Origin: Burkholderia sp. WSM2230
GTDB taxonomy: Bacteria > Pseudomonadota > Gammaproteobacteria > Burkholderiales > Burkholderiaceae
DNA: 64,000 nt
Reading direction: 5' to 3'
NCBI RefSeq assembly: GCF_000472445.1
Contig: NZ_AXAJ01000001.1
Coordinates: 643-64,642 of the forward strand
Shown here: piece by piece, positions 1 to 64,000 of the stretch
Layout of the letters: each line of letters starts with the position of its first letter
Position numbering within the stretch: the stretch's first letter is position 1
Notes under the pieces: model-generated
Told to the model about the DNA's origin: nothing
Database searches by the model: none
What the model saw: the letters and a program-made list of their open reading frames with translations, nothing else
Translations under genes and position numbers: made by a program

Positions 1-936
1 GCCATCGGTTCAGGCGCGCACAGCACTGCAATCGACGCGCTTGCGTTGGGCGCCGGCGCGAGCGCCTCGTTCTCGAACAGCGTCGCGCTCGGCGCAGGCT
101 CGGTGACGACGGTTGGCGCGTTGAGCAACTACATCGCGTATGGCCTGAGCAGTCCGCAATCGTCGATGGGCGAAGTGAACGTCGGCAACCGGCAGATCAC
201 CGGCCTCGCCGCCGGCAAGGCCGGCAGTGACGCCGTGAACGTATCGCAACTGGACGCGGTGGCAAGCCGGTTGACGACACTCATCAGCCAGCAGACGACC
301 AACAACGGCGGCAGCTTCTCGTCGTCGCCCGGCACACCGACGCCGCCGGCGCCTTCGGGGTCGAACTCGTCGGCAGGCGGTCAGGGCGCCGTTGCGTCGG
401 GCACGAACAGCTCGGCGGTGGGCAACGGCTCGACTGCGTCCGGCAGCGGTTCGACCGCGGTGGGCGCGGGGGCAACCTCGACCGGCGCCGGCTCGACGGC
501 GCTAGGTGCGGACAGTAACGACGGCGGCCGCGCGAACGTAGTGGCAGTCGGCTCGAGCGGGACCAACCGGCAGGTGATCAATGTTGCAGCTGGCACGGCA
601 CCCACGGACGCCGTCAACGTGCAGCAGCTGAACGCCGCGCTTTCTCAAGCCAACGCCTACACCGATGCGCGCATGAACGAACTGCAGAACGGTATCAACT
701 CGACCGCGCGCAATGCGTACTCAGGCATCGCGGCGGCAACCGCGCTCACGATGATTCCGGAAGTCGACAAGGACAAGACGCTGTCGCTCGGTATCGGCAC
801 GGCGGGTTTCCGCGGCTATCAGGCGGTGGCGATCGGCGGCACGGCACGCCTGACGGAGAACGTGAAAATGAAAGCGGGCGTGGGCATGAGCCCGGGAGGC
901 ACGACGGTCGGCGTCGGCGCGGCCATGCAATGGTAA
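1..936 (+). CDS. Trimeric autotransporter adhesin, C-terminal part (cut by window edge)
   Basis: The frame is open from the first base, so only the 3' end of a larger gene is present. The visible part has YadA-type head/stalk repeats rich in Gly, Ser and Ala with alternating 'AVG', 'ALG' and 'AxG' units. It also has two neck-like motifs ending DAVNVSQL and DAVNVQQL (near nt 230 and 620). A C-terminal membrane anchor of about 75 residues follows, with short amphipathic strands and a terminal Trp, as usual for outer-membrane barrels. In this family three chains form one 12-strand pore and expose the passenger on the cell surface for adhesion. The full length and N-terminal signal lie outside the window. 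The Ser/Pro-rich linker near nt 330-360 (SSPGTPTPPAPSG) separates two head-like segments. Confidence 0.9.
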   Translation, partial: AIGSGAHSTAIDALALGAGASASFSNSVALGAGSVTTVGALSNYIAYGLSSPQSSMGEVNVGNRQITGLAAGKAGSDAVNVSQLDAVASRLTTLISQQTTNNGGSFSSSPGTPTPPAPSGSNSSAGGQGAVASGTNSSAVGNGSTASGSGSTAVGAGATSTGAGSTALGADSNDGGRANVVAVGSSGTNRQVINVAAGTAPTDAVNVQQLNAALSQANAYTDARMNELQNGINSTARNAYSGIAAATALTMIPEVDKDKTLSLGIGTAGFRGYQAVAIGGTARLTENVKMKAGVGMSPGGTTVGVGAAMQW

Positions 937-945
937 GTCGTCAAA

Positions 946-970
946 GCGGGGCCGCGGCCGCGTGCCCCGC
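946..970 (+). terminator. Stem-loop after the adhesin gene
   Basis: GCGGGGC (946-952) pairs perfectly with GCCCCGC (964-970) around an 11-base GC-rich loop, starting 10 bases after the adhesin stop codon. It is followed by ATTCTTC rather than a strong T-run, so it may be a weak terminator. It also separates the adhesin from the small lipoprotein gene. Confidence 0.4.
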
Positions 971-1003
971 ATTCTTCGCCACACACAGTCTATGGAGTAC
1001 CTG

Positions 1004-1318
1004 ATGAATCGACTCTTTTTCGCAAGCCTTTTTTCCACCGCCGTGCTTGTCGTGACCGGATGCACGGCAGCGAGTGGTCCAACCTTCAACGCCCATTCGG
1101 TCGACTCCAGCAACGGCGCCAGAACCTACCGGGCCGAATGCCACGGATTGTTCGAAAGCGCATCGACGTGCATGGACGTCGCGCGACGCATCTGCGGCGA
1201 CAAGACGGTGCAGCCAATCGACAAAATCGACATGGTTCGCGCTGCCGACGACAAGCGGAACGACCCGCGTGTCCTGCTCTTCAAATGCGCTGAGGAGGCA
1301 AGCGGTACAGCTGGCTAG
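1004..1318 (+). CDS. Small predicted lipoprotein
   Basis: This encodes 104 residues. I chose the ATG at 1004 because GGAG lies 6 bases upstream (994-997) and the protein then opens with a lipoprotein signal: MNR, a hydrophobic stretch, and a lipobox-like VVTGC with the Cys near residue 20. Upstream in-frame ATGs at 962 and 992 would put charged residues ahead of the signal. The mature part is polar with four Cys residues (ECHGLF, STCMDV, RICGDK, LFKCAEE), which could form two disulfides. It sits just downstream of the trimeric autotransporter and may assist its assembly or envelope placement; that is inference from position. I do not recognise a named family. Confidence 0.75.
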   Translation: MNRLFFASLFSTAVLVVTGCTAASGPTFNAHSVDSSNGARTYRAECHGLFESASTCMDVARRICGDKTVQPIDKIDMVRAADDKRNDPRVLLFKCAEEASGTAG

Positions 1319-1476
1319 GCTCTCGCAGCCTCGCCAGTTCGTTCGACCCGCGCATCCGCCGCTCTTTGCGTCGCCGTTTCGCACAGCAAACGCCGAACGC
1401 GACGCACGCTCAACAAATCGCGCAATCGTCTCAACCTGCACCCATGAGGATCGGCCCACGAATGAAACGCCCCGGC

Positions 1477-4125
1477 TCACTCCGCATGCGGCGAGGCGGC
1501 GGCAGGCGACAGTTCCGCCAGCAGCGACATCAGATACTCGATGTTCACCGGCTTGACCAGATGATGGTCGAACCCCGCGGCCTGCACACGCAGATGGTCG
1601 TCGGCCTGGCCGTAGCCCGTCACCGCGATCAGCACGGGCCGGGTTTCGCCCCTCTGGCGAATCAGTTTTGCGAGTTCATAGCCGTCGGTGTCCGGCAGGC
1701 CGATGTCGAGCAGCGCGGCATCCACAGGCTCGGCCTGCGCTTTCGCAAGTGCGTCCTGTGCGCCATACGCGACATCCACGTGATAGCCCTCGCTCTCGCA
1801 AAGCAGGGCGAGCGAGTCGGCGGCGTCCTTGTTGTCGTCGACGATCAGCACGTGCAGCGAAGCGCGCTCGGCATGCGAGGTTCCGCTCGCCGACGGTTCC
1901 TCGTGCAACGGCGCGGGCATTTCTGGCGCATGGGAGAGCGGCAGCCTGATCGACACGGTGGCGCCGCGGCCAGGTCCTGGACTTGCGATGTCGATAGCGC
2001 CGCCATGCAGTTCCACCAGCTTTTTCACCAGCGACAAACCGATGCCGAGACCGCCATGCGCCCGGTCCAGCGTGCGCTCGCCTTGCGCGAACAGATCGAA
2101 GATGTGCGGCAGCAGATCGGACGAAATGCCGCTGCCGTTGTCTTCGATGGTGACGGTAGCGAAGCGCTCGTCGGCGAGCGCGGTCACGCACACGCTGCCG
2201 CCCGGGTCCGTGTACTTGCACGCGTTGTTCAGTACGTTGACGAGAATCTGCGAGAGGCGCAAAGGGTCCGCGTGCAGCCAGACGGGCGCGGGCGGCAGCG
2301 TCACGGTGAGATGCTGGCTGCGCGAGGCCGCCATTGACGATACCGTTTCCAGCGCGCTATACACGGCCGTGCCGAGCAGCACCGGCTCCCGTCGGAGCAC
2401 GATGCGCCCGTGCGTGATGCGCGACACTTCGAGCAGATCGTCGACGAGTTGCGCCATATGATCGACCTGCCGGCTCAGCATGCCGACCAGTTCGCACGAT
2501 TTCATGCCGGCCTCTTTCTCGCGGCGCAGCAGCGCAATCGCGTTGCGCATCGGCGCGAGCGGATTGCGCAGTTCGTGCGCGAGCATCGCGAGAAATTCGT
2601 CCTTGCGGCGATCGGTTTCGCGCAAGGCCAGTTCGAGCGTCTTGCGCTGCGTGATGTCCACCGCGCTCGCGATGACGCGCCACGGCCTGCCGTCGGCGTC
2701 GCGCTGCAAGACGGCCTGGCTTTGAAGCCAGCTTTCGTGGCCGCCCATCATGATGCGGAACTCGAGCGGCTTGCCGAATTCGCCGGTAAGGGCGACGCGT
2801 CGCATCGCGGCGTCCACTGCGGCGCGGTCGTCGGCATGCACGCGATGCAGCGCCGCGTCGTACGCCAATCCGGTCGGCCCAGCGAGCACGCTGGGCGGGG
2901 TGCCGACGCTGTCCCAGCAGACCGTCCATGAATCGAGCGACAGGTATCCGATGGTCATTTTCGCCGCGCGCATGGCCACCTGCAGACGTAGATTGCGCTC
3001 TTCGAGCGCGGCGGCTGCGGCGCGCTCGTCGGTCACATCTGTTGCCATGCAAAACCATTCGCGCAGCGTGCCGTCATCATCGCGCAAAGGCGCGGCACGC
3101 GCGGACATGGTGCGCCAACTGCCGTCGCGCCGGCGCAGCCGGAAAGTCATCGAGCCCGGCATTTCGGATTTGACGATGGCCGACCAGTTCTCGCGCGCGC
3201 GCTCCTGGTCGTCGGGATGAACGAGCTCGAGCCATCCGCGGTGCGCGCTCAGGCCTTCTTGCCGAGCGAACGACTGCCAGTTGCCGAGCTGCTTCGTGTG
3301 GCCCGCCGCGTCCGCGATCCACGTCAGTTCCGAACTCGCTTCCACGAGCGCGCGATAGCGCTGCTCGCTGCGCTCGCGTTCGGTTTGCGCGTCGTGCTGT
3401 TCGGTGATGTCATACGTGACGCCGAATACGCGTTCGATAGCCATGCCATTACCGCAATCCGTTTCGCCGCGCGTGCGCAGCCATGAACGGCGGCCGTCCT
3501 CGAGTTCGATGGGAAAGTCGAGCTCGAAAGGAACGCACTCGTGCAAGCGGCCGGTCAACTCGCGCGCGAACCACGCGCGATGGCTTTCGGGGATTCTGTC
3601 GAAGAGCCATTGCAACGGCACTTCCGCTTCTTGGCGTTCGAGCCCGTAGATTTGCGCGAGCTGCGCGCTGATGCGCGCGGTGCGGCTGCCCATGTCCCAT
3701 TCCCAGGCGCCGACGCGCGCTGCGTCGAGCGCGAAGCGCAGACGCCGTTCGCCGGCTTCGTACGCTTCGCCGGCCTGCACGAAGTCGTCGATGTCCATGG
3801 CGATGCCGCACGCGCCGGAGACCTCGCGCGCGTCGTCAAAAATGGGCTGGATACGCAGCTTGTGCCAGCGGTAGCGACCGTCGAAACGTTTCAGACGCGC
3901 ATTCACCTTCGCGCTTTCACCGGCTGTCAGCGCGCTGCGCCACGCGTCGAGCACGTTCCTGACGTCGCGTTCCAGAACGAACTGATCCCAGTGCAGCGTG
4001 GTGTTCGGCGCGAACGGATTGCCGAGGTACTTGCGACAAGCGGTGTTGGCATAGGTGACGATTCCGCCTGCTTCAGCGGTCCACACGAGAGCCGGAACCT
4101 GGTCGGCAATTTCGTTATTGCTCAT
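1477..4125 (-). CDS. Soluble multi-PAS hybrid histidine kinase
   Basis: The protein has 882 residues and no membrane segment. There are four PAS-type sensor domains at about 8-115, 125-245, 255-370 and 380-495, each ending in a PAC-like 'DIT/DVT' stretch. A HisKA dimerisation domain follows, with phospho-acceptor His517 in LAHELRNP. Then comes a HATPase domain with an N-box NNACKY near 633, G1 'EDNGSGIS' and a G2-like GLGIGLSLVKKL, and finally a C-terminal receiver (about 757-875) with acidic pocket VDD and phospho-acceptor Asp807 in LLDIGLPDTDG. It is therefore a cytoplasmic sensor whose signal output probably goes to an unlinked partner: no response regulator or Hpt gene is adjacent. It lies convergent with the lipoprotein gene and divergent from the TpsA gene. 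Confidence 0.93.
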   Translation of the reverse strand: MSNNEIADQVPALVWTAEAGGIVTYANTACRKYLGNPFAPNTTLHWDQFVLERDVRNVLDAWRSALTAGESAKVNARLKRFDGRYRWHKLRIQPIFDDAREVSGACGIAMDIDDFVQAGEAYEAGERRLRFALDAARVGAWEWDMGSRTARISAQLAQIYGLERQEAEVPLQWLFDRIPESHRAWFARELTGRLHECVPFELDFPIELEDGRRSWLRTRGETDCGNGMAIERVFGVTYDITEQHDAQTERERSEQRYRALVEASSELTWIADAAGHTKQLGNWQSFARQEGLSAHRGWLELVHPDDQERARENWSAIVKSEMPGSMTFRLRRRDGSWRTMSARAAPLRDDDGTLREWFCMATDVTDERAAAAALEERNLRLQVAMRAAKMTIGYLSLDSWTVCWDSVGTPPSVLAGPTGLAYDAALHRVHADDRAAVDAAMRRVALTGEFGKPLEFRIMMGGHESWLQSQAVLQRDADGRPWRVIASAVDITQRKTLELALRETDRRKDEFLAMLAHELRNPLAPMRNAIALLRREKEAGMKSCELVGMLSRQVDHMAQLVDDLLEVSRITHGRIVLRREPVLLGTAVYSALETVSSMAASRSQHLTVTLPPAPVWLHADPLRLSQILVNVLNNACKYTDPGGSVCVTALADERFATVTIEDNGSGISSDLLPHIFDLFAQGERTLDRAHGGLGIGLSLVKKLVELHGGAIDIASPGPGRGATVSIRLPLSHAPEMPAPLHEEPSASGTSHAERASLHVLIVDDNKDAADSLALLCESEGYHVDVAYGAQDALAKAQAEPVDAALLDIGLPDTDGYELAKLIRQRGETRPVLIAVTGYGQADDHLRVQAAGFDHHLVKPVNIEYLMSLLAELSPAAASPHAE

Positions 4126-4473
4126 TGCGTTGTCAATCGCACTGTTCTTACCGCTTTAAAGGACGTCTGTTCAGATAGCAAGTGAGATTGGCACTGCGCT
4201 GCCGAGGCAGAGCGAAAGCGAATCGTCAGGTGCACGCCGCCTCACGGCTATTGGGGAAACCATGGGTTCGCTCCCCCATTGCAGCGCTTCGCCACTATGC
4301 TTTGGCCAATTCCGCAGACCTTTAGGCGCAATACGTCGATATACCACTTCTTCCCGCTCATTGTGCGCCCGAAACCGGCTGCAATAATACGGGCGTGCGC
4401 ACAGTTGGACCGACGCGCGAGAGCCGCATGACATCTGAGCATACGGCGCGCCTTGCGCGGGAAAGGAGACGTG
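4126..4473. other. Divergent intergenic region between the hybrid kinase and TpsA genes
   Basis: These 348 bases hold no convincing gene. They must carry promoters in both directions. The only clear signal is a sigma70-like pair on the plus strand, listed separately. No strong Shine-Dalgarno is seen ahead of the kinase ATG at 4125. Confidence 0.6.
4361..4388 (+). promoter_or_regulatory. Candidate sigma70 promoter for the TpsA gene
   Basis: TTGTGC (4361-4366) and AATAAT (4383-4388) are separated by 16 bases, matching -35 and -10 boxes at 4/6 and 5/6 positions. The pair lies 85 bases upstream of the TpsA start. The call rests on pattern match only. Confidence 0.35.
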
Positions 4474-6738
4474 ATGAACAGGATTCCGCCGGCAGCATAC
4501 GACCAGAACAATTCACGTCGGCGGGAGGCGCGCAATGCGCTGCTGCCGCTTGCCGCGGCGCTATTGTGCTGCGTGAGTTCATTCGACGCGCGAGCCGCGG
4601 GCGCATTGCCCGCAGGCGGGCAATTCGTCGGCGGGACCGGGTCCATCAGCAGCAACGGCACAACGCTGACGATCGATCAGGGCTCGGGACGCGGCGTTGT
4701 GAACTGGAACAGTTTTTCCATCGGCAGCGGCAACCGTGTGGTGTTTGCCAACGGCAACGGCGCGACGCTCAACCGTGTGACCGGCGGCTCACCATCTGCG
4801 ATTCTCGGCACGCTCACCGCAAGCGGCAGCGTCTATCTGATCAACCCGCAAGGCATCCTTGTCGGACGGGGAGGCGTAATTTCGACGAACGGACGCTTCG
4901 TCGCGTCCACGCTCGACGTTGCGGACACCGACGCCTTCATGAACGGCGGGCCGCTGACGCTATCGGGCAATTCGAGCGCGGGCGTGGTCAATCTCGGCAC
5001 GATTGCATCCGGCGGCAGCGACGTATTTCTGATCGCACGGCAGCAGGTGGGCAACGCCGGCACCATTAGTGCGCCGAACGGCACGGTTGAACTGGCGGTC
5101 GGGCAGCAGGTGCTGCTGCAGGATTCGTCGTCGGGCCGACAGGTGTTCGTGCAGCCGGCGCAGCAGGGCGGGGGCGGGACCATCATGAACCGCGGCCTGA
5201 TTCAGGCGGCGCAGATCAGCCTGCAAGCCGTGGACGGCAACATCTACGCGCTCGCCGGCAACCACGAGGCGATTCGCGCGACGGGCACGGCCACGCGCGA
5301 CGGACACGTGTGGCTGGTCGCGGGGCACGGCACGTTGCAAGCGGGTGGCGCAATCGAGGCAAGCGGCGGCACTGTCGACATGAGCGCGGATACGCTCGCG
5401 TTCCCCATGGGCGGCACGACGGTCCGTGCAAATCAGTGGAACATCGCGACACCCAGCTTCACCGTCGACGACAACGCGGCGCGCGCGCTGTCGGCAAGTC
5501 TCGGCACTGGAACGTCGGTCAATCTGCAGACGACCGGCGCAAACGGCAGCACCGGCGACATTGGCGTGAACTCGGGCATCGCGTGGCAAGGCAATGGGTC
5601 GCTCACACTCGCGGCGTATCGCAACCTGAGCATCGCGCAAGGCGCAACCATTGCCAACCAGGGCAGCGGCAACCTCACATTGCGCGCGGATGCCGCCAGC
5701 CTCGATAACGGCGGCAGCATCGCGAATCGCGGCGTGATCGACTGGTCGGGCAGCACAGGGCTCGTCAATGCGCTTTACGATATGAACGGCACCTATAGCG
5801 CCGGCAGCCTGCTCGGCAATCCCGCGTGGAGTGCAGCGCCCGGCAGTGGGCAGCTCACGCAGATCACCGCGTACAAGCTGGTCAACAACGTGACGGACCT
5901 GCAGAACATTTCGCAGGATCTCGCGGGCAACTACGCGCTCGGCACGGACATCGACGCGAGCGGTTATACGTTGACGCCAATCGGCAATCACACGACGCCC
6001 TTCACCGGTCAATTCGACGGCATGTGGCACAGCGTGCGCAATGCACGCATCGAGGTCGCCGACTTCAGCAAGGACTATTCGTCGGGACTCTTCGGCGTAG
6101 TGGGGCTGGCAGGCGTTCTGCGCGACGTGGGCGTGGAAGACGGCCATGTCAGCACGAGTTCTGCCGGCAGCGGCCTTCTGGCGGGTTTGAATCAGGGCGT
6201 GATTGCTAACGCGCACTCGACTGGTGTGGCGATGGAGGTCTATCAGAACGGCACGATGTTCGGCGGACTGGTAGGTCGCAATGAAGGCACCGTCGAGCGC
6301 TCGTGGAGCAGCGCCGCGGTATCGGGCTCGGATGCGAACGGCGGGCTCGTCGGCTACAACCTGGGTTCGATTGCGCAGTCGTACGCGACTGGCAGCGTCA
6401 GCCCGGTTTTCTCGACCGGGTCCGGCGGCGGGCTGGTCGGTATCAACGATGGAAGCGTGAGCCAGTCGTTCGCAACAGGCGCGGTCGAAACGCGAAGGAT
6501 GCCGACGCACGGCGTGGTTGCGTTCGGCTCCGGCACGCTCGCGCCGGACGTCTACTGGAACAGGGAGACGACAGGGCAGGCCGCGAGCGGCGGCAGCCTG
6601 CCGCCGTCTAACGGGCTCACCACCGCGCAGATGAGCGACCCCGCGAGCTTCGCGGGCTATGACTTCGGGGCCAACGGCGTATGGGCGATGCCGTCTGGCG
6701 CGACCCAGCCTGTGTTGCGCTGGCAGCTTGCGCATTAG
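4474..6738 (+). CDS. TpsA exoprotein: haemagglutination domain plus GLUG repeats
   Basis: The start is the ATG at 4474, which has AAAGGAG 5 bases upstream (4462-4468); the in-frame TTG at 4453 has none. The product is 754 residues. After a long positively charged signal region (to about residue 38) comes the filamentous-haemagglutinin N-terminal TPS domain (about 40-150), with the hallmark NPQGILV (about 124-130) and a following VASTLDV. Gly/Asn-rich beta-helix sequence follows. Three GLUG motifs start near residues 597, 624 and 652 (GGLVGRNEGTV, GGLVGYNLGSI, GGLVGINDGSV). It is short for a haemagglutinin and resembles secreted TpsA adhesins or matrix proteins. Secretion should go through the TpsB encoded just downstream. 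Confidence 0.9.
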   Translation: MNRIPPAAYDQNNSRRREARNALLPLAAALLCCVSSFDARAAGALPAGGQFVGGTGSISSNGTTLTIDQGSGRGVVNWNSFSIGSGNRVVFANGNGATLNRVTGGSPSAILGTLTASGSVYLINPQGILVGRGGVISTNGRFVASTLDVADTDAFMNGGPLTLSGNSSAGVVNLGTIASGGSDVFLIARQQVGNAGTISAPNGTVELAVGQQVLLQDSSSGRQVFVQPAQQGGGGTIMNRGLIQAAQISLQAVDGNIYALAGNHEAIRATGTATRDGHVWLVAGHGTLQAGGAIEASGGTVDMSADTLAFPMGGTTVRANQWNIATPSFTVDDNAARALSASLGTGTSVNLQTTGANGSTGDIGVNSGIAWQGNGSLTLAAYRNLSIAQGATIANQGSGNLTLRADAASLDNGGSIANRGVIDWSGSTGLVNALYDMNGTYSAGSLLGNPAWSAAPGSGQLTQITAYKLVNNVTDLQNISQDLAGNYALGTDIDASGYTLTPIGNHTTPFTGQFDGMWHSVRNARIEVADFSKDYSSGLFGVVGLAGVLRDVGVEDGHVSTSSAGSGLLAGLNQGVIANAHSTGVAMEVYQNGTMFGGLVGRNEGTVERSWSSAAVSGSDANGGLVGYNLGSIAQSYATGSVSPVFSTGSGGGLVGINDGSVSQSFATGAVETRRMPTHGVVAFGSGTLAPDVYWNRETTGQAASGGSLPPSNGLTTAQMSDPASFAGYDFGANGVWAMPSGATQPVLRWQLAH

Positions 6739-8509
6739 GCGGCGGGCTTCATTCGCGGATGCGCCGGCGCGCGCGGTCCGCGCGCGTTGGGTGGTGGCGC
6801 CGTGCGCGATGTTTGCTCTGCACGCTTCTGCCGGTTTCGCGCAGGCCTGGCGCGACGTCGCCCCGCAACCCGCGCCGCCGACGCCGCGCAGTGCGCCGTC
6901 GCAACCTTCGGCGTCATCGGCAGAGAATGCCGCGCAGATTGCAGTGGGCCGGCTCGAAGGCCTTGTGTTCGAAGCCGCGGGCAGCAGCGCGCCCGCCTCC
7001 GCAATGCAGCCCGGCATTACCGCCGAACGCCTCCCCATTCTGGACGCAGCATTTCTCCACACGTTCGACAGCGATCTGGGCAAGCCGCTCACATTTGGAC
7101 GCCTCGCCGAAATACGCCACGCCGTGATCGAGCGTTATCGTGCCGCGGGGAAACCGCTCGTGGATGTGTACGTGCCCGAGCAGGACGTGAGTTCCGGCGT
7201 CGTGCGTATCGCGGTTGCGGAGTTTCGCCTCGGTGAAGTGCGCACGAGCGGCAACCGCTACTTCTCCGACGCCCTGTTGAAACGCGAGATGCCGCTCAAG
7301 GCAGGCGACCCGATTCTGCAAGCGGACGTCTCGCTGGGCCTTGCGGTACTCAACGCGAATCCCTATCGACGCGTAGATGCGGTCTTCGCGCCAGGCGAAG
7401 CCGCGAATTCAACCGACGTCATCCTGCAGACCGACGACCGTCTGCCGTTGCGGGCAAACGCCGGCTACGACAACGCCGGTGTGCGCGATCTCGGCCGCGA
7501 CCGCTTCTTCGCGGGCATCGACTATGGCAACCTGTTTGGTCTCGATCAGCACGTCGCGTATCAATTCACGGCGAGCAATGATTTCCTGAGCGGCAATCCC
7601 GACATCGAGGGACGTGCGAACCGCGCGCGCTTTCTGGCCCACGCGCTCAGCTACATTGCGCCGCTGCCGTGGCACGACAGCATCGAATTGTTCGGCGTCT
7701 ATGCGCAGAGCACGCCACGTCTGCCCGACAGTTACGGGCAAACGGGCATTTCCGCGCAGATCAGCGCTCGCTACGACTGGCGTTTGCCGACGACAGGCGA
7801 TACCGCGCAGCTCGTGCAGTTCGGCTATGACTTCAAGCGCAGCAACAACGATCTGGAATTCGGCGGGTTTCAGGTGTTCAACTCGAACACACACGTGCAC
7901 CAGTTTCTGCTCACCTACGATCTGAGCAAGCCGGGCGATGCGGGCGCCGCGCATGCATCCGCGACGCTCGTGGCAAGTCCAGGCGGGCTGGACGGCTCCA
8001 ACAACGACACCGCTTTCGGCACTGCGCGGCACGGCGCGACTGCCCGCTATGCTTATCTGCAGATCGCCGCGCAACGCGCGTTTGCACTCGGCGGTGGCTT
8101 CACGTTAAACACGCGAGGCACCTTCCAGTGGACGCCGAATACCTTATTGCCGAGCGAGGAGATGGGCCTCGGTGGAGAGTCCAGTGTGCGGGGCTACGAG
8201 CCGTACGTCGTGCTAGGCGATCGCGGCTGGAACGTGCAGACGGAATTGCGCGCGCCCGTTTTGCCGTTCGGCGCGAGCAGCGCGGCCGCGCAGCCTTTTG
8301 TGTTCGTCGACGCCGGCCATGCGTGGAACCGGATCGATCAGCCCGCGGAGCCCGGTAACGCATCGCTCGTCAGCGTCGGCGCGGGCGTGCGTTTTCAATG
8401 GTCGCGCTTCGTGGATTTTCGCTGCACGTATGGCGTGCCGCTGCGCGCGCCGGCTCCCGGCGCATCGAAGGCGCCGATGGTGCTTCTGTTCGTTTCCATC
8501 GGCACTTAA
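6659..8509 (+). CDS. TpsB outer-membrane transporter (ShlB/FhaC/HecB family)
   Basis: This is the partner pore of the preceding TpsA. It has a proline-rich N-terminal linker, a POTRA region (about residues 110-235, containing GVVRIAVAEFRLGEVR), and a beta-barrel with the conserved VRGY tetrad of loop 6 (near nt 8185). The family inserts in the outer membrane and exports one TpsA substrate. The start is uncertain. The ATG at 6659 lies 80 bases inside the TpsA gene in another frame. A TTG at 6728 and ATG at 6809 are alternatives, and the TTG would give a more normal signal peptide (positively charged, then APCAMFALHASAGFAQA). The gene overlap or tight spacing indicates translation coupled to TpsA. 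Confidence 0.9.
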   Translation: MTSGPTAYGRCRLARPSLCCAGSLRIRRRASFADAPARAVRARWVVAPCAMFALHASAGFAQAWRDVAPQPAPPTPRSAPSQPSASSAENAAQIAVGRLEGLVFEAAGSSAPASAMQPGITAERLPILDAAFLHTFDSDLGKPLTFGRLAEIRHAVIERYRAAGKPLVDVYVPEQDVSSGVVRIAVAEFRLGEVRTSGNRYFSDALLKREMPLKAGDPILQADVSLGLAVLNANPYRRVDAVFAPGEAANSTDVILQTDDRLPLRANAGYDNAGVRDLGRDRFFAGIDYGNLFGLDQHVAYQFTASNDFLSGNPDIEGRANRARFLAHALSYIAPLPWHDSIELFGVYAQSTPRLPDSYGQTGISAQISARYDWRLPTTGDTAQLVQFGYDFKRSNNDLEFGGFQVFNSNTHVHQFLLTYDLSKPGDAGAAHASATLVASPGGLDGSNNDTAFGTARHGATARYAYLQIAAQRAFALGGGFTLNTRGTFQWTPNTLLPSEEMGLGGESSVRGYEPYVVLGDRGWNVQTELRAPVLPFGASSAAAQPFVFVDAGHAWNRIDQPAEPGNASLVSVGAGVRFQWSRFVDFRCTYGVPLRAPAPGASKAPMVLLFVSIGT

Positions 8510-8524
8510 AGCGCGCGGGATACG

Positions 8525-9217
8525 CTAGACATGAGCCAGCACGCTGCTTGCGAGCTTGCGCAGTTCGTCGAACTGGGTAACCAGTTCAAGGCACAGCACG
8601 AAAGCCAACATCCCCGAAGGTCCCGGGTAGCGTTCGATCCATCGCAAGAGCACAGCTGCGGAACGCGCGCGAATGGCGTCGCGTGTCATGGCGTAGGTGA
8701 TGACGATTCCAATTGCGGCGCCGACCAGCAGGTCCGTCGGATAGTGAAAGCCGAGATAGGCGCGCGGAACGCAGATGAACAACACCGTATACGCCAGCGC
8801 CAGAAGACCGATTCTTCTCCACACAAGAAAAATGCCGGTGGCGATAGCCATCCACAGCATTGCGTGGTCGCTTGGAAACGAGCTCCACGAGGTCAGCAAT
8901 GCGTCTTTCGACACGCTTGTCACGAAGTGCAGATTCAGTTCGGAACTGTAGACCGGGCGCACCCTGAACGGTAGCCAGTGGGTCAGCGCTCTTCCGGCGA
9001 ACAGCGCGAGAAGGCCGCTAAGTACTGTGGCGATGACCATCTCGCGACGCCATGTGCTGCGCTCACCTGCTTGAAACCAGATCCACCACAACAGGGGAAT
9101 CAGCAGCAGACCTTTGAAGGTGTACAGATCTGCGATTGCCTCAATTGCGCGGGTGATGAAGAAGCCAAAATGGATGTGGGAAAGATACGTCTCAATGGTT
9201 GTATCGAAGCTATTCAT
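8525..9217 (-). CDS. PAP2-family membrane phosphatase
   Basis: The product is 230 residues with about five to six hydrophobic segments. The three phosphatase signatures are present: RVRP (about 85-88), PSDH (115-118) and R152 x5 H158 xxx D162 in PRAYLGFHYPTD. His118 and His158 are the expected catalytic pair. Members act on lipid phosphates such as undecaprenyl pyrophosphate or phosphatidylglycerol phosphate, facing the periplasm. I chose the ATG at 9217 because the upstream TTG at 9304 adds a polar 29-residue extension with no family counterpart. The gene is convergent with TpsB (15 bases apart) and divergent from the GYD gene. The specific substrate cannot be told. Confidence 0.87.
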   Translation of the reverse strand: MNSFDTTIETYLSHIHFGFFITRAIEAIADLYTFKGLLLIPLLWWIWFQAGERSTWRREMVIATVLSGLLALFAGRALTHWLPFRVRPVYSSELNLHFVTSVSKDALLTSWSSFPSDHAMLWMAIATGIFLVWRRIGLLALAYTVLFICVPRAYLGFHYPTDLLVGAAIGIVITYAMTRDAIRARSAAVLLRWIERYPGPSGMLAFVLCLELVTQFDELRKLASSVLAHV

Positions 9218-9443
9218 TCTTCTATGGGTATTTAAAGACTTGTGGTGAACCGCTGAAACCGTCTCCCTGTGTTGCTGCTGCGGTGCGCACCATATTTTTA
9301 ACAAAAGGGCTACTGGTTAGTGTACCTGATGACTAATGATCGACGATTTTTCACTAGATGCCTTGCCTATACTGGGCTTTACGCGCCGGAGGCCCGTCCT
9401 GCGCGTCCGGGTCCCCGGCAAGCAACGGGAAAGGGGAAACGTC

Positions 9444-9737
9444 ATGGCGACTTATGTGGTTCTTGCGCAATTCACTGATCAGGGCATGCGCAACATAAAA
9501 AACAGCGCGCAGCGCGCCGGCCAGGCAGCGGACATGGCGAGGAGCTTCGGCTGCGAAATGAAGCAGATCTACTGGACGATGGGGCAATACGACATTGTCA
9601 CCGTCATCGAAGCGCCGGATGAACAGAGCTTCATGTCATTCGGATTTGCTCTTGGCTCAGCGGGGAATGTCAGAACGCAGACGCTCCGTGCATTTTCGAA
9701 GGACGAGTTCAGCGCGTGTCTTGGCAAGCTGCCGTAA
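9444..9737 (+). CDS. GYD-domain protein
   Basis: This encodes 97 residues. The start is set by AAGGGG (9431-9436) 7 bases before the ATG. The sequence MATYVVLAQFTDQG, then MKQIYWTMGQYDIVTVIEAPD, matches the GYD family (small ferredoxin-fold proteins named for their Gly-Tyr-Asp motif, here GQYD). The family's function is not established; members occur as single small cytoplasmic proteins in proteobacteria. It stands alone, divergent from the PAP2 gene, with an intergenic region of 226 bases. Confidence 0.85.
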   Translation: MATYVVLAQFTDQGMRNIKNSAQRAGQAADMARSFGCEMKQIYWTMGQYDIVTVIEAPDEQSFMSFGFALGSAGNVRTQTLRAFSKDEFSACLGKLP

Positions 9738-9924
9738 AACGTTCAAGAGCGCTGGGTTTTGACGCGTTGGCTGGGTAGTGATAACGATGCAAGACTATCC
9801 AGCCGTTCTTTGGGCAGGCCGCCAATTGCCCCATGTCGATTGATTCAATCCTGTCATCTCCGCAAAGTTGCACCGTTGATGCGTCAGGCGTAATGCCGTA
9901 TACGGAAACGCGCTGACGTCCCAT
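9709..9924 (-). CDS. Doubtful small open frame
   Basis: This is a 71-residue ATG frame that occupies most of the gap between the GYD gene and the flavohemoglobin gene and overlaps the GYD 3' end by 29 bases on the other strand. Its sequence (GDDRIESIDMGQL, PKNGWIVLHRYHYP) is not low-complexity and has a reasonable amino-acid mix, but there is no clear ribosome-binding site and I recognise no family. It may be a chance frame. Confidence 0.22.
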   Translation of the reverse strand: MGRQRVSVYGITPDASTVQLCGDDRIESIDMGQLAACPKNGWIVLHRYHYPANASKPSALERFTAACQDTR

Positions 9925-10002
9925 CTGTCACGCCGTTTGCTGCAGCCACCTGTTCATGGATCACGGCGCGCGCCTGCGCGTGCCTACGCATGCATCGCAT
10001 GA

Positions 10003-11229
<1,227 letters not shown>

Positions 11230-11230
11230 G

Positions 11231-11255
11231 GGCCGCGGTTCGTCGGCTGTTTTTT
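11231..11255 (+). terminator. Candidate intrinsic terminator after hmp
   Basis: GGCCG and CGGCT can pair (one G-U) around CGGTTCGT, followed within two bases by six T residues (11250-11255). The stem is short, so strength is uncertain; position directly after the hmp stop supports the call. Confidence 0.42.
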
Positions 11256-11279
11256 GTCGAGCGCGCGTATCTCGACCGA

Positions 11280-11813
11280 TCAGGCGACGAGCTGCTTGTG
11301 AAAGAAGGTCGTGCCGCAAAACCTGCCGTCCGGCATCAGCGCATAGTTCGGCACTTCTCCGACACGTTGCCAGCCGGCACGCTCGTAAAGCCGCTCGGCA
11401 TCTCCGCCGGTGACGGTGTCGAGTACGAGTACGGATTTGCCGGCGCGTCGGGCTTCTTCGTCGACAGCCGCCAGGAGCCGTGCGGCAATGCCTCGGCGCC
11501 TCGCTTCACGGTGCACGAGCATCTTGGCGACATCCGCGCGATGCGGCTGATTCTCGGGCTGCGCCGTGACCAGTTGCACGGTGCCGACGAGCTTGCCGTC
11601 AGGATATTCGGCAACCAGCAATATGCGCTCGTCGCGGGCCACGCCATCGGCGACGTGTCGCCAGAATTGCAGCGCGGTTTGCTTCGAGATCGGCAACATG
11701 AAGCTGACCGACGCGCCGCCTTCCACGCAGTCGATCAGCAGATCGGCGAGAGAATCGACATAGCTCAATGCTTCGTCCGCATGGATGCGCCGAACGGTTA
11801 GCGTGTCTGTCAT
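11280..11813 (-). CDS. GNAT-family N-acetyltransferase
   Basis: The product is 177 residues from the ATG at 11813, chosen because GGAG lies 7 bases upstream; frames starting further upstream have no signal. It has the GNAT fold: a beta-strand segment ILLVAEYPDGKLVGTVQLV, then the acetyl-CoA loop RREARRRGIAARLL (motif A, RxxGxA), then VLDTVTGGDAERLYERAGWQRVGEVPNYAL, with the typical 'YERAGW' late motif. It acetylates an amine using acetyl-CoA; the substrate is unknown. It is convergent with hmp and lies downstream of the CqsS-like kinase on the same strand, with an 82-base gap. Confidence 0.85.
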   Translation of the reverse strand: MTDTLTVRRIHADEALSYVDSLADLLIDCVEGGASVSFMLPISKQTALQFWRHVADGVARDERILLVAEYPDGKLVGTVQLVTAQPENQPHRADVAKMLVHREARRRGIAARLLAAVDEEARRAGKSVLVLDTVTGGDAERLYERAGWQRVGEVPNYALMPDGRFCGTTFFHKQLVA

Positions 11814-11895
11814 GTTTGACTCCGTGAGTCGAAAGGCAAGCTCAACAGTGCTGCGAGGCGACCAGCGCGCCGGCGTGACGTGTGATGCGAAACCA

Positions 11896-14469
11896 TCAAT
11901 CGCTCGTCGTCTTGCGTTGTTTGCCGGGCGCTTTCGCGGACGCAAAATACGTTTGCAACGCGGGTGCCGAACGGTCGCTCAATGAACAGATACGCGCAAG
12001 CCAGTCTGCTTCCGCAGGCCATTCGCCGTCCACGACGCGCGGATAGATCTGGCGCACGAACTGATGCAGCGCTTTTGCGCCGATATTGCCGCTTACGCCG
12101 AGCAGCATGTGCAAGGCCTCACGTGTCGAATCGAAGTCGCGTGCCGCGACGCTCGTCGCGAGGTTTGCCACCGTCGTGCGAATCTGTTCGATGCCATTCA
12201 GGAAAGTCTGGTCGAGCAAGTCGAGCGCGACCAGTTCCTGCAGATGTTTGTCATCGAGCAATGGACCTTCGTTTCGCGGCTCAAGCTTGCCGGCAGGCAA
12301 CCCCTCTTCATGCGACGACGCTGCCTCTGCCGGCGCATCATGGAGTCGCTGGCGCGCGAACTGCCGTGCCAGCGCCGCATACAGCGCGCCGACTTGCGCG
12401 GGCTTGGTCATCACCTCGTTCATGCCGGCGGCGAGACACTTTTCTACGGCCTCCATGTCGGATTGGCTGGTCAACGCAATGATCGGCAAGCTCGCGTAAG
12501 CGTCGGTACGCGCGCGGATCAGCTCGGTGGTCTCCACGCCGCCCATACCCGGCATGTTCATATCCATCACGATGGCGTCGATGGCCGCGCCTTCCTGCAG
12601 GCGGGCCAGCACCGCGGGGCCGTGCTCGGCTTCGACGACCGTCGCGCCGAAGCGCTCCAGGTATCCCTTCGCGACGAGTCGGCTGTACGTGTCGTCGTCA
12701 GCCAGCAGAATCGTTTTGCCGGCGAAGCCGTCAAAACGCTGGCTGCGACCATGCCGATGACCGCTCTCGAACAGCTTGTGCAGAACACCGATCAACTCGA
12801 CGATGGTCGCCGACTTGCTGACGTATTCGTCCATGCCGGCACGGCGTGCGAGCACACGCGCCACGCTGCCGGGCTCCGCCGTGTAGGCGACGACCATCAC
12901 GTTGCAATTCGGATTGCGACGGTCCGCGCGAATCCGCTCGGTGGCCGTGTAGCCGTCCAGGGCCGGCATGTTGATGTCCATCAGCACCAGGTCCCACGGC
13001 GACGGCTCGCTGAGCGCGGCGAGGGCCGCCTCGCCGTCGGCTGCCTCGCCAGGTTGCGCGCCTGTCTTCAAGAGCGCTCGCCGCACGCGCGTGCGCTGAT
13101 CCGCGTCGTTGTCGACAATCAGGATGCGTTTGCCGTCAAGGAGCAGGGCGGCGCGCGCGAACACTTCCTGCTCGTGCCGCGCGACCTCGCTTTCGGAAAC
13201 AGGCGGAAACTCGAGTGTGAACTGCGTGAACTGGCCGACTTCGGAGCGGCAACGGATGGTGCCGCCGAACGCGCGCATCGCGCGCTGACAGTAAGCGAGC
13301 CCGAGCCCGGTGCCCGCCGAATTGCCGGCGGTGCGGAAGGGTTCGAAAAGATGCGGCAGGATCTCGGGAGCAATGCCGGGCCCGGTGTCATGAACGATCA
13401 CTGTTTGCCGGTCCACCGTCAGCGTGAGCGTTGCGGCAGGATGCGCGGCAATATGATGAAGCGCGTTCTTGATCAGATTGAACAGCGTGAACAGATAGAC
13501 CGTTTCGTCGATCTTGAACGTGAAGTCCTCGAGCACCGCGAGCCTGACTCGCGCTCGCTCGTTATGGTCGCTAAAGCCGTATTCCTCCAGCGCCTTGCGC
13601 GTGGCAGCCGCCGCGCTGACATACGTGAACTGATCGGAGCGGATGGCTTTTGCGCTCACTTCGTCGAGTGTCATCGCGATGATGCGCAAGCCGCGCTCAA
13701 TGGAAAGCTGGCCGTGGGCCAGATGGCGATACAGCAGCGCGGTCCGGCGCTGCGTTGCAGCCGGCGACGCGCGGTGATCCATCGCTGCCGGCAGCACTTC
13801 TTCCACTCTGTCCAGAACATGCTTGAGCTGGCTGAGCGGATTACGCATTTCATGAGCGATTGAGCCGGCCAGCGCGCGAAGCGCTCCTGTGCGCGCCTGC
13901 GCGACGATTCCTTTGAGATTGCTGTATGAGAACGTGATGCCGGCGAAGATGCCGAAGGTGAAAACCGGCAGATAGGTGTAGAGAAACAGATGCGCATCCA
14001 CATGAACGGCTTGCGGAACGACGATTCTCGCGCACAGCACAGCAGCGCCGATGCCGAGCGCCAGGTTCAGTGACAACGCAACGAACGACGGAAAGATGGC
14101 GATCAGGAAGAAGACCATGCCCAGCTCGGCCATCGACCAGAGCATCGAGTAATGCCCTACCAGCAGGTAGTAAGTGAAGAAAAACGGCAGCGTGTAAGCC
14201 ACCGTTACGAAGTAATACCAAGGCAGGAGGCGCGCTACCGAAGCGGGCCAGAAGCGGCGCAGAAGCAGCAACGCGCAACTGGCGGTGCCGAAAACGCGCA
14301 TCAGCAGGTTCTCGTTCGGCTGAGGATCGACGAACGTCCACCAGAACCAGTACACCGGATGCCCGATGGTGCCGATCAGGCCCACAGCCAGTACGCTGTA
14401 GTCGGAGACCTTTGCGGCTTCGGACACCACCCGGTTGAGGTAGCGGATGCCCCCTGAAATGGCTTTCAT
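11896..14469 (-). CDS. CqsS-like membrane hybrid histidine kinase with two receivers and Hpt
   Basis: The product is 857 residues. The N-terminal 185 residues form about six membrane segments resembling the Vibrio CAI-1 receptor CqsS: a 'Y/F..LPFFF' segment (here YTLPFFFTYYLL), then SMLWSMAELGMVF, and an SIAHEMRNPLSQLK histidine box with His206 (CqsS has GIAHEMRNPLSALK). The HATPase has NLIKNALHH (331-339) and DTGPGIAPEILPHLFEPF. Two receivers follow (Asp498, Asp636) and a C-terminal Hpt domain with the HMLLGVSGNIGA signature (His787). So the whole phosphorelay sits in one chain, unlike CqsS, which has a single receiver. The gene lies 42 bases downstream of a FabH-like gene on the same strand and is probably co-transcribed. 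I see no clear ribosome-binding site before the ATG. Confidence 0.92.
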   Translation of the reverse strand: MKAISGGIRYLNRVVSEAAKVSDYSVLAVGLIGTIGHPVYWFWWTFVDPQPNENLLMRVFGTASCALLLLRRFWPASVARLLPWYYFVTVAYTLPFFFTYYLLVGHYSMLWSMAELGMVFFLIAIFPSFVALSLNLALGIGAAVLCARIVVPQAVHVDAHLFLYTYLPVFTFGIFAGITFSYSNLKGIVAQARTGALRALAGSIAHEMRNPLSQLKHVLDRVEEVLPAAMDHRASPAATQRRTALLYRHLAHGQLSIERGLRIIAMTLDEVSAKAIRSDQFTYVSAAAATRKALEEYGFSDHNERARVRLAVLEDFTFKIDETVYLFTLFNLIKNALHHIAAHPAATLTLTVDRQTVIVHDTGPGIAPEILPHLFEPFRTAGNSAGTGLGLAYCQRAMRAFGGTIRCRSEVGQFTQFTLEFPPVSESEVARHEQEVFARAALLLDGKRILIVDNDADQRTRVRRALLKTGAQPGEAADGEAALAALSEPSPWDLVLMDINMPALDGYTATERIRADRRNPNCNVMVVAYTAEPGSVARVLARRAGMDEYVSKSATIVELIGVLHKLFESGHRHGRSQRFDGFAGKTILLADDDTYSRLVAKGYLERFGATVVEAEHGPAVLARLQEGAAIDAIVMDMNMPGMGGVETTELIRARTDAYASLPIIALTSQSDMEAVEKCLAAGMNEVMTKPAQVGALYAALARQFARQRLHDAPAEAASSHEEGLPAGKLEPRNEGPLLDDKHLQELVALDLLDQTFLNGIEQIRTTVANLATSVAARDFDSTREALHMLLGVSGNIGAKALHQFVRQIYPRVVDGEWPAEADWLARICSLSDRSAPALQTYFASAKAPGKQRKTTSD

Positions 14470-14473
14470 GTTG

Positions 14474-14501
14474 CGCTTTGAATTTATCGCTTTGAATTTA
14501 T
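14474..14501. repeat. 14-bp exact tandem duplication between ketosynthase and kinase genes
   Basis: CGCTTTGAATTTAT occurs twice in a row (14474-14487, 14488-14501). On the coding (minus) strand it reads as two copies of ATAAATTCAAAGCG ending 4 bases before the kinase ATG. It is AT-rich in a GC-rich region and occupies the place of the ribosome-binding site. Confidence 0.85.
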
Positions 14502-14511
14502 ATACGTGAGC

Positions 14512-15549
14512 CTAGAACCTGAAGCTGCTGACGTTGAATGACATGCCGGCACTGCCCACCCAGCACAGCACCCTGTCTCCGCGCTTCAGTTCTCCGCTGT
14601 CTTTCGCCATTGCAATCGCGGCGGGAATAGAGGCTGACACGAGGTTCCCGGTCTCCGGATAGATGTGATACATCTTCTCGTGAATTCCCGCCTTTTCTCC
14701 ATACCCGTGCCATGCCGCCTTGGAAGAGGCATGAGTAAAGACAATGTCGATATCTTTCTTCGGAACCGGCAGTTTAGCCAGAACTGCGGATAGTTCGTCG
14801 GAATTCTTGTGAAGCTCGTGGCCAAATGATGTAAAACGCATGTCGCCGTTTTTCCCAATTCGCTCAGACGGATGGCAAAACCCTTCATAGCCGGGAATCG
14901 GGATTGTGCACAGGTCGGACACCTCCGGTTTTCCGCGAAATGCAAAACTGAAGTTGTCCGGCTCCTTCGCAACGAGCAGCGTGGCGGTGGCTGCCTCGCC
15001 GATGGTGAACGACGGCAGCGTGTATTCGATTTGCGCCTGATTCTTCAACGCAAAATTCCCCGGAAAGAGTGGACCGCCGGCCAGCATATTGAACTCGGCA
15101 TTCACGATCATAGCGTTTCTGTACTGACCGCACTTGAACAAACTGTCGATAATCGACATGGCTCTTGTCCAGCTCATGCATGCGTCCACCACGTCGAAGC
15201 ATTCCGCATTGGTGAAACCGAGCGTGCTCGCCATCATATGGCTATTGCCGGGCTCCAGAAAGCCTCTGCCGATTCCGACATAGATAAACAGCTCGATATG
15301 CTCGGGGCGCAAATAGGTTTCCGCCAAAGCCTTGCGAGTGGCCATGGCGACGTGATCGATGGGTGACTCGTGGCTGTCGCACCAGCGCCGGTTCACCAGC
15401 CCGCTCCTGTCGAGCAGCGTCTTGATGGTGCGTATGCCTCTGTCGATGTCACCGTCATAGCCGGTTGAATGGAACCGGATCATGTCGGTGACTTCGTCAT
15501 TCGTCACGATTCTGGAAGGCAGGCTGACCGCCACATTCTTGATAAGCAT
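14512..15549 (-). CDS. FabH-like 3-oxoacyl-ACP synthase III (KAS III family)
   Basis: The product is 345 residues from the ATG at 15549, placed by homology (MLIKNVAVSLPSRIVTNDEV aligns with FabH starts); the upstream frame is Arg-rich junk. The catalytic triad is intact: Cys124 in VDACMSW, His273 in FTHASS, Asn302 in ETGNLVSASIP. It condenses an acyl-thioester with a malonyl-type extender or moves an acyl group; specialised members make signals or secondary metabolites (PqsD, DarB). No acyl carrier protein or other fab gene is nearby, so a housekeeping role is unlikely. It is followed by the CqsS-like kinase gene in a probable two-gene operon. That pairing suggests it makes or modifies a ligand for that kinase, which is inference. 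Confidence 0.9.
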   Translation of the reverse strand: MLIKNVAVSLPSRIVTNDEVTDMIRFHSTGYDGDIDRGIRTIKTLLDRSGLVNRRWCDSHESPIDHVAMATRKALAETYLRPEHIELFIYVGIGRGFLEPGNSHMMASTLGFTNAECFDVVDACMSWTRAMSIIDSLFKCGQYRNAMIVNAEFNMLAGGPLFPGNFALKNQAQIEYTLPSFTIGEAATATLLVAKEPDNFSFAFRGKPEVSDLCTIPIPGYEGFCHPSERIGKNGDMRFTSFGHELHKNSDELSAVLAKLPVPKKDIDIVFTHASSKAAWHGYGEKAGIHEKMYHIYPETGNLVSASIPAAIAMAKDSGELKRGDRVLCWVGSAGMSFNVSSFRF

Positions 15550-15815
15550 AAACAATCCATGAGAGAGGTTTGTTGGTGGATGAAGTCTCGTTCGCGCGCG
15601 TAGCGCGCGCCTTACTGCGGCGTTCGCTTTACGGCGCTCGTACATTAACGCGTCCACCGCGACTGGCGAAATACCGTCGCTCCTGGCTGGATCATCTGGT
15701 CGGCGGGAAGGGCTGCGGCTTGCGCGCATTGGGTAGCGGCCGCCGGGCTTGCGTGATGGCCGATTGTATTTGCAGAAAAAAGACCTGTCGCAGCCGATCA
15801 AGCAAGCCGCTTTAA
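15550..15815. other. Intergenic region upstream of the ketosynthase gene
   Basis: There is no convincing gene here. The half nearer 15830 becomes AT-rich compared with its surroundings. The region should hold the promoter of the ketosynthase-kinase operon; a perfect TTGACA on the minus strand (plus-strand 15833-15838) is the only -35-like box I find, and its -10 partner is poor. Confidence 0.5.
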
Positions 15816-16190
15816 TCGAAGAAATATTGTTTTGTCAATGCTAAAGATCTTTCTTTTGCTGCCGTTTACTCCGGTGCGCAATTTTGCGCGGACCTTTCGA
15901 GAGTTGAAAAATCCGTTTACGGATTAAATCGTCCGCATACTCAAACTACCGGCACGTGGACGCAAAGCACCACGTCGCTCACTGTGGATGACGCGGGCGG
16001 CTTTACCGGCAGCATTCTCGGCTGCAGGGTCACCGGCACGCTGGCTTTGGGTATGACGTACAGCGGCAATGCGCCGATTACGTTCGTGCCTGTCAGCGGC
16101 AGCCCGACGTTGTACCAACGGACCATCATCTATCTGATCAAGGCGACGGATAACCCGGTGATCGCTTACGGGCAATTGACCAGGCGGTAA
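15816..16190 (+). pseudogene. Probable 3' remnant of a lipoprotein-like gene
   Basis: The frame is open from just after a TAA at 15813-15815 to 16190, but no start codon with a ribosome-binding site or signal peptide is present; GTG at 15984 is the first usable start and cuts into the conserved-looking part. From about nt 15942 the translation reads TTGTWTQSTTSLTVDDAGG, then GCRVTGTLALGM and a final IAYGQLTRR. This resembles the beta-rich C-terminal repeat of secreted Burkholderiales lipoproteins (strand-turn units 'GTW..T..LTVD..G..TG...GC..SGT'). The AT-rich sequence before nt 15940 looks unrelated, suggesting a deletion or rearrangement removed the 5' part. A short intact gene starting at 15984 (68 residues) cannot be excluded. 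Confidence 0.4.
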
Positions 16191-16200
16191 GGTGTTGGCG

Positions 16201-16229
16201 GGCCACGGGGGTGTGGGTTTGCCGTGGCC
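16201..16229. terminator. Stem-loop between convergent genes
   Basis: GGCCACGG (16201-16208) and CCGTGGCC (16222-16229) pair perfectly around a 13-base loop. It lies between the lipoprotein-like remnant and the 3' end of the LivK-type gene. No T-run follows on either side, so it would be a bidirectional but Rho-assisted or weak terminator. Confidence 0.45.
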
Positions 16230-16260
16230 TGTCAACAATCCTCGCGCAACCGCCCCGCAA

Positions 16261-17409
16261 TCAGAGCCCGCTCACCGTCTTGACCGTTACCCACTGACCA
16301 TTCTTCACCTGATACAGCGTGGACGAGCCGTTCTTCAGCGAGCCGTTCGTATTGAACTCGATATGCCCGGTGATGCCGTCAAAGCTGATGCTTTGCAGCT
16401 TTGCACGATAGTCGTCGGGCTTGGTCGAATTGGCTGCCTGCATTGCCTTGATGGCGGTCCACGCCGCGTCGTAGCCGAACGGTGCATACGACAGCACGTC
16501 CTGGCCGAACTTCTGCTTGAAGCGCTCGGCGAACGTTGCGCCTACGGGCGTGCTGTCAAGCGGACGGCCGTATTCCCATGCCATCGCGCCTTCCGATACG
16601 CTGCCCGCGAGCTTGATGAAGTCGATGTCCTTCACGCCGCCGCCGCCCACATACTGCGCCTTGAGGCCGAGCTGGTTCATCTGCTTGATGATGCCGGCGG
16701 CCTGCGGATTCAAGGCGCCGACGAAAATCAGATCCGGGTTCTTGCTCTTGAGGTTCGTCAGCTGTGTCTTGAAGTCAGTCGCCTGATTTGTCGTGTATTC
16801 GCGGTCTATGATGTCGCCGCCGTGCGCCTTCACCGCCTTCACGAACTCATCGGCCTCGCCCTGGCCAAACGCGGTGCGGTCGTCAATCACGGCGATGCGC
16901 TTGGCCTTCGTCGTGGTGACTGCATAGGCACCTGCGGTGCCGGCGTTTTGCGCGTCGCTCGAAATGACCATGAAGACGTTTTTGTAACCGCGGCCGCTAA
17001 TGACCGGATTAGTGGCCGCGGGGTCTATAACGGGCAGGCCCGCTTTTTCGTAGAGGTCGGACGCGGGAATAGTCGTTCCGGAGTTGAAGTGGCCGACCAC
17101 GACCGACACGCCTTCGTCCACCAGTTTTTGCGCGACTTGCACGCCGACGCGCGGGTCCGCCTGATCGTCTTCGGCGACGAGTTTGAACGACACCGGCTCG
17201 CCGTTGATCTTGATGCCTTGCGCCTTGGCGTCGTCGAGCGCCATCTTGACGCCGTTTTGGAGGTCTTTGCCGTAACTGGCGTTGGGTCCGGTGAGCGGAG
17301 CGGCAAAGCCGATTTTTACGACTGTTTCCGCACGAGAGGCGAGCGGTGCAACTGCGAGAAGTGCTCCAACTGCAACCGCGATAGGGGTGAACGTCTTGGC
17401 AAAACGCAT
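16261..17409 (-). CDS. Branched-chain amino-acid type ABC substrate-binding protein (orphan)
   Basis: The product is 382 residues starting at the ATG at 17409, with AAAGGA 7 bases upstream. A Sec signal peptide (MRFAKTFTPIAVAVGALL, cleavage after SRA near residue 27) precedes a type I periplasmic-binding fold: VVKIGFAAPLTGPNASYGKD, then VVVGHFNSGTTIPASDLYE, the Leu/Ile/Val-binding protein pattern. It would capture an amino acid or related solute in the periplasm for a LivHMGF transporter. No permease or ATPase gene of that type is beside it, so it either feeds a transporter encoded elsewhere or has its own specificity. About 600 bases without a gene lie upstream. Confidence 0.92.
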   Translation of the reverse strand: MRFAKTFTPIAVAVGALLAVAPLASRAETVVKIGFAAPLTGPNASYGKDLQNGVKMALDDAKAQGIKINGEPVSFKLVAEDDQADPRVGVQVAQKLVDEGVSVVVGHFNSGTTIPASDLYEKAGLPVIDPAATNPVISGRGYKNVFMVISSDAQNAGTAGAYAVTTTKAKRIAVIDDRTAFGQGEADEFVKAVKAHGGDIIDREYTTNQATDFKTQLTNLKSKNPDLIFVGALNPQAAGIIKQMNQLGLKAQYVGGGGVKDIDFIKLAGSVSEGAMAWEYGRPLDSTPVGATFAERFKQKFGQDVLSYAPFGYDAAWTAIKAMQAANSTKPDDYRAKLQSISFDGITGHIEFNTNGSLKNGSSTLYQVKNGQWVTVKTVSGL

Positions 17410-18009
17410 GTTGTTTCCTTTGTCGGCAGGCATCAGGTCACTACTATGGCGCGCATGCCGGCCATGCTCGCCCGCTGCTTGTGCTTCCAGCTATGAGCGG
17501 TGGAGCGGCGGCCGGTGCACGGCTCTTGTTCGCATCAACTACGTGTTGGGGCTCCTCATTAGTAGGCGTGGTATTGAAAGAACGTCTCGCGAGGAGAACC
17601 GCCGGGAGCGGCCGCAGGAAGCCGGCAACACTCCTTCCTCGTCCCCTCGGGGATCGTCTCCGCATTACGGCACAGCAGGGTAAACCGAAGCAATCAGGAC
17701 AAACACCGCCTGCAGCATACGGCGGAACAGCGGGTTCAATTGCGTTCATCGCGTCGATCGTCTTGTGCGAGCCAGACTGCGCGGCGGCAGCAAACCGACA
17801 GCTACGTGTTGCGATTCCTCATTCATCAAGACGCGGGTTTTCGTGTAACGAGGCAGCGCCCGTCGAGCCGCCGCAGTATCATGAAAGAGCGCGTTTCAGC
17901 ATGACTTCGTCTACCGGCGGGCGCTGCGCGCGCGGGCCCAAAAATGCGTTGTTGGACCCAGTAGCGTCACGCGAGGCGCCTCACGGTTTCCACTCGCAGG
18001 GAGACGTTC
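17410..18009. other. 600-base region without a convincing gene
   Basis: Several open frames cross this stretch on both strands, but they have Arg/Pro/Ser-rich shadow-type composition, no ribosome-binding site and no recognisable domain. It lies between the divergent LivK-type gene and the small exported-protein gene and should hold both promoters. A 10-base palindrome GAGGCGCCTC near 17975 is the only symmetric element that stands out. Confidence 0.5.
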
Positions 18010-18282
18010 ATGACTACGAGAATCCGATCACTAGCGAAGGTTGGCCTGGTTTGCGCAAGCTGCCTCGCGGGTATGAGCAATGCGGAGGCGAGCGATCGCC
18101 TTCTGAAGCTGTTGCAGTTACAGACCGTGAATCGTATGGCGCCAGCCGCCGCACCCACGAAAAAGAATCAGGCGGACGACAACAGCCGACGCCAGGAGCC
18201 AGGCGCAGACAGACGGTCCGCTCAACCGCAGCCGGACAATCGCCGCGCTCCGGGCAGCAGCGCGCCGGGCCGCCAGCCTTAG
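18010..18282 (+). CDS. Small exported protein of unknown function
   Basis: This encodes 90 residues. An AGGGAGA motif (about 17998-18004) sits 5-6 bases before the ATG. Residues 1-27 look like a Sec signal peptide (MTTRIRSLAKVGLVCASC, cleavage after NAEA). The mature part is about 60 residues, very polar and rich in Gln, Pro, Arg and Ala, and probably unstructured. Its start and signal peptide look genuine; I do not recognise a family. It is convergent with the ddp ATPase gene, 48 bases apart. Confidence 0.5.
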   Translation: MTTRIRSLAKVGLVCASCLAGMSNAEASDRLLKLLQLQTVNRMAPAAAPTKKNQADDNSRRQEPGADRRSAQPQPDNRRAPGSSAPGRQP

Positions 18283-18330
18283 AAGTTTGCCGGCGTTTCT
18301 CAGGCCGCGGCGTCCGGACGGTCACGCTTT

Positions 18331-19098
18331 TCATAACGACGCGTCCACGCCAAAGACTTCCGCGGCCTTGCGCTGATAACCGCCTGTCGCGAGCAATAAC
18401 TTGCGTGAGTATTCGCTGTCCACCTGCTGAGCGCGTACCTTTTCAATCGGCAGCTCTTCAACGATCTCGCCGTTACGCATGATCGCCACGCGCGAGCACA
18501 GAAAGCCGACCACTGCAAGGTTGTGGCTGACGAGAATCATCGTCAGATTCCGCTCGCGATGCAGGCGCTTGAGCAGATTCAGAATTTCGGCCTGCACCGA
18601 GACGTCGAGCGCGGAGGTCGGTTCGTCCAGCAGCAGAACGCGCGGCTCGACGATCAACGCACGCGCGATTGCAACCCGTTGTCTTTGTCCGCCCGAAAGC
18701 TGATGCGGATAGCGAAAGCGATACGAGGGATCGAGGCCCACTTCGCGCAGCGCATTCACAATGCGCTGTTCCTCGTCGCCCATTGCGTTGATATGCAGCG
18801 GTTCGCGCAGCGTCTCGTCGACCGTGAAGCGCGGATGCAGCGAGCCATAGGGGTCCTGAAAGACCATCTGAACATGGCGCCCGCGCGCGTTGCGATCCGC
18901 TCCGGCGATATGCACGGACCCCTCGGCAACAGGCGCGAGTCCGCTTAACGCGCGAAGAATCGTCGACTTCCCGGAGCCCGATTCGCCGACCAGACCGAAC
19001 ACCTCGCCGGTCGCCACATCAAAGCTGGCGGCGCGCACCGCATCGACGATTCCCGCCGCCGTCCTGAAGCGCACAGTCAGTGCGTCGATGCGGATCAT
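18331..19098 (-). CDS. ddpF: Peptide ABC transporter ATP-binding protein (DdpF-like)
   Basis: The product is 255 residues. It has Walker A GESGSGKST (about 38-46), Q-loop VFQDPYGSLHP, ABC signature LSGGQRQRVAIARAL (about 133-147), Walker B VLLLDEPTSALD and the H-loop in ILVSHNLAVV. It is the second ATPase of the dipeptide-type importer and should dimerise with the preceding gene's product on the cytoplasmic face of the permeases. Its ATG overlaps the stop of the upstream ATPase gene by 4 bases (19095-19098), a translational coupling. It is the last gene of the six-gene transport operon. The name follows the gene order of E. coli ddpXABCDF; it is slightly short for a DppF and lacks a clear C-terminal extension. 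Confidence 0.9.
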   Translation of the reverse strand: MIRIDALTVRFRTAAGIVDAVRAASFDVATGEVFGLVGESGSGKSTILRALSGLAPVAEGSVHIAGADRNARGRHVQMVFQDPYGSLHPRFTVDETLREPLHINAMGDEEQRIVNALREVGLDPSYRFRYPHQLSGGQRQRVAIARALIVEPRVLLLDEPTSALDVSVQAEILNLLKRLHRERNLTMILVSHNLAVVGFLCSRVAIMRNGEIVEELPIEKVRAQQVDSEYSRKLLLATGGYQRKAAEVFGVDASL

Positions 19099-19985
19099 GA
19101 CGGTGCTCCTTGCCGCTCGCCCAGGTCGTTAAGCCACGCGGAATCGCGCGACAGCACGGGCAATTCCGCGGGCGGGTCCAGCAGCGGCGGATTGGCGGCA
19201 AGCAGCCCACGCGTGTACGGGTGCTGCGCGTTGACCAGATCGCGCGCGGCGCAGGTTTCGACGACGCGGCCGGCATACATCACAAGCACGCGGTCGCAGA
19301 ACGACATGACGAGCGGCAGGTCGTGACTGATGAAAATGAGGCCGGTCTGATGTTTCCCAATCAGTTCATCGAGCACAGCCAGCACTTGCATGGAGACGAG
19401 CACGTCGAGCGCGCTCGTCGGTTCGTCGGCGATCAGCAGGCGCGGACCCGTCGAGACCATCATCGCGATCATCACGCGTTGCCCCATGCCGCCCGACAAC
19501 TCATGCGGATACGAGCGGGCAACCCGTTCAGGATTGCGAATATGCACGGACTCGAGGGCCGTCACGACCTTGGCCCGCAGTGCGCGACGGCCGAGCTTCG
19601 GCTCATGCAGTGCGAACGCCTCGCGCATCTGCTGCTCGACGGTCATGACCGGATTGAGCGAATACTTGGGGTCCTGCAGGACCATCCCCATCTGCGAGCC
19701 GCAGAAGCGCCGGCGGCGTCCGGCGGGCATCGCCAGCAGATCGTGGCCGTGAAAGCGCAGCGCTTTCGCCGTGCAATGCGCAGCAGGCGGCAACAGGCCG
19801 AGCAGCGCGCGGCCCGTGAGCGATTTGCCTGAACCCGATTCGCCGACTATGCCAAGCCGCTCGCCTTTCCTCAAGGTCAGCGACAAGCCTCGCACCGCTT
19901 CGTTCAGCGTGCCGTCATGCGCGCGAAAGGCAATACGCAGGTCGTCGATTTCGCACAGCGGAGTGTTCGCTTCGTCGTTGCGCAT
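19095..19985 (-). CDS. ddpD: Peptide ABC transporter ATP-binding protein (DdpD-like)
   Basis: The product is 296 residues from the ATG at 19985, which has GGAG 7 bases upstream; the in-frame ATG at 19997 would overlap the permease gene. It has Walker A GESGSGKSL, Q-loop VLQDPKYSLNP, a variant ABC signature LSGGMGQRVMIAMM, Walker B LLIADEPTSALD, and an oligopeptide-type C-terminal motif HPYTRGLL. It powers import together with the DdpF-like subunit. In the signature helix, GMGQR replaces the more common GxxQR with MGQR as in DppD/OppD. The gene starts 1 base after the permease stop. Confidence 0.9.
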   Translation of the reverse strand: MRNDEANTPLCEIDDLRIAFRAHDGTLNEAVRGLSLTLRKGERLGIVGESGSGKSLTGRALLGLLPPAAHCTAKALRFHGHDLLAMPAGRRRRFCGSQMGMVLQDPKYSLNPVMTVEQQMREAFALHEPKLGRRALRAKVVTALESVHIRNPERVARSYPHELSGGMGQRVMIAMMVSTGPRLLIADEPTSALDVLVSMQVLAVLDELIGKHQTGLIFISHDLPLVMSFCDRVLVMYAGRVVETCAARDLVNAQHPYTRGLLAANPPLLDPPAELPVLSRDSAWLNDLGERQGAPS

Positions 19986-19986
19986 G

Positions 19987-20940
19987 TCAGTCTCCATGAC
20001 GCGGATCGAACACGTCGCGCAGTCCGTCACCCAGCAGGTTGAACGCGAGGCTCACGAGCAGGATCGCGAGGCCTGGGAGCGTGGCGACCCACCACGAATC
20101 GAGCAGCACGTTGCGGCCCGAAGCGACCATGAAGCCCCATTCGGGACTCGGCGGTTGCGCACCGAGCCCGAGAAAGCCGAGACCCGCCACGGTCAGAATG
20201 ATGCCGGCCATGTCGAGAGTTGCCCGCACGATCACCGACGACATACATAGCGGCATCACATAGCGCAGCAGGATGCGCAGATTCGACGCGCCTTGCAGAC
20301 GCGCAACCTGAATGAAGTCGGCCTGCACGAGCCGCAAGGTTTCCGCGCGCGCGAGCCGCGCATACGCGGGCCACGCGGTGATGGAAATGGCTATCACGGC
20401 ATTGATCACGCCGGGTCCGAGCGCCGCAGCGAAGGCGAGCGCGAGCACGATCTTCGGAAATGCCAGCGCAATATCCGTGATGCGCATCAGCACGTTATCG
20501 ACCCACCCGCCGAAGAAGCCCGCCGTGGTGCCTATCATGAGTCCGATGGGCACCACGACGACCACGACCAGTATCGCTATCGACAAAGTGAGTCGCGAGC
20601 CATAGATGATGCGCGAGAGAATGTCGCGTCCAAGCTGGTCGGTGCCGAGCCAATGCGACGCCGAACCGGGCGGCAGCAGCCGATCCGACAGTACCTGACG
20701 CAACGGATCATGCGGCGCGATCCACGGTCCGATGACCGCGACGATCACGAGCACCATCAGGATCGCAAAGCCGAATACGGAAAGCGGGTTCCCCACGAAA
20801 CGCCGCCAGCGGCGATAAGCGAGACCTAACGCGGCCTGTTGGCGCGACGCGGGAGTTTCCGTGAGCAGCCATTGCTTCCACGTGAGGCGTGGGGCATTCA
20901 TCGGCCAGTCCCGCGTCGAATGTTCAAGAGGATGACGCAC
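19987..20940 (-). CDS. ddpC: Peptide ABC transporter permease (DdpC-like)
   Basis: The product is 317 residues. The start at 20940 is supported by GGAG 9 bases upstream. An N-terminal OppC_N-type region with one membrane helix (GFAILMVLVIVAVIGPW) precedes the BPD_transp_1 domain with about five further helices. The ATPase-contact EAA loop is visible as ARAETLRLVQADFIQVARLQGA. With the DdpB-like subunit it forms the membrane channel. 'GTDQLGRDILSRIIYGSR' is the standard DppC/OppC periplasmic motif. The gene is 19 bases downstream of the other permease gene. Confidence 0.92.
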   Translation of the reverse strand: MRHPLEHSTRDWPMNAPRLTWKQWLLTETPASRQQAALGLAYRRWRRFVGNPLSVFGFAILMVLVIVAVIGPWIAPHDPLRQVLSDRLLPPGSASHWLGTDQLGRDILSRIIYGSRLTLSIAILVVVVVVPIGLMIGTTAGFFGGWVDNVLMRITDIALAFPKIVLALAFAAALGPGVINAVIAISITAWPAYARLARAETLRLVQADFIQVARLQGASNLRILLRYVMPLCMSSVIVRATLDMAGIILTVAGLGFLGLGAQPPSPEWGFMVASGRNVLLDSWWVATLPGLAILLVSLAFNLLGDGLRDVFDPRHGD

Positions 20941-20959
20941 GTGGATAGTCTCCGTTGCA

Positions 20960-22030
20960 TCAGCGGGCGCGAGGATCGAACACGCGATAGAGCGCGTCGG
21001 TGAGCAGATTCAACGCGATGAAAGTGGCGCCTATCACGAGCGTGCTGCCAAGCACGGCGTTCATGTCGGCATTGAGCAGCGCACCCGTCAGATACGAGCC
21101 GATGCCAGGCCACGCGAATACGATCTCGGTCAGCACCGAGCCTTCCAGCAGGAAGCTGTATGACAGCGCAATCACCGTGAGCAGCGGCACCGCGATATTC
21201 CCAAAAGCATGCACCCACACGACGCGCCGCTCGGGAACGCCCTTCGCGCGCGCCGTCGTGATGTACTCCTGGTTCAACTGATCGAGCATGAACGAGCGCG
21301 TCATTCGACTCAGATACGCAACCGAGTAATAGCCGAGTATCGCGGCAGGCAGCGCGACATGCGAGAGCGCATTGAAGAACACGTCCCATTCGCCGGCGAT
21401 CAATGAATCGATGAGCAGGCTGCCTGTGCGCGAGTCCACCATGCCGTCGAACACAGGGTCCAGTCGCCCGGGCCCTGACACCCAGTGCAGCTTCGCATAG
21501 AACAGCAGCAGCCCCATCAGACCGAGCCAGAACACCGGCACCGAACTGCCGATCAGTCCCACGAAACGCGCAACGTGATCGATCCAGCGGTTATGACGCG
21601 TCGCGGCCACGACCCCGAGCGGCACGCCGACCAATACTCCCGCGATGGTGGCGAGAGTAGCGAGTTCGAGCGTGGCGGGAAACACGCGCCGGATGTCGTC
21701 CAGAACCGGATTGGCGGTCAGCAGCGAGACGCCCAGGTTGCCGTGCAATACCGCATTCACATAGATCAGAAACTGTTCGGCAAGCGGCTTGTCGAGACCG
21801 AGCTGGATTCGCGCAGCCGCGTACGCGCTTGCCGATGCGCGATCGCCGAGTATCGCGAGCACAGGGTCGATGGGTACCTTGCGGCCGATCACGAACGTCA
21901 CGGCAAGCAGGCCCGTGAATGTGACGGCAAGCGTGAGCACCCAGCGCAGCATGCGCAACGTCCAGCGCACGCCAGGGCGGCGTGCGGACGCGGCGCGAAT
22001 GCGGTCGATAGGAGTGAAGGTTGTCGACAT
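20960..22030 (-). CDS. ddpB: Peptide ABC transporter permease (DdpB-like)
   Basis: The product is 356 residues. There is an N-terminal membrane helix after a 25-residue cytoplasmic tail, then the DppB/OppB pattern RIQLGLDKPLAEQFLIYV and GNLGVSLL, and five more helices. The EAA loop is near ITTARAKGVPERRVVWVHA. It has the usual C-terminal 'ADMNAVLGSTLVIGATFIALNLLTD' segment. It is the partner of the following permease. The gene lies 21 bases downstream of the binding-protein gene in the same operon. Confidence 0.92.
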   Translation of the reverse strand: MSTTFTPIDRIRAASARRPGVRWTLRMLRWVLTLAVTFTGLLAVTFVIGRKVPIDPVLAILGDRASASAYAAARIQLGLDKPLAEQFLIYVNAVLHGNLGVSLLTANPVLDDIRRVFPATLELATLATIAGVLVGVPLGVVAATRHNRWIDHVARFVGLIGSSVPVFWLGLMGLLLFYAKLHWVSGPGRLDPVFDGMVDSRTGSLLIDSLIAGEWDVFFNALSHVALPAAILGYYSVAYLSRMTRSFMLDQLNQEYITTARAKGVPERRVVWVHAFGNIAVPLLTVIALSYSFLLEGSVLTEIVFAWPGIGSYLTGALLNADMNAVLGSTLVIGATFIALNLLTDALYRVFDPRAR

Positions 22031-22051
22031 GGTCCGGGCGTCGCGAGGCGC

Positions 22052-23659
22052 TTACTGTTTTTTCACGTGCAGGTATGAAACCAGGTCGTTGATCGGCCCG
22101 ACTTCGAGTCCGGACACGCCCGGCCGCATGGCTACCTGCGAAACCTGCTGGAACATGATGACGAACGGCGAGTGCGCGAGCATCTCTTTTTGCATGGTCT
22201 GATAAAGCTCTGCGCGTTTCGTGGTGGACGACTCGGCCAACGCGGCGTTGGTCTCTTTCGTCAGATTGGGAATGTCCCACGAATTACGCCATGCGAGCAT
22301 CTTGTACGAGGACTTGTCGGTGTTGTCCGGATTCCACGCAAAGCCCTGCGCGTTGCTGTGCGGGTCGATATAGTCGGCGGACCATTCGCCGATATAGATG
22401 TCATGCTGGCGCGCGCGATACTTTGCGAGCGTCTGCTTGTTATCGCCGGGAATGATCTCAACCTTGATTCCGCCTTGCGCCAGATTGGCTTGCACCGCCT
22501 GTGCGATTTCGTTGTATGGATACGCGCTGCGCACGTCCATCGTCACGTTGAAGCCGTTCGGCAATCCCGCCTTCGCGAGCAGCGCCTTCGCCTTCGCGAC
22601 ATCCTGGTGATACGGGTTGCTGTTGAGCGCGCCGAGAAAGCCTTCCGGCAAGAACGTCTGATGAACCTGATAGGTGGTCTTGACGACGTTCGTCTGAATG
22701 CCCTTGTAATCGATCAGCCACTTCATTGCTTCCTGCACTTCGGGCTTGGCGAGATTCGGATTCTTTACGCTCAGCCCCAGATACAGCAATGTGGCTTGCG
22801 GCACGGCCATGACGTGAGCCTTGTTCGACTTCGTCAATGCAGCGAGATCGTCGGGACTCAGATTGCGCGCCACGTCCGCATCGCCGTTTTCAAGCAGGAG
22901 GCGCTGGCTCGACGCCTCGGGTACGTGGCGCAGCACGATGCGCTTCATCGCAAGCGGCATGCGGTAATCGTCGTACTTCTGCAGAATGATGCTGTCGTTA
23001 GCGGTCCATTTGACGAGCTTGTACGCGCCCGAGCCTGCCTCGCTGGTGCGCAGCCATTCGTTGCCGAAGTCATTGCCTTTCTGGTGCGACATCAACAGTG
23101 TTTTGTCGAGCACCGATGCGGGCCACGCACCGAGAACATTCAGCACGAACGTGGGCGCGTATTTCTGATCGGTGGTGATGCTGACTGTGGAGTCGTCGAT
23201 CTTGCGGACTTTCTGCAGTGCATTGTCCCTGGTGAGGCCGATTCCCTGCAGCACCGCAGCGGCGCCTTTGTCGAGCAGCACACAGCGCTGTATCGACCAT
23301 GCGACATCGTCGGCTGTCAGAGGGTTGCCGGAATGGAACTTGAGACCGGGGCGGATCTTGAAGGTGAACGTGAGTCCGTCGGGGCTCACCGTCCAGGATT
23401 GCGCGACGTCGCCGTTGAATTTCGACGGGTCTTTCAGGTCTACGCGTACGAGGCGGTCATAGGTGTTCGCGACGTATTCTTCGGGCACCAGTTCGTACAC
23501 TTCGCCGGGATCGAGTGTCGAGAATTCGTCGAGCGTCGTGGCAATGACAAGCATGTCTTTCGGCGTCGCGGCGAGCGCGCTGCCTGTCATCGTGACGGAA
23601 AATGTCAGCGCGGAGGCCACCGCGACTGCTGCCAGCGCATTGCGCAAAACCAGATTCAT
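22052..23659 (-). CDS. ddpA: Peptide ABC transporter substrate-binding protein (SBP family 5, DdpA-like)
   Basis: The product is 535 residues. The start has ACGGAGCG upstream (GGAG 7 bases away). A Sec signal peptide (to about residue 30, SALA) is followed by the family-5 fold, with the signature around VAQSWTVSPDGLTFTFKIRPGLKFHSG and DVAWSIQR. These proteins bind di- or oligopeptides between two lobes in the periplasm. Placement directly after ddpX points to D-Ala-D-Ala or a similar cell-wall dipeptide as ligand; that specificity is inferred from context. A 58-base gap separates it from ddpX. Confidence 0.93.
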   Translation of the reverse strand: MNLVLRNALAAVAVASALTFSVTMTGSALAATPKDMLVIATTLDEFSTLDPGEVYELVPEEYVANTYDRLVRVDLKDPSKFNGDVAQSWTVSPDGLTFTFKIRPGLKFHSGNPLTADDVAWSIQRCVLLDKGAAAVLQGIGLTRDNALQKVRKIDDSTVSITTDQKYAPTFVLNVLGAWPASVLDKTLLMSHQKGNDFGNEWLRTSEAGSGAYKLVKWTANDSIILQKYDDYRMPLAMKRIVLRHVPEASSQRLLLENGDADVARNLSPDDLAALTKSNKAHVMAVPQATLLYLGLSVKNPNLAKPEVQEAMKWLIDYKGIQTNVVKTTYQVHQTFLPEGFLGALNSNPYHQDVAKAKALLAKAGLPNGFNVTMDVRSAYPYNEIAQAVQANLAQGGIKVEIIPGDNKQTLAKYRARQHDIYIGEWSADYIDPHSNAQGFAWNPDNTDKSSYKMLAWRNSWDIPNLTKETNAALAESSTTKRAELYQTMQKEMLAHSPFVIMFQQVSQVAMRPGVSGLEVGPINDLVSYLHVKKQ

Positions 23660-23717
23660 ACTCGCTCCGTATGTAAAGAAAGAGAACCTGCAAATGGACA
23701 GCCGGAAACCTGTCGGG

Positions 23718-24284
23718 TTACATCAACTTCAACGGACCGCTTTCGCTGTTGTCGATCACGGGCAGCGCGCGCGAGCCGGGTAGTTCGTAATGCCACCATT
23801 CGCTTGCAATGTGCGTAAACCCGGCTGCATGCATGATGCCGAGCAACAGCAGGCGATTGCGCTGCACATGTTGCGGCAGGCCCTGGTGAAAGTGCTCGGA
23901 GGCTTTCACCATCTCGTCGAAACCGGTGCCCATGTTCAGTTCTTCGCCATTGCCGTCTACCAGCGTGAGATCGATGGCCGTGCCCCGGCTATGGTTCGAG
24001 CCGCGGCCGAGTTCGGCTATGTAGGTCGGGTCGGGCAGAAAGTCCCATAGCACCTTTTGCGCTTGCGGCGGCCGGTAGGCGTCGAAAATGCGCAGGCGCA
24101 TGCCGATGCTGTCCGCAAGCTCGACCGCTTTGCGCAATGCGGCTTCGGCGGGTTCGAGCAGCAGGCAATGCGCTTCGCGGTAGATTGGCTTGCCGGTGAA
24201 GTTGCGCGACGTTGCATAAACGAGGTCGATGTCCACGCGATGCGTGTCGCGCGTAATGTGTATCAGGCGAGGGGTGTCGGTCAT
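23718..24284 (-). CDS. ddpX: D-alanyl-D-alanine dipeptidase
   Basis: The product is 188 residues with the VanX/DdpX zinc-peptidase signature: SNHSRGTAIDLTL (His98 and Asp105 as zinc ligands), EWWHYE (catalytic Glu162, zinc ligand His165) and an Arg71 in DAYRPP that binds the transition state. It hydrolyses D-Ala-D-Ala to D-Ala. In E. coli the enzyme works with the DdpABCDF importer to use the dipeptide from murein turnover, and the same gene set follows here. There is no signal peptide, so it is cytoplasmic. Its ATG lies 2 bases after the stop of the RpiR-family gene and has no ribosome-binding site of its own, indicating coupled translation. Confidence 0.93.
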   Translation of the reverse strand: MTDTPRLIHITRDTHRVDIDLVYATSRNFTGKPIYREAHCLLLEPAEAALRKAVELADSIGMRLRIFDAYRPPQAQKVLWDFLPDPTYIAELGRGSNHSRGTAIDLTLVDGNGEELNMGTGFDEMVKASEHFHQGLPQHVQRNRLLLLGIMHAAGFTHIASEWWHYELPGSRALPVIDNSESGPLKLM

Positions 24285-24286
24285 GG

Positions 24287-25165
24287 TCAGAATTCGAATT
24301 GATCGAGTTCGTGCTGCAGTTCGCGATTACGTGCAACGCGCTCGTCGATGGCGGGGCCGAGGCGCTCGACTATCGAGGTCAGCAGAAGATTGAAGAGACA
24401 GGTCAGCGGCGCAAGCGAGTCCCAGAACTGGCCGACATCCGTTTTCACCTGCAACAGATCGCAGTTGAAGTCGCGCGCCCATGGGCAATAGATGTCGGTG
24501 ACCAGCGCAAAGGCGATGCTGCGCTGCTCCGCGGCATTGCAATAGCGGCGAGCCATGCGCGAATAGGCGCGCGTGTCGGTCACGACAAGATAGGGCGAAG
24601 CAAACTCGGAGTTCAGCGAATCCACATACGAACCCGACATGCCGTCGGAATAGAACACGCGTGGCCGCAGATATTCGAGGTAGCTGAAGAACGCGTTCGA
24701 TATGCCGCGAGTCGATTGAATGCCGACGATATAAACGGCGTCGGCAGTCGCCACGCGGTCTGCCACACGGCCAAATACTTCGCTTTCCGCGAGGCCGTAC
24801 ACATAGCGCACCGCATCTATTTCCAGGTCTAAAGATCGCGCGAGTGCCGCGCGTTGCCGGCTTATGCCTTGCGAGCCGTCACGATGACGCTCGCTGCGAT
24901 ATTCATCGAGACGGTCGGTAATGAACCATGGGCGCGTTTGCGTACCGCGTAGCTCGCGTTTCAGATCGTCCAGATTGCGATAGCCGACGCTGCGCAGAAA
25001 GCGTCCAACGGAAATGCCGCTCGTTCCTGTTTGCTGCGCGATCTGGTCGGCCGTTTCAAGACCGAGCCGGTCGAGATTCGCCAGCATGTAGGTGGCAATG
25101 CGCTTGGCTGTCGGCGTGAGCGTCGTGAAGCTCTGCTGGACCGTATCGGTAAACGCAGTGCGCAT
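24287..25165 (-). CDS. MurR/RpiR-family transcriptional regulator (HTH plus SIS domain)
   Basis: The product is 292 residues. The N-terminal HTH_6 domain (about 1-80) contains TPTAKRIATYMLANLDRLG and TSGISVGRFLRSVGYRNLDDLKREL. A SIS sugar-phosphate binding domain follows (about 130-265), with AVYIVGIQSTRGISNAFFSYLEYL and YLVVTDTRAYSRMARR. RpiR-family proteins respond to phosphosugars or cell-wall amino sugars such as MurNAc-6-P. Leading the ddp operon, it probably controls uptake and use of D-Ala-D-Ala in response to a murein-derived signal. It is the first gene of the seven-gene unit and likely autoregulated; repeats in its upstream region are listed separately. Confidence 0.92.
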   Translation of the reverse strand: MRTAFTDTVQQSFTTLTPTAKRIATYMLANLDRLGLETADQIAQQTGTSGISVGRFLRSVGYRNLDDLKRELRGTQTRPWFITDRLDEYRSERHRDGSQGISRQRAALARSLDLEIDAVRYVYGLAESEVFGRVADRVATADAVYIVGIQSTRGISNAFFSYLEYLRPRVFYSDGMSGSYVDSLNSEFASPYLVVTDTRAYSRMARRYCNAAEQRSIAFALVTDIYCPWARDFNCDLLQVKTDVGQFWDSLAPLTCLFNLLLTSIVERLGPAIDERVARNRELQHELDQFEF

Positions 25166-25190
25166 CGGGGGCGGCTCGTTATTTATCTGT

Positions 25191-25235
25191 CAATAAAGCG
25201 TGCTCTGATATCTATCTGACAAGGACAATAAAGCG
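25191..25235. promoter_or_regulatory. Direct repeats upstream of the ddp regulator gene, candidate operator
   Basis: CAATAAAGCG occurs at 25191-25200 and again at 25226-25235, with start positions 35 bases apart (about 3.3 helical turns). Each is preceded by a related TATCTGTCA or TATCTGACA. They lie 26-70 bases upstream of the regulator ATG in an AT-rich patch (25181-25260), a fitting place for RpiR binding and the operon promoter. Confidence 0.4.
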
Positions 25236-25392
25236 AGCGCTACATTAATTTTTTTATCGATGACTGCGAGTCGATAGTCACGAGGTGCCGCTGCAACGAA
25301 TAGGGCTTGGGCAAGGTGAGCGGTCGAGTGTGGGGTTCTTCGACGCAAGAGAGCAGTCCTGGCCACACAACGCGCACAACACGCCCACCCTC

Positions 25393-26271
25393 TCAACGAA
25401 CCGCCAAACGCCGCGCGAAACCAAGCGTCAACGCGGCGATCTCGTCGCTCGCTTCTTCCAGCGCGAAGTGGCCTGCCTCCAACACATGTACTTCGGCATC
25501 CGGAACATCACGCTGATAGGCATGAGCGCCCGGCACCGCAAACGACGGATCGTACTTGCCCCAGGTCACGAGCATAGGCGGCCGATGCTCGCGCAGCCAG
25601 GCCTGCCAGCGCGGATACGATTGCAGATTCGTGCGGTAGTCGTAGAAGAGATCGGTCTGTATGGCTGCCTGTCCGGGGCGTGCGAGAAACTGCTCTTCGT
25701 CGCGCCAGTTGTCCGGATCATAGCGGTGCTGATTGGGACTCGTGCCTACGTGCCGCAGCTTTAACGCATCCGGCGAGGCAAGATTGGCCCACAAGCTCGC
25801 CTCGTGCCGTGCGCGATCCTTCCAGAATGCCTTGCGCGTTTCCCACAACGGCCCCAATCCTTCTTCATGCGCAACCGCGTTCTGGATCACGATGCCCATC
25901 ACTCTGTCGGGCCGGGCCATCGCAAGCCGGAAGCCTACCGGGCCGCCGTAGTCCGCCATGAACAGCACGTAGCGCTCGAGCTTCAGCGCGTCGGTGAACT
26001 GCTCGATGGAACGCGCCAGATTGTCGAACGTGTACGCATAACGTTCGGGCGCGGGCGCCTCGCTGTTGCCGAAGCCGGGATAGTCGGGCGCGACGAGGTG
26101 CAACTCGGGCGCGAGAAACGGCATCAGCGGTTCGTACATTCGCGAAGACGACGGAAAGCCATGCAGCAGCAGAACGGTTAGCGCGTCTTTGGGCCCGGCC
26201 TCGCGATAGAAGATGTCGACGCCGTCCACTTTGACGGTCTGGTAGCGGAAGCTAGAACGGGTTGCGTCCAT
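25393..26271 (-). CDS. Alpha/beta hydrolase, haloalkane dehalogenase / epoxide hydrolase type
   Basis: The product is 292 residues from the ATG at 26271; a much longer open frame runs upstream on this strand, but it is a shadow of the MFS and LysR genes. Features: oxyanion motif HGFP (37-40), nucleophile Asp107 in FMADYGGPVGF (where dehalogenases have HDWGG), acid Asp241 in TWGKYDPSF, and catalytic His268 in EAGHFALEE. An Asp nucleophile separates it from serine esterases. Relatives hydrolyse epoxides or haloalkanes. No signal peptide is present. It lies 32 bases downstream of the MFS gene on the same strand, suggesting a pair under control of the divergent LysR gene. Confidence 0.9.
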   Translation of the reverse strand: MDATRSSFRYQTVKVDGVDIFYREAGPKDALTVLLLHGFPSSSRMYEPLMPFLAPELHLVAPDYPGFGNSEAPAPERYAYTFDNLARSIEQFTDALKLERYVLFMADYGGPVGFRLAMARPDRVMGIVIQNAVAHEEGLGPLWETRKAFWKDRARHEASLWANLASPDALKLRHVGTSPNQHRYDPDNWRDEEQFLARPGQAAIQTDLFYDYRTNLQSYPRWQAWLREHRPPMLVTWGKYDPSFAVPGAHAYQRDVPDAEVHVLEAGHFALEEASDEIAALTLGFARRLAVR

Positions 26272-26303
26272 GGTCGGTTTTCCTGGAGTCGGAAGATGCG
26301 GTT

Positions 26304-27557
26304 TCAGCAACGTGGGTCCGCAGCGGATGAAGTAGCTTGCGACGAGCGCGCCGGTGCCGCGGTCTGCAAGATATGCAATACGTTGGCCGCCAGTGCAAAC
26401 GCAGCCGCGGCGATGCAGATGCCCATCCAGTGGCCGAGCGCCCACGCCGGCCCGGCAAGCAGTGCACCGATTGCACTGCCGACGAAAAATAGTCCGGTGA
26501 AAAGGCCGTTCACGCGGCCGCGCGCGTGCGGGCTGAGCAGATTGACCGCGCGCCGCCCCATCGCCTGATCGCCGATTACGCCCAGATCGAGCAGCAGCGC
26601 TGCCACCACCAGCAGCGCGAGCGAGACCGCGGGCGGCAGGCTGTTGCTGCCGCCCAGCAGCGCGATGCCGGTCGCGAGCACAACGATCGTGTGGAAGGCG
26701 ATCGTGGCTTGCCGGTCGAGGCCACGGTCGCCGAGACGTCCCGCGACCGGTGCGATGATCGTGCTGCCCGCGCTGGCCAGCGCGAAGAGGCCGATGCCGG
26801 GATGGCCGAGCCGCAGCGGTGCGCTCGCGAGTTTCACCGCGACGCTGGTCCAGAACAGGTTGAACGACACCATCAGCAGGCCTTGATAGAGCGCGCGGCG
26901 TCGCAGCACCGGTTCGTCGCGGATCAGATGCAGCAGCGAGCCGATCAGCGCGCCATACGAGCTTTGATGAAGCGGCCGCCGTTCCGGAAGATGCGTCCAG
27001 AGCCACGCCGACATCGCGGCGAGCGCGGCGGCGTCGATCGCATAGTAGCTGCGCCAGCCGAACGCGCCGGCGATCAGACTCGCCGCCGGACGCGACAGCA
27101 ATACGCCGACCATCAGCCCACTCATCACGTCTCCGACCACCCGACCGCGCTCCGCCTCCGCCGCTTGAGATGTGACGACCGGCACGAGCATCTGGATCGC
27201 ACTGGAGGTCAGACCGACGAAAAACGATGCGGCGAGAAAGGCCACCGGCTCGCGCGCAGCCGCAAGCACAGCGAGCGACAGCACCTGCGCGCCGAGCGTC
27301 GCGATAATGAGCCGCCGGTTCGGCAACAGGTCGACGAGCGGCACGAGAAGCAACAGTCCGGCGGCATAGCCGGTCAGCGTCAGCGTCGTCACCATGTTGG
27401 CCCACGCGCCGAGTCCGACCGATGTGGCGAGATCGTTCACCAGCGCTTGCGACGCGTACAACCCGAGTACCGCGATGCCGACGGCAATCGCGTAAGGGCG
27501 CGTCGCGACCGACGTGGGCGCATGAGTGGCGGCAGGGCTCGGATCGTTCGGGGACAT
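26304..27557 (-). CDS. MFS transporter, probable drug or metabolite exporter
   Basis: The product is 417 residues with about 12 hydrophobic segments. The loop 2-3 motif appears as PLVDLLPNRRLIIATLG, and loop 8-9 as GRLGDRGLDRQATIAF. The pattern resembles the ArabJ/YdhP-like MFS group. The N-terminal 18 residues are cytoplasmic. A LysR gene starts 70 bases away on the opposite strand, the usual arrangement for a locally regulated transporter. The substrate is unknown; the alpha/beta hydrolase gene downstream suggests handling of a xenobiotic or its product. Confidence 0.9.
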   Translation of the reverse strand: MSPNDPSPAATHAPTSVATRPYAIAVGIAVLGLYASQALVNDLATSVGLGAWANMVTTLTLTGYAAGLLLLVPLVDLLPNRRLIIATLGAQVLSLAVLAAAREPVAFLAASFFVGLTSSAIQMLVPVVTSQAAEAERGRVVGDVMSGLMVGVLLSRPAASLIAGAFGWRSYYAIDAAALAAMSAWLWTHLPERRPLHQSSYGALIGSLLHLIRDEPVLRRRALYQGLLMVSFNLFWTSVAVKLASAPLRLGHPGIGLFALASAGSTIIAPVAGRLGDRGLDRQATIAFHTIVVLATGIALLGGSNSLPPAVSLALLVVAALLLDLGVIGDQAMGRRAVNLLSPHARGRVNGLFTGLFFVGSAIGALLAGPAWALGHWMGICIAAAAFALAANVLHILQTAAPARSSQATSSAADPRC

Positions 27558-27627
27558 GCGCAGGGCTCCTTGAAGTCGATGCTCCGTATGCTACCCGCGC
27601 TGATCTGATAGATAATCGGGGCGAAAA

Positions 27628-28551
27628 ATGACTCTTTCTCCCGCCAAAATGGATAATGGATCGCTGCGCGACCTGGAAGTTTTTGTCGCGATTGCCGAGG
27701 AAGGCAATCTGACCGGCGCGGCGCGACGGCTCGACCGGTCGTTGCAGGCAGTGAGCCGCTCGCTGCAGGTGCTCGAGCGCGAGGCGGGGACGTTGCTGGT
27801 CGCGCGCACCACGCGCCAGTGCCGGCTGACCACGGCAGGCGAGCAGTTCTACACACGCGTCAAGCAGGTGCTCGCCGATCTGGCAATGGCGCGCGCCGAA
27901 CTCGCCGAATACGCAACGACAGTGTCGGGGCGCTTGCGCATCTGCGGTCCGACGCTGTTCGGCCCGCGCTATATCGCGCCGCTGCTTGCGGCATTCCTCG
28001 CGCGTTATCCGCAGCTCACGGCGTCGCTGGATTTGTCGGAGGAGTACGACGACCCGGCAACAAGCGGTGCCGACATCACGATCCGCATTGGCGAGACGCC
28101 CGACTCCAATCTGATTGCGCGGCGGCTCGGCACGATCCGGCGAGTGACGTTCGCGTCGCCCGCTTATCTTGAAGCGCGCGGGCGTCCGCTGCGGCCTGCA
28201 GATCTTAAGCAGCACGATTGCGTGGTCCGGTCTGCGCTGCCGGAGGCATCGCTGTGGCGTTACCGCAGCAAACGCGGCTTGGAGGAAGCGGTGCAGGTGC
28301 GCGGCCGCTTCGAAAGCAACAGCACGGCGGCCATCAACGATGCAGTTGCCAGCGGTCTTGGCATCGGCCGGGCGGCGTACTGGCAGATCGGCGAGCTGGT
28401 GCAGCAGCGTCGCGTGGAATTGATTCTGACCGACTATGAACTGTCGCCGCTGCCGTTGCAGGCGCTGTGGCTGCCCACGCGGCGCTTGCCGGCGCGCACG
28501 CGTCTTTTCGTGGAATTTCTCGCGGCGCGGCTCGAAAGCGTCGCGCTGTAG
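27628..28551 (+). CDS. LysR-family transcriptional regulator
   Basis: The product is 307 residues (ATG at 27628; ATG at 27649 gives a more typical N-terminus). The winged HTH (about 8-67) includes LRDLEVFVAIAEEGNLTGAA and LDRSLQAVSRSLQVLEREAG; the substrate-binding domain starts near 92 (SGRLRICGPTLFGPRYIAPLLAAF). It belongs to the group with a short, AaeR/DmlR-like effector domain. Divergent from the MFS-hydrolase pair with a 70-base gap, it is the likely regulator of both. Confidence 0.93.
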   Translation: MTLSPAKMDNGSLRDLEVFVAIAEEGNLTGAARRLDRSLQAVSRSLQVLEREAGTLLVARTTRQCRLTTAGEQFYTRVKQVLADLAMARAELAEYATTVSGRLRICGPTLFGPRYIAPLLAAFLARYPQLTASLDLSEEYDDPATSGADITIRIGETPDSNLIARRLGTIRRVTFASPAYLEARGRPLRPADLKQHDCVVRSALPEASLWRYRSKRGLEEAVQVRGRFESNSTAAINDAVASGLGIGRAAYWQIGELVQQRRVELILTDYELSPLPLQALWLPTRRLPARTRLFVEFLAARLESVAL

Positions 28552-28742
28552 CGCGGCGGATTGAGTAGCGCCAGTGCGCCTGGTGCGTCGAGTAACGTCG
28601 TCGTTTGAACCGCGAGAAATCTTTACGCGCTCTTCGCATTGTCTCTTCTCATGGGCGCGCGTCGCGTCGCACGGTGTCGCTTCAGCATCGCGGGCATAGT
28701 CGTTGCGCATCAACGTCCACACTATTAAACGTGGAGGACATC

Positions 28743-29210
28743 ATGAGCACATTGGACCCGCAAGGCAGTGCATCGGGCGCGGGCGGTGCGGACATTGTCG
28801 GCAGTGGCGTTGGTGAAGGTCCGGGGCCGGAAGTCATGGCCGCGGCGACGCTCGACGACACGCAGGTCATTTCATCGGACGGAGAAGACGTCGGCAAGAT
28901 TTCCGACATCATGCTCGACGTGCGCAGCGGCAGAATTGCCTATGCGGTGCTGTCCGAAGGCGGTTTTCTCGGCATGGGCGCCAACCTGCATGCGATACCC
29001 TGGAATGCACTCACGCTCGATACCGACGCGAAGTGCTTCCGCGTCAGCATCGACGCCCAACGCATCAAGGACGACCCGGGCTTCGACAAGGACCACTGGC
29101 CTTCAATGGCGGACGCGACGTGGGGCACCACGATCCATCAGTACTACAACCGCGAGCCGTACTGGTCATCCACGCGCAGCGTGCAGGACCTGCCGCCGGG
29201 CAATATCTGA
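28743..29210 (+). CDS. PRC-barrel domain protein
   Basis: The product is 155 residues from the ATG at 28743, which follows GGAGG (about 28733-28737). After a flexible Gly-rich head (residues 1-35) there is one PRC-barrel domain (about 38-110): MAAATLDDTQVISSDGEDVG, KISDIMLDVRSGRIAYAVLS and NLHAIPWNALTLD. A C-terminal tail ends in YYNREPYW. There is no signal peptide. In Burkholderiales such proteins are often part of general-stress gene sets; the function is not established. A perfect hairpin follows the gene. Confidence 0.85.
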   Translation: MSTLDPQGSASGAGGADIVGSGVGEGPGPEVMAAATLDDTQVISSDGEDVGKISDIMLDVRSGRIAYAVLSEGGFLGMGANLHAIPWNALTLDTDAKCFRVSIDAQRIKDDPGFDKDHWPSMADATWGTTIHQYYNREPYWSSTRSVQDLPPGNI

Positions 29211-29224
29211 AATCACATCATGAA

Positions 29225-29252
29225 CGCCGGCCAGGTCAGAGGCTGGCCGGCG
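29225..29252 (+). terminator. Perfect 10-bp hairpin after the PRC-barrel gene
   Basis: CGCCGGCCAG (29225-29234) pairs with CTGGCCGGCG (29243-29252) around an 8-base loop. It starts 14 bases after the stop and precedes the next ribosome-binding site (29264). There is no T-run, only CTCGTTCT, so it may also act as an mRNA-stabilising stem or attenuator for the next gene. Confidence 0.5.
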
Positions 29253-29276
29253 CTCGTTCTATCGAGGGAGGCAGTC

Positions 29277-29597
29277 ATGAAGACGGTAAAGAAAGCAGTG
29301 TTTTGCTCAGCATGTGTGCTGGCATTGGTCGGCACGGCGTTCGCACAGGGCGCGGGTGGCGGCGGTGGTGGTAGCGGCAGCGGCGGCACCAGTGTAGGGG
29401 CCGGTGGGGCCGGCGTTAATGGAGCGAATGGAGCGGGCCAGGGCGGTGCAGGAATGAATCCGCCCAACACGGGTGGCGCGGGTGGGTCGACATCCATGTC
29501 AAAGGGCAGCAAGTCGACGACTGCACCCACACGAATGCCGCAACAGGGAGCGCACGCGAAGGGGGCGTCGGATACGGCTGCCTCGACTGCACAGTGA
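29277..29597 (+). CDS. Small glycine-rich exported protein
   Basis: The product is 106 residues. AGGGAGG (29264-29270) sits 6 bases upstream of the ATG. A Sec signal peptide (MKTVKKAVFCSACVLALVG, cleavage after AFA near residue 23) is followed by a low-complexity Gly/Ala/Asn/Ser segment (about 24-70) and a basic Ser/Thr/Gln tail. The mature protein should be disordered and periplasmic or surface-associated. I know no function. The GC-rich repetitive coding sequence is prone to slippage. Confidence 0.7.
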   Translation: MKTVKKAVFCSACVLALVGTAFAQGAGGGGGGSGSGGTSVGAGGAGVNGANGAGQGGAGMNPPNTGGAGGSTSMSKGSKSTTAPTRMPQQGAHAKGASDTAASTAQ

Positions 29598-29745
29598 GTA
29601 GTCACCGACCGCCTGAACAATAGCGTAGCGTCCCAGCCATCACGCAACACACCGCGCGAAATAAGCCCTTGTTCGCCGGAATAAACTCCCCGCGCCCCTC
29701 GTTCATTGACCGTTAAGTCCCGTGGACAGAACGAGGAGTGCGGTC

Positions 29746-30918
29746 ATGAAGTCTCTACTCGGTGTATTGGGCGTCGCAGCATGCGGCGCGGCCGTCGCGA
29801 CGCTGGTGTCGTGCGGCGGCGGTTCAGGTTCAAGCATTGAAGCGCCGCCAGCGCAGTCGTCGTTCACTGCGACGGCCCTCGTGTCGGATGGCGCGGTGCC
29901 CGCTGCGCACATCGACGCGAAGCTTAAAAATGCGTGGGGCGTCGCCTTTAATCCAAAAGGTTTCGTCTGGGTCGCGGACAACGGCACCAACGTCGCGACG
30001 CTCTACGATGGTAATGGCGTGCCGCAATCTCTCGTCGTGACCATACCGGACGGCAAGAACGGTTCGGCATCGCCCACCGGCATCGTCTTCAACGGAACGC
30101 AAAGCTTTGTCGTCACGGAAAACGGCAAGTCAGGCGTGGCCGCGTTCATCTTCGCGGGCGAAGGCGGCACGATCACCGCATGGGCTCCCGCAGTCGGGCC
30201 GACCAATGCGTTTGTCATGTATGACGATGGAACGGGCGGCGCCGTATACAAGGGTCTCGCGCTTGCCGCCATGAACAACAACAACTTCCTCTACGCGACG
30301 GATTTCCATAACAACAAGATCGACGTCTTCGATACTTCCTTTACCAGGGTCGCAATGCCCGGCGCCTTCACAGACCCGGCAATTCCTGCCGGCTTCGCGC
30401 CATTCGGCATTCAGGCGATCGGCTCGAATCTGTTCGTCACTTACGCGAAGCAGGACGCGGATAAACACGACGACGTCGCGGGCGCGGGACTTGGCATGGT
30501 CGATGTCTACGACACCGCCGGCAACCTGAAGCAACGCTTTGCAACGGGCGGCCCACTCAACGCGCCGTGGGGCATTGCACAAGCGCCCGCAAACTTTGGC
30601 TCAATGAGCGGTGCAGTACTGATCGGCAATTTCGGCGATGGCACGATCAACGCGTTCAATGCGTCGAGCGGCCAGTCGATGGGACGAATCAATGGATCCA
30701 ACGGCAGCCCGATTGTGGAACACGGCCTATGGGGCATTGCGTTCGGCAATGATCTCAACAATCAGCCTTCCAGGACGCTGTTTTTCGCGGCAGGGCCGAA
30801 TGACGAAGCCAATGGCGTCTATGGAAGAATCGATCTGGATACGACATCCAGTTCAGGTACGAGCACGGGTTCGAGTACGGGCACGAGCGCGGGCGGAGGG
30901 TCGAGCATCGGCATGTAG
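29746..30918 (+). CDS. TIGR03118-like exported protein (predicted beta-propeller)
   Basis: The product is 390 residues. The start is the ATG at 29746, with GAGGAG about 9 bases upstream; a GTG at 29722 is less likely. An N-terminal lipoprotein-type signal ends VATLVSCGGGSG, with the lipobox Cys near residue 23. The body has repeated strand units of WGVAFNPKG, PTGIVFNG, PFGIQAIGSN, PWGIAQAP and LWGIAFGND type, matching the uncharacterised TIGR03118 family and an NHL/SMP30-like propeller. The C-terminal 25 residues are a Ser/Thr/Gly tail made of (G)SSTGT-like units. Probable role: outer-membrane-anchored or periplasmic binding protein, ligand unknown. Confidence 0.85.
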   Translation: MKSLLGVLGVAACGAAVATLVSCGGGSGSSIEAPPAQSSFTATALVSDGAVPAAHIDAKLKNAWGVAFNPKGFVWVADNGTNVATLYDGNGVPQSLVVTIPDGKNGSASPTGIVFNGTQSFVVTENGKSGVAAFIFAGEGGTITAWAPAVGPTNAFVMYDDGTGGAVYKGLALAAMNNNNFLYATDFHNNKIDVFDTSFTRVAMPGAFTDPAIPAGFAPFGIQAIGSNLFVTYAKQDADKHDDVAGAGLGMVDVYDTAGNLKQRFATGGPLNAPWGIAQAPANFGSMSGAVLIGNFGDGTINAFNASSGQSMGRINGSNGSPIVEHGLWGIAFGNDLNNQPSRTLFFAAGPNDEANGVYGRIDLDTTSSSGTSTGSSTGTSAGGGSSIGM

Positions 30919-31109
30919 CGCTGTCCGATAAACCGCGTCGCGCCGCGTGCGAGAGCGGCACCGCCTGATCGCTGTCGAGCAGTAGCGGATGACACGACGA
31001 TGCGTCGATAGCGGTGTACTATCAGATGCGCAGGATCCACCTGCGCGCGGCATCTGGGTACATCGTCAACGGCGGTCATCCAACCCCGACGAGGCCCTAG
31101 GGGAACAGC

Positions 31110-32243
31110 ATGAGGGGCTGGCTTCTGGCGTTGGAGTGCGCGTGTCTGCTGTCGGTTGCTGCGGCGCAGGGTATGCCGACTGCCGCCGCGCCTGCCGCCA
31201 CGGTCGGCGCGACTGACTACCTCGCGGAGGCAAAGCGCGTCGTCAATGCCGCGGCGCAACCTGGCGCACCCTGGAACGGACCGCGCGACGGGCCGCGCGC
31301 TCAGGCGGGCAAGCACGTTGCCATTGTCGCCGAAGATTTGCGCAACGGCGGCATTGTCGGCGTGGTCGACGGTGTGCTGGAGGCGGCGAAGGTCATCGGC
31401 TGGAGCGTGAAAATTTTCGACTCCGGCGGCACGCCGGACCTGCGGCTCAAGATGCTGGCGAATGCACTGGCAAGCCGTCCGGACGGACTCATCCTCGTAG
31501 GCGGCGACGCGCGTGCGCTATTGCCCGGACTGCGGCCGTTTGCCGAGCGGAGCATTCCTGTGGTGGGCTGGCATGTCGCGGCCCAGGCGGGACCTGTGCC
31601 CGGCACGCCGCTCGCCATGAACGTGGCGACCGATCCACTCCAGGTGGCGCGCGTGACTGCGCTGGCGGCTATCGTTCAATCGGGCGGACGTGCGGGAGTC
31701 GTCATTTTCACCGACTCCAATTTCCGGATCGCCCAGGCCAAGGCGGACCAAATGGCTGCAGTGGTGCGCGAATGCAGCGGCTGTACCTTGCTCGAAATGC
31801 GCGACGTGCCGATTTCACGCAGCCAGCAACTGATGCCGGGCACGACACGCGCCTTGCTCGCGCAGTATGGCAGGCGCTGGACCTATGCGCTGGCCGTCAA
31901 CGACATTTACTTCGATTACGCTGCCCCGGTCCTGACCCAGGCTGGAATGCCGAACGCCGCGATGGCCATGCTGTCGGCTGGCGACGGCAGCGAGTCTGCC
32001 TTTCTGCGTATCCGCACGGGCACGTTTCAGACGGGCACCGTGGCGGAGCCGCTGAATCTGCATGGCTGGCAGTTGGTCGACGAGATCAACCGGCTCTTTG
32101 CCGGGGGAGACGTAACGGGCTATGTGGTCCCGGTGCATCTCGTGACGGCGGACAACATTGCCGCGGACGGCGGCGATCGTCTGCTTTACGACCCCGCTAA
32201 CGGCTATCGCGACATCTACCGCCATATCTGGCAACGCCCGTGA
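31110..32243 (+). CDS. Periplasmic sugar-binding-type protein paired with a sensor kinase
   Basis: The product is 377 residues. A signal peptide (MRGWLLALECACLLSVAAAQG) is followed by a type I periplasmic-binding fold of the Peripla_BP_4 kind: HVAIVAEDLRNGGIVGVVDGVLEA, then RPDGLILVGGDARAL. Its last codons overlap the GTG start of the hybrid kinase gene by four bases (32240-32243). There are no transporter genes beside it. The arrangement matches sensory pairs such as LuxP/LuxQ and TorT/TorS, where the binding protein presents a ligand to the kinase's periplasmic domain. The role is inferred from the fusion-like overlap. AGGGGAA lies upstream of the ATG. Confidence 0.88.
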   Translation: MRGWLLALECACLLSVAAAQGMPTAAAPAATVGATDYLAEAKRVVNAAAQPGAPWNGPRDGPRAQAGKHVAIVAEDLRNGGIVGVVDGVLEAAKVIGWSVKIFDSGGTPDLRLKMLANALASRPDGLILVGGDARALLPGLRPFAERSIPVVGWHVAAQAGPVPGTPLAMNVATDPLQVARVTALAAIVQSGGRAGVVIFTDSNFRIAQAKADQMAAVVRECSGCTLLEMRDVPISRSQQLMPGTTRALLAQYGRRWTYALAVNDIYFDYAAPVLTQAGMPNAAMAMLSAGDGSESAFLRIRTGTFQTGTVAEPLNLHGWQLVDEINRLFAGGDVTGYVVPVHLVTADNIAADGGDRLLYDPANGYRDIYRHIWQRP

Positions 32244-35107
32244 AACTTCCGCTTCCCCAGTCGCTTACCGCGCAATTCGCGCTGGTGGTGTCCTGTCTCG
32301 CTGCCCTGGTGGTCGCGGTCGGCGCCACCACTATTTACTCGTTGGCCGGGTCGGCTCACGCGATCCGCCAGTTAGCCGAGGAGCGGCTCACGCGCCAGGA
32401 GGATGCGCATAATCTGGCGCAGCTTACGTTGATGATCGAACGTCAGGCGTTGCAGTTGTCGAGCGGCAATACGGTGGACGCGGTGCGCGAGACGCATCGG
32501 CACGTGATAGAAGAACTCGCGACGTTCGACCGCCTGGTAGACCGCCTTGCTTCCGCAACGACGAGCGAGGGAGTGAGTGTCGACGCGCTGGCGTTGCATC
32601 GCTCCAGCCAGCGCTTTCGCAATACGGTCAACGTCGAAGCGCAAATGCGCGAGACCGCGCTGCGCGCCGGAACCGCACCGGCAACCGCGCCGGCATCGGG
32701 CGCGTCACCGGGCAGCCTCGACGACGATCTGCGCCGCCAGGCCGACGCGCTCGCCGCCGCGGCGCGTCAACAGGCGGATTACTTTACGCGCGATTATCGT
32801 CAAGCAGTCCAGGACCTGGCCGGCGACGCGGACCGCACGCGCCGGTGGGTAGGCGGCGAGGTTGCGGTGAGTCTGCTGCTTGCCTGGCTGATCGCGCATG
32901 CCTTCCTCGGTCGCCGCGTGATGGGACGACTGCGCCGGGTCAGTCACTACCTGCGGCACGGCGATGTCGACAGCACACGAGCCGGCGTGCCGGTTCGCGG
33001 TGGCGACGAGATTGCCGATATGGCGCGCGCAGTCGAGCAGTTTCTTGAAGACCGCCGCCAGCGCCGCCAGGCCGAAGACGCGCTGAAGGAACTCAACGCC
33101 CAGCTCGAGGCGCGCGTGGCCCAGCGCACGGCCGAACTCAGCACGGCGCTTGCGGGCCGCACCGCGGAGATCGCCGAACGCCAGCACGCCGAAGAGGCCG
33201 CGCGAGCGAGCGAACACTTTCTCGACAGCATCGTCGAGAACATTCCCGACATGATTTTCGTCAAGGATGCGGCGACGCTGCGCTTCGTCCGCTTCAACAG
33301 GGCGGGAGAGCAACTGCTCGGTTACCGGCGCGAGGAACTCATAGGCAAGTCGGTTCACGACCTGTTCCCGCCAGAGGAGGCGCGCTTTTTTGCGCTGAAG
33401 GACCGCGACGTACTGGAGTCGCAACAACTGGTCGACGTGCCGGAGGAGCCGGTTCACACGCGTCACGGGCAGCGCCTTGTGCACACCATGAAGATTCCGA
33501 TCGTCGACGTGCGCGGCGAGCCGCAATTCCTGCTGGGCATCTCACGCGACATCACCGAACAAAGGCGGGCTGAAGAGGAGCTGCGGCGCTATCGCGAGCA
33601 CCTTGAAGACATGATCCGCGAGCGCACGGCCGAACTCGCCGTGGCGAAGGAGCACGCCGATGCGGCCAACCAGGCCAAGAGCGACTTTCTTGCGCACATG
33701 AGCCACGAGTTGCGCACGCCGTTGAACGGCATACTAGGGTACGCGCAGATCCTGAAGCGCGATAAGAGCCTTGCTCCACACCAGGCCGACGGCATCGCGG
33801 TAATCCAGCGCAGCGGCGAACACCTGCTGGCGATCATCAACGACATTCTGGATATGGCGAAAATCGAGGCAGGGAAGGTGGAGATCAATCTCTCCGACGT
33901 TGTGCTCGAGCGCTTTATCCATTTCATTGCCGAGACGATGCAGGTGAAGGCAACCGAAAAGGGTCTGGCCTTTTCTTGCGAGCTGGCTCCCGGTCTGCCG
34001 GCAGCCGTGCGGGCAGACGAGAAACGGCTCCGCCAGGTGCTGCTCAACCTGCTCTCCAACGCAGTCAAATTCACTGAGCAAGGCAGCGTGTGCCTGCGCG
34101 TCGGTTGGGCGCCGCCCAGGCGGCTGCGTTTCGATGTGCAGGACACCGGCATCGGCATAGACGAGGCGCATCTGGAGGCGATTTTCCGGCCTTTCGAGCA
34201 GGTGAGCGATGCCCGGCACCGGATCGGCGGCACGGGGCTGGGCCTCGCCATCAGCCGGCAGTTCGTGCGCCTGATGGGCGGCGAGATTCACGTCGAGAGC
34301 CGCTGCGGCGCGGGCAGCACCTTCTCGTTCGAGCTGGATGTCCAGGTGGTGGCGCCCGAGGCCGCAGTCGTGCCGCCCGAGTGGACGGCAAGCGGCTACA
34401 TGGGACCGCGCAAGACCGTTCTTGTCGTGGATGACGTTGCGGCGAACCGTGCCGTCGTGGTCGACATGCTCGGCCCGCTCGGCTTCGAGATGGCGGAGGC
34501 CGGCAATGGACTTGAAGCGTTGGAAACAGCCAAAGCGCTACGCCCGGCGCTTATTCTCATGGACGTGGTAATGCCCGGAATGGACGGGCTCGAAGCCACG
34601 CGACGCCTGCGAGCCATGCCGGAGTTCGACAGCCTGCCGATTGTCGCGGTGTCCGCCGGCGCGTCAGGAAGCGATGCGGCGAAAAGTCTGGCGGCGGGCG
34701 CGAACGCCGTTCTTTCGAAACCGGTCGACCTGACGGTTCTGTTGTCGCATATCGCGGCCTTGCTGGACATCGAGTGGAGCGACGTCGCGGCTCCGCACAC
34801 GCAGGCCGCAGCCGCGGATGGATCGGCTCTACATGTTGCCGATTCCGCCGCGAGGGCCTTGATCGCGCCGCCGCATGAAGAGATGGAGGCATTGCACTAC
34901 CTGGCGCGACTCGGCGACATGCGCGCTATCGTTCAACACGCCGCGCGCCTGACCGAGCTCGACGAGCGCTACCGTCCTTTCGCCGACAACCTCTGCCAAC
35001 TGGCGAGGCATTACCAGACCAAAGCGCTTCTCGGCTTCGTCGAGCAATATCGGGGAAGGCAGCCACTACCGGAGATCGGGCCGGACAACCTGCGTCCTGA
35101 CGAATGA
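32240..35107 (+). CDS. Membrane hybrid histidine kinase (HAMP-PAS-HisKA-HATPase-receiver)
   Basis: The product is 955 residues with a GTG start, coupled to the upstream gene. TM1 is about 11-34; a helical periplasmic domain (about 35-205) includes a Pro/Ala linker (145-158); TM2 is about 207-223. HAMP runs about 225-275, then a coiled coil (275-325), a PAS domain (about 325-445), a second coiled coil, and HisKA with His489 in AHMSHELRTPLNG. The HATPase has NLLSNAVKF and DTGIGI. The receiver (about 725-840) has Asp775 in LMDVVMPGMDG. A C-terminal helical segment (about 868-935, EEMEALHYLARLGDMRAI) is common in such kinases. There is no Hpt domain, so phosphotransfer must use a separate partner. 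Confidence 0.93.
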   Translation: MKLPLPQSLTAQFALVVSCLAALVVAVGATTIYSLAGSAHAIRQLAEERLTRQEDAHNLAQLTLMIERQALQLSSGNTVDAVRETHRHVIEELATFDRLVDRLASATTSEGVSVDALALHRSSQRFRNTVNVEAQMRETALRAGTAPATAPASGASPGSLDDDLRRQADALAAAARQQADYFTRDYRQAVQDLAGDADRTRRWVGGEVAVSLLLAWLIAHAFLGRRVMGRLRRVSHYLRHGDVDSTRAGVPVRGGDEIADMARAVEQFLEDRRQRRQAEDALKELNAQLEARVAQRTAELSTALAGRTAEIAERQHAEEAARASEHFLDSIVENIPDMIFVKDAATLRFVRFNRAGEQLLGYRREELIGKSVHDLFPPEEARFFALKDRDVLESQQLVDVPEEPVHTRHGQRLVHTMKIPIVDVRGEPQFLLGISRDITEQRRAEEELRRYREHLEDMIRERTAELAVAKEHADAANQAKSDFLAHMSHELRTPLNGILGYAQILKRDKSLAPHQADGIAVIQRSGEHLLAIINDILDMAKIEAGKVEINLSDVVLERFIHFIAETMQVKATEKGLAFSCELAPGLPAAVRADEKRLRQVLLNLLSNAVKFTEQGSVCLRVGWAPPRRLRFDVQDTGIGIDEAHLEAIFRPFEQVSDARHRIGGTGLGLAISRQFVRLMGGEIHVESRCGAGSTFSFELDVQVVAPEAAVVPPEWTASGYMGPRKTVLVVDDVAANRAVVVDMLGPLGFEMAEAGNGLEALETAKALRPALILMDVVMPGMDGLEATRRLRAMPEFDSLPIVAVSAGASGSDAAKSLAAGANAVLSKPVDLTVLLSHIAALLDIEWSDVAAPHTQAAAADGSALHVADSAARALIAPPHEEMEALHYLARLGDMRAIVQHAARLTELDERYRPFADNLCQLARHYQTKALLGFVEQYRGRQPLPEIGPDNLRPDE

Positions 35108-35290
35108 CAGAAGTCGCTCAAGCGGGCGGCTTTGATAGCGCGGCGGCGGTCGCAGTGTGCGCCGATTGATAACCACAGAACATCAATCGTTCAAAAGATT
35201 GCACTTATCGTTTTACTGGCGACAGGCCAATATTCCTGAAACGGCAAAGTGCGGACCACCGCATGTTGCAGGATCTCAGGAGACACATCG

Positions 35291-36589
35291 ATGCACCCCT
35301 CGCCTTCCACCCTTGCGCCGGGACATTCCAAGGCTGCGGCGGTTTTCCGCGTAACTGCCGGCAATTTCCTCGAGCAGTTCGACTTCTTTCTGTTTGGTTT
35401 CTACGCGACGCAGATTGCCGGCGTCTTCTTCCCGGCCGGCAGCGAATTTGCCTCGTTGATGATGACCTTCGCGGTGTTCGGCGCCGGTTTTCTGATGCGG
35501 CCGCTGGGCGCGATCGTGCTCGGCGCATACATCGACGATGTGGGTCGCCGCAAAGGCCTGATCGTCACGCTCTCCATCATGGCGAGCGGCACGATTCTCA
35601 TTGCGTTCGTACCGGGCTATTCGACAATCGGCCTTCTCGCGCCCGCGCTGGTGCTGGTTGGCCGGCTGCTGCAAGGCTTCTCCGCAGGCGCCGAGCTGGG
35701 CGGCGTGTCGGTGTATCTCGCCGAGATGGCGACGCCGGGCCGCAAGGGCTTCTTCACGAGCTGGCAGTCCGCGAGCCAGCAGGTAGCGATTGTCATCGCC
35801 GCGGGCCTCGGCTTCGCGCTCAACCAGGGGCTAAACGCGACCGCCATTGCGGCTTGGGGATGGCGCGTTCCGTTTTTCGTCGGCTGCCTGATCGTGCCGT
35901 TCATCTTCATGCTGCGCCGCAATCTGGAGGAAACCCAGGAGTTCAAGGCTCGCCGGCATCGCCCGAGCATGAGCGAAGTGTTCCGCACGCTGGGCCAGAA
36001 CTGGGCTGTCGTGGTCGCCGGCATGATGCTGGTCGCCATGACCACCGCAAGCTTCTATCTCATCACGGTGTACGCGCCGACTTTCGGCAGGACCGTCCTG
36101 CACTTGAGCACCGCGGACAGTCTGCTCGTCACGCTGTGTGTCGCCGTGTCGAACTTCGTGTGGCTTCCCATCGGCGGGGCGCTTTCTGACAGGATCGGCC
36201 GCCGGCCGCTGCTCGTCGGCATGACGATGCTCGCCATTGCCACGGCGTACCCGGCGCTGTCGCTGCTCGCTCACGCGCCGAGCTTCATCAATATGCTGCT
36301 GGTCCTGCTTTGGCTTTCGTTCATGTACGGCATTTACAACGGCGCGATGATCGTCGCACTGACGGAAGTGATGCCGGTGCAGGTGCGGGTCGCGGGCTTC
36401 TCGCTTGCCTATAGCCTTGCGACGGCGGTGTTCGGCGGCTTCACGCCGGCCATCTCCACAGCGCTGATTCACATGACCGGCGACAAGGCCGCGCCCGGCT
36501 ACTGGATGAGCTTCGCCGCGGCCTGCGCGCTCCTTGCGACGTTCGCGCTCTATCGCCGCCGCGCACCGACGCTGACTCCGGCGCACTGA
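35291..36589 (+). CDS. MFS transporter of the citrate/tricarballylate type
   Basis: The product is 432 residues. The ATG at 35291 has AGGAGA 9 bases upstream. It has 12 predicted membrane segments and the metabolite:H+ symporter signature: [14 protein letters not shown] near residue 35, then [18 protein letters not shown] (loop 2-3) and [24 protein letters not shown]. These fit the CitA/TcuC-like carboxylate:proton symporters. It should import citrate or a related tricarboxylate. The gene is followed by an orphan ModA-like binding protein and, convergently, dctA. Confidence 0.88.
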
Positions 36590-36674
36590 TTCGCGCGCCG
36601 TTCATTCGCGTGCGGTTGCGCCGTTGCGCATTCCGCATGTATCCGAACACACACAATCCGACACGATTCTGTTC

Positions 36675-37457
36675 ATGAGAAACCTGCTTCTGAAACTCTG
36701 CGCCGCGGCACTGCTCGCGTCGACGGCCGCCACGGCGAGCGTACAGGCCGCCGACCTGCACGTCATGAGCTCGGGCGGCTTTACCGCGGCATACAAGGCG
36801 CTTGGTCCGAAGTTCGCGTCCGAAACGGGCAACACGCTCGACACTGCGCTGGGCCCGTCGATGGGTAAATCACCTGAAGCGATCCCGAACCGGCTCGAAC
36901 GTGGCGAGCCCGCGGACGCCGTCATCATGGTCGGCTATGCATTGGACGAGCTGATCCAGAAGGGGAAGGTCATCCCCGGGTCGCGTGTCGAACTGGCCGA
37001 TTCGCGCATCGGCATGGTCGTGCGCGAGGGAGCGGTAAAGCCTGACATCAGCTCGCCCGAAGGGCTTCGGCAGGCGCTGCTTCATGCGAAGTCCATTGCC
37101 TACTCGGACAGTGCGAGCGGTGTCTATATCGAGCGCGAGCTGTTCAGCAAGCTCGGCATTGAAGACCAGGTCAAGGCGAAGGCGAAGATGATTCCGCGGA
37201 TTCCGGTAGCCTCTGTAGTGGCGAACGGCGACTACGAGATCGGCTTCCAGCAGGTGAGCGAATTGCTGCCTGTTAAGGGCGTGACCTTCGCCGGCAAGAT
37301 TCCCGAGTCGCTGCAGTCGGTCACGCGTTTCGCCGCCGGCATTCCCGTCGGCGCGCAGCATCCGAAGGAAGCGAAAGCGCTGCTCGACTATCTCGCTTCG
37401 CCCGGCGTGCAAGCTGAAGTGAAATCGACGGGGCTCGATACCGTTTCCGCCCATTGA
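36675..37457 (+). CDS. ModA-like substrate-binding protein (orphan)
   Basis: The product is 260 residues from the ATG at 36675, which begins a clear signal peptide (MRNLLLKLCAAALLASTAA, cleavage after VQA near residue 25). The mature part reads ADLHVMSSGGFTAAYKALGPKFASETG, with DAVIMVGYALDELIQKGKV and YSDSASGVYIERELFSKLGI, the type II fold shared by molybdate ABC binding proteins. The oxyanion-contact Ser positions (SSGG, SDSASG) are partly kept. No modBC genes are present. The neighbouring citrate and C4-dicarboxylate transporters suggest a small organic anion instead of molybdate, but this is inference. No good ribosome-binding site is visible. Confidence 0.82.
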   Translation: MRNLLLKLCAAALLASTAATASVQAADLHVMSSGGFTAAYKALGPKFASETGNTLDTALGPSMGKSPEAIPNRLERGEPADAVIMVGYALDELIQKGKVIPGSRVELADSRIGMVVREGAVKPDISSPEGLRQALLHAKSIAYSDSASGVYIERELFSKLGIEDQVKAKAKMIPRIPVASVVANGDYEIGFQQVSELLPVKGVTFAGKIPESLQSVTRFAAGIPVGAQHPKEAKALLDYLASPGVQAEVKSTGLDTVSAH

Positions 37458-37486
37458 CGGAACAGTTGAAGGAAGGCTTGCCGCCG

Positions 37487-37514
37487 GCATCGTGCATCGT
37501 GCATCAGGCATCGG
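37487..37514. repeat. Four tandem 7-bp units between convergent genes
   Basis: GCATCGT, GCATCGT, GCATCAG and GCATCGG follow each other without gaps in the 69-base space between the ModA-like gene and dctA. Flanking GGCTTGCC and GGGCAACC can partly pair across them. This is a small satellite-like repeat, possibly part of a bidirectional terminator. Confidence 0.7.
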
Positions 37515-37526
37515 GCAACCTTCCTG

Positions 37527-38837
37527 TTACAACCCCGGGGTATTGCCTGCCGGGTCCTCCGCAGCGTCTACGCCGCTTCGCGTCGTCGACCCGAGCGTCT
37601 GAGCGAGACGCGTACGGTCGCAAGCGCTTTCCCACATCGACACGAAGATCACCGCACACGCATTGCTGATCACGCTCGTCAGCGCGCGCGCCTCTGACAT
37701 GAAGCGGTCGATGCCCACCAGCAGCGCCACCCCGGCCACCGGCAGATCGGGAATCACAGTGAGCGTCGCGACCAGCGCCACGAGTCCACTGCCCGACACG
37801 CCCGCTGCTCCCTTCGAGGTGATCAGCATGACCGCGAGCATCGTCGCGATCTGCACCGCGGAAAGCGGCACGTCGCACGCCTGCGCAATGAACACGGACG
37901 CGAGCGTCAAATAGATCGCGGTCCCGTCGAGGTTGAACGAATAGCCGGCGGGCAGCACCAGTCCCACGACGCCCTTGTCGCAGCCGAGCGCTTGCAGCTT
38001 CGCGATCAGGCGCGGCAGCACCGGCTCCGTCGACGATGTCGCGAGAACAATCAGCAATTCCTCGCGCATGTAGCGCAACAGCCGCCAAAGCGCGAAGCCA
38101 TGCAGCCGTGCGAGCGGAGCGAGCACCAGCGCAATGAACAGCAGGCACGCCACGTAAAAGGACACCACCAGCATGCCGAGCGAGCCGACACAACGGATGC
38201 CGAAGCGGCCCACCGTGAACGCCATTGCGCCGAATGCGCCAAGCGGAGCGAGCCGCATGATCATCGCGAGGATGCGGAACAACGTCTGCGCGATGCCGTC
38301 GATCAGCACGAGCACCGGCCTGCCCGCCTGCGGATAGGCATTGAGCGAGAACCCGAAGAGCAGCGAGAGCAGCAGCACCGGCAGCACTTCGCCCTTGTCG
38401 AAAGCGCCCGTCATCGTCTCGGGAACGACGCCGAGCGCGAATGCGACAAGGCCGTGCGGCTGCGCGTGCTTCGCGTATTGCGCGAGGATGCTCGCGTCCA
38501 GATGATGCACGTCGATATGCATGCCCGCGCCCGGCCGCAGCACGAAGGCGGTGACGAGTCCGAGCGCGAGCGCCGCAGCAGTGAGCGAATAGAACAGCGC
38601 CAGCGCCTGAAAGATGGTGCGCCCTATCGCCTTCCCGCTTGCGAGCGACGTGATGCCCGAGACGATGGTGCAGAAGACGATTGGCGCGATCATCATTCTC
38701 ACGAGGCCGACGAACCCGTCGCTCAGCGGCTTGAGCAACGCGCGCGCGTGCGGCAGGAAGTGACCGAGCGCCACGCCGGCCAGCATGCCCAGCAGAACCT
38801 GCAGATAAAGCGAACGAAGCGGTCTTGCCAACCTCAC
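37527..38837 (-). CDS. dctA: C4-dicarboxylate:cation symporter
   Basis: The product is 436 residues of the DAACS family. It has eight or more membrane helices with two re-entrant loops. Signatures are seen in LVRMMIAPIVFCTIVSGI, the Ser-rich loop LATSSTEPVLPRL (HP1), the NMDGTAxY-type motif as FNLDGTAIYLTLASVF (TM7), and ITSKGAAGVSGSG (HP2). It imports succinate, fumarate or malate. The start is a GTG at 38837 that overlaps the LysR stop by 4 bases, so regulator and transporter are co-transcribed and coupled. The C-terminal tail (TTRSGVDAAEDPAGN) is poorly conserved. Confidence 0.92.
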   Translation of the reverse strand: MRLARPLRSLYLQVLLGMLAGVALGHFLPHARALLKPLSDGFVGLVRMMIAPIVFCTIVSGITSLASGKAIGRTIFQALALFYSLTAAALALGLVTAFVLRPGAGMHIDVHHLDASILAQYAKHAQPHGLVAFALGVVPETMTGAFDKGEVLPVLLLSLLFGFSLNAYPQAGRPVLVLIDGIAQTLFRILAMIMRLAPLGAFGAMAFTVGRFGIRCVGSLGMLVVSFYVACLLFIALVLAPLARLHGFALWRLLRYMREELLIVLATSSTEPVLPRLIAKLQALGCDKGVVGLVLPAGYSFNLDGTAIYLTLASVFIAQACDVPLSAVQIATMLAVMLITSKGAAGVSGSGLVALVATLTVIPDLPVAGVALLVGIDRFMSEARALTSVISNACAVIFVSMWESACDRTRLAQTLGSTTRSGVDAAEDPAGNTPGL

Positions 38838-39802
38838 GGTGCGGTCTTCCTGGCGGACTGTCTTTTCGCAGACGCGTGATCGCCCGACGCATCGCTCTTC
38901 GCGACGCCGCCGCGCTTCATCGCGACGACCGTTTTATGAAACTCCTGCGCCGCCGGTGTCAGAGGACGTCCGCGGCGCCTGACGATTCCCACGCGCCGCT
39001 TCACCACTGGTTCGACGAGCGGCACACTCGTGAGGATGGGGTGATCGCGCCCGGGCATGGCCATCGACGGCACCGCGGCGACACCGAGCCCCGCTTCGAT
39101 CAGGCCGAGCATGGTCGTGACATGGCGCGTTTCGCAGACGCTCGGCGCGCGCGGCGCCACGGCCGAGAGCGCCCGGTCGAGCAGCAGGCGGTTGCCCGAA
39201 GTTTTGTCCACTGAGACGTATTCGTGCTCGTAAAGCTCGTTCCATGTCACGCGCTTTCTGCCCGCGAGCGGGTGATCGCGGCGGCAAGCTGCAACAAAGC
39301 GCTCTTCCAGCAGCATCTTGAACTCGACCTCGGGCTCCTGGCTGCCCATGAAGCCCACGCCGAAATCGGCCTCACCGCTGATAACGGCGCCAAGCACTTC
39401 GTTCGCGCTCGAATCCAGCAGCTTGATCCTGATGCGCGGAAAGCGGCGATGGTAGCTCTCGACCGCGACCGGCAAAAAATAGTAGGCCACCGACGGCACG
39501 CAGGCGATGGTCACATGCCCGAGGCGGCTCGATGAAACATCGCGGATGCCGAGCAACGCGACGTCGAGATCGTCGAGCAGCTGTTCCGCGCTCGGGGCGA
39601 ACACGCGGCCGACGGTAGTGAGCGTGACACTGCGCGTGGTGCGATCGAAGAGGCGCACGCCGAGTGCTTCCTCGAGTTTTTCGATGCGGCGGCTCAGGGC
39701 AGGCTGCGAAATGCTGACTGCCTCGGCGGCCTTGCGAAAGCTCCCCAGTTCCACCACCGCGCGAAACGCCTGCAAGTCATTCAAATCGAAGTTCACACCC
39801 AC
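38834..39802 (-). CDS. LysR-family regulator in operon with dctA
   Basis: The product is 322 residues with a GTG start at 39802 (a second GTG at 39796 is equally possible). The HTH (about 6-65) reads LNDLQAFRAVVELGSFRKAA, SISQPALSRRIEKLEEALG; the effector domain (about 92-295) is of the CynR/CbbR type. A basic, low-complexity tail follows from about residue 300. Unusually for LysR, the target is not divergent: dctA follows directly in the same operon. It may also act on the PLP-enzyme gene across the 212-base divergent gap. Confidence 0.92.
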   Translation of the reverse strand: MGVNFDLNDLQAFRAVVELGSFRKAAEAVSISQPALSRRIEKLEEALGVRLFDRTTRSVTLTTVGRVFAPSAEQLLDDLDVALLGIRDVSSSRLGHVTIACVPSVAYYFLPVAVESYHRRFPRIRIKLLDSSANEVLGAVISGEADFGVGFMGSQEPEVEFKMLLEERFVAACRRDHPLAGRKRVTWNELYEHEYVSVDKTSGNRLLLDRALSAVAPRAPSVCETRHVTTMLGLIEAGLGVAAVPSMAMPGRDHPILTSVPLVEPVVKRRVGIVRRRGRPLTPAAQEFHKTVVAMKRGGVAKSDASGDHASAKRQSARKTAP

Positions 39803-39853
39803 GGGCCACCCTCCACATCCTGGATGCGGACATTTTGCATGACGCAGTGAAAA

Positions 39854-39981
39854 GCGGCCATTATGAAGTACCCGCGCGATCTTCGAGCGGCGGCCGTAAA
39901 GCGCATAATATGCGGACCCAAATAGACGGACCCTTGGCGTAGCGACGAAAATCGCACGACCATGGGTTAGCGGCCATAATG
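39854..39981. promoter_or_regulatory. Near-identical 12-mers in the LysR / PLP-enzyme divergent region
   Basis: GCGGCCATTATG (39854-39865) and GCGGCCATAATG (39970-39981) differ at one base and lie at the two ends of the divergent region, one near each gene start. They could be regulator sites or parts of the two promoters (each includes a -10-like CATTAT or CATAAT). No proof beyond repetition. Confidence 0.35.
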
Positions 39982-40014
39982 TGCCGCTGCAATCGACTTC
40001 AGAGGCGAAAAACG

Positions 40015-41256
40015 ATGGACAAGCAAGGTTTCACCACGAGCATCGTACATGGCGACAGGATCTCGGGCACCGCATACGGTGACGTGCGCCAACCGATTCA
40101 TACGTCCGTGCAATATGGTTTTGAGCGCGTCGAAGATCTGATCGGCGTGTTCCAGGGCACCCGCAAGGGCGGCTTCAACTACGCGCGCCAGGGCACGCCC
40201 ACGACCGCCGCGCTCGAGCGCAAGATCACGAGCCTGGAAGAGGGCGTCGGCACGATCTGCTTCAGCACGGGCATGGCTGCGATCACGGCGACGTTCCTAA
40301 CGCTCCTGCGCGCGGGCGACCACCTCGTATCGAGCCGTTACGTATTTGGCAACACCAACAGCCTGTTCGGCACATTGCGGACGCTGGGCGTTGAAGTTAC
40401 AACCGTCGATGCGTGCGACGTGGAGAATGTGAAGGACGCGCTACGACCGAATACGCGCATGGTGTTCGTCGAAAGCATCGCGAATCCGGGAACACAGATT
40501 CCAGACTTGCAGCGCATCGGCGATCTCTGCCGCGAGCGCGCAATCGCCTATGTGGTCGATAACACGATTACGTCGCCGGCATTGTTCAGGCCGAAAGCGG
40601 TCGGCGCCAGTCTCGTCATCAACTCGCTAACGAAGACGATTGCGGGCCATGGCGCCGCACTCGGTGGAGCGGTTACCGATACGGGCCTGTTCGACTGGAG
40701 CGCGTATCCGAACATTGCGCACGACTATCGGCGTGCCGCGCCGAAGGAGCAGGGTCTGTTGCAGATCCGCAAGAAGGGCTTGCGTGACATGGGTGCGTCG
40801 TTGTCGTCGGAGCAGGCGCACTCGATCGCGATGGGCGCGGAAACGCTGGCGCTGCGCGTGAAGCAAAGCAGCGACAACGCGCTGGCACTCGCGCGTTTTC
40901 TGGAGAAACACCAAGCCGTCGGCAAGGTGTTCTATCCGGGGCTGGAAAGTCATCCACAGTACGGCATCGCGCAAGCCCTGTTCAAGGGCGCCTCGTGGCT
41001 GCTGTCGTTCGAATTGCGCGACGTCGGGCGCATGGTGGAGGTCGTCAACGCACTGAAGTTGCCGATCAAGGCGACCGGTCTCGGCGACACGCGCACACTC
41101 ATTATTCCTGTAGCACCGACTATTTTCTTTGAGGCCGGAGCGGAAACGCGCAAGGCTATGGGGATATCGGACGGCATGCTGCGGCTGTCTGTCGGCATCG
41201 AGGATATTGACGATCTGATCGCGGATTTCTCGCAGGCGCTGAAGGTGGCGGGGTGA
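40015..41256 (+). CDS. Cys/Met-metabolism PLP-dependent enzyme (cystathionine gamma-synthase family)
   Basis: The product is 413 residues. PLP is bound at Lys207 in NSLTKTIAGHGAALGG, with Asp182 in YVVDNTITSP pairing with the pyridine nitrogen and an aromatic near SRYVFGNTNSLF stacking. The family adds or removes sulfur at C-gamma (MetB, MetZ, MGL, CGL). The N-terminal substrate segment (YGDVRQPIHTSVQYGFE) and an insert with AHDYRRAAPKEQG point to a less-studied subgroup usually annotated 'cystathionine gamma-synthase family', so the exact reaction cannot be stated. It stands alone between the LysR gene and the polyamine-type transporter operon, which is convergent. Confidence 0.9.
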   Translation: MDKQGFTTSIVHGDRISGTAYGDVRQPIHTSVQYGFERVEDLIGVFQGTRKGGFNYARQGTPTTAALERKITSLEEGVGTICFSTGMAAITATFLTLLRAGDHLVSSRYVFGNTNSLFGTLRTLGVEVTTVDACDVENVKDALRPNTRMVFVESIANPGTQIPDLQRIGDLCRERAIAYVVDNTITSPALFRPKAVGASLVINSLTKTIAGHGAALGGAVTDTGLFDWSAYPNIAHDYRRAAPKEQGLLQIRKKGLRDMGASLSSEQAHSIAMGAETLALRVKQSSDNALALARFLEKHQAVGKVFYPGLESHPQYGIAQALFKGASWLLSFELRDVGRMVEVVNALKLPIKATGLGDTRTLIIPVAPTIFFEAGAETRKAMGISDGMLRLSVGIEDIDDLIADFSQALKVAG

Positions 41257-41287
41257 TTTGCGATTCGTCGCGCACGGACCAGAGACG

Positions 41288-42115
41288 TCAGCTTAGTGCC
41301 TGATTTGCCGCGGCCGCCCGCGCCCTCAACCAGTTGATGCTGGCAAACAGCAGCACCGCAAAGACGATCAGCATGGTCGCGACGGCGAGGATGGAAGGAT
41401 CGATGGAGTCGCGAATGCCGCTCCACATCTGGCGCGGCACGGTTTTCTGATCCGGCCCGCCGATGAACAGGATCACGATGACTTCATCGAACGACGTTGC
41501 GAATGCAAACACGCTGCCTGTCGCAACAGCGGGCGTGATGAGCGGCAAGGTCACGCGACGAAACGCGGTCCACGGTTTGGCGCCGAGACCCGACGCGGCA
41601 CGCAACAGACTCTGATCGAACGACAACAACGACGCCGTCACCGTAATGACCACAAACGGCGTACCGAGCGCCGCATGCGCGAGCACGACGCCGGGATACG
41701 AGTTCACGAGCCCGAGCGGCGCAAAAATCAGGTAAAAGCCAGCTGCCACGACGACAATCGGCACGATCATCGGCGAAATGATGATGGGCATGACGACCGA
41801 GCGCAGCGGGAAATGCGAGCGCGACAGCCCCAATGCGGCGAGCGTGCCGAGACAGGTCGCAATCAAGGTGGATGCCGCGCCAATGCCGATGCTGTTCAAC
41901 AACGCGCGCTGCCAGTCGGCGCTCGTCAATGCCTGTTCGTACCATCGGAAGGAAAAGCCCTGCATCGGATACGAGAAATACGAGCCCGAATTGAACGAGA
42001 GCGGGATGATGGCGAGGATGGGCGCGACCAGAAAGAACAGCACGAGCGCGGTATGCAAGCGCACCCAGCGCGCGGCGATGCGTTCCGTCAGCACCGTGTT
42101 GCGTTTGTCTTGCAT
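41288..42115 (-). CDS. Polyamine-type ABC permease (PotC/PotI-like)
   Basis: The product is 275 residues with six predicted helices. The EAA loop is RAASGLGAKPWTAFRRVTLPLITPAVATG and the segment SFDEVIVILFIGGPDQKTVPRQMW is the PotC/PotI signature. It forms the channel with the preceding permease. It is the last gene of the Rieske-ABC operon (46812 to 41288). The family carries spermidine, putrescine and also other cationic or quaternary amines and opines. Confidence 0.92.
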   Translation of the reverse strand: MQDKRNTVLTERIAARWVRLHTALVLFFLVAPILAIIPLSFNSGSYFSYPMQGFSFRWYEQALTSADWQRALLNSIGIGAASTLIATCLGTLAALGLSRSHFPLRSVVMPIIISPMIVPIVVVAAGFYLIFAPLGLVNSYPGVVLAHAALGTPFVVITVTASLLSFDQSLLRAASGLGAKPWTAFRRVTLPLITPAVATGSVFAFATSFDEVIVILFIGGPDQKTVPRQMWSGIRDSIDPSILAVATMLIVFAVLLFASINWLRARAAAANQALS

Positions 42116-42140
42116 GAGCGTGTCCTACGAGGAAGGTGAA

Positions 42141-43403
42141 TCAACCGAAACGCAGCCGGTCGATGCCGACGACGCGGTTGAACAGGAAGTAAAAGATCGC
42201 CGTGAAGATCACGAGATACGCCGACAGCGCGCCCGCGAGTCCCCAATTCAGTTGTGTGTTCGTCTGAATCGCAATGAGTTGACTGATCATCTCGTCGCCC
42301 GCGCCGCCGAGCAGCGCGGGCGTAATGTAGTAGCCAAGCGCAAGCACGAACACGAGGAAACACCCGGCGCCGACGCCGGGCAGCGTTTGAGGCATATAGA
42401 TTCGGACGAATGCCGTGAACGGATGCGCGCCGAGTGACTTCGCCGCACGCACATAGACGGGCGAAACACTCTTCATCACCGAATAGATTGCCAGGATCAT
42501 GTACGGCAGGAGCACATGCGTCATGCCGATGAGCACGCCCGTGCGATTGAAAATGAGCGGTACAGGATGCGTGGCAAGACCAAGTCCGGACAACACGCTG
42601 TTGACGACGCCGCCCGGTTGCAGCAGCACATACCATGCGGTCGTGCGCACCAGCAGCGAGGTCCAGAACGGCACGATCACGAAGAGCATCAGACGGCTAC
42701 TGCTCTTTGCAGGCAGATTCGCAAGCAGCCATGCGACCGGATAGCCAAGCACAAGACACAGCAGCGTGACGGTCGCGCTGATGGAGATCGTGCGAATGAA
42801 CGCTTCGCGATAGACCGATGCATTCGCCGGCATCGAAGCGAGGGCGCCTTGCGGCGTGACTTGCGCATCGACGGCGGCGAGCAGATAGTCGGGCGTCGGC
42901 GACTCGGCAGCGCGCTTGAGCAAGCGCCAGACTTCAGGCGAATTCCATCGTTCGTCGATATCGATCAACGCTGGCTTCCACGCTCTGGGCGCGTCGTCGT
43001 GGACGCTGCGTGCGGTGCGCATCAACAGACTGCGAAACTCCGGCTGCGCGAAGTTGAGTCGGCGCGCGACCGTGCCGAGCTGCCCGTTTTCATGCGCCTG
43101 CTTCAGGCCTGATGCAAGCAGCGCAAAGGTGTGTTCGTCCGGTACGCCGTGGCCGTCCCATGAATTCAACGCCTGCGTGAGCGCGGGCATGCTGTCCGGG
43201 ACTTCGTGATTCTGCACGCTGCGTGCGAGCAGCATCGCGATGGGCGCGATGAATGTCGACAGCAGAAAGAGTATGAGCGGTAACGCGAGCAGAAGCGCCC
43301 GCACCGACGCGCGCCGTTGCGCCTTGTTATACGATGCGCGGCCATCGGTTCTCGCGGGAGCACCTGTGGACGCTGCATGGATCGATGCGGGCATGTTCGT
43401 CAT
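42141..43403 (-). CDS. Polyamine-type ABC permease (PotB/PotH-like), long form
   Basis: The product is 420 residues, about 110-130 longer than PotB. The extra length is a periplasmic insert (about 60-195) between TM1 and the BPD_transp_1 core, containing VRTARSV-like helices (AQPEFRSLLMRTARSVHDD) and a conserved W-rich stretch. Long PotB relatives of this kind are seen in Burkholderiales amine transporters. The core holds the EAA loop AAKSLGAHPFTAFVRIYMPQTLPGVGAG. The gene is 21 bases downstream of the binding-protein gene. Confidence 0.9.
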   Translation of the reverse strand: MTNMPASIHAASTGAPARTDGRASYNKAQRRASVRALLLALPLILFLLSTFIAPIAMLLARSVQNHEVPDSMPALTQALNSWDGHGVPDEHTFALLASGLKQAHENGQLGTVARRLNFAQPEFRSLLMRTARSVHDDAPRAWKPALIDIDERWNSPEVWRLLKRAAESPTPDYLLAAVDAQVTPQGALASMPANASVYREAFIRTISISATVTLLCLVLGYPVAWLLANLPAKSSSRLMLFVIVPFWTSLLVRTTAWYVLLQPGGVVNSVLSGLGLATHPVPLIFNRTGVLIGMTHVLLPYMILAIYSVMKSVSPVYVRAAKSLGAHPFTAFVRIYMPQTLPGVGAGCFLVFVLALGYYITPALLGGAGDEMISQLIAIQTNTQLNWGLAGALSAYLVIFTAIFYFLFNRVVGIDRLRFG

Positions 43404-43424
43404 CTCGTTTCTGCGTGAACCTGG

Positions 43425-44471
43425 TTACTGCGTGAGCCACACCTGAAAGCGCTTGTTGATGGCATCGGCGTTATCGGCCCAGAAGTTCGCGTTGATCTGC
43501 ACAGCGCGCTTGAAGTTGGCCGGCGCGGTCGGCATGTCGGCAAGACGCTGTTTGTCGACGAGCGCTACGGCATCCTTGCGCGGCGGCGCATAGGCGATGT
43601 ACTTCGCCAGATCCGCCGATGCCTTGGGCTGCGCTTGCGACACGATGAACCTGGAGGCCAGATCGGCATGCTTTGCGCCGCTCGGAACGCCCCACCATTC
43701 GAAGTCATAGACCTGCGCATCCCACACGGTCTTGAACGGCTTGTGGTCTTTCCTGATTGCATCGTCGATGCGGCCGTTGTAGGCCTGCACCATCACGACT
43801 GCGCCGTCCGCCAGCAGTTGCGGCGCCTGCGCGCCGGATTCCCACCACACGATGTTTTTCTTGATCGTGTCGAGTTTCCTGAACGCGCGGTCAACGCCCG
43901 CGGGCGTGCCGAGCACTTTATAGACATCCTTGGGATCGACGCCGTCTGCGATCAAGGCCCATTCCATTGCCACTTTCGGCGACTTGCGCAGGCCGCGCTT
44001 GCCGGGAAATTTCTGTACATCGAAGAAATCATTGACAGTGGTCGGCGCGCTCTTCAGCTTGCTCGAATCGTAGGCATAGACCGTCGACCAGACCATGCTC
44101 GCGACCGCGCACTCGCTGATAGAACCGGGAATGAAGTCGCTCGTGTTGCCGAGTGATTTCTTGTCGAACTTCTTGAGCAGGCCTTCATCGCATGCGGTGA
44201 TCGCATCGTTCGTTTCGAGGTCGATCAGGTCCCACGTCGTGTTTTTGGCCTGTTCCATCGCCGCGAGCTTGGCGAGGCCGCCGTCATACGATTCGAGCGA
44301 GAACTGCGTGCCGTTCGCCTGCGTGAACGGATCCATCCAGGCCTTCTTGGCCGCGGCTTCGAATGCGCCGCCGAACGTGACGACGTTCAGGGTTTCCGCT
44401 GCCTGCGTGGTCACGCCGGCAAAAGCGAGTAAGGCGAGTGCGGCGCATTGTGCTTTAAGTTGAGTGCGCAT
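43425..44471 (-). CDS. Polyamine-type ABC substrate-binding protein (PotD/PotF-like)
   Basis: The product is 348 residues. A signal peptide ends near TQAAE (residue 25). The mature sequence reads TLNVVTFGGAFEAAAKKAWMDPFTQ, with WDLIDLETNDAITACDEGLL and KRGLRKSPKVAMEWALIADGV, the SBP-bac_8-type fold found in putative spermidine/putrescine or amine binders. The acidic cage residues of PotD are not obvious, so the ligand may not be a simple polyamine. The ATG lies 1 base after the stop of the ATPase gene. Confidence 0.9.
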   Translation of the reverse strand: MRTQLKAQCAALALLAFAGVTTQAAETLNVVTFGGAFEAAAKKAWMDPFTQANGTQFSLESYDGGLAKLAAMEQAKNTTWDLIDLETNDAITACDEGLLKKFDKKSLGNTSDFIPGSISECAVASMVWSTVYAYDSSKLKSAPTTVNDFFDVQKFPGKRGLRKSPKVAMEWALIADGVDPKDVYKVLGTPAGVDRAFRKLDTIKKNIVWWESGAQAPQLLADGAVVMVQAYNGRIDDAIRKDHKPFKTVWDAQVYDFEWWGVPSGAKHADLASRFIVSQAQPKASADLAKYIAYAPPRKDAVALVDKQRLADMPTAPANFKRAVQINANFWADNADAINKRFQVWLTQ

Positions 44472-44472
44472 G

Positions 44473-45654
44473 TCAGTTGGCTCCTGCGGGTGCGGTCGTA
44501 ATGAGTGAAGGTGAGGGCGTGGCGGGGGTATTGATCTCGAGTGCGCGGGGCGGCGCGCTCATCGCGAGGATCTTGCAGTCGTCGTGACGCCAGGCGACCT
44601 GGATCGTGTCGCCGGATGAGGGGAGCGCATGACGCTGCGTATTCGGCACTTTGACGACGAGGGAATCGCGCGAACCAAACCTCAGATGCACGCGATGATG
44701 ATCGCCGCAATAGACGAGTTCTTCCACGCGCGCGCGCACGACGTTATGGTGCTGGTCGAGTTGCAGTCCTTCTGCGCCTGGAATGTGCGCACGCTCGGGG
44801 CGCAGCGCCAACATGGCTTCGTCACCTGTACGCAAACCCTGCTCGTATCGTCCGCGAATGATGCTGCCGTCCGATAGCGCGAGCGTCGCCCATTTGTCGT
44901 CGCAACTCACTACGCGTCCCGTCAGGCCATTGTTCTCGCCGACGAAGTTCGCAACGAAGGCGTTCTGCGCGTTTTCATAGAGTTCGCTTGGCGTGGCCGC
45001 CTGCTGTATGCGGCCGTCGGAGAAGACTGCGACGCGATCGGACATGGTCAACGCTTCGGCCTGATCGTGCGTCACATACACGATTGTCAAACCCAACTCG
45101 CGATGCAGCCGCATGATTTCGTATTGCATCGTTTCGCGCAGACGCTTGTCGAGCGCGCCAAGCGGTTCGTCCATCAATACGACACTCGGTTCGAACACGA
45201 GTGCGCGCGCAAGCGCGACGCGTTGCTGCTGACCGCCCGAGAGCTGCGCGGGGCGGCGATTCGCCAGATGCGGCAGTTCGATCATGTCGAGCGCACGCTT
45301 AACGCGCGTCTTCTGCTCCGCGCGACTCACGCGTCTCACAGAAAGTGGAAACGCCACGTTCTCGGCAACCGTCAGATGCGGAAACAATGCATAGTTCTGA
45401 AACACCATGCCGATGTCGCGCTGATGCGGTGGCTTGTCGTCGAGCCGCTTGCCACCAAGGCGAATCTCGCCTTGCGTCGGCGATTCAAAGCCCGCGAGCA
45501 TCATCAGCGTGGTCGTCTTGCCCGATCCCGAAGGGCCCAGCAACGACAGGAATTCTCCCTTGCGCACATCGAGGTTCAGATCGTCGACGACATAGTTCAC
45601 ACCGTCGTACGACTTGCTCACGCCCGAGAACGAGATGAAGGAAGGGTTTGACAT
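44473..45654 (-). CDS. Polyamine-type ABC transporter ATPase (PotA/PotG-like)
   Basis: The product is 393 residues. It has Walker A LLGPSGSGKTTT, Q-loop VFQNYALFPH, signature LSGGQQQRVALARAL, Walker B VVLMDEPLGALD, and H-loop VTHDQAEAL. A TOBE domain follows (about 285-355: EEAMLALRPE-like, here DEAMLALRPERAHI), typical of PotA. A 35-residue Thr/Pro/Ala tail ends the protein. It lies 21 bases downstream of the Rieske gene and is the first transport gene of the operon. Confidence 0.93.
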   Translation of the reverse strand: MSNPSFISFSGVSKSYDGVNYVVDDLNLDVRKGEFLSLLGPSGSGKTTTLMMLAGFESPTQGEIRLGGKRLDDKPPHQRDIGMVFQNYALFPHLTVAENVAFPLSVRRVSRAEQKTRVKRALDMIELPHLANRRPAQLSGGQQQRVALARALVFEPSVVLMDEPLGALDKRLRETMQYEIMRLHRELGLTIVYVTHDQAEALTMSDRVAVFSDGRIQQAATPSELYENAQNAFVANFVGENNGLTGRVVSCDDKWATLALSDGSIIRGRYEQGLRTGDEAMLALRPERAHIPGAEGLQLDQHHNVVRARVEELVYCGDHHRVHLRFGSRDSLVVKVPNTQRHALPSSGDTIQVAWRHDDCKILAMSAPPRALEINTPATPSPSLITTAPAGAN

Positions 45655-45675
45655 CGTGATTGCGTCCTGTCGTTC

Positions 45676-46812
45676 TTAATGCGATTTCAGCTTGCTCGCG
45701 AGATAGCGCGCAAAGTCATAGTTCGGCCGTTCGAGATAACTCAGATGCCCAGGCTTCGCAAGCGGCGCATGCACGCCGCGAAAGACCGCTTCCACGCCGC
45801 GCCTGTCTTCGGCATTCACCTCATCGAGCAACTTCTTAAGCGTAGCCATATGCGCGTTCGCTTGCGGATCGGCGATGAATTCCGGCGCGAGGCCGCCGCC
45901 AAAGCGGATATGCACGCGGCCGACGCCTTGCGGTTGCAGCACGAGATACCAGAAATAGCCCGGCGTGAGCGTAATCAGATGCGTTGGATAGACGGCTAGC
46001 AAAGCGGTGGTCTTGCGCCAGTGGCCCGTCAAACGGGCGTTGTCGGGATGCGCGTTGCCAATCGGTAAAGACGCTTCCTTGGTGATCCAGTGATAGTTGA
46101 ATGCCGCATGACCCGGCGGACACTCCATCTCTTCGAGACGCGAGTGCGGACCTACTGTCGCGCGATGAAGCATCGGCAGGTGATAACTCTCCATGAAGTT
46201 TTCGGCGAGGATCTTCCAGTTGGTGTCCCACACATGCTCTTCATAGAAAGTTTCGATGTAGTCTTTCATACCGTACGCATCGATCAGCATGCTCAATTCG
46301 GCAAGCTGCTGGTGGACCGGCTGCGCGCCCTGATCGAGCGTGACGTAAATCCAGCCTTGCCATTCCTCGCAACGCACGGCGGGCAGCGCGTATCTTTCCT
46401 TGCAGAAGCCCTCCTGGCGGTCCATCAGTGGCGCGCCCTTCAATGCGCCATCGAGCGAGTAATTCCACGCGTGATAGGGACACACGATGCGCCGGACGTT
46501 GCCGCGTCCTTCCAGCAGCACCGACATGCGATGCAGGCATACATTAGAGAATGCCGTGAGCTGCATCTGTTCGTCACGCAACACGACCACCGGCTGTGCG
46601 CCGATGCGTGCCGTCAGGTAATCGCCAGGCGCTTTCAGCGCGCTTGCCCGGCCGACGCACTGCCATTCATGTTCGAAGATATCGCGCTCTTCGAGCGCCA
46701 GGAAATCCGGTGATGTATAGACGCCGGGCGGCATCGCGTGGGCATCGCTGAACGGCCGATCGCAGCCATTACGCAATGCGTTGACCAGTTCGCTCAATGT
46801 GGCGTTGTCCAT
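45676..46812 (-). CDS. Rieske-type ring-hydroxylating/amine monooxygenase, oxygenase component
   Basis: The product is 378 residues from the ATG at 46812 (AAGGA upstream). The Rieske [2Fe-2S] ligands are Cys92, His94, Cys111 and His114 (CLHRMS, CPYHAW). The catalytic iron ligands are His211 and His216 in ENFMESYHLPMLH, with a late Asp. The residue bridging the two metal centres is Glu208 where aromatic dioxygenases have Asp; Glu is reported for carnitine monooxygenase CntA and its relatives that oxidise quaternary amines. Position at the head of a polyamine-type importer operon fits a cationic N-methyl or quaternary substrate. No reductase gene is adjacent, so electrons must come from elsewhere. 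Confidence 0.9.
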   Translation of the reverse strand: MDNATLSELVNALRNGCDRPFSDAHAMPPGVYTSPDFLALEERDIFEHEWQCVGRASALKAPGDYLTARIGAQPVVVLRDEQMQLTAFSNVCLHRMSVLLEGRGNVRRIVCPYHAWNYSLDGALKGAPLMDRQEGFCKERYALPAVRCEEWQGWIYVTLDQGAQPVHQQLAELSMLIDAYGMKDYIETFYEEHVWDTNWKILAENFMESYHLPMLHRATVGPHSRLEEMECPPGHAAFNYHWITKEASLPIGNAHPDNARLTGHWRKTTALLAVYPTHLITLTPGYFWYLVLQPQGVGRVHIRFGGGLAPEFIADPQANAHMATLKKLLDEVNAEDRRGVEAVFRGVHAPLAKPGHLSYLERPNYDFARYLASKLKSH

Positions 46813-46920
46813 GGCGGCGATCCTTGCGTCCGTTAAGCAAAAGCGCTTGCGGCAATGCGCTCGACATGGACTCAATCTATCAAGCCAATATGCCAGTCAA
46901 AATATAGTTTTCGGATACAA

Positions 46921-46935
46921 GGCAAAGGTTTTGCC
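46921..46935. terminator. Short hairpin after the LysR gene
   Basis: GGCAAA (46921-46926) and TTTGCC (46930-46935) form a 6-bp stem (7 with flanking A-T) and 3-base loop, 14 bases beyond the LysR stop and before the Rieske start. It is a weak terminator candidate. Confidence 0.35.
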
Positions 46936-46948
46936 TATGCAGCGACGT

Positions 46949-47875
46949 TCAGGCGTCGATATGCAGCCGCCGTATGTAGTTCTCGCAGAACGACGCGAAG
47001 CGATGCACGACCTGTCGCGGCTTCATCGTGCGCGATTGCGCTATGCCGAGCATCGTTGCATTGACATTGTCTTTAAAGCGCTTAATGACGAACTCTTCGC
47101 CATCCACAGTCCGGTTCGATTTGAGCGGGAAATTCAGCAGGCTATAGCCGAGACCGTTCGCCACCATGCCGCGCACGACTTCAGGTTGCGACGAGCGAAA
47201 GGCGGGCACGGGCCGGCTGCCGACTGCATCGAACAGCGCGGCAAAGTACTCGCGGCTGTGAGGCAGATCGAGCATTACGTAAGGCTCGGGCAACAAATCC
47301 GCGAGCGAGATTTTGCGCGCGCGGGCAAGACGGTGCGTACGCGGAAGAATGGCGTACGGCGGCAAAGAGAGTAGCGGAGTAAAGGCGATGTCCTCGGTGA
47401 GATCGAGGCTATATGTCAGTGCGATATCGAGCGAGCCGTCGTGCAATCCGCGCAGCAAGGCGTCCTGATGCGCTTCGACGGTGCGAAACGAAATGCCTGC
47501 GTGGTTCTCGGTAAAGCGGGCGATAAGCCCCGGCATCAGCGGAGGCGCGAGCGATACAAGACAGCCCAATGCGATCGAGCCTGTCATGCCGCCATCCATT
47601 TCTTTAGCCGCCATCTGCAGTTCTTCAGCAATCTTCAGCAGATTGCGTGCTTGGCCCAGCAAATCGCGCCCTGCTTGCGTCAGTGACAGACCGCTTGCGT
47701 GATGTCGAATGAAGAGCTGCACGCCAAAGGACACTTCGAGATCCGCCAGCGCCGTGGAAATGGAGGGCTGCGAAATGTGCAGCTTCCTCGCCGCCGCGGT
47801 GAAGGACAGCGCTTCCGCCGTGACCACGAAGTAGCGCAACTGGCGCAGCGAATACCGTAAGGGATGGCTTTCCAT
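46949..47875 (-). CDS. LysR-family regulator of the amine catabolic island
   Basis: The product is 308 residues from the ATG at 47875 (MESHPLRYSLRQLRYFVV), the family-typical start; a longer open frame upstream runs into the divergent monooxygenase gene and is not coding. HTH residues are about 12-65 (SFTAAARKLHISQPSISTALADLEVSFG); the effector domain is about 95-300. It belongs with regulators of aromatic and amine catabolism. It sits between the divergent monooxygenase operon and the co-directional Rieske-ABC operon, so it probably controls both. Confidence 0.92.
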   Translation of the reverse strand: MESHPLRYSLRQLRYFVVTAEALSFTAAARKLHISQPSISTALADLEVSFGVQLFIRHHASGLSLTQAGRDLLGQARNLLKIAEELQMAAKEMDGGMTGSIALGCLVSLAPPLMPGLIARFTENHAGISFRTVEAHQDALLRGLHDGSLDIALTYSLDLTEDIAFTPLLSLPPYAILPRTHRLARARKISLADLLPEPYVMLDLPHSREYFAALFDAVGSRPVPAFRSSQPEVVRGMVANGLGYSLLNFPLKSNRTVDGEEFVIKRFKDNVNATMLGIAQSRTMKPRQVVHRFASFCENYIRRLHIDA

Positions 47876-47960
47876 CGCGACGTTTCTTTCCTGGAGAGAC
47901 GGGATGCGTCGCATTGTGAAGCGGACAAAAAACGCTGCATAGGCATTTCCGATGCATTGC

Positions 47961-47984
47961 ATTTTTTGAAAATATTTTATCGAT
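47961..47984. promoter_or_regulatory. AT-rich palindromic element in the LysR / monooxygenase promoter region
   Basis: This 166-base divergent gap holds an AT-rich block with the palindrome AAAATATTTT (47969-47978), flanked by ATTTTTTG and ATCGAT. LysR sites are usually T-N11-A dyads; several can be drawn here. It is the only AT-rich block in the gap and lies 63-80 bases before the monooxygenase ATG. Confidence 0.4.
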
Positions 47985-48041
47985 CCTGCTCTGGCGCGTA
48001 GATTCTCACGACGCAATAACGCCTCTCGGAAGGATACAGCC

Positions 48042-49349
48042 ATGACAGTGGGAACAACGTCAATCGACACGCTCGTAGTGGGCGCAGGCCAGGCCGGCAT
48101 CGCGATGAGCGAACATTTGAGCCGACACGGCGTGCCGCATCTGGTGCTGGAGCGCGCACGCATAGCAGAGCGCTGGCGCACCGGACGCTGGGATTCGCTC
48201 GTCGCGAACGGCCCCGCATGGCACGATCGTTTTCCGGGCCTCGAATTTGCGGAAACCGAGCCTGATGCCTTTGCGCCCAAGGAAGAAGTCGCGGAATACT
48301 TCGTGGCTTACGCGAAAAAGTTCGATGCGCCCATTCGGACCGGCGTCGAAGTGAGAAAGGTGGTGCGCAATACGGGGCGCGAAGGTTTTACCGTCGAAAC
48401 GTCGGATGGCGTGATCGAAGCAAAGCGTGTGGTCGTGGCGACCGGTCCGTTTCAAAAGCCCGTGATTCCGACAATCGCGCCGCAGAATGCATCGCTTACG
48501 CAGATTCATTCAGCCGATTATCGCAACCCGCAGCAATTGCCCCCGGGCGGCGTGCTGGTCGTCGGCGCGGGATCGTCGGGCGTTCAGATTGCCGATGAAC
48601 TGAACCGCGCGGGGCGCCGCGTCTACCTGTCGGTGGGCGCGCACGACCGTCCGCCGCGTGCGTACCGCGGACGTGATTTCTGCTGGTGGCTGGGGGTACT
48701 CGGCGAGTGGGATGCCGAGGTCATGAAGCCGGGCCGCGAACATGTAACCATCGCGGTGAGCGGTGCCCGGGGCGGCCACACCGTGGACTTCCGGCGTCTG
48801 GCACATGAGGGGGTCACGCTCGTCGGTCTGACCCGGTCGTTCGATGACAACGTGGTCCACTTCAACGCCGATCTTGCAGAAAACATTGCACGTGGCGATG
48901 AAAACTATCTGTCCCTGCTCGATGCGGCCGACACGTATGCCGCTCGAAACGGCCTCGATCTTCCTCCCGAACCCGAAGCGCGCGTTATTCCGTCCGATCC
49001 CGATTGCCTGACCAATCCGCTGCTCGATCTCGATCTGGCGCAAGCGGGCGTCACGTCGATCGTCTGGGCGACGGGCTATGCGACCGATTTCAAATGGCTG
49101 CAAGTCGATACGTTCGACGAGAAGGGCAAGCCCATGCATCAGCGTGGTGTATCGAAAGAACCGGGCGTGTATTTCCTTGGGCTTCCCTGGTTGTCGCGAC
49201 GCGGCTCCGCATTCATCTGGGGCGTGTGGCATGACGCAAAGCACGTCGCCGATCACATCGTTACGCAACGCAAATATCAGGCGTATTACGACGCGCCTGA
49301 AAAGCACACGCGAGAGCAGCGGCGCGAAGAAAGCGTTCAAGCCAATTAA
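48042..49349 (+). CDS. Flavin-containing monooxygenase (CzcO/YUCCA-like)
   Basis: The product is 435 residues. It has an N-terminal FAD motif GAGQAG (14-19), a WRxGRWDSL segment typical of this group (WRTGRWDSL), an NADPH motif GAGSSG (175-180) and an ATG motif in WATGYATDF near residue 345. Relatives add one oxygen atom to N, S or carbonyl groups using NADPH. It is the first gene of a five-gene operon (monooxygenase, Rid protein, DUF1028, M20 deacylase, NCS1 permease) that diverges from the LysR gene. N-oxygenation or oxidative deamination of an imported N-compound is plausible but not shown. AAGGATAC lies upstream of the ATG. Confidence 0.9.
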   Translation: MTVGTTSIDTLVVGAGQAGIAMSEHLSRHGVPHLVLERARIAERWRTGRWDSLVANGPAWHDRFPGLEFAETEPDAFAPKEEVAEYFVAYAKKFDAPIRTGVEVRKVVRNTGREGFTVETSDGVIEAKRVVVATGPFQKPVIPTIAPQNASLTQIHSADYRNPQQLPPGGVLVVGAGSSGVQIADELNRAGRRVYLSVGAHDRPPRAYRGRDFCWWLGVLGEWDAEVMKPGREHVTIAVSGARGGHTVDFRRLAHEGVTLVGLTRSFDDNVVHFNADLAENIARGDENYLSLLDAADTYAARNGLDLPPEPEARVIPSDPDCLTNPLLDLDLAQAGVTSIVWATGYATDFKWLQVDTFDEKGKPMHQRGVSKEPGVYFLGLPWLSRRGSAFIWGVWHDAKHVADHIVTQRKYQAYYDAPEKHTREQRREESVQAN

Positions 49350-49367
49350 AGCATTCGAGGTCAACAC

Positions 49368-49808
49368 ATGAGCCAACCTACACATACCCGTATCCGCATG
49401 TTCAACACGAAGGATACCTATCCGAACCAGACGCTAGACAACGATCTTTGCCAGGCCGTGCGCGCCGGCAATACGGTGTATGTGCGCGGACAGATCGGCA
49501 CGGACTTCGAGGGCAATCTCGTCGGTCTGGGCGATCCGCGCGCGCAAGCCGAACAGGCGATGAAGAACGTGAAGCAGTTGCTCGAAGAAGCGGGCAGCGA
49601 TCTCTCGCACATCGTCAAGACGACGACCTACCTCACTGACGTGCGTTTTCGTGAACCGGTCTATCGTGAAGTCGGCAAGTGGCTCAAGGGCGTATTTCCG
49701 ATTTCCACGGGCCTTACCGTGGTCGCGCTGGGGCAGCCCGAATGGTTGATGGAGATCGATGTGATCGCCGTCATTCCGGACGGATGGACGCCGCCGGCCA
49801 AGGCTTGA
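49368..49808 (+). CDS. Rid-family protein lacking the catalytic arginine
   Basis: The product is 146 residues of the YjgF/YER057c/UK114 fold: AGNTVYVRGQIGTD, QAMKNVKQLLEEAGSDLSHIVKTTTYLTD, and a final PEWLMEIDVIAVIP. Archetypal RidA needs an Arg in the PxRS motif to deaminate enamines or imines; here the segment is FPISTGLTV (residues 110-118), with Ser113 in the Arg position. The protein therefore belongs to one of the Rid subgroups without that Arg and may not act as a RidA deaminase. It lies between monooxygenase and DUF1028 genes, and may handle an intermediate of the pathway. Confidence 0.9.
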   Translation: MSQPTHTRIRMFNTKDTYPNQTLDNDLCQAVRAGNTVYVRGQIGTDFEGNLVGLGDPRAQAEQAMKNVKQLLEEAGSDLSHIVKTTTYLTDVRFREPVYREVGKWLKGVFPISTGLTVVALGQPEWLMEIDVIAVIPDGWTPPAKA

Positions 49809-49818
49809 GGAGCGACGC

Positions 49819-50496
49819 ATGACTTTCTCTATCGTCGGTCGTTGTGAGAGGACGGGGCAGCTCGGCATTGCAATCAGTTCGTCGAGCATTGCCGTCGGCG
49901 CGCGCTGTCCGTGGCTTCGGGCAGGCGTGGGCGCGGTTGCAACGCAGAACGTTACGTTGCCTGCACTCGGGCCGCAGATTCTCGATCTTCTCGCTGACAG
50001 GCAACTCCATCCTTCCGAGGCCTTGAAACAGGCGCTCGATGCAAACGAATGGAGTGAGTTCCGGCAAGTGACGGTGATCGATGCGCAAGGCCGCACGGCA
50101 TTCTTCAGCGGCAAGGAAGCATTAGGCACCTATCACGCCGTCGCGGGCAATCAATGCGTCGCCGCTGGCAACATGCTATCCGGCAAGCATGTGGTCGAAG
50201 CGATGCCGGCCGCATTTGCAAATGCCGGAGGTCTGCTCGCAGACAGGCTGCTTGCAGCGATGCGTGCAGCTATTGATGCAGGCGGCGAAGCAGGCCCGGT
50301 GCATTCGGCGGCGCTGAAGGTCGTGAGTGATCTGAGCTGGCCGCTCGTCGATCTGCGTGTCGATTGGGCCGACGATGATCCCATCGGCAAGCTCGCAAAT
50401 CTGTGGGCCGCCTACCAGCCGCAGATGAACGACTACGTAACCCGCGCCTTGAATCCCACCGCTGCGCCCAGCTACGGAGTGCCGGGCGATGAATGA
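49819..50496 (+). CDS. DUF1028 family protein
   Basis: The product is 225 residues. MTFSIVGRCERTGQLGIAISSSSIAVGARCPWLRAGVGAVATQ is the family start, followed by GPQILDLLADRQLHPSEAL and TAFFSGKEALGTYHAVAGNQCVAAGNML. Although uncharacterised, the family is often beside Rid proteins and M20 peptidases in amine or amino-acid catabolic clusters, as here. No signal peptide; cytoplasmic. The ATG is 10 bases after the Rid gene stop, and the 3' end overlaps the next gene by 8 bases. The N-terminal order (short strand, GxxG, SS) recalls Ntn-hydrolase-like folds, but I cannot prove that. Confidence 0.9.
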   Translation: MTFSIVGRCERTGQLGIAISSSSIAVGARCPWLRAGVGAVATQNVTLPALGPQILDLLADRQLHPSEALKQALDANEWSEFRQVTVIDAQGRTAFFSGKEALGTYHAVAGNQCVAAGNMLSGKHVVEAMPAAFANAGGLLADRLLAAMRAAIDAGGEAGPVHSAALKVVSDLSWPLVDLRVDWADDDPIGKLANLWAAYQPQMNDYVTRALNPTAAPSYGVPGDE

Positions 50497-51646
50497 GATG
50501 TCGAGCCGTGCGCTGCTCGAAAAGCTGATCGGCTTCGCGACGGTCAGCCGCGACTCGAATCTCGCGATGATCGAGTTCGTCCGCCATTACCTCGCGGCAC
50601 ATGACGTCGAATGCGAGTTGTTCTATAACGACGAGCGCACGAAGGCGAATTTATTCGCGACGATCGGCCCGCGCGATCGTGGTGGCATTGCGCTGTCCGG
50701 TCATACCGATGTGGTGCCCGTTGACGGTCAGGCATGGACCATCGATCCGTTCCGTCTGGTCGAGAAAGACGGGCGCCTGTTTGGACGCGGCACGGCCGAC
50801 ATGAAAGGCTTTCTTGCTTCGGTATTGGCGGCGGTGCCGAAGTTCGTCAAACGCGATCTGAAGATGCCCGTGCATCTCGCGTTCTCGTACGACGAAGAAG
50901 TCGGATGCCTGGGCGTCCGCCCCATGCTCGAGCAACTCGCGCACCGCAAGCACAAGCCGGTTTTGTGCCTCATCGGCGAGCCGACCATGCTGAAGCCTGT
51001 TCTTGGTCACAAAGGCAAGCTCGCCATGCGCTGCTGCGTGAAGGGCGCAGCCTGCCACTCGGCCTACGCGCCCTATGGCGTGAATGCGATTCAGTATGCG
51101 GCGCGTCTTATCAATTACCTCGATGAGATTGGCGAGGAACTCGCGCAACCAGGGCATCGCGACGAACGATTCGATCCACCGTACTCAACGGTGCAGACGG
51201 GCATCATCAAAGGCGGTCGCGCGCTCAATATTGTGCCCGCCGAATGCGAATTCGACTTCGAAGTGCGTGCGTTGCCGGGCTTCGATGCCAACCAGGTGGC
51301 GGACCGCTTGCAGAGCTATGCCGAGGCCGAGTTGCTGCCGAAGATGCGCGCCGTGAAGGCGGATACGGACATCAGCATGCAACCGCTGTCGGCCTATCCG
51401 GGCCTGGCGACATCGCCTGACAGCGAAGCGGCTCGTCTGCTTACGCTGCTGTCGGGCTCGACGGAATTCGGCACGGTGGCATTCGGCACCGAAGGCGGTC
51501 TGTTCGAACAGGCGGGCATTCCGACCGTCGTGTGCGGACCGGGCAGCATGGACCAGGGGCACAAGCCCGACGAATACATCACGTGCGAGCAATTGCGCGA
51601 CTGCGACGCGATGCTGCTTCGCCTGGCCGATCACCTCTCAACCTGA
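50489..51646 (+). CDS. M20 metallopeptidase, acetylornithine deacetylase (ArgE)-like
   Basis: The product is 385 residues. Zinc ligands and catalytic residues are visible: His72 and Asp74 in SGHTDVVP, bridging Asp104 in GTADMKG, Glu136/Glu137 in SYDEEVG, Glu in CLIGEPT, and a late His in GSMDQGHKPDEY. ArgE removes acetyl from N-acetylornithine; the wider group cleaves N-acyl or N-carbamoyl amino acids. In this operon it more likely deacylates a catabolic intermediate than makes arginine. It overlaps the DUF1028 gene by 8 bases. Confidence 0.92.
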   Translation: MNEMSSRALLEKLIGFATVSRDSNLAMIEFVRHYLAAHDVECELFYNDERTKANLFATIGPRDRGGIALSGHTDVVPVDGQAWTIDPFRLVEKDGRLFGRGTADMKGFLASVLAAVPKFVKRDLKMPVHLAFSYDEEVGCLGVRPMLEQLAHRKHKPVLCLIGEPTMLKPVLGHKGKLAMRCCVKGAACHSAYAPYGVNAIQYAARLINYLDEIGEELAQPGHRDERFDPPYSTVQTGIIKGGRALNIVPAECEFDFEVRALPGFDANQVADRLQSYAEAELLPKMRAVKADTDISMQPLSAYPGLATSPDSEAARLLTLLSGSTEFGTVAFGTEGGLFEQAGIPTVVCGPGSMDQGHKPDEYITCEQLRDCDAMLLRLADHLST

Positions 51647-51676
51647 ATAACGCCGATGCCTCATGCTGGCATCGGC

Positions 51677-51691
51677 AGGAGACGCAACTTG
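51677..51691 (+). promoter_or_regulatory. Ribosome-binding site deciding a TTG start
   Basis: AGGAGA (51677-51682) lies exactly 6 bases before an in-frame TTG (51689-51691), whereas the in-frame ATG at 51656 has no such site. This supports a TTG start for the NCS1 permease. Confidence 0.6.
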
Positions 51692-53104
51692 AACACTGCG
51701 CAAAGCAACAACGCACCGTTGATCGAAAAACATACCATTGGCTATGTGCCGCCTGAAGACCGGCACGGCAAGGTGCGCGATCTGTTCACGCTCTGGTTCG
51801 GCGGCAATATTGCGCCGCTGCCGATCGTGACCGGCGCACTCGGCGTGCAGATCTTCCATCTGAACCTGCTATGGGGCATTGTCGCGATCGTGGTCGGCCA
51901 GTTGGTCGGCGGTGTGCTGATGGCACTGCATTCGGCGCAAGGTCCGCAAATGGGAATCCCGCAGATGATTCAGAGCCGCGCACAGTTCGGCTCGTGGGGT
52001 GCGCTGCTTGTAACTGTCATTGCCGGTGTGATGTATGTCGGCTTCTTTGCATCCAATATCGTGCTGGCGGGCAAGTCGCTGCATGGGATCGAGAATGGTG
52101 TGTCGGTGCCAGCAGGCATCGTGATCGGCGCACTCGGGTCCGGACTCATCGGCATCATTGGATACAGGTTCATTCACATTCTGAACCGTATCGGAACCTG
52201 GGTGCTGGGCATCGGCATTTTCATTGGATTCGTTTATATCTTCACCCATATTGCCACCGATGACTTCCTCACCCGCGGCGGCTTCAATATCGCAGGCTGG
52301 CTCGCCACGGTGTCACTCTCTGCGTTGTGGCAGATCGCATTCGCGCCGTACGTGTCCGACTATTCGCGTTACCTGCCGGAGAACGTGCGCGTGTCGTCGA
52401 CGTTCTGGGCGACGTACCTCGGCTGTACGATCGGCTCGACGCTCGCGTTCGTATTCGGTGCGGTGGCGGTGCTTGCTGTTCCGCCTGGCGTTGATGCGAT
52501 GGATGCCGTCAAGACCGCAACAGGTCCGCTCGGCTCGCTAATGCTCGTGCTCTTCCTCTTGAGCGTGATCAGTCATAACGCGTTGAACCTGTATGGCGCG
52601 GTGCTCGCAGTGATCACGTCATTGCAGACGTTCGCGTATCGCTGGATTCCGACGGCGAGAGCACGCGCTGTGTTGTCCATCGTGATTCTGCTTGTGTGCT
52701 GCTATTTCGCGATCGGTGCGTCGACGAACTTTGTCGTCAATCTGGTCGATCTGGTGCTTGCCTTGCTCGTGGTGCTCGTGCCGTGGACCGCGATCAACCT
52801 GATCGATTTCTATGTGATCCACAAGGGCCACTATGACATCGGCTCCATCTTCAAGGTGGATGGCGGCATCTACGGCCGCTTCAATCCTCAGGCACTGATT
52901 GCTTACGCGATCGGCATCCTCGTGCAGATTCCGTTCATGAATACGCCCATGTATGCGGGCCCTGTGCCGAAGTACCTCGATGGTGCGGACTTGTCGTGGG
53001 TCATTGGGCTCGTGTTGACGTCGCCGCTGTATTACTGGCTCGCGACGCGCGACACGCAGTATCGTCGCAAGACGATGAGTGCGGCGATCGCGCGTCAGCC
53101 TTGA
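51689..53104 (+). CDS. NCS1-family permease (purine/cytosine/hydantoin type)
   Basis: The product is 471 residues with 12 predicted helices; I used the TTG at 51689 because of its ribosome-binding site (ATG at 51656 would add 11 residues). The family start is IGYVPPEDRHGKVRDLFTLWFGGNIAPLPIVTG (split as seen). Members carry nucleobases, hydantoins, allantoin or related N-heterocycles with H+ or Na+. It is the last gene of the monooxygenase operon, so the pathway substrate or a side-product is probably a small N-compound. Pro/Asp positions of the nucleobase site are not confidently assigned. Confidence 0.92.
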   Translation: MNTAQSNNAPLIEKHTIGYVPPEDRHGKVRDLFTLWFGGNIAPLPIVTGALGVQIFHLNLLWGIVAIVVGQLVGGVLMALHSAQGPQMGIPQMIQSRAQFGSWGALLVTVIAGVMYVGFFASNIVLAGKSLHGIENGVSVPAGIVIGALGSGLIGIIGYRFIHILNRIGTWVLGIGIFIGFVYIFTHIATDDFLTRGGFNIAGWLATVSLSALWQIAFAPYVSDYSRYLPENVRVSSTFWATYLGCTIGSTLAFVFGAVAVLAVPPGVDAMDAVKTATGPLGSLMLVLFLLSVISHNALNLYGAVLAVITSLQTFAYRWIPTARARAVLSIVILLVCCYFAIGASTNFVVNLVDLVLALLVVLVPWTAINLIDFYVIHKGHYDIGSIFKVDGGIYGRFNPQALIAYAIGILVQIPFMNTPMYAGPVPKYLDGADLSWVIGLVLTSPLYYWLATRDTQYRRKTMSAAIARQP

Positions 53105-53145
53105 AATCAGCCACTGGGCCGACTTGCGGACGAATTTTCTGGGTA

Positions 53146-53184
53146 CGGACTCTGCGCCCCACGCGGCCCGGTTCAAGGAGTCCG
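53146..53184. terminator. Possible long-loop hairpin between convergent genes
   Basis: CGGACTC (53146-53152) and GAGTCCG (53178-53184) can pair with a 25-base loop, midway between the NCS1 permease stop and the next convergent gene. No T-run; weak candidate. Confidence 0.25.
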
Positions 53185-53247
53185 CTTGCGGATGCGCGGG
53201 CATTCGCGCATTGCTATGAGCGCGCGAAGTCCAATTTGCGAGGCAAC

Positions 53248-53709
53248 TCAGGATTTCGTGGGGCGCCCCGTTTTTACCTGCTCAACTGCTGAGACTGCGG
53301 CGAGCAGACGCTTTTCCGCCGCCGATTCCAGCAACAGCAGGCCCGCGCGCAGAAGCTCGCTTTTCTTGACAGAGACACCCGCTGCCAGGCATTTCTGTTT
53401 GAGCGCCGCGATCTTCTCATAGTCCGACTTCGGCATCGTGAAGCTATCGCGTACCACCTTTTCCTTTTTAGCGCGCCGGGATTTCGTACCCGCCGCCGCT
53501 TTGACCGGCGCTGGCTCGACCTTGGCAGGTGCCGCCTTGACTTCGGCCGTGGCCTTCAACGCCCTCTTTGTCGGTGCCTTTTTCTTGCGCGCATCCGCGT
53601 TCGACGCTACCGCCTGCGCTTCGCCGTCAGCGGCGTTCACGCGTTCGGCTGCTTTGGGAAAATGAAATGCCTTGCTGGTTGCTTTTTTCGTGGTTGTCTG
53701 AGTCATCAT
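53248..53709 (-). CDS. Lys/Ala-rich protein with ribbon-helix-helix-like C-terminus
   Basis: The product is 153 residues. The first ~85 residues are histone-H1-like: Lys, Ala, Pro and Thr rich (KKKAPTKRALKAT, AAPAKVEPAPVKAAAG, SRRAKKEKV). The C-terminal ~65 residues read VVRDSFTMPKSDYEKIAALKQKC, then SVKKSELLRAGLLLLES, which looks like a ribbon-helix-helix DNA-binding fold (strand, two helices, with a 'SELLRAG' second helix). It is probably a nucleoid-associated or polyanion-binding protein. The neighbour upstream on this strand is a CYTH-CHAD protein that should bind polyphosphate, so polyphosphate is another possible ligand. It may start at either of two adjacent ATGs. Confidence 0.7.
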   Translation of the reverse strand: MMTQTTTKKATSKAFHFPKAAERVNAADGEAQAVASNADARKKKAPTKRALKATAEVKAAPAKVEPAPVKAAAGTKSRRAKKEKVVRDSFTMPKSDYEKIAALKQKCLAAGVSVKKSELLRAGLLLLESAAEKRLLAAVSAVEQVKTGRPTKS

Positions 53710-53721
53710 GGTTCTCGTCGC

Positions 53722-53750
53722 TATAACGGTATAAACAGTATATACGGTTT
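53722..53750. promoter_or_regulatory. TATA-rich repeats before the ribbon-helix-helix gene
   Basis: The 99-base gap has an AT-rich island with the palindrome GTATATAC (53738-53745) and two related ACGGT/TATA units (TATAACGGTATA, TATATACGGTT). On the minus strand TATACT is a good -10. Ribbon-helix-helix proteins often bind such repeats at their own promoters, so autoregulation is possible. Confidence 0.35.
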
Positions 53751-53808
53751 TGCGTCGAGCCCGGCGGCAGCCGTCTTCCGGCTTACTGGGCCACGTCCCT
53801 TCAGGACA

Positions 53809-55341
53809 TCAATGCGGCGGTGACAGGCGCCGGAAGCGCTTCCATAACACTTGCAGTGCGTCATGGTCGGCCGCGACGCGGGAGGCGAGGTAACCCCGTG
53901 CATACCCGACGCCGGTCGCCGTTGCCTGGCGTTCCGACGCCAGTGTTTTAAGCAGGCCGTCTGCAACGACGACATCGTTGCGCCAGCCCAGGTCGTCCTG
54001 AAGCTTGCTGAGCGACGCCACATAGTGGCGCACGACCTGCTTTGGATAGAGAGACGCAAAGAACTCGGTGGCGTATCGCAGCTTCTTTGCGGCAATGCGC
54101 GCGCGATGACGCCGATGAGGATCAAGGTCCGGCAGGTTACGGCCACGCTTGAGCAGCCTTTCATGTCGCCTGGATAGCGTCTTGCCTGCGAATTTGACGA
54201 TGGACCTATTCAATGTGGCGCGTTTGTCGTCGTTCAGACTTGCCCGCCAGCTTGCCTGATGGAGCCAGCGCGTAAGCTCGAGAATGAGCCGCGTGTAGCG
54301 CACGGAGTCGACCGCCGCTGCGGCGCGGCTCCGGTTTTCTTTGGCAATTTCTCTCGCCGCCTGTGTGACTGCGGCCGCGTGTGTGTCATCCGGTGCGCCG
54401 TCGAACGCAGTCGGCAGCGTCGCGTTGGCTATGACCTCCCAGTCGCGTGCCGCGCCGAGTTCGCCCGCGATCCAGCGCAGTTCTTCCTGAAAGAAGGGCG
54501 GCGCTGTTATCACGCCTTCGAAAAGATCAAGCGCGGAACGCAGCCGCCGCAGGCCGACACGCATCTGGTGAACGCATGAAGGATCGTGGCCGGACACGAC
54601 GCCCCTCTCGTTGCCATGTATCTGGGCAAGGCAATTTTCGGCAACACGCCGGAATGCCTGCTCGACGGTATCGGCCTTTTTCAGCTTTAGAGGCTCGGCA
54701 CGGACCGGCTCGCTATGCTGCTGCACGACCAGCTCGTAGCCCCGGCTTCCCTTGCTGGCATAGCCAATACTCAAAGGCACGGTTTCAAGCAGATCGAGCG
54801 CGAACTGGTAGAGGTGATCGGGCTCACCATGCTTGAGCTCCATCTCGACTTCACGAATCGGAGCGGCCGCCTCGCCGGCCTTGACGGCCCCTTCGTCCAG
54901 CGCGAGTTCGATTTCGTCGCCTTCCGGCAGACGCAGCAGCGAAACAGACCGTTCGACCTCCGTGACGAAAACCGGCTTCAGGCGATTCACCAGGTCGGCG
55001 TCGCGCAAGAGCTTGCCGATATTGGAATCTTTCAGGTTGTCGACCGGGAGCGCCGCGGGATCAGGCGCCTTGCCGTTCAGCGTGCACTCGATTTCCTCAC
55101 GCTCGTAAAGGCCTGCGCGGGGCGATCCGTTGGTTTTCAGTGTCTGCACATGATGGTCGCCCGCCGTGCGAACACGCAGCGACGCTCCGCACCGGTATAG
55201 CGCGAGGTCGTCGGTATCGAAGTAAGTGCTGAACAGACGTTCAGTGTGAGGTGCCTCGGTCAGTAGAGATGCGAGGAAAGGCGATTCGCGCAACTTCTTC
55301 GCCTGTCCTGCTGGAAACTGCATTTTCAGCTCGCGTTCCAT
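53809..55341 (-). CDS. CYTH and CHAD domain protein
   Basis: The product is 510 residues from the ATG at 55341, which has AGGGAGA upstream and gives the CYTH signature at the very start (MERELKMQF, the ExExK motif). The CYTH domain covers about 1-205 (SLRVRTAGDHHVQTLK, EREEIE, LVFVTEVERS-like strands), forming a tunnel for triphosphate-containing substrates. The CHAD domain (about 225-505) is helical and rich in conserved His/Arg/Lys, such as VHQMRVGLRRLRSALDLF and HRARIAAKKLRYATEFF, and binds polyphosphate. CYTH-CHAD proteins associate with polyphosphate granules. No polyphosphate kinase gene is near. Confidence 0.92.
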   Translation of the reverse strand: MERELKMQFPAGQAKKLRESPFLASLLTEAPHTERLFSTYFDTDDLALYRCGASLRVRTAGDHHVQTLKTNGSPRAGLYEREEIECTLNGKAPDPAALPVDNLKDSNIGKLLRDADLVNRLKPVFVTEVERSVSLLRLPEGDEIELALDEGAVKAGEAAAPIREVEMELKHGEPDHLYQFALDLLETVPLSIGYASKGSRGYELVVQQHSEPVRAEPLKLKKADTVEQAFRRVAENCLAQIHGNERGVVSGHDPSCVHQMRVGLRRLRSALDLFEGVITAPPFFQEELRWIAGELGAARDWEVIANATLPTAFDGAPDDTHAAAVTQAAREIAKENRSRAAAAVDSVRYTRLILELTRWLHQASWRASLNDDKRATLNRSIVKFAGKTLSRRHERLLKRGRNLPDLDPHRRHRARIAAKKLRYATEFFASLYPKQVVRHYVASLSKLQDDLGWRNDVVVADGLLKTLASERQATATGVGYARGYLASRVAADHDALQVLWKRFRRLSPPH

Positions 55342-55464
55342 GACTGTCTCCCTGAAGCTGCGCCGGAAGTCGAGGGCGCAGCGTTCCGCCGTCAGGGTAG
55401 TGTAGTCCATCCGGCGGCGCGCTCTAAGCGCCGACGCGCGCGACGCGTCAAGCAGGCCGAAGGC

Positions 55465-56535
55465 TCACGCGCACTCGTACCAGTTCTTCGAACGGTTGAC
55501 GATTCGGACAACGAGCAGCATGACCGGCACCTCGATAAGCACGCCCACGACGGTCGCGAGTGCAGCGCCGGAGTCGAAACCGAACAGGCCGATCGCAGTG
55601 GCAACGGCCAGTTCGAAGAAGTTAGATGCGCCGATCAGGGCCGACGGGCAGGCAATGTTGTGCTTTTCGCCGACCGCCCGGTTAAGCCAGTACGCCAGCG
55701 CCGAATTGAAGAACACCTGGATCAGGATCGGCACGGCGAGCAGGACGATGACGAGCGGCTGCTTGAGGATAGCCTCGCCCTGAAAGGCGAACAGCAGCAC
55801 CAATGTAGCGAGCAGCGCCGTGATCGACCAGGGACCGATCTTCGCCATTGCGGCTTCGAACGCGGACTCCCCCCTGGCCAGCAGCAGCTTGCGCAGGATC
55901 TGCGCGAGGAGCACCGGAATGACGATGTAGAGCGCGACCGACGTGAGCAGCGTTGCCCACGGCACCGTAATGGCGGAAATACCGAGCAGCAGGCCAACGA
56001 GGGGCGCAAACGCGACCACCATGATGCTGTCGTTGAGCGCCACCTGCGAGAGCGTGAAAAGCGGATCGCCGCCGGTAAGACGACTCCAGACAAACACCAT
56101 TGCCGTGCAGGGCGCTGCGGCAAGCAGGATCAGTCCGGCCACATAGCTGTCGAGCTGCGCAGCGGGCAGCATTGGTGCGAACAGATTCTTGATGAACAAC
56201 CAGGCGAGGAACGCCATCGTAAAAGGCTTGACTAGCCAGTTCACGACGAGCGTGACGCCGATTCCACGCATATGTTGCCGCACTTCATGCAGCGAGCCGA
56301 AGTCGACCTTGACTAGCATCGGGATGATCATCACCCAGATCAGCAGTCCTACCGGGAGGTTGATCTGGGCGTACTGCATCCGGCCAACTGCCTGAAACAC
56401 GCCGGGCAAAACCTGGCCAAGCAGGATGCCTGCGACAATGCACAATGCGACCCAGACGGTCAGGTATCGTTCGAAAAAGCCGATGGCTGGTGTGGAAGCG
56501 GTGCTGCACGAAGCGGCGACGTTGGGGGCGTTCAT
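55465..56535 (-). CDS. acr3: ACR3-family arsenite efflux permease
   Basis: The product is 356 residues with ten predicted helices. The TM4 Cys needed for arsenite transport is present (Cys143 in AAPCTAMVFVW), as is the ACR3 pattern FERYLTVWVALCIVAGILLGQ near the N-terminus and ALNDSIMVV in TM5. It exports As(III) from the cytoplasm using the proton gradient. It is the last gene of the ars operon, 23 bases after arsC. The alternative label 'arsB' is common but belongs to another family. Confidence 0.94.
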   Translation of the reverse strand: MNAPNVAASCSTASTPAIGFFERYLTVWVALCIVAGILLGQVLPGVFQAVGRMQYAQINLPVGLLIWVMIIPMLVKVDFGSLHEVRQHMRGIGVTLVVNWLVKPFTMAFLAWLFIKNLFAPMLPAAQLDSYVAGLILLAAAPCTAMVFVWSRLTGGDPLFTLSQVALNDSIMVVAFAPLVGLLLGISAITVPWATLLTSVALYIVIPVLLAQILRKLLLARGESAFEAAMAKIGPWSITALLATLVLLFAFQGEAILKQPLVIVLLAVPILIQVFFNSALAYWLNRAVGEKHNIACPSALIGASNFFELAVATAIGLFGFDSGAALATVVGVLIEVPVMLLVVRIVNRSKNWYECA

Positions 56536-56558
56536 GAAAACAATTCGATCGGGAAAGT

Positions 56559-57074
56559 TCAGCTTTGCAGAATGTCGTCGAGTGCGCGTTGAAGCTCGGC
56601 ATCGTTCAAACGGTCTATGGGAAGTTCAAGCAACTGCAGCATGCGATAGCCGATGGCCTGGCGCGTGAGCTCGAACGCCTGACGCTTGCCTTCATCGCCG
56701 CCGAGCGCGTTCGACGGATCGGCATAGCCCCAATGCACTTTAACCGGACTACCCGGCCATAACGGACATGCCTCGGCGGCCGCGCTGTCGCATACGGTAA
56801 TGACAATGCGCATATGCGGGGCATCGTCGCGCGCGAATTCATCCCAGCTCTTGCTGCGATATCCGCTGACGTCGATACCCGCCCGCGTGAGCGTTTCGAT
56901 AGCGAATGGATTTACCCGGCCGCCTGGCGAGCTGCCCGCGCTGAATGCGCGCACATTCTTGCTTCGTTTCGAAGCAAGGTGATTCAGCATGGCTTCGCCG
57001 AGTACGCTGCGCGCGGAGTTGTGCGTGCACAAGATCAATACGTTGGTCGTCACACGCGCCTCATTGAACTGCAT
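56559..57074 (-). CDS. arsC: Arsenate reductase, low-molecular-weight phosphatase type
   Basis: The product is 171 residues from the ATG at 57074 (a GTG at 57053 is possible). The P-loop is CTHNSARS (Cys16 to Arg22, Cx5R), as in thioredoxin- or glutaredoxin-coupled ArsC of the LMW-PTP group. VCDSAAAEACPLWPG carries two further Cys residues in the expected redox loop. It reduces As(V) to As(III) for export by ACR3. It starts 49 bases after arsR. Confidence 0.93.
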   Translation of the reverse strand: MQFNEARVTTNVLILCTHNSARSVLGEAMLNHLASKRSKNVRAFSAGSSPGGRVNPFAIETLTRAGIDVSGYRSKSWDEFARDDAPHMRIVITVCDSAAAEACPLWPGSPVKVHWGYADPSNALGGDEGKRQAFELTRQAIGYRMLQLLELPIDRLNDAELQRALDDILQS

Positions 57075-57123
57075 GCCGGACTCAGCAGCATGGCGATTTG
57101 ACCGGACCACCGATAAAAGCGCT

Positions 57124-57459
57124 TCATGACTGCTTCTCTGTGGAGGAAGAACAGGCCTGGGCCGCCGAACACGGGTTGCCGCCACAGCAGTTCTCGGTGA
57201 GATAAGCCAGCAGGCCGTTCATCGTTGAAAAATTCGCGCAGTAGAAGACAAACCGGCCTTCCTGACGGCTCGTGACGAGTTGCGCGTGCGACAGTTCCTT
57301 CAAATGGAATGAAAGGGACGACGGCGCGACGTCCAGCCGCGTGGCGATCTGGCCGGCGGGCATGCCTTCGGGGCCTGCCTCTACCAGCGCGCGAAACACT
57401 GCGAGCCGCGACTCATGTGCGAGTGCCGCCAAAGCGGCGACGGTGTGGTTCGTTTCCAT
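57124..57459 (-). CDS. arsR: ArsR-family arsenic-responsive repressor
   Basis: The product is 111 residues from the ATG at 57459. The winged helix (about 8-80) has DVAPSSLSFHLKELSHAQLV as recognition helix. As(III) would be bound by Cys residues: Cys91, Cys92, Cys97 and Cys103 in a C-terminal ENCCGGNPCSAAQAC cluster, with Cys74 in the wing region, instead of the CVC motif of E. coli ArsR. Repression is lifted when As(III) binds. A TTG at 57495 with GGGAG upstream is an alternative start, but that TTG lies in the likely -35 box; see the promoter entry. Confidence 0.93.
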   Translation of the reverse strand: METNHTVAALAALAHESRLAVFRALVEAGPEGMPAGQIATRLDVAPSSLSFHLKELSHAQLVTSRQEGRFVFYCANFSTMNGLLAYLTENCCGGNPCSAAQACSSSTEKQS

Positions 57460-57461
57460 TG

Positions 57462-57495
57462 TTCGATAATAGTCGAAATGTCGAGCGAATGGCAA
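57462..57495 (-). promoter_or_regulatory. ars operon promoter with operator over the -10 box
   Basis: On the minus strand TTGCCA (plus 57490-57495) and TATTAT (57466-57471) are separated by 18 bases, a good sigma70 promoter (5/6 at both boxes). An inverted repeat TTCGA-N6-TCGAA (57462-57477) covers the -10, ideal for repression by ArsR. The -10 ends 6 bases before the ATG, so transcription should begin at or next to the start codon. Confidence 0.6.
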
Positions 57496-57608
57496 GGGCT
57501 ACTCCCGCGAAGCGCTTTCGCGCCTGGTGTCTAAATGGGAAATTCCAGCTGGCTTCCGCGGGCTATTCAGATCGTCCGTGGCGCGCCGTAAACCTTGAGG
57601 GTAAACGC

Positions 57609-57635
57609 TAAACACTAAACGGCAGACCGCGATGG
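57609..57635 (+). promoter_or_regulatory. Possible sigma28-type promoter for the chemoreceptor gene
   Basis: TAAA (57609-57612) then 15 bases then CGCGATGG (57628-57635) partly fits TAAA-N15-GCCGATAA, with CGAT at the right place. It lies 52 bases upstream of the chemoreceptor ATG. Two other CTAAAC-like copies nearby weaken the call. Confidence 0.28.
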
Positions 57636-57686
57636 TGTTTAACAACCTGCCACGGCACCGTATCCACCCCTTTTTTTCAGCCTTGA

Positions 57687-59240
57687 ATGAAACTCGCATT
57701 GAAGCTTCCCCTCGGCTTTGCCGCGGCACTCTTCCTCATGTTTGCCGGCGCCATGTACGGCCTGTATTCGATGCAGCGCTCGCTTGGGGAGTACGACGAA
57801 CTTGTGCGGGTCCACGTCGCCAATGAGCGGATGGCCGCGAACATTCTCGTCAACTTCAAACTGCAGGTTCAGGAATGGAAAGACGTGCTGTTGCGCGGCA
57901 AGGACCCGGTGAAACTCGAGAAGGGCTGGGCCGCCTTCGAGAAACAGGAGCGTCTCGTCGACGAGCAGACGAAAGCGTTGCTCTCCACGCTCGACGACGC
58001 CCGCACACGTGCGCTCGTCGAGCAGTTCGCCAACGCACACGCGAGTATGGGCAACGGCTATCGCAAGGGTCTGGAAGCATTCAAGGCCACGGATTTCGAG
58101 CCGACAGCGGGCGACCGGGCCGTGGCCGGCGTCGACCGTCAACCGGCGCGCTTGCTGGGTGACGTGGTCGAACAGATCGCGACGAAAACCGCGGCGATGT
58201 CCGCGCAAGCCGATAGCGACGCGCGTCGCGCGGGGGCAATCAGTCTGGCGCTGATGATGGGTGCTTTCGCAGCCGGACTGGGCGGCGCAATCCTGTTTAG
58301 CCGCTCCATCACCCGACCGCTCACAACTGCAGTAGACATAGCGCGCAGCGTTGCGCAGGGCGACCTGACCTCCGAGATACATGCGGATCGCGCGGACGAG
58401 CTCGGCTCTTTGCTGAGAGCTCTTGCCGACATGCAGTCCAGTCTGTTGCGCGTCGTGAGCACCGTGCGCCGCAACGCGGATGGCGTGGCAATGGCGAGCT
58501 CGGAAATTGCGGCAGGCAATCTGAGCCTGTCCGCGCGCACGGAGGAGCAGGCCGCCTCTCTGGAGCAAACCGCCGCCAGCATGGAAGAATTGACGGGTAC
58601 CGTACGTCAGAATGCCGGTAACGCGGGGCTTGCATCGTCGCTTGCTGAAAAGGCGTCCGACACTGCGACCTCTGGCGGCGCCGTGATGCAGAGCGTCGTC
58701 CAGACCATGGAAGGTATCAGCGAGAGTTCGTCCGAGGTTGGCGAGATCATCGCCGTGATCGAGGGCATCGCTTTTCAAACCAACATCCTGGCATTGAACG
58801 CTGCGGTCGAGGCTGCGCGCGCCGGCGAGCAGGGGCGAGGATTTGCGGTCGTCGCCGGCGAAGTGCGTGCGCTCGCGCAGCGAAGCGCGACGGCCGCGAA
58901 GGAAGTAAAAGCGCTGATCAGCCAGTCATCGGAGCGCGTGGCGGCGGGCTCTGATCTCGTGCGAAATGCTGGTGGAATCATCGACGACATCGTCAGGTCG
59001 GTGCATCAGGTGAAGACTGTCATTGCTGATATCTCGGCGGCATCCAACGAGCAGAGTACGGGCATCGAGCAGGTCAATCACGCCGTAGTGCAGATGGACC
59101 ATGTGACGCAGCAAAACGCTGCACTGGTCGAACAGGCCTCGGCGGCGGCCCAGGCGATGGCGGAACAGGCAAGGTCTTTGCGCGACGCCGTCGCTGTATT
59201 CCGCACCGATCACGCGACGCAGCGGGTCGCGCTCAGATAG
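57687..59240 (+). CDS. Methyl-accepting chemotaxis protein
   Basis: The product is 517 residues. TM1 (about 7-27), a periplasmic four-helix domain (about 28-190) and TM2 (about 191-213) come first, then HAMP (about 214-267) and the signalling domain. The latter has the conserved tip with GEIIAVIEGIAFQTNILALN, then EAARAGEQGRGFAVVAGEVR. Glu/Gln pairs such as EEQAASLEQTAASMEEL are likely methylation sites. There is no C-terminal NWETF-type pentapeptide (ends RVALR), so it needs other receptors for efficient methylation. It reports ligand binding to CheA/CheW. The ligand is unknown. There is no Shine-Dalgarno. It is divergent from the ars operon; the 227-base gap serves both. Confidence 0.93.
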   Translation: MKLALKLPLGFAAALFLMFAGAMYGLYSMQRSLGEYDELVRVHVANERMAANILVNFKLQVQEWKDVLLRGKDPVKLEKGWAAFEKQERLVDEQTKALLSTLDDARTRALVEQFANAHASMGNGYRKGLEAFKATDFEPTAGDRAVAGVDRQPARLLGDVVEQIATKTAAMSAQADSDARRAGAISLALMMGAFAAGLGGAILFSRSITRPLTTAVDIARSVAQGDLTSEIHADRADELGSLLRALADMQSSLLRVVSTVRRNADGVAMASSEIAAGNLSLSARTEEQAASLEQTAASMEELTGTVRQNAGNAGLASSLAEKASDTATSGGAVMQSVVQTMEGISESSSEVGEIIAVIEGIAFQTNILALNAAVEAARAGEQGRGFAVVAGEVRALAQRSATAAKEVKALISQSSERVAAGSDLVRNAGGIIDDIVRSVHQVKTVIADISAASNEQSTGIEQVNHAVVQMDHVTQQNAALVEQASAAAQAMAEQARSLRDAVAVFRTDHATQRVALR

Positions 59241-59375
59241 CTCGGGAGGAAGCCACCTCGGTGTCAAGCCATCGCTGCTATCGGGAATGAGTATTGCAAC
59301 CACGTGATGGGCGTCGCGCTAGCCTTTTCGCGCATTCGCAATTGTCACAATGGTCTTCTACCGCGGAGGGCAATC

Positions 59376-59708
59376 ATGGCCGGTCCAGACGACTTCTTCA
59401 AAGGCAGCGTGCTTGCGGGCCTCGCTGTCGGCGTCGGCGCGATTTTGCTGGCGCCGGTGGTGTTACCCGTAGTTGCAGCGCTGTCCCGACCTATCGCGAA
59501 GTCAGCGATGAAGACGGGGGTGATTCTCTTCGACAGAGGACGCGAGGCGGCGGCCGAGATGACGGAGGTCTTCGAAGATCTTGTCGCGGAGGCGCGAGCC
59601 GAGCTCGATCAGTCTCGCCCCGCGGCATCGTCAGCTGACAGCGCGGTTCCCGCCGCCGCGGTAATGGCCCAAACCGTGCAAAGCGAGAGCGAAGGGTCGC
59701 CTCCATGA
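59376..59708 (+). CDS. DUF5132-like small membrane-associated protein
   Basis: The product is 110 residues from the ATG at 59376 (GGAGG upstream). One hydrophobic segment (about 12-36, LAGLAVGVGAILLAPVVLPVVAAL in part) is followed by an amphipathic helix (IAKSAMKTGVILFDRGREAAAEMTE) and an Ala/Ser-rich tail. The helix-loop pattern resembles the DUF5132 family, which occurs with HMA-like proteins and P-type ATPases. Function unknown. Its stop overlaps the next gene by 4 bases (ATGA at 59705-59708). Confidence 0.75.
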   Translation: MAGPDDFFKGSVLAGLAVGVGAILLAPVVLPVVAALSRPIAKSAMKTGVILFDRGREAAAEMTEVFEDLVAEARAELDQSRPAASSADSAVPAAAVMAQTVQSESEGSPP

Positions 59709-60208
59709 ACACCACAGAAGCGTACATATCGCATGTTCTGCCGGGCCGCGTACGTTTGAAAATACCTTCGCGGCGCGGCGACGCTGCGTTCTTCGCGGAC
59801 GTTGCACAGCGGCTGGAGCAATGCGAGGGCGTGAACCGCGTGCGTGCAACTCCGATAACCGCGAGCCTTCTCATCATTCATACGACGAGTCTCGATGCGA
59901 TTGGGGCTTGGGCCTCGCAACAGCAACTATTTTCGTTGCCCGCCGACGCTGCCGAATCTTTGCCGCGTCCGCGCAATCTCCAGATCCCGCGTAATCGGCC
60001 CCGGGCGGCGCTTCCTCCTGCGCGTGACCCGGACGAGCGCCGCGCGCGGCTCATCAGCACGTCCCTGGCCGGCTTGGGTGCATTGCAGACCATACGAGGG
60101 CAGATCTTCGGGCCGGCGATCACGTTGTTCTGGTACGCATATGACGCCCGTCGCGGCCGGCAGTCGCCAGCAGCCGGGACGACATCCTCAAACGACAAAC
60201 CTTCATAA
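59705..60208 (+). CDS. HMA-like domain protein without CxxC
   Basis: The product is 167 residues. The N-terminal ~70 residues have the ferredoxin-like HMA fold signature with VLPGRVRLKIPS, then a strand near VNRVRATPITASLLII, but no Cys pair, so copper or zinc cannot be bound as in classic HMA domains. A basic linker with Pro/Arg (about 85-110) and a C-terminal hydrophobic segment (LISTSLAGLGALQTIRG, then AITLFWYAYD) suggest a membrane-associated tail. It overlaps the DUF5132-like gene by 4 bases. The same PGRxR motif recurs in the next gene and in the P-type ATPase. Confidence 0.82.
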   Translation: MNTTEAYISHVLPGRVRLKIPSRRGDAAFFADVAQRLEQCEGVNRVRATPITASLLIIHTTSLDAIGAWASQQQLFSLPADAAESLPRPRNLQIPRNRPRAALPPARDPDERRARLISTSLAGLGALQTIRGQIFGPAITLFWYAYDARRGRQSPAAGTTSSNDKPS

Positions 60209-60283
60209 CACCGACACATCACGGCAGTCTAATTACGCACGGAGCCGGAATTCCGGCGTAAACGCGCTAATAGCGCCCGTGAA

Positions 60284-60661
60284 ATGCCTGCAAATGTCCC
60301 GCAGCAATACCACTTGGTACCCGGTCGTCTTCGACTGAAAATCGCACGCCTCAAAGGTGACGAGGCGCGTGCGCGACTTGCTGAAACGCAACTGTGTCAG
60401 GTTGACGGCGTGCGCAATGCAAGCGCCAACAGACTCACGGGCAGCCTGATCGTGCGGTTCGATCCGGCTATCGTGACGGTCGCGCAGTTATTCGATGTGC
60501 TATCTACCCACGGGCTGCTCGACGCACGCGTAGTCCCCACGAAGGTAGCGCCTGCGCAGCCCGCCGTCGCCAGCGGATCATTCGCCGATGCGCTCGCCAG
60601 CAAGGCAGTCGAGGCGATTCTGGAGCGTTGCGCAGTGGCCCTGATTGCGGCGGTCCTCTAG
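60284..60661 (+). CDS. Second HMA-like domain protein without CxxC
   Basis: The product is 125 residues. YHLVPGRLRLKIARLKGDEA is the family start, with the strand VDGVRNASANRLTGSLIVRFD and a helix VAQLFDVLSTHGLL. The C-terminus (VEAILERCAVALIAAVL) is hydrophobic and ends immediately at the stop. As in the previous protein, no metal-binding CxxC is present. Its TAG stop shares two bases with the stop of the convergent P-type ATPase gene (CTAG, 60658-60661). Start: ATG at 60284; the ribosome-binding site is weak. Confidence 0.82.
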   Translation: MPANVPQQYHLVPGRLRLKIARLKGDEARARLAETQLCQVDGVRNASANRLTGSLIVRFDPAIVTVAQLFDVLSTHGLLDARVVPTKVAPAQPAVASGSFADALASKAVEAILERCAVALIAAVL

Positions 60662-63600
60662 GGGGCGGTCGCCTGTACTACATTGGGGCCGCGCACGCTG
60701 TCGTCGCCCGACAGCGGAGGTGGTTTCATTGCCTCATTAAAAACGAACGGCGCGCTTGCGCCGATCGCGACCGTTACCGCGTCGAGCAAATCGATGCGCG
60801 CGATGCTCAGCAAGTTAACAAGGCCTGGCACGGCTCCCGCCACCACCTGCAAGGCCATTGACCCGCCAATCGCAAGATCGAGATAACGATTGCGCGGCTG
60901 CCTTAGAACGCTAAACGGCCCGCGCGTGTCCGAGCGACATCCGTAGGCGTGCAGCAGTTGACCCAACGTCAGCGTCATGAAAGAGACTGTTGCGGCGCCC
61001 GGGCCTGCGCCGTGGCGGGCCGCAGCGAACGCATGGCTGGCGAGCGCTCCGGCGCTGATTGCGAGCGCTTCGCGACCATACCTGAACATATCGGCGCGGC
61101 CGATGATAGGTTGCCCGGTCGGTCTGGGCGGCGTGCGCAGCACGTCGGGTTCCTGCGGTTCGACCGCGAGCGCGAGCGCTGGAAACACGTCGCTCAGCAA
61201 GTTGATCCACAGCAGTTGCATCGGCGTCAACGGTTGTCCGATTCCGGCGCCCACGGCGGCGAGGGTGACAATGATTTCGCTGACGTTCGTCGATACGAGG
61301 AAATGGACCGACTTGCGAATATTGTTGTATATCGTGCGTCCCTGGCTGATGGCGACCGTGAGCGTTTGAATGTTGTCGTCCTCGAGTACGACGTCGGCGA
61401 TCTCGCGTGCGAGATCTGTCGTATGGCGGCCCATCGCGACGCTGATGTTCGCCGCCTTCAGGGCAGGGCCGTCGTTGATGCCGTCGCCCACCATAGCCAC
61501 CACTTCGCCGTTGCGTTGCAGGCCGCGTACGATCCTCAGTTTGTCAGGGGCGCTGACACGCGCGAATATATCGGTCTCTCCCGCCAGCGGAGCGAATGCC
61601 GGCGACCCGGTCATGCTCGCCGCCGTCAGCTCGACCACCCGCGGAGCGGCTGCGGCGCCAATATCGAGCGACCTGCCGATCGCGCTCGCCGTTTCTCTCT
61701 GGTCGCCGGTGATCATCACCGTCTTTATTCCGGCGGCGCGCAGTAGTGCGATTAACTCTCGTGCCCCCTCTCGCACAGGGTCCGCGAGTCCGAGCATGCC
61801 GAGCCAGCAAAGATTGCGCGCTTCCAGATCCAGCGATTGGTCACCGTTAGCATAAGCAAAACCGAGCACGCGCAGCGCGTCGCGGCCCATTGCGGCGTTG
61901 CGCTCGACTATGGCTTGTCGCTCGGCTTCTGACATCGGAACAGGGCCGCCACCCGACCAGCGTTCGCTGCAAAGCGTCATGACTTCGACAGGATTGCCCT
62001 TCACGGCAATCAGGCGGCCGTCCGCTTGCGCGTCGCGGTGCAACGTGCACATATAGTTGCGGGCGTCCGCGCGGTGCGCGATGCCGATCAACGGATGACG
62101 CGCGCGAAGCGCCCCGGCATCGACACCCGAGGACAGCACGAACTCCATGAGCGCGGTCTCTGTCGACGAGCCATCGAGTTGATACTGCTGTCCATGGCCA
62201 TTGATTTCCACCTCATTGCAAAGCGCGGCGACGTGCAGCAGGCGCAGCAATCCGTCGTGCCCGAACGGGTTGACGCGTTGCTTGCTCGAATAGACAAGTC
62301 CATCAGTGACCGACCAGCGTTCGTCGTCGAGATGGGCGCCGAGGACCCGCATGCGGTTGAAAGTGAGCGTGCCCGTCTTGTCGAAACAGACTGTGTGAAC
62401 CGCGCCGAGCGTCTCTACGGCATCCAGGCGCCGAACCAGCACCTTATGACTGCGCATGCGACGGATGCCGAGCGCGAGCGTGGTCATGGCGACGGTCGGC
62501 AATCCCTCGGGGACGGCTGCGACGGCGAGTGACACCGACGCCCGGAACATCGCCATCAAGCCCAGTCCGCGCAAGAGGCCCAGCACGAAGACCAGCGCGC
62601 AGACTGCGCCGCCCAGCCGCACGGTCTGGTTTCCAAGGCGTTCGAGTTGCTGTTGCATTGGCGTGGCCGGTGGTCTCGTGGACCCGACCAGCGACTGGAT
62701 CAGGCCGAATTCAGTTGCCGCGCCAATGGACACGACCACGGCGAGACCGCTGCCGCCGACCACCGTGGTGCCCATATGAACCATGCACGCACGGTCGGCG
62801 AGCGCGACATCGGGAGAGTGCATGCGCTCGGCAGACTTCGACACGGGCATGCTTTCGCCCGTCAAGGCGGATTCGTCGGTGCGCAGGTCGCGAGCATGGA
62901 TCACGCGGGCATCGGCACCGACATACGCGCCGTTCGACAACACGAGAATATCGCCTATCACCAGCTCTGCCGCGTAGATTCGCCGCAATGCACCGCTTCG
63001 CAAGACGAGTGCCATGCGGGGCACCGAGTCGTTGAGCGCCTGGATAGCACGCTCCGTCCGCGACTCGGTCACATACCCGATCACACCGTTGATCAGCACG
63101 ACGCCCAGAATCACGACCGCATCGGCGAGGCCGCCGCTCACAATCGAAGTGACGGCAGAACCGGCCAGCAGCAGCACCGGAAGGCTCCTGAACTGACTCG
63201 CGAACATGGCAAGTGCGGAACGACGCTGCGGCGGTTCCAACCGGTTAGGCCCATGGATAAGGCTTCTACGTTTCGCTGCCTGCTCCGACAGGCCGCGTTG
63301 CCTGGATGATCCCACGGCGAGCAGCACCTGTTGCGAACTTAGCGCATGCCACGCTCGAGCGGTGGTGAAGAACGTGTGGGCCGTTTCCGGCGATTCCGGA
63401 CGAAGCGCGCGTGTCCTCACACTGCGTCCATGTTTTGAATAGTCTGGATGAAGCACAGGCGCTTTGGCTCGCGGCGCAGCGGCTCTGCTGAACGCATTGT
63501 CCCCGGCGCCGCTTGCGTCGATGCACGAGATGATTTGCTCGAGCGAGAAATCTTCGCTGAAGACAACTACAACGTTGCCGGTCCATGGACTCGCGTCGAC

Positions 63601-63807
63601 GTTCAACATGCCGTCCTCTGCGCCGAGTCGCTTCACGAACGCGGCGCAAGCTTCTGGCTCGCGATAGATCCACGGCACATGCACTCGCACGCGGCCAGGA
63701 ACCAGAGCATGTAACACAGTCACGGACCATTGCGCCGAGGGAGCGGCTGTCGCCGCATCCGTCGATGGGAGACTGAGCGCAAGAGCCGTCTGCAAGCGTT
63801 TATTCAT
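60658..63807 (-). CDS. P-type ATPase, Ca2+-type (P2) with N-terminal HMA-like domain
   Basis: The product is 1049 residues from the ATG at 63807 (GGAG 8 bases upstream; ATG at 63843 is possible). An N-terminal HMA-like domain has LVPGRVRVHVP (36-45) without CxxC. The ATPase core has TGES (316-319), TM4 PEGLP (433-437), phosphorylation DKTGT (476-480), nucleotide-binding KGNP (603-606) and hinge GDGIND (774-779). SERCA-like Ca2+ site II residues are present: Glu in PEGLP, Asn841/Glu844 in TNVSEI (TM5), and Asn869/Asp873 in WINLLSDVFPA (TM6). So Ca2+ or a similar divalent cation (Mn2+) is likelier than a soft metal. It is convergent with the HMA-like genes. Confidence 0.93.
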   Translation of the reverse strand: MNKRLQTALALSLPSTDAATAAPSAQWSVTVLHALVPGRVRVHVPWIYREPEACAAFVKRLGAEDGMLNVDASPWTGNVVVVFSEDFSLEQIISCIDASGAGDNAFSRAAAPRAKAPVLHPDYSKHGRSVRTRALRPESPETAHTFFTTARAWHALSSQQVLLAVGSSRQRGLSEQAAKRRSLIHGPNRLEPPQRRSALAMFASQFRSLPVLLLAGSAVTSIVSGGLADAVVILGVVLINGVIGYVTESRTERAIQALNDSVPRMALVLRSGALRRIYAAELVIGDILVLSNGAYVGADARVIHARDLRTDESALTGESMPVSKSAERMHSPDVALADRACMVHMGTTVVGGSGLAVVVSIGAATEFGLIQSLVGSTRPPATPMQQQLERLGNQTVRLGGAVCALVFVLGLLRGLGLMAMFRASVSLAVAAVPEGLPTVAMTTLALGIRRMRSHKVLVRRLDAVETLGAVHTVCFDKTGTLTFNRMRVLGAHLDDERWSVTDGLVYSSKQRVNPFGHDGLLRLLHVAALCNEVEINGHGQQYQLDGSSTETALMEFVLSSGVDAGALRARHPLIGIAHRADARNYMCTLHRDAQADGRLIAVKGNPVEVMTLCSERWSGGGPVPMSEAERQAIVERNAAMGRDALRVLGFAYANGDQSLDLEARNLCWLGMLGLADPVREGARELIALLRAAGIKTVMITGDQRETASAIGRSLDIGAAAAPRVVELTAASMTGSPAFAPLAGETDIFARVSAPDKLRIVRGLQRNGEVVAMVGDGINDGPALKAANISVAMGRHTTDLAREIADVVLEDDNIQTLTVAISQGRTIYNNIRKSVHFLVSTNVSEIIVTLAAVGAGIGQPLTPMQLLWINLLSDVFPALALAVEPQEPDVLRTPPRPTGQPIIGRADMFRYGREALAISAGALASHAFAAARHGAGPGAATVSFMTLTLGQLLHAYGCRSDTRGPFSVLRQPRNRYLDLAIGGSMALQVVAGAVPGLVNLLSIARIDLLDAVTVAIGASAPFVFNEAMKPPPLSGDDSVRGPNVVQATAP

Positions 63808-64000
63808 GTCGCTGCTCCGCGATGAAGCGCTATCGATAGACATGAAGCCATCGGAAAACCGGGTCTGCCGGACAGTAGACCATCGCTCGTACCACTACAA
63901 TGAAGCAGATCATGCATGGCGGCGCGGATGTCAACAATGGAAATGGATGGAAGGAGGCGCGAACTCCGGCACATGCAAATGGCCGCAACCGGGCTCCTCG
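63808..64000. other. Upstream region of the P-type ATPase at the window end
   Basis: These 193 bases hold the ATPase leader and no recognisable gene. Confidence 0.4.

What the first reader, a model, noticed from the sequence alone, without database searches (positions are those of the whole stretch)
11896..15549. FabH-like ketosynthase in an operon with a CqsS-like receptor: possible new quorum-sensing pair
The kinase has the CqsS-type six-helix sensor and histidine box (LPFFF segment, IAHEMRNPLSQLK), known as the receptor for alpha-hydroxyketone CAI-1 in Vibrio; the related Ralstonia PhcS senses a fatty-acid methyl ester. In Vibrio the synthase is the PLP enzyme CqsA. Here a complete KAS III enzyme (Cys124, His273, Asn302) stands in its place, 42 bases upstream, with no fab or acp gene around. 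FabH-type enzymes are known signal makers (PqsD, DarB). I infer that the enzyme makes the kinase ligand. The kinase also carries two receivers and Hpt, a self-contained relay.
Basis: partly seen in the sequence, partly recalled or inferred. Interest (0 to 1): 0.85.

Follow-up and report, generated by a model that had tools for sequence, protein, structure and literature searches.

The report
OleA-like synthase paired with CqsS-like receptor
In Paraburkholderia soil bacteria a gene for an OleA-like enzyme, predicted to join two fatty-acid units, sits directly beside a gene for a CqsS-family sensor kinase, and family trees of the kinase's sensing and signalling halves conflict, so the enzyme likely makes the chemical signal that the kinase is predicted to sense.

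Summary
Both genes are real, 42 bases apart. The enzyme is not housekeeping FabH: its nearest solved structures are OleA, and it keeps OleA's catalytic glutamate (E99), which the genome's own FabH lacks. The sensor is of the CqsS family: 11 of 11 CqsA loci read carry a homologous kinase beside cqsA or one ORF away. All 23 close relatives in named genomes keep the pair adjacent (both genes broken in one). Among 299 family genomes, the one orthologous kinase without the enzyme retains a 25-residue enzyme remnant and has lost its phospho-acceptor histidine.

The strongest evidence is a mosaic. A paralogous kinase in the same genome has a similar core (72%) but a different sensor (26%) and stands behind another enzyme, resembling acyl-ACP reductase. 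Sensor and core trees conflict, with the break just before the histidine box. This looks like exchange of synthase-plus-sensor cassettes on a shared transmitter.

The enzyme therefore likely makes the receptor's ligand. Ligand, export and regulon are untested; linkage of three divergent pairs rests on equal contig lengths; contiguity alone could move enzyme and sensor together. A 2020 paper noted three CPR PpyS homologs beside sensory kinases.

The parts
14512..15549 (-). OleA-like ketosynthase (KAS III fold), 345 aa, predicted signal synthase
15253..15255 (-). E99 codon: equivalent of OleA E117 / PpyS E105 catalytic glutamate
   Evidence: alignment to OleA 3row, family alignments, paper
15178..15180 (-). 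C124 codon: predicted nucleophile (DACMSW motif)
14731..14733 (-). H273 codon
14644..14646 (-). N302 codon
14470..14511 (-). 42-base gap between enzyme and kinase
   Evidence: 24-34 bases in the 23 named relatives
11896..14469 (-). hybrid histidine kinase, 857 aa, CqsS family
13912..14469 (-). six-helix sensor (residues 1-186)
13870..13914 (-). inferred crossover zone (residues 186-200) between sensor and transmitter
   Evidence: sliding identity
13852..13854 (-). H206 codon, predicted phospho-acceptor (IAHEMRNPLSQL)
13201..13485 (-). HATPase_c (residues 329-423)
12781..13128 (-). receiver 1 (about residues 448-563; D498)
12370..12711 (-). receiver 2 (residues 587-700; D636)
12040..12189 (-). 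Hpt-like domain (residues 761-810; H787), just below Pfam cut-off

Best explanation
The two genes likely form a cell-to-cell signalling pair in which the OleA-like ketosynthase would make a lipid-derived signal and the neighbouring CqsS-family kinase would sense it. Predicted steps: C124 takes an acyl group from acyl-CoA or acyl-ACP; E99, by analogy with OleA and PpyS reaching in from the partner subunit, activates its alpha carbon; a second acyl thioester is attacked; the beta-keto product loses CO2 to give a ketone, or cyclises. The product would cross membranes, bind the six-helix sensor and change phosphorylation of H206, passing through the two receivers and Hpt to a partner such as the receiver-kinase protein that lies beside the kinase in 11 of 23 relatives. 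Shown here: gene adjacency, catalytic residues, sensor family, and conflicting histories of sensor and transmitter. Inferred: chemistry, ligand, export, output.
For: (1) Adjacency in 23 of 23 named loci, of which only 5 share the window's flanking genes at 70% identity or more, and on a P. caribensis plasmid; 12 of 12 orthologs among 299 family genomes (this set overlaps the named one). (2) Decay together: of 13 kinases of at least 69% identity in those 299 genomes, the only one without the enzyme (G157) keeps 25 C-terminal enzyme residues and has Q in place of H206; in P. ultramafica both genes are broken. (3) Identity between paralogs A and B is 26% in the sensor and 72% in the core (70 pairs). 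Sensor data reject A+B as one clade (p-AU 1.8e-30); core data reject A plus nine divergent kinases with A-type sensors (p-AU 2.8e-5). (4) For the three divergent pairs the enzyme tree has the branching order of the sensor tree, the outermost step weakly supported (80/31). (5) OleA at Foldseek ranks 1-16; E99 in 121 of 130. (6) 11 of 11 CqsA loci carry a homologous kinase, 7 directly beside cqsA and 4 with one ORF between; seven shorter homologs also stand near a CqsA over cut-off; three of four published CqsS ligand positions are W, F and F in the query.
Against: No chemistry, binding or expression data. Enzyme and sensor are contiguous in DNA, so one crossover would move both even without a shared ligand. 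Distant enzyme relatives (38-48%) stand without a recognisable kinase, beside fatty-acyl-AMP ligases or FabZ-like genes, so the family is not dedicated to signalling. Eight of 130 aligned sequences have K at position 99. B-type kinases exist without their enzyme and with intact histidine (L089, L096), and one divergent kinase (P0168, partner unknown) also has Q at H206. In L024 the kinase frame is split while the enzyme is intact. S107 of CqsS is A114 here. No exporter or autoregulation was shown.
Confidence: 0.66

Rival explanations
1. The enzyme is the output, not the input: the kinase senses another ligand (host, membrane or fatty-acid state) and the enzyme makes a lipid, ketone or antibiotic under its control.
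For: Distant relatives of the enzyme lie in biosynthetic-looking clusters with acyl-AMP ligases, a P450 or exporters. Local operons of kinase and target are common (recalled).
Against: The sensor half, not the transmitter half, shares the enzyme's history; an output enzyme would be expected to follow the transmitter. Apart from the two genes, the only ORF family that recurs in more than 7 of the loci compared is the receiver-kinase protein.
Confidence: 0.18
2. Linked hitch-hiking: one recombination upstream of the histidine box brought in a foreign sensor and, with it, the neighbouring enzyme gene, without a ligand relation.
For: Enzyme gene and sensor region are contiguous; one crossover moves both.
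Against: The enzyme is kept under purifying selection (dN/dS 0.016-0.052), adjacency survives in changing flanks, decay is joint in two loci, and the same enzyme-sensor linkage is inferred in divergent lineages.
Confidence: 0.1
3. The enzyme is a duplicated housekeeping FabH that happens to lie there.
For: KAS III fold and Cys-His-Asn residues; Pfam ACP_syn_III domains.
Against: 74 bits for TIGR00747 fabH against a cut-off of 292; the genome's own fabH, in a cluster laid out like plsX-fabH-fabD-fabG-acpP-fabF (gene names by layout and size, not by profile), is 26% identical and has F where this enzyme has E99; top structural hits are OleA.
Confidence: 0.03
4. The enzyme degrades or modifies a signal made elsewhere, tuning the receptor beside it.
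For: Adjacency alone cannot tell synthesis from turnover.
Against: An OleA-type active site with E99, C124, H273, N302 points to condensation; in this receptor family cqsA, the known synthase gene, lies beside the kinase or one ORF away in 11 of 11 loci read.
Confidence: 0.05

Closest known systems
CqsA/CqsS (Vibrio) and LqsA/LqsS (Legionella)
   Same: Six-helix membrane sensor kinase of the same family near its signal synthase; W104, F162 and the bulky variant of C170 are kept.
   Different: The synthase is an OleA-like ketosynthase, not a PLP enzyme; the own genome has no CqsA over cut-off; S107 is A; the kinase has two receivers and an Hpt-like domain.
PhcB/PhcS/PhcR (Ralstonia)
   Same: Synthase-kinase order, and in 11 of 23 relatives a protein with a receiver plus a kinase domain, the architecture described for PhcR.
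   Different: Ketosynthase instead of methyltransferase; the PhcR-like gene is convergent rather than in the operon; PhcB and PhcS sequences were not compared.
PpyS homologs beside sensory kinases in CPR bacteria (PMC7567580, passages)
   Same: An OleA-related ketosynthase homolog next to a putative sensory kinase, proposed there as a candidate quorum-sensing system.
   Different: Three homologs in one CPR phylum, kinase family not given in the passages; no receptor mosaic; sequences not compared here.
PpyS/PluR photopyrone signalling (Photorhabdus)
   Same: Signal made by an OleA-related ketosynthase with a catalytic glutamate.
   Different: PluR is LuxR-like, not a membrane kinase; PpyS sequence was not compared here.
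OleA (Xanthomonas) olefin pathway
   Same: Closest solved structures; same Glu-Cys-His-Asn set.
   Different: Long separating branch and DACMSW motif instead of the NACLAF of 3row; Pfam on ten neighbours shows no AMP-ligase or hydrolase of the OleBC kind.
agr and comQXP pherotype loci (recalled)
   Same: Polymorphic synthase-signal-sensor block in front of a conserved transmitter.
   Different: Peptide signals; here the exchanged unit would be a lipid enzyme plus a sensor half.

Membership tests
CqsS-type receptor family | Sensor homologous to kinases linked to CqsA | tested here: met
   11 of 11 CqsA loci carry a homologous kinase; sensor alone matches in 10 of 11, E down to 1e-27 (E-values for a 7-sequence database)
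CqsS-type receptor family | Six-helix sensor, then H-box and HATPase | tested here: met
   model, Pfam, alignment
CqsS-type receptor family | Ligand residues W104, S107, F162, C170/F175 | tested here: inconclusive
   W111, A114, F172, F180: three of four kept, mapped by alignment to CqsA-linked kinases
CqsA/CqsS alpha-hydroxyketone system | PLP-dependent CqsA synthase | tested here: not met
   no CqsA over cut-off in own genome, best 196 of 428 bits; partner is a ketosynthase
OleA-type ketosynthase | Glu base plus Cys-His-Asn | tested here: met
   E99, C124, H273, N302
OleA-type ketosynthase | Score over the cut-off of PRK09258 (the NCBIfam model that I take to hold OleA) | tested here: not met
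   117 bits against 285
OleA-type ketosynthase | Non-decarboxylative condensation of two acyl thioesters | not testable with these tools
   needs enzymology
Housekeeping FabH | Score over the TIGR00747 cut-off | tested here: not met
   74 against 292 bits
PhcBSR | PhcB methyltransferase partner | tested here: not met
   partner is a KAS III fold enzyme
Quorum-sensing system | Diffusible self-made signal that controls genes by density | not testable with these tools
   no metabolite or expression data

The most novel reading that the evidence does not exclude
CqsS-family receptors in Burkholderiaceae are built from exchangeable cassettes, each an acyl-thioester enzyme plus its matching six-helix sensor, spliced onto a common kinase core. 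The window holds one cassette (OleA-like ketosynthase) and a second contig of the same genome another (acyl-ACP-reductase-like enzyme). They would define two undescribed classes of lipid autoinducer and a membrane-kinase counterpart of peptide pherotype switching.
Probability: 0.45. Interest if true: 0.87.

Novelty: new variant of a known kind. Interest (0 to 1): 0.73.

Why it matters
If true, a receptor family known for ligands made by a PLP enzyme (and, by recall, the related PhcS for a methyltransferase product) gains another synthase class, with a probable further one in the same genome. The mosaic turns a general question, how a lipid signal and its receptor change specificity together, into a directly testable case with natural exchange partners. 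Of my ten literature searches nine bear on this. The nearest report I saw is PMC7567580 (passages): three PpyS homologs beside a putative sensory kinase in CPR bacteria. In the listings, abstracts and passages seen I found no paper on a Burkholderiaceae ketosynthase paired with a CqsS-type kinase, or on the sensor exchange; most listed papers were not opened, and subscription journals and preprints are largely not held, so this is no proof of absence.

Tried and rejected
Housekeeping FabH: rejected. PhcB as the enzyme beside the paralogous kinase: considered and dropped without comparing sequences; that 404-aa protein has no Pfam match, is called 'predicted amino acid dehydrogenase' or hypothetical by sources, and its family profile finds first an 'amino acid adenylation domain protein' structure (9e4x, E 3.4e-13, residues 112-313) and then long-chain acyl-ACP reductase (6jzu, E 5.5e-6); 'reductase-like' rests on the latter and on a weak NCBIfam match. 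A synthase swap at G157 was my first idea; the upstream genes proved to be a sugar ABC transporter and a GH42, with an enzyme remnant. I first took the short kinases of L097-L103 as lacking CqsA; a check shows CqsA over cut-off beside 7 of 7. GC content as a sign of foreign origin: enzyme and sensor are lower in GC than the rest, but the paralog's sensor is too, so not decisive. Divergent pairs in whole genomes: an order-wide search of 399 genomes gave one relative besides the own and a class-wide search of 369 gave two, one on a short contig, neither of the two with a recognisable kinase beside it. Core data do not firmly place A inside B rather than beside it (p-AU 0.093). The AU groups were named after I had seen identities and one tree, which weakens the p values. 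Two long-branch CqsA-linked kinases (L141, L144) and the seven kinC rows were dropped from the sensor and core trees. The kinase model (pTM 0.38) was not searched. Of 15 B-type kinases at 41-47% I read 11.
Full report
OBSERVATION. The two genes are as described. The enzyme (14512-15549, minus strand, 345 aa) and the kinase (11896-14469, minus strand, 857 aa) are complete and 42 bases apart. C124, H273 and N302 are present. The kinase has HATPase_c and two receivers over Pfam cut-offs and an Hpt match just below cut-off. Ten neighbouring ORFs are ShlB-type secretion, PAP2, GYD, flavohaemoglobin-like, GNAT, periplasmic binding protein and ABC transporter genes; none is fab or acp.

THE ENZYME IS OLEA-LIKE, NOT HOUSEKEEPING. 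It scores far below the cut-off of all nine NCBIfam models that it matches (PRK09258 117 of 285 bits; fabH 74 of 292). The best PDB sequence match is OleA 3row. A 59-sequence AlphaFold2 model (mean pLDDT 92) finds OleA at Foldseek ranks 1-16, then a protein deposited as FabH from Xanthomonas, further OleA entries, PqsD and FabH. In the OleA alignment the query's LEPGNS matches LEPSTA, whose glutamate lies 26 residues before C143 and is therefore E117. PMC4578411 (parts 1 and 2 of 3 read) reports that OleA E117 and PpyS E105 act as the base, that E105A abolishes product, and that a second group of PpyS homologs, with members from Burkholderia, has unknown function. The query's E99 is E in 121 of 130 aligned sequences (8 K; the own-genome FabH has F). 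The family also has its own motif, DAC-M-(S/A)-W, and a long separating branch, so I do not file it as OleA.

THE SENSOR IS CQSS-LIKE. To test this without recalled sequences I searched 299 genomes of the phylum for the CqsA model PRK07179. Eleven had CqsA over cut-off; the own genome did not. All 11 loci carry a kinase homologous to the window's kinase, 7 directly beside cqsA and 4 with one ORF between, and in 10 of 11 the sensor alone matches. Seven shorter homologs in Burkholderiaceae genomes (L097-L103, 31-36% identity to the query's first 300 residues) also have a CqsA over cut-off close by, 7 of 7. Published ligand positions of CqsS (PMC3376566 passages; PMC3285556 passages) map by alignment to W111 (W104), A114 (S107), F172 (F162) and F180 (C170, which is F in V. 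harveyi). A glutamate, E115, fills the position after A114 in 8 of 8 A, 8 of 9 divergent A-type and 20 of 20 B sensors, and in 0 of 9 CqsA-linked ones (two of the 11 not in this alignment), which suggests different ligand chemistry.

THE PAIR IS CONSERVED AND MOVES. A scan of genome contigs gave 27 loci; 23 are enzymes of 82-99% identity in 20 Paraburkholderia and 3 'Burkholderia sp.' records, and all 23 have the kinase next. Only 5 of the 23 share the window's flanking genes, and one further pair is on plasmid 2 of P. caribensis. Of 299 family genomes 16 hold the enzyme at E 1e-20 or better; 12 are orthologs (82% or more), all with the kinase; the other 4 hold 38-42% relatives without it. The two genome sets overlap, so these counts are not independent.

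DECAY TOGETHER. Thirteen of the 299 genomes have a kinase of at least 69% identity. The one without the enzyme, G157, retains 25 residues of the enzyme's C-terminus upstream of the kinase, and the kinase has glutamine in place of H206. P. ultramafica (L040) has both genes broken. In L024 the kinase frame is split while the enzyme is intact, which runs the other way.

A SECOND PAIR AND A MOSAIC. The same genome holds a paralogous kinase on contig C3 (L049). Directly upstream of it is a 404-aa enzyme with no Pfam match, called 'predicted amino acid dehydrogenase' by sources; its profile matches an adenylation-domain-protein structure best and long-chain acyl-ACP reductase next. Nine of the 11 B-type loci that I read, of 15 found, have that enzyme; L089 and L096 do not. 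The two paralogs share 72% identity in the core but 26% in the sensor (70 pairs), while within either group sensor and core are about equal (77/76, 81/79). Divergent kinases that share a contig length with a relative of the ketosynthase (P0166, P0165, P0239) are closer to A in the sensor (55, 49, 34%) than B is (26%), though their cores (47, 54, 49%) are far more distant than B's (72%). P0242, which shares a contig length with a relative of the second enzyme, has a B-type sensor (65% to B, 28% to A) on a core about equally far from both (56, 53%). Sensor-only and core-only trees conflict. Sensor data reject A+B (p-AU 1.8e-30) and core data reject A with the nine divergent A-type kinases (p-AU 2.8e-5); identity switches at residues 186-200, immediately before the histidine box. 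The ketosynthase tree places P0013, P0016 and P0079, the enzymes matched to P0166, P0165 and P0239, in the order that the sensor tree shows; the outermost step has weak support (80/31).

A THIRD PARTNER. Eleven of the 23 enzyme loci have a convergent gene for a receiver plus HisKA plus HATPase protein beside the kinase (a fragment in L033), and 7 of the 11 B-type loci have it nearby (domains shown for L029 and L049). That is the architecture reported for PhcR (PMC10653808, passages). In the window's genome the copy near the paralog is present and none lies near the window pair. The 11 enzyme-locus copies form one clade (100/98), consistent with duplication of a core-plus-partner unit and replacement of its upstream half.

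MECHANISM. The simplest reading is that the ketosynthase makes the ligand of the sensor beside it: the two share a history that the transmitter does not share, and they decay together in two loci. OleA-type chemistry gives beta-keto acids that lose CO2 to ketones (recalled), close in kind to CAI-1, (S)-3-hydroxytridecan-4-one. No acyl ligase or ACP gene was found among the ten neighbours scanned, so the substrates would come from general fatty-acid metabolism. These chemical steps are predictions.

PRIOR REPORT. PMC7567580 (passages only) lists three PpyS homologs adjacent to a putative sensory kinase in CPR bacteria as candidate quorum-sensing systems. That is an independent precedent for a ketosynthase beside a kinase; the kinase family there is not given in the passages seen.

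LIMITS. No experiment bears on the ligand. Contiguity of enzyme and sensor means that one crossover moves both. Four divergent linkages rest on equal contig lengths. The wider enzyme family (38-48%) lies beside fatty-acyl-AMP ligases or FabZ-like genes without a recognisable kinase, so recruitment into signalling is probably derived within the family.

Noticed in passing
L049:8669-12587 (own genome, contig C3): A second enzyme-kinase pair: a protein with no Pfam match, distantly like acyl-ACP reductase, in front of a CqsS-family kinase; present in 9 of 11 loci read; a further candidate signal synthase class.
   Followed up: partly
L087:6441-9120: Orphan kinase with a 25-residue enzyme remnant upstream and Q in place of the phospho-acceptor histidine, beside a sugar ABC transporter and a GH42 gene.
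   Followed up: yes
L051, L052, L053, L054: A relative of the ketosynthase (38-41%) clusters with a FabZ-like protein (profile in L051 and L053, by similarity in the others); L051 also has a UbiB-aminotransferase fusion and an exporter of the RND/MMPL kind: a biosynthetic-looking cluster.
   Followed up: partly
   Followed up: partly
P0097, P0100, P0104, P0106, P0109, P0110, P0114, P0118: Eight enzyme homologs carry lysine at the catalytic glutamate position with Cys-His-Asn intact; possibly a different chemistry.
   Followed up: no
L097-L103: Shorter CqsS-like kinases (440-493 aa) with an overlapping ORF of 352-376 aa (a receiver domain shown in L098) and a CqsA over cut-off close by in 7 of 7: Lqs-type alpha-hydroxyketone clusters in Burkholderiaceae, absent from the window's genome.
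   Followed up: partly
6659-8509: ShlB/FhaC-type two-partner secretion transporter gene.
   Followed up: no
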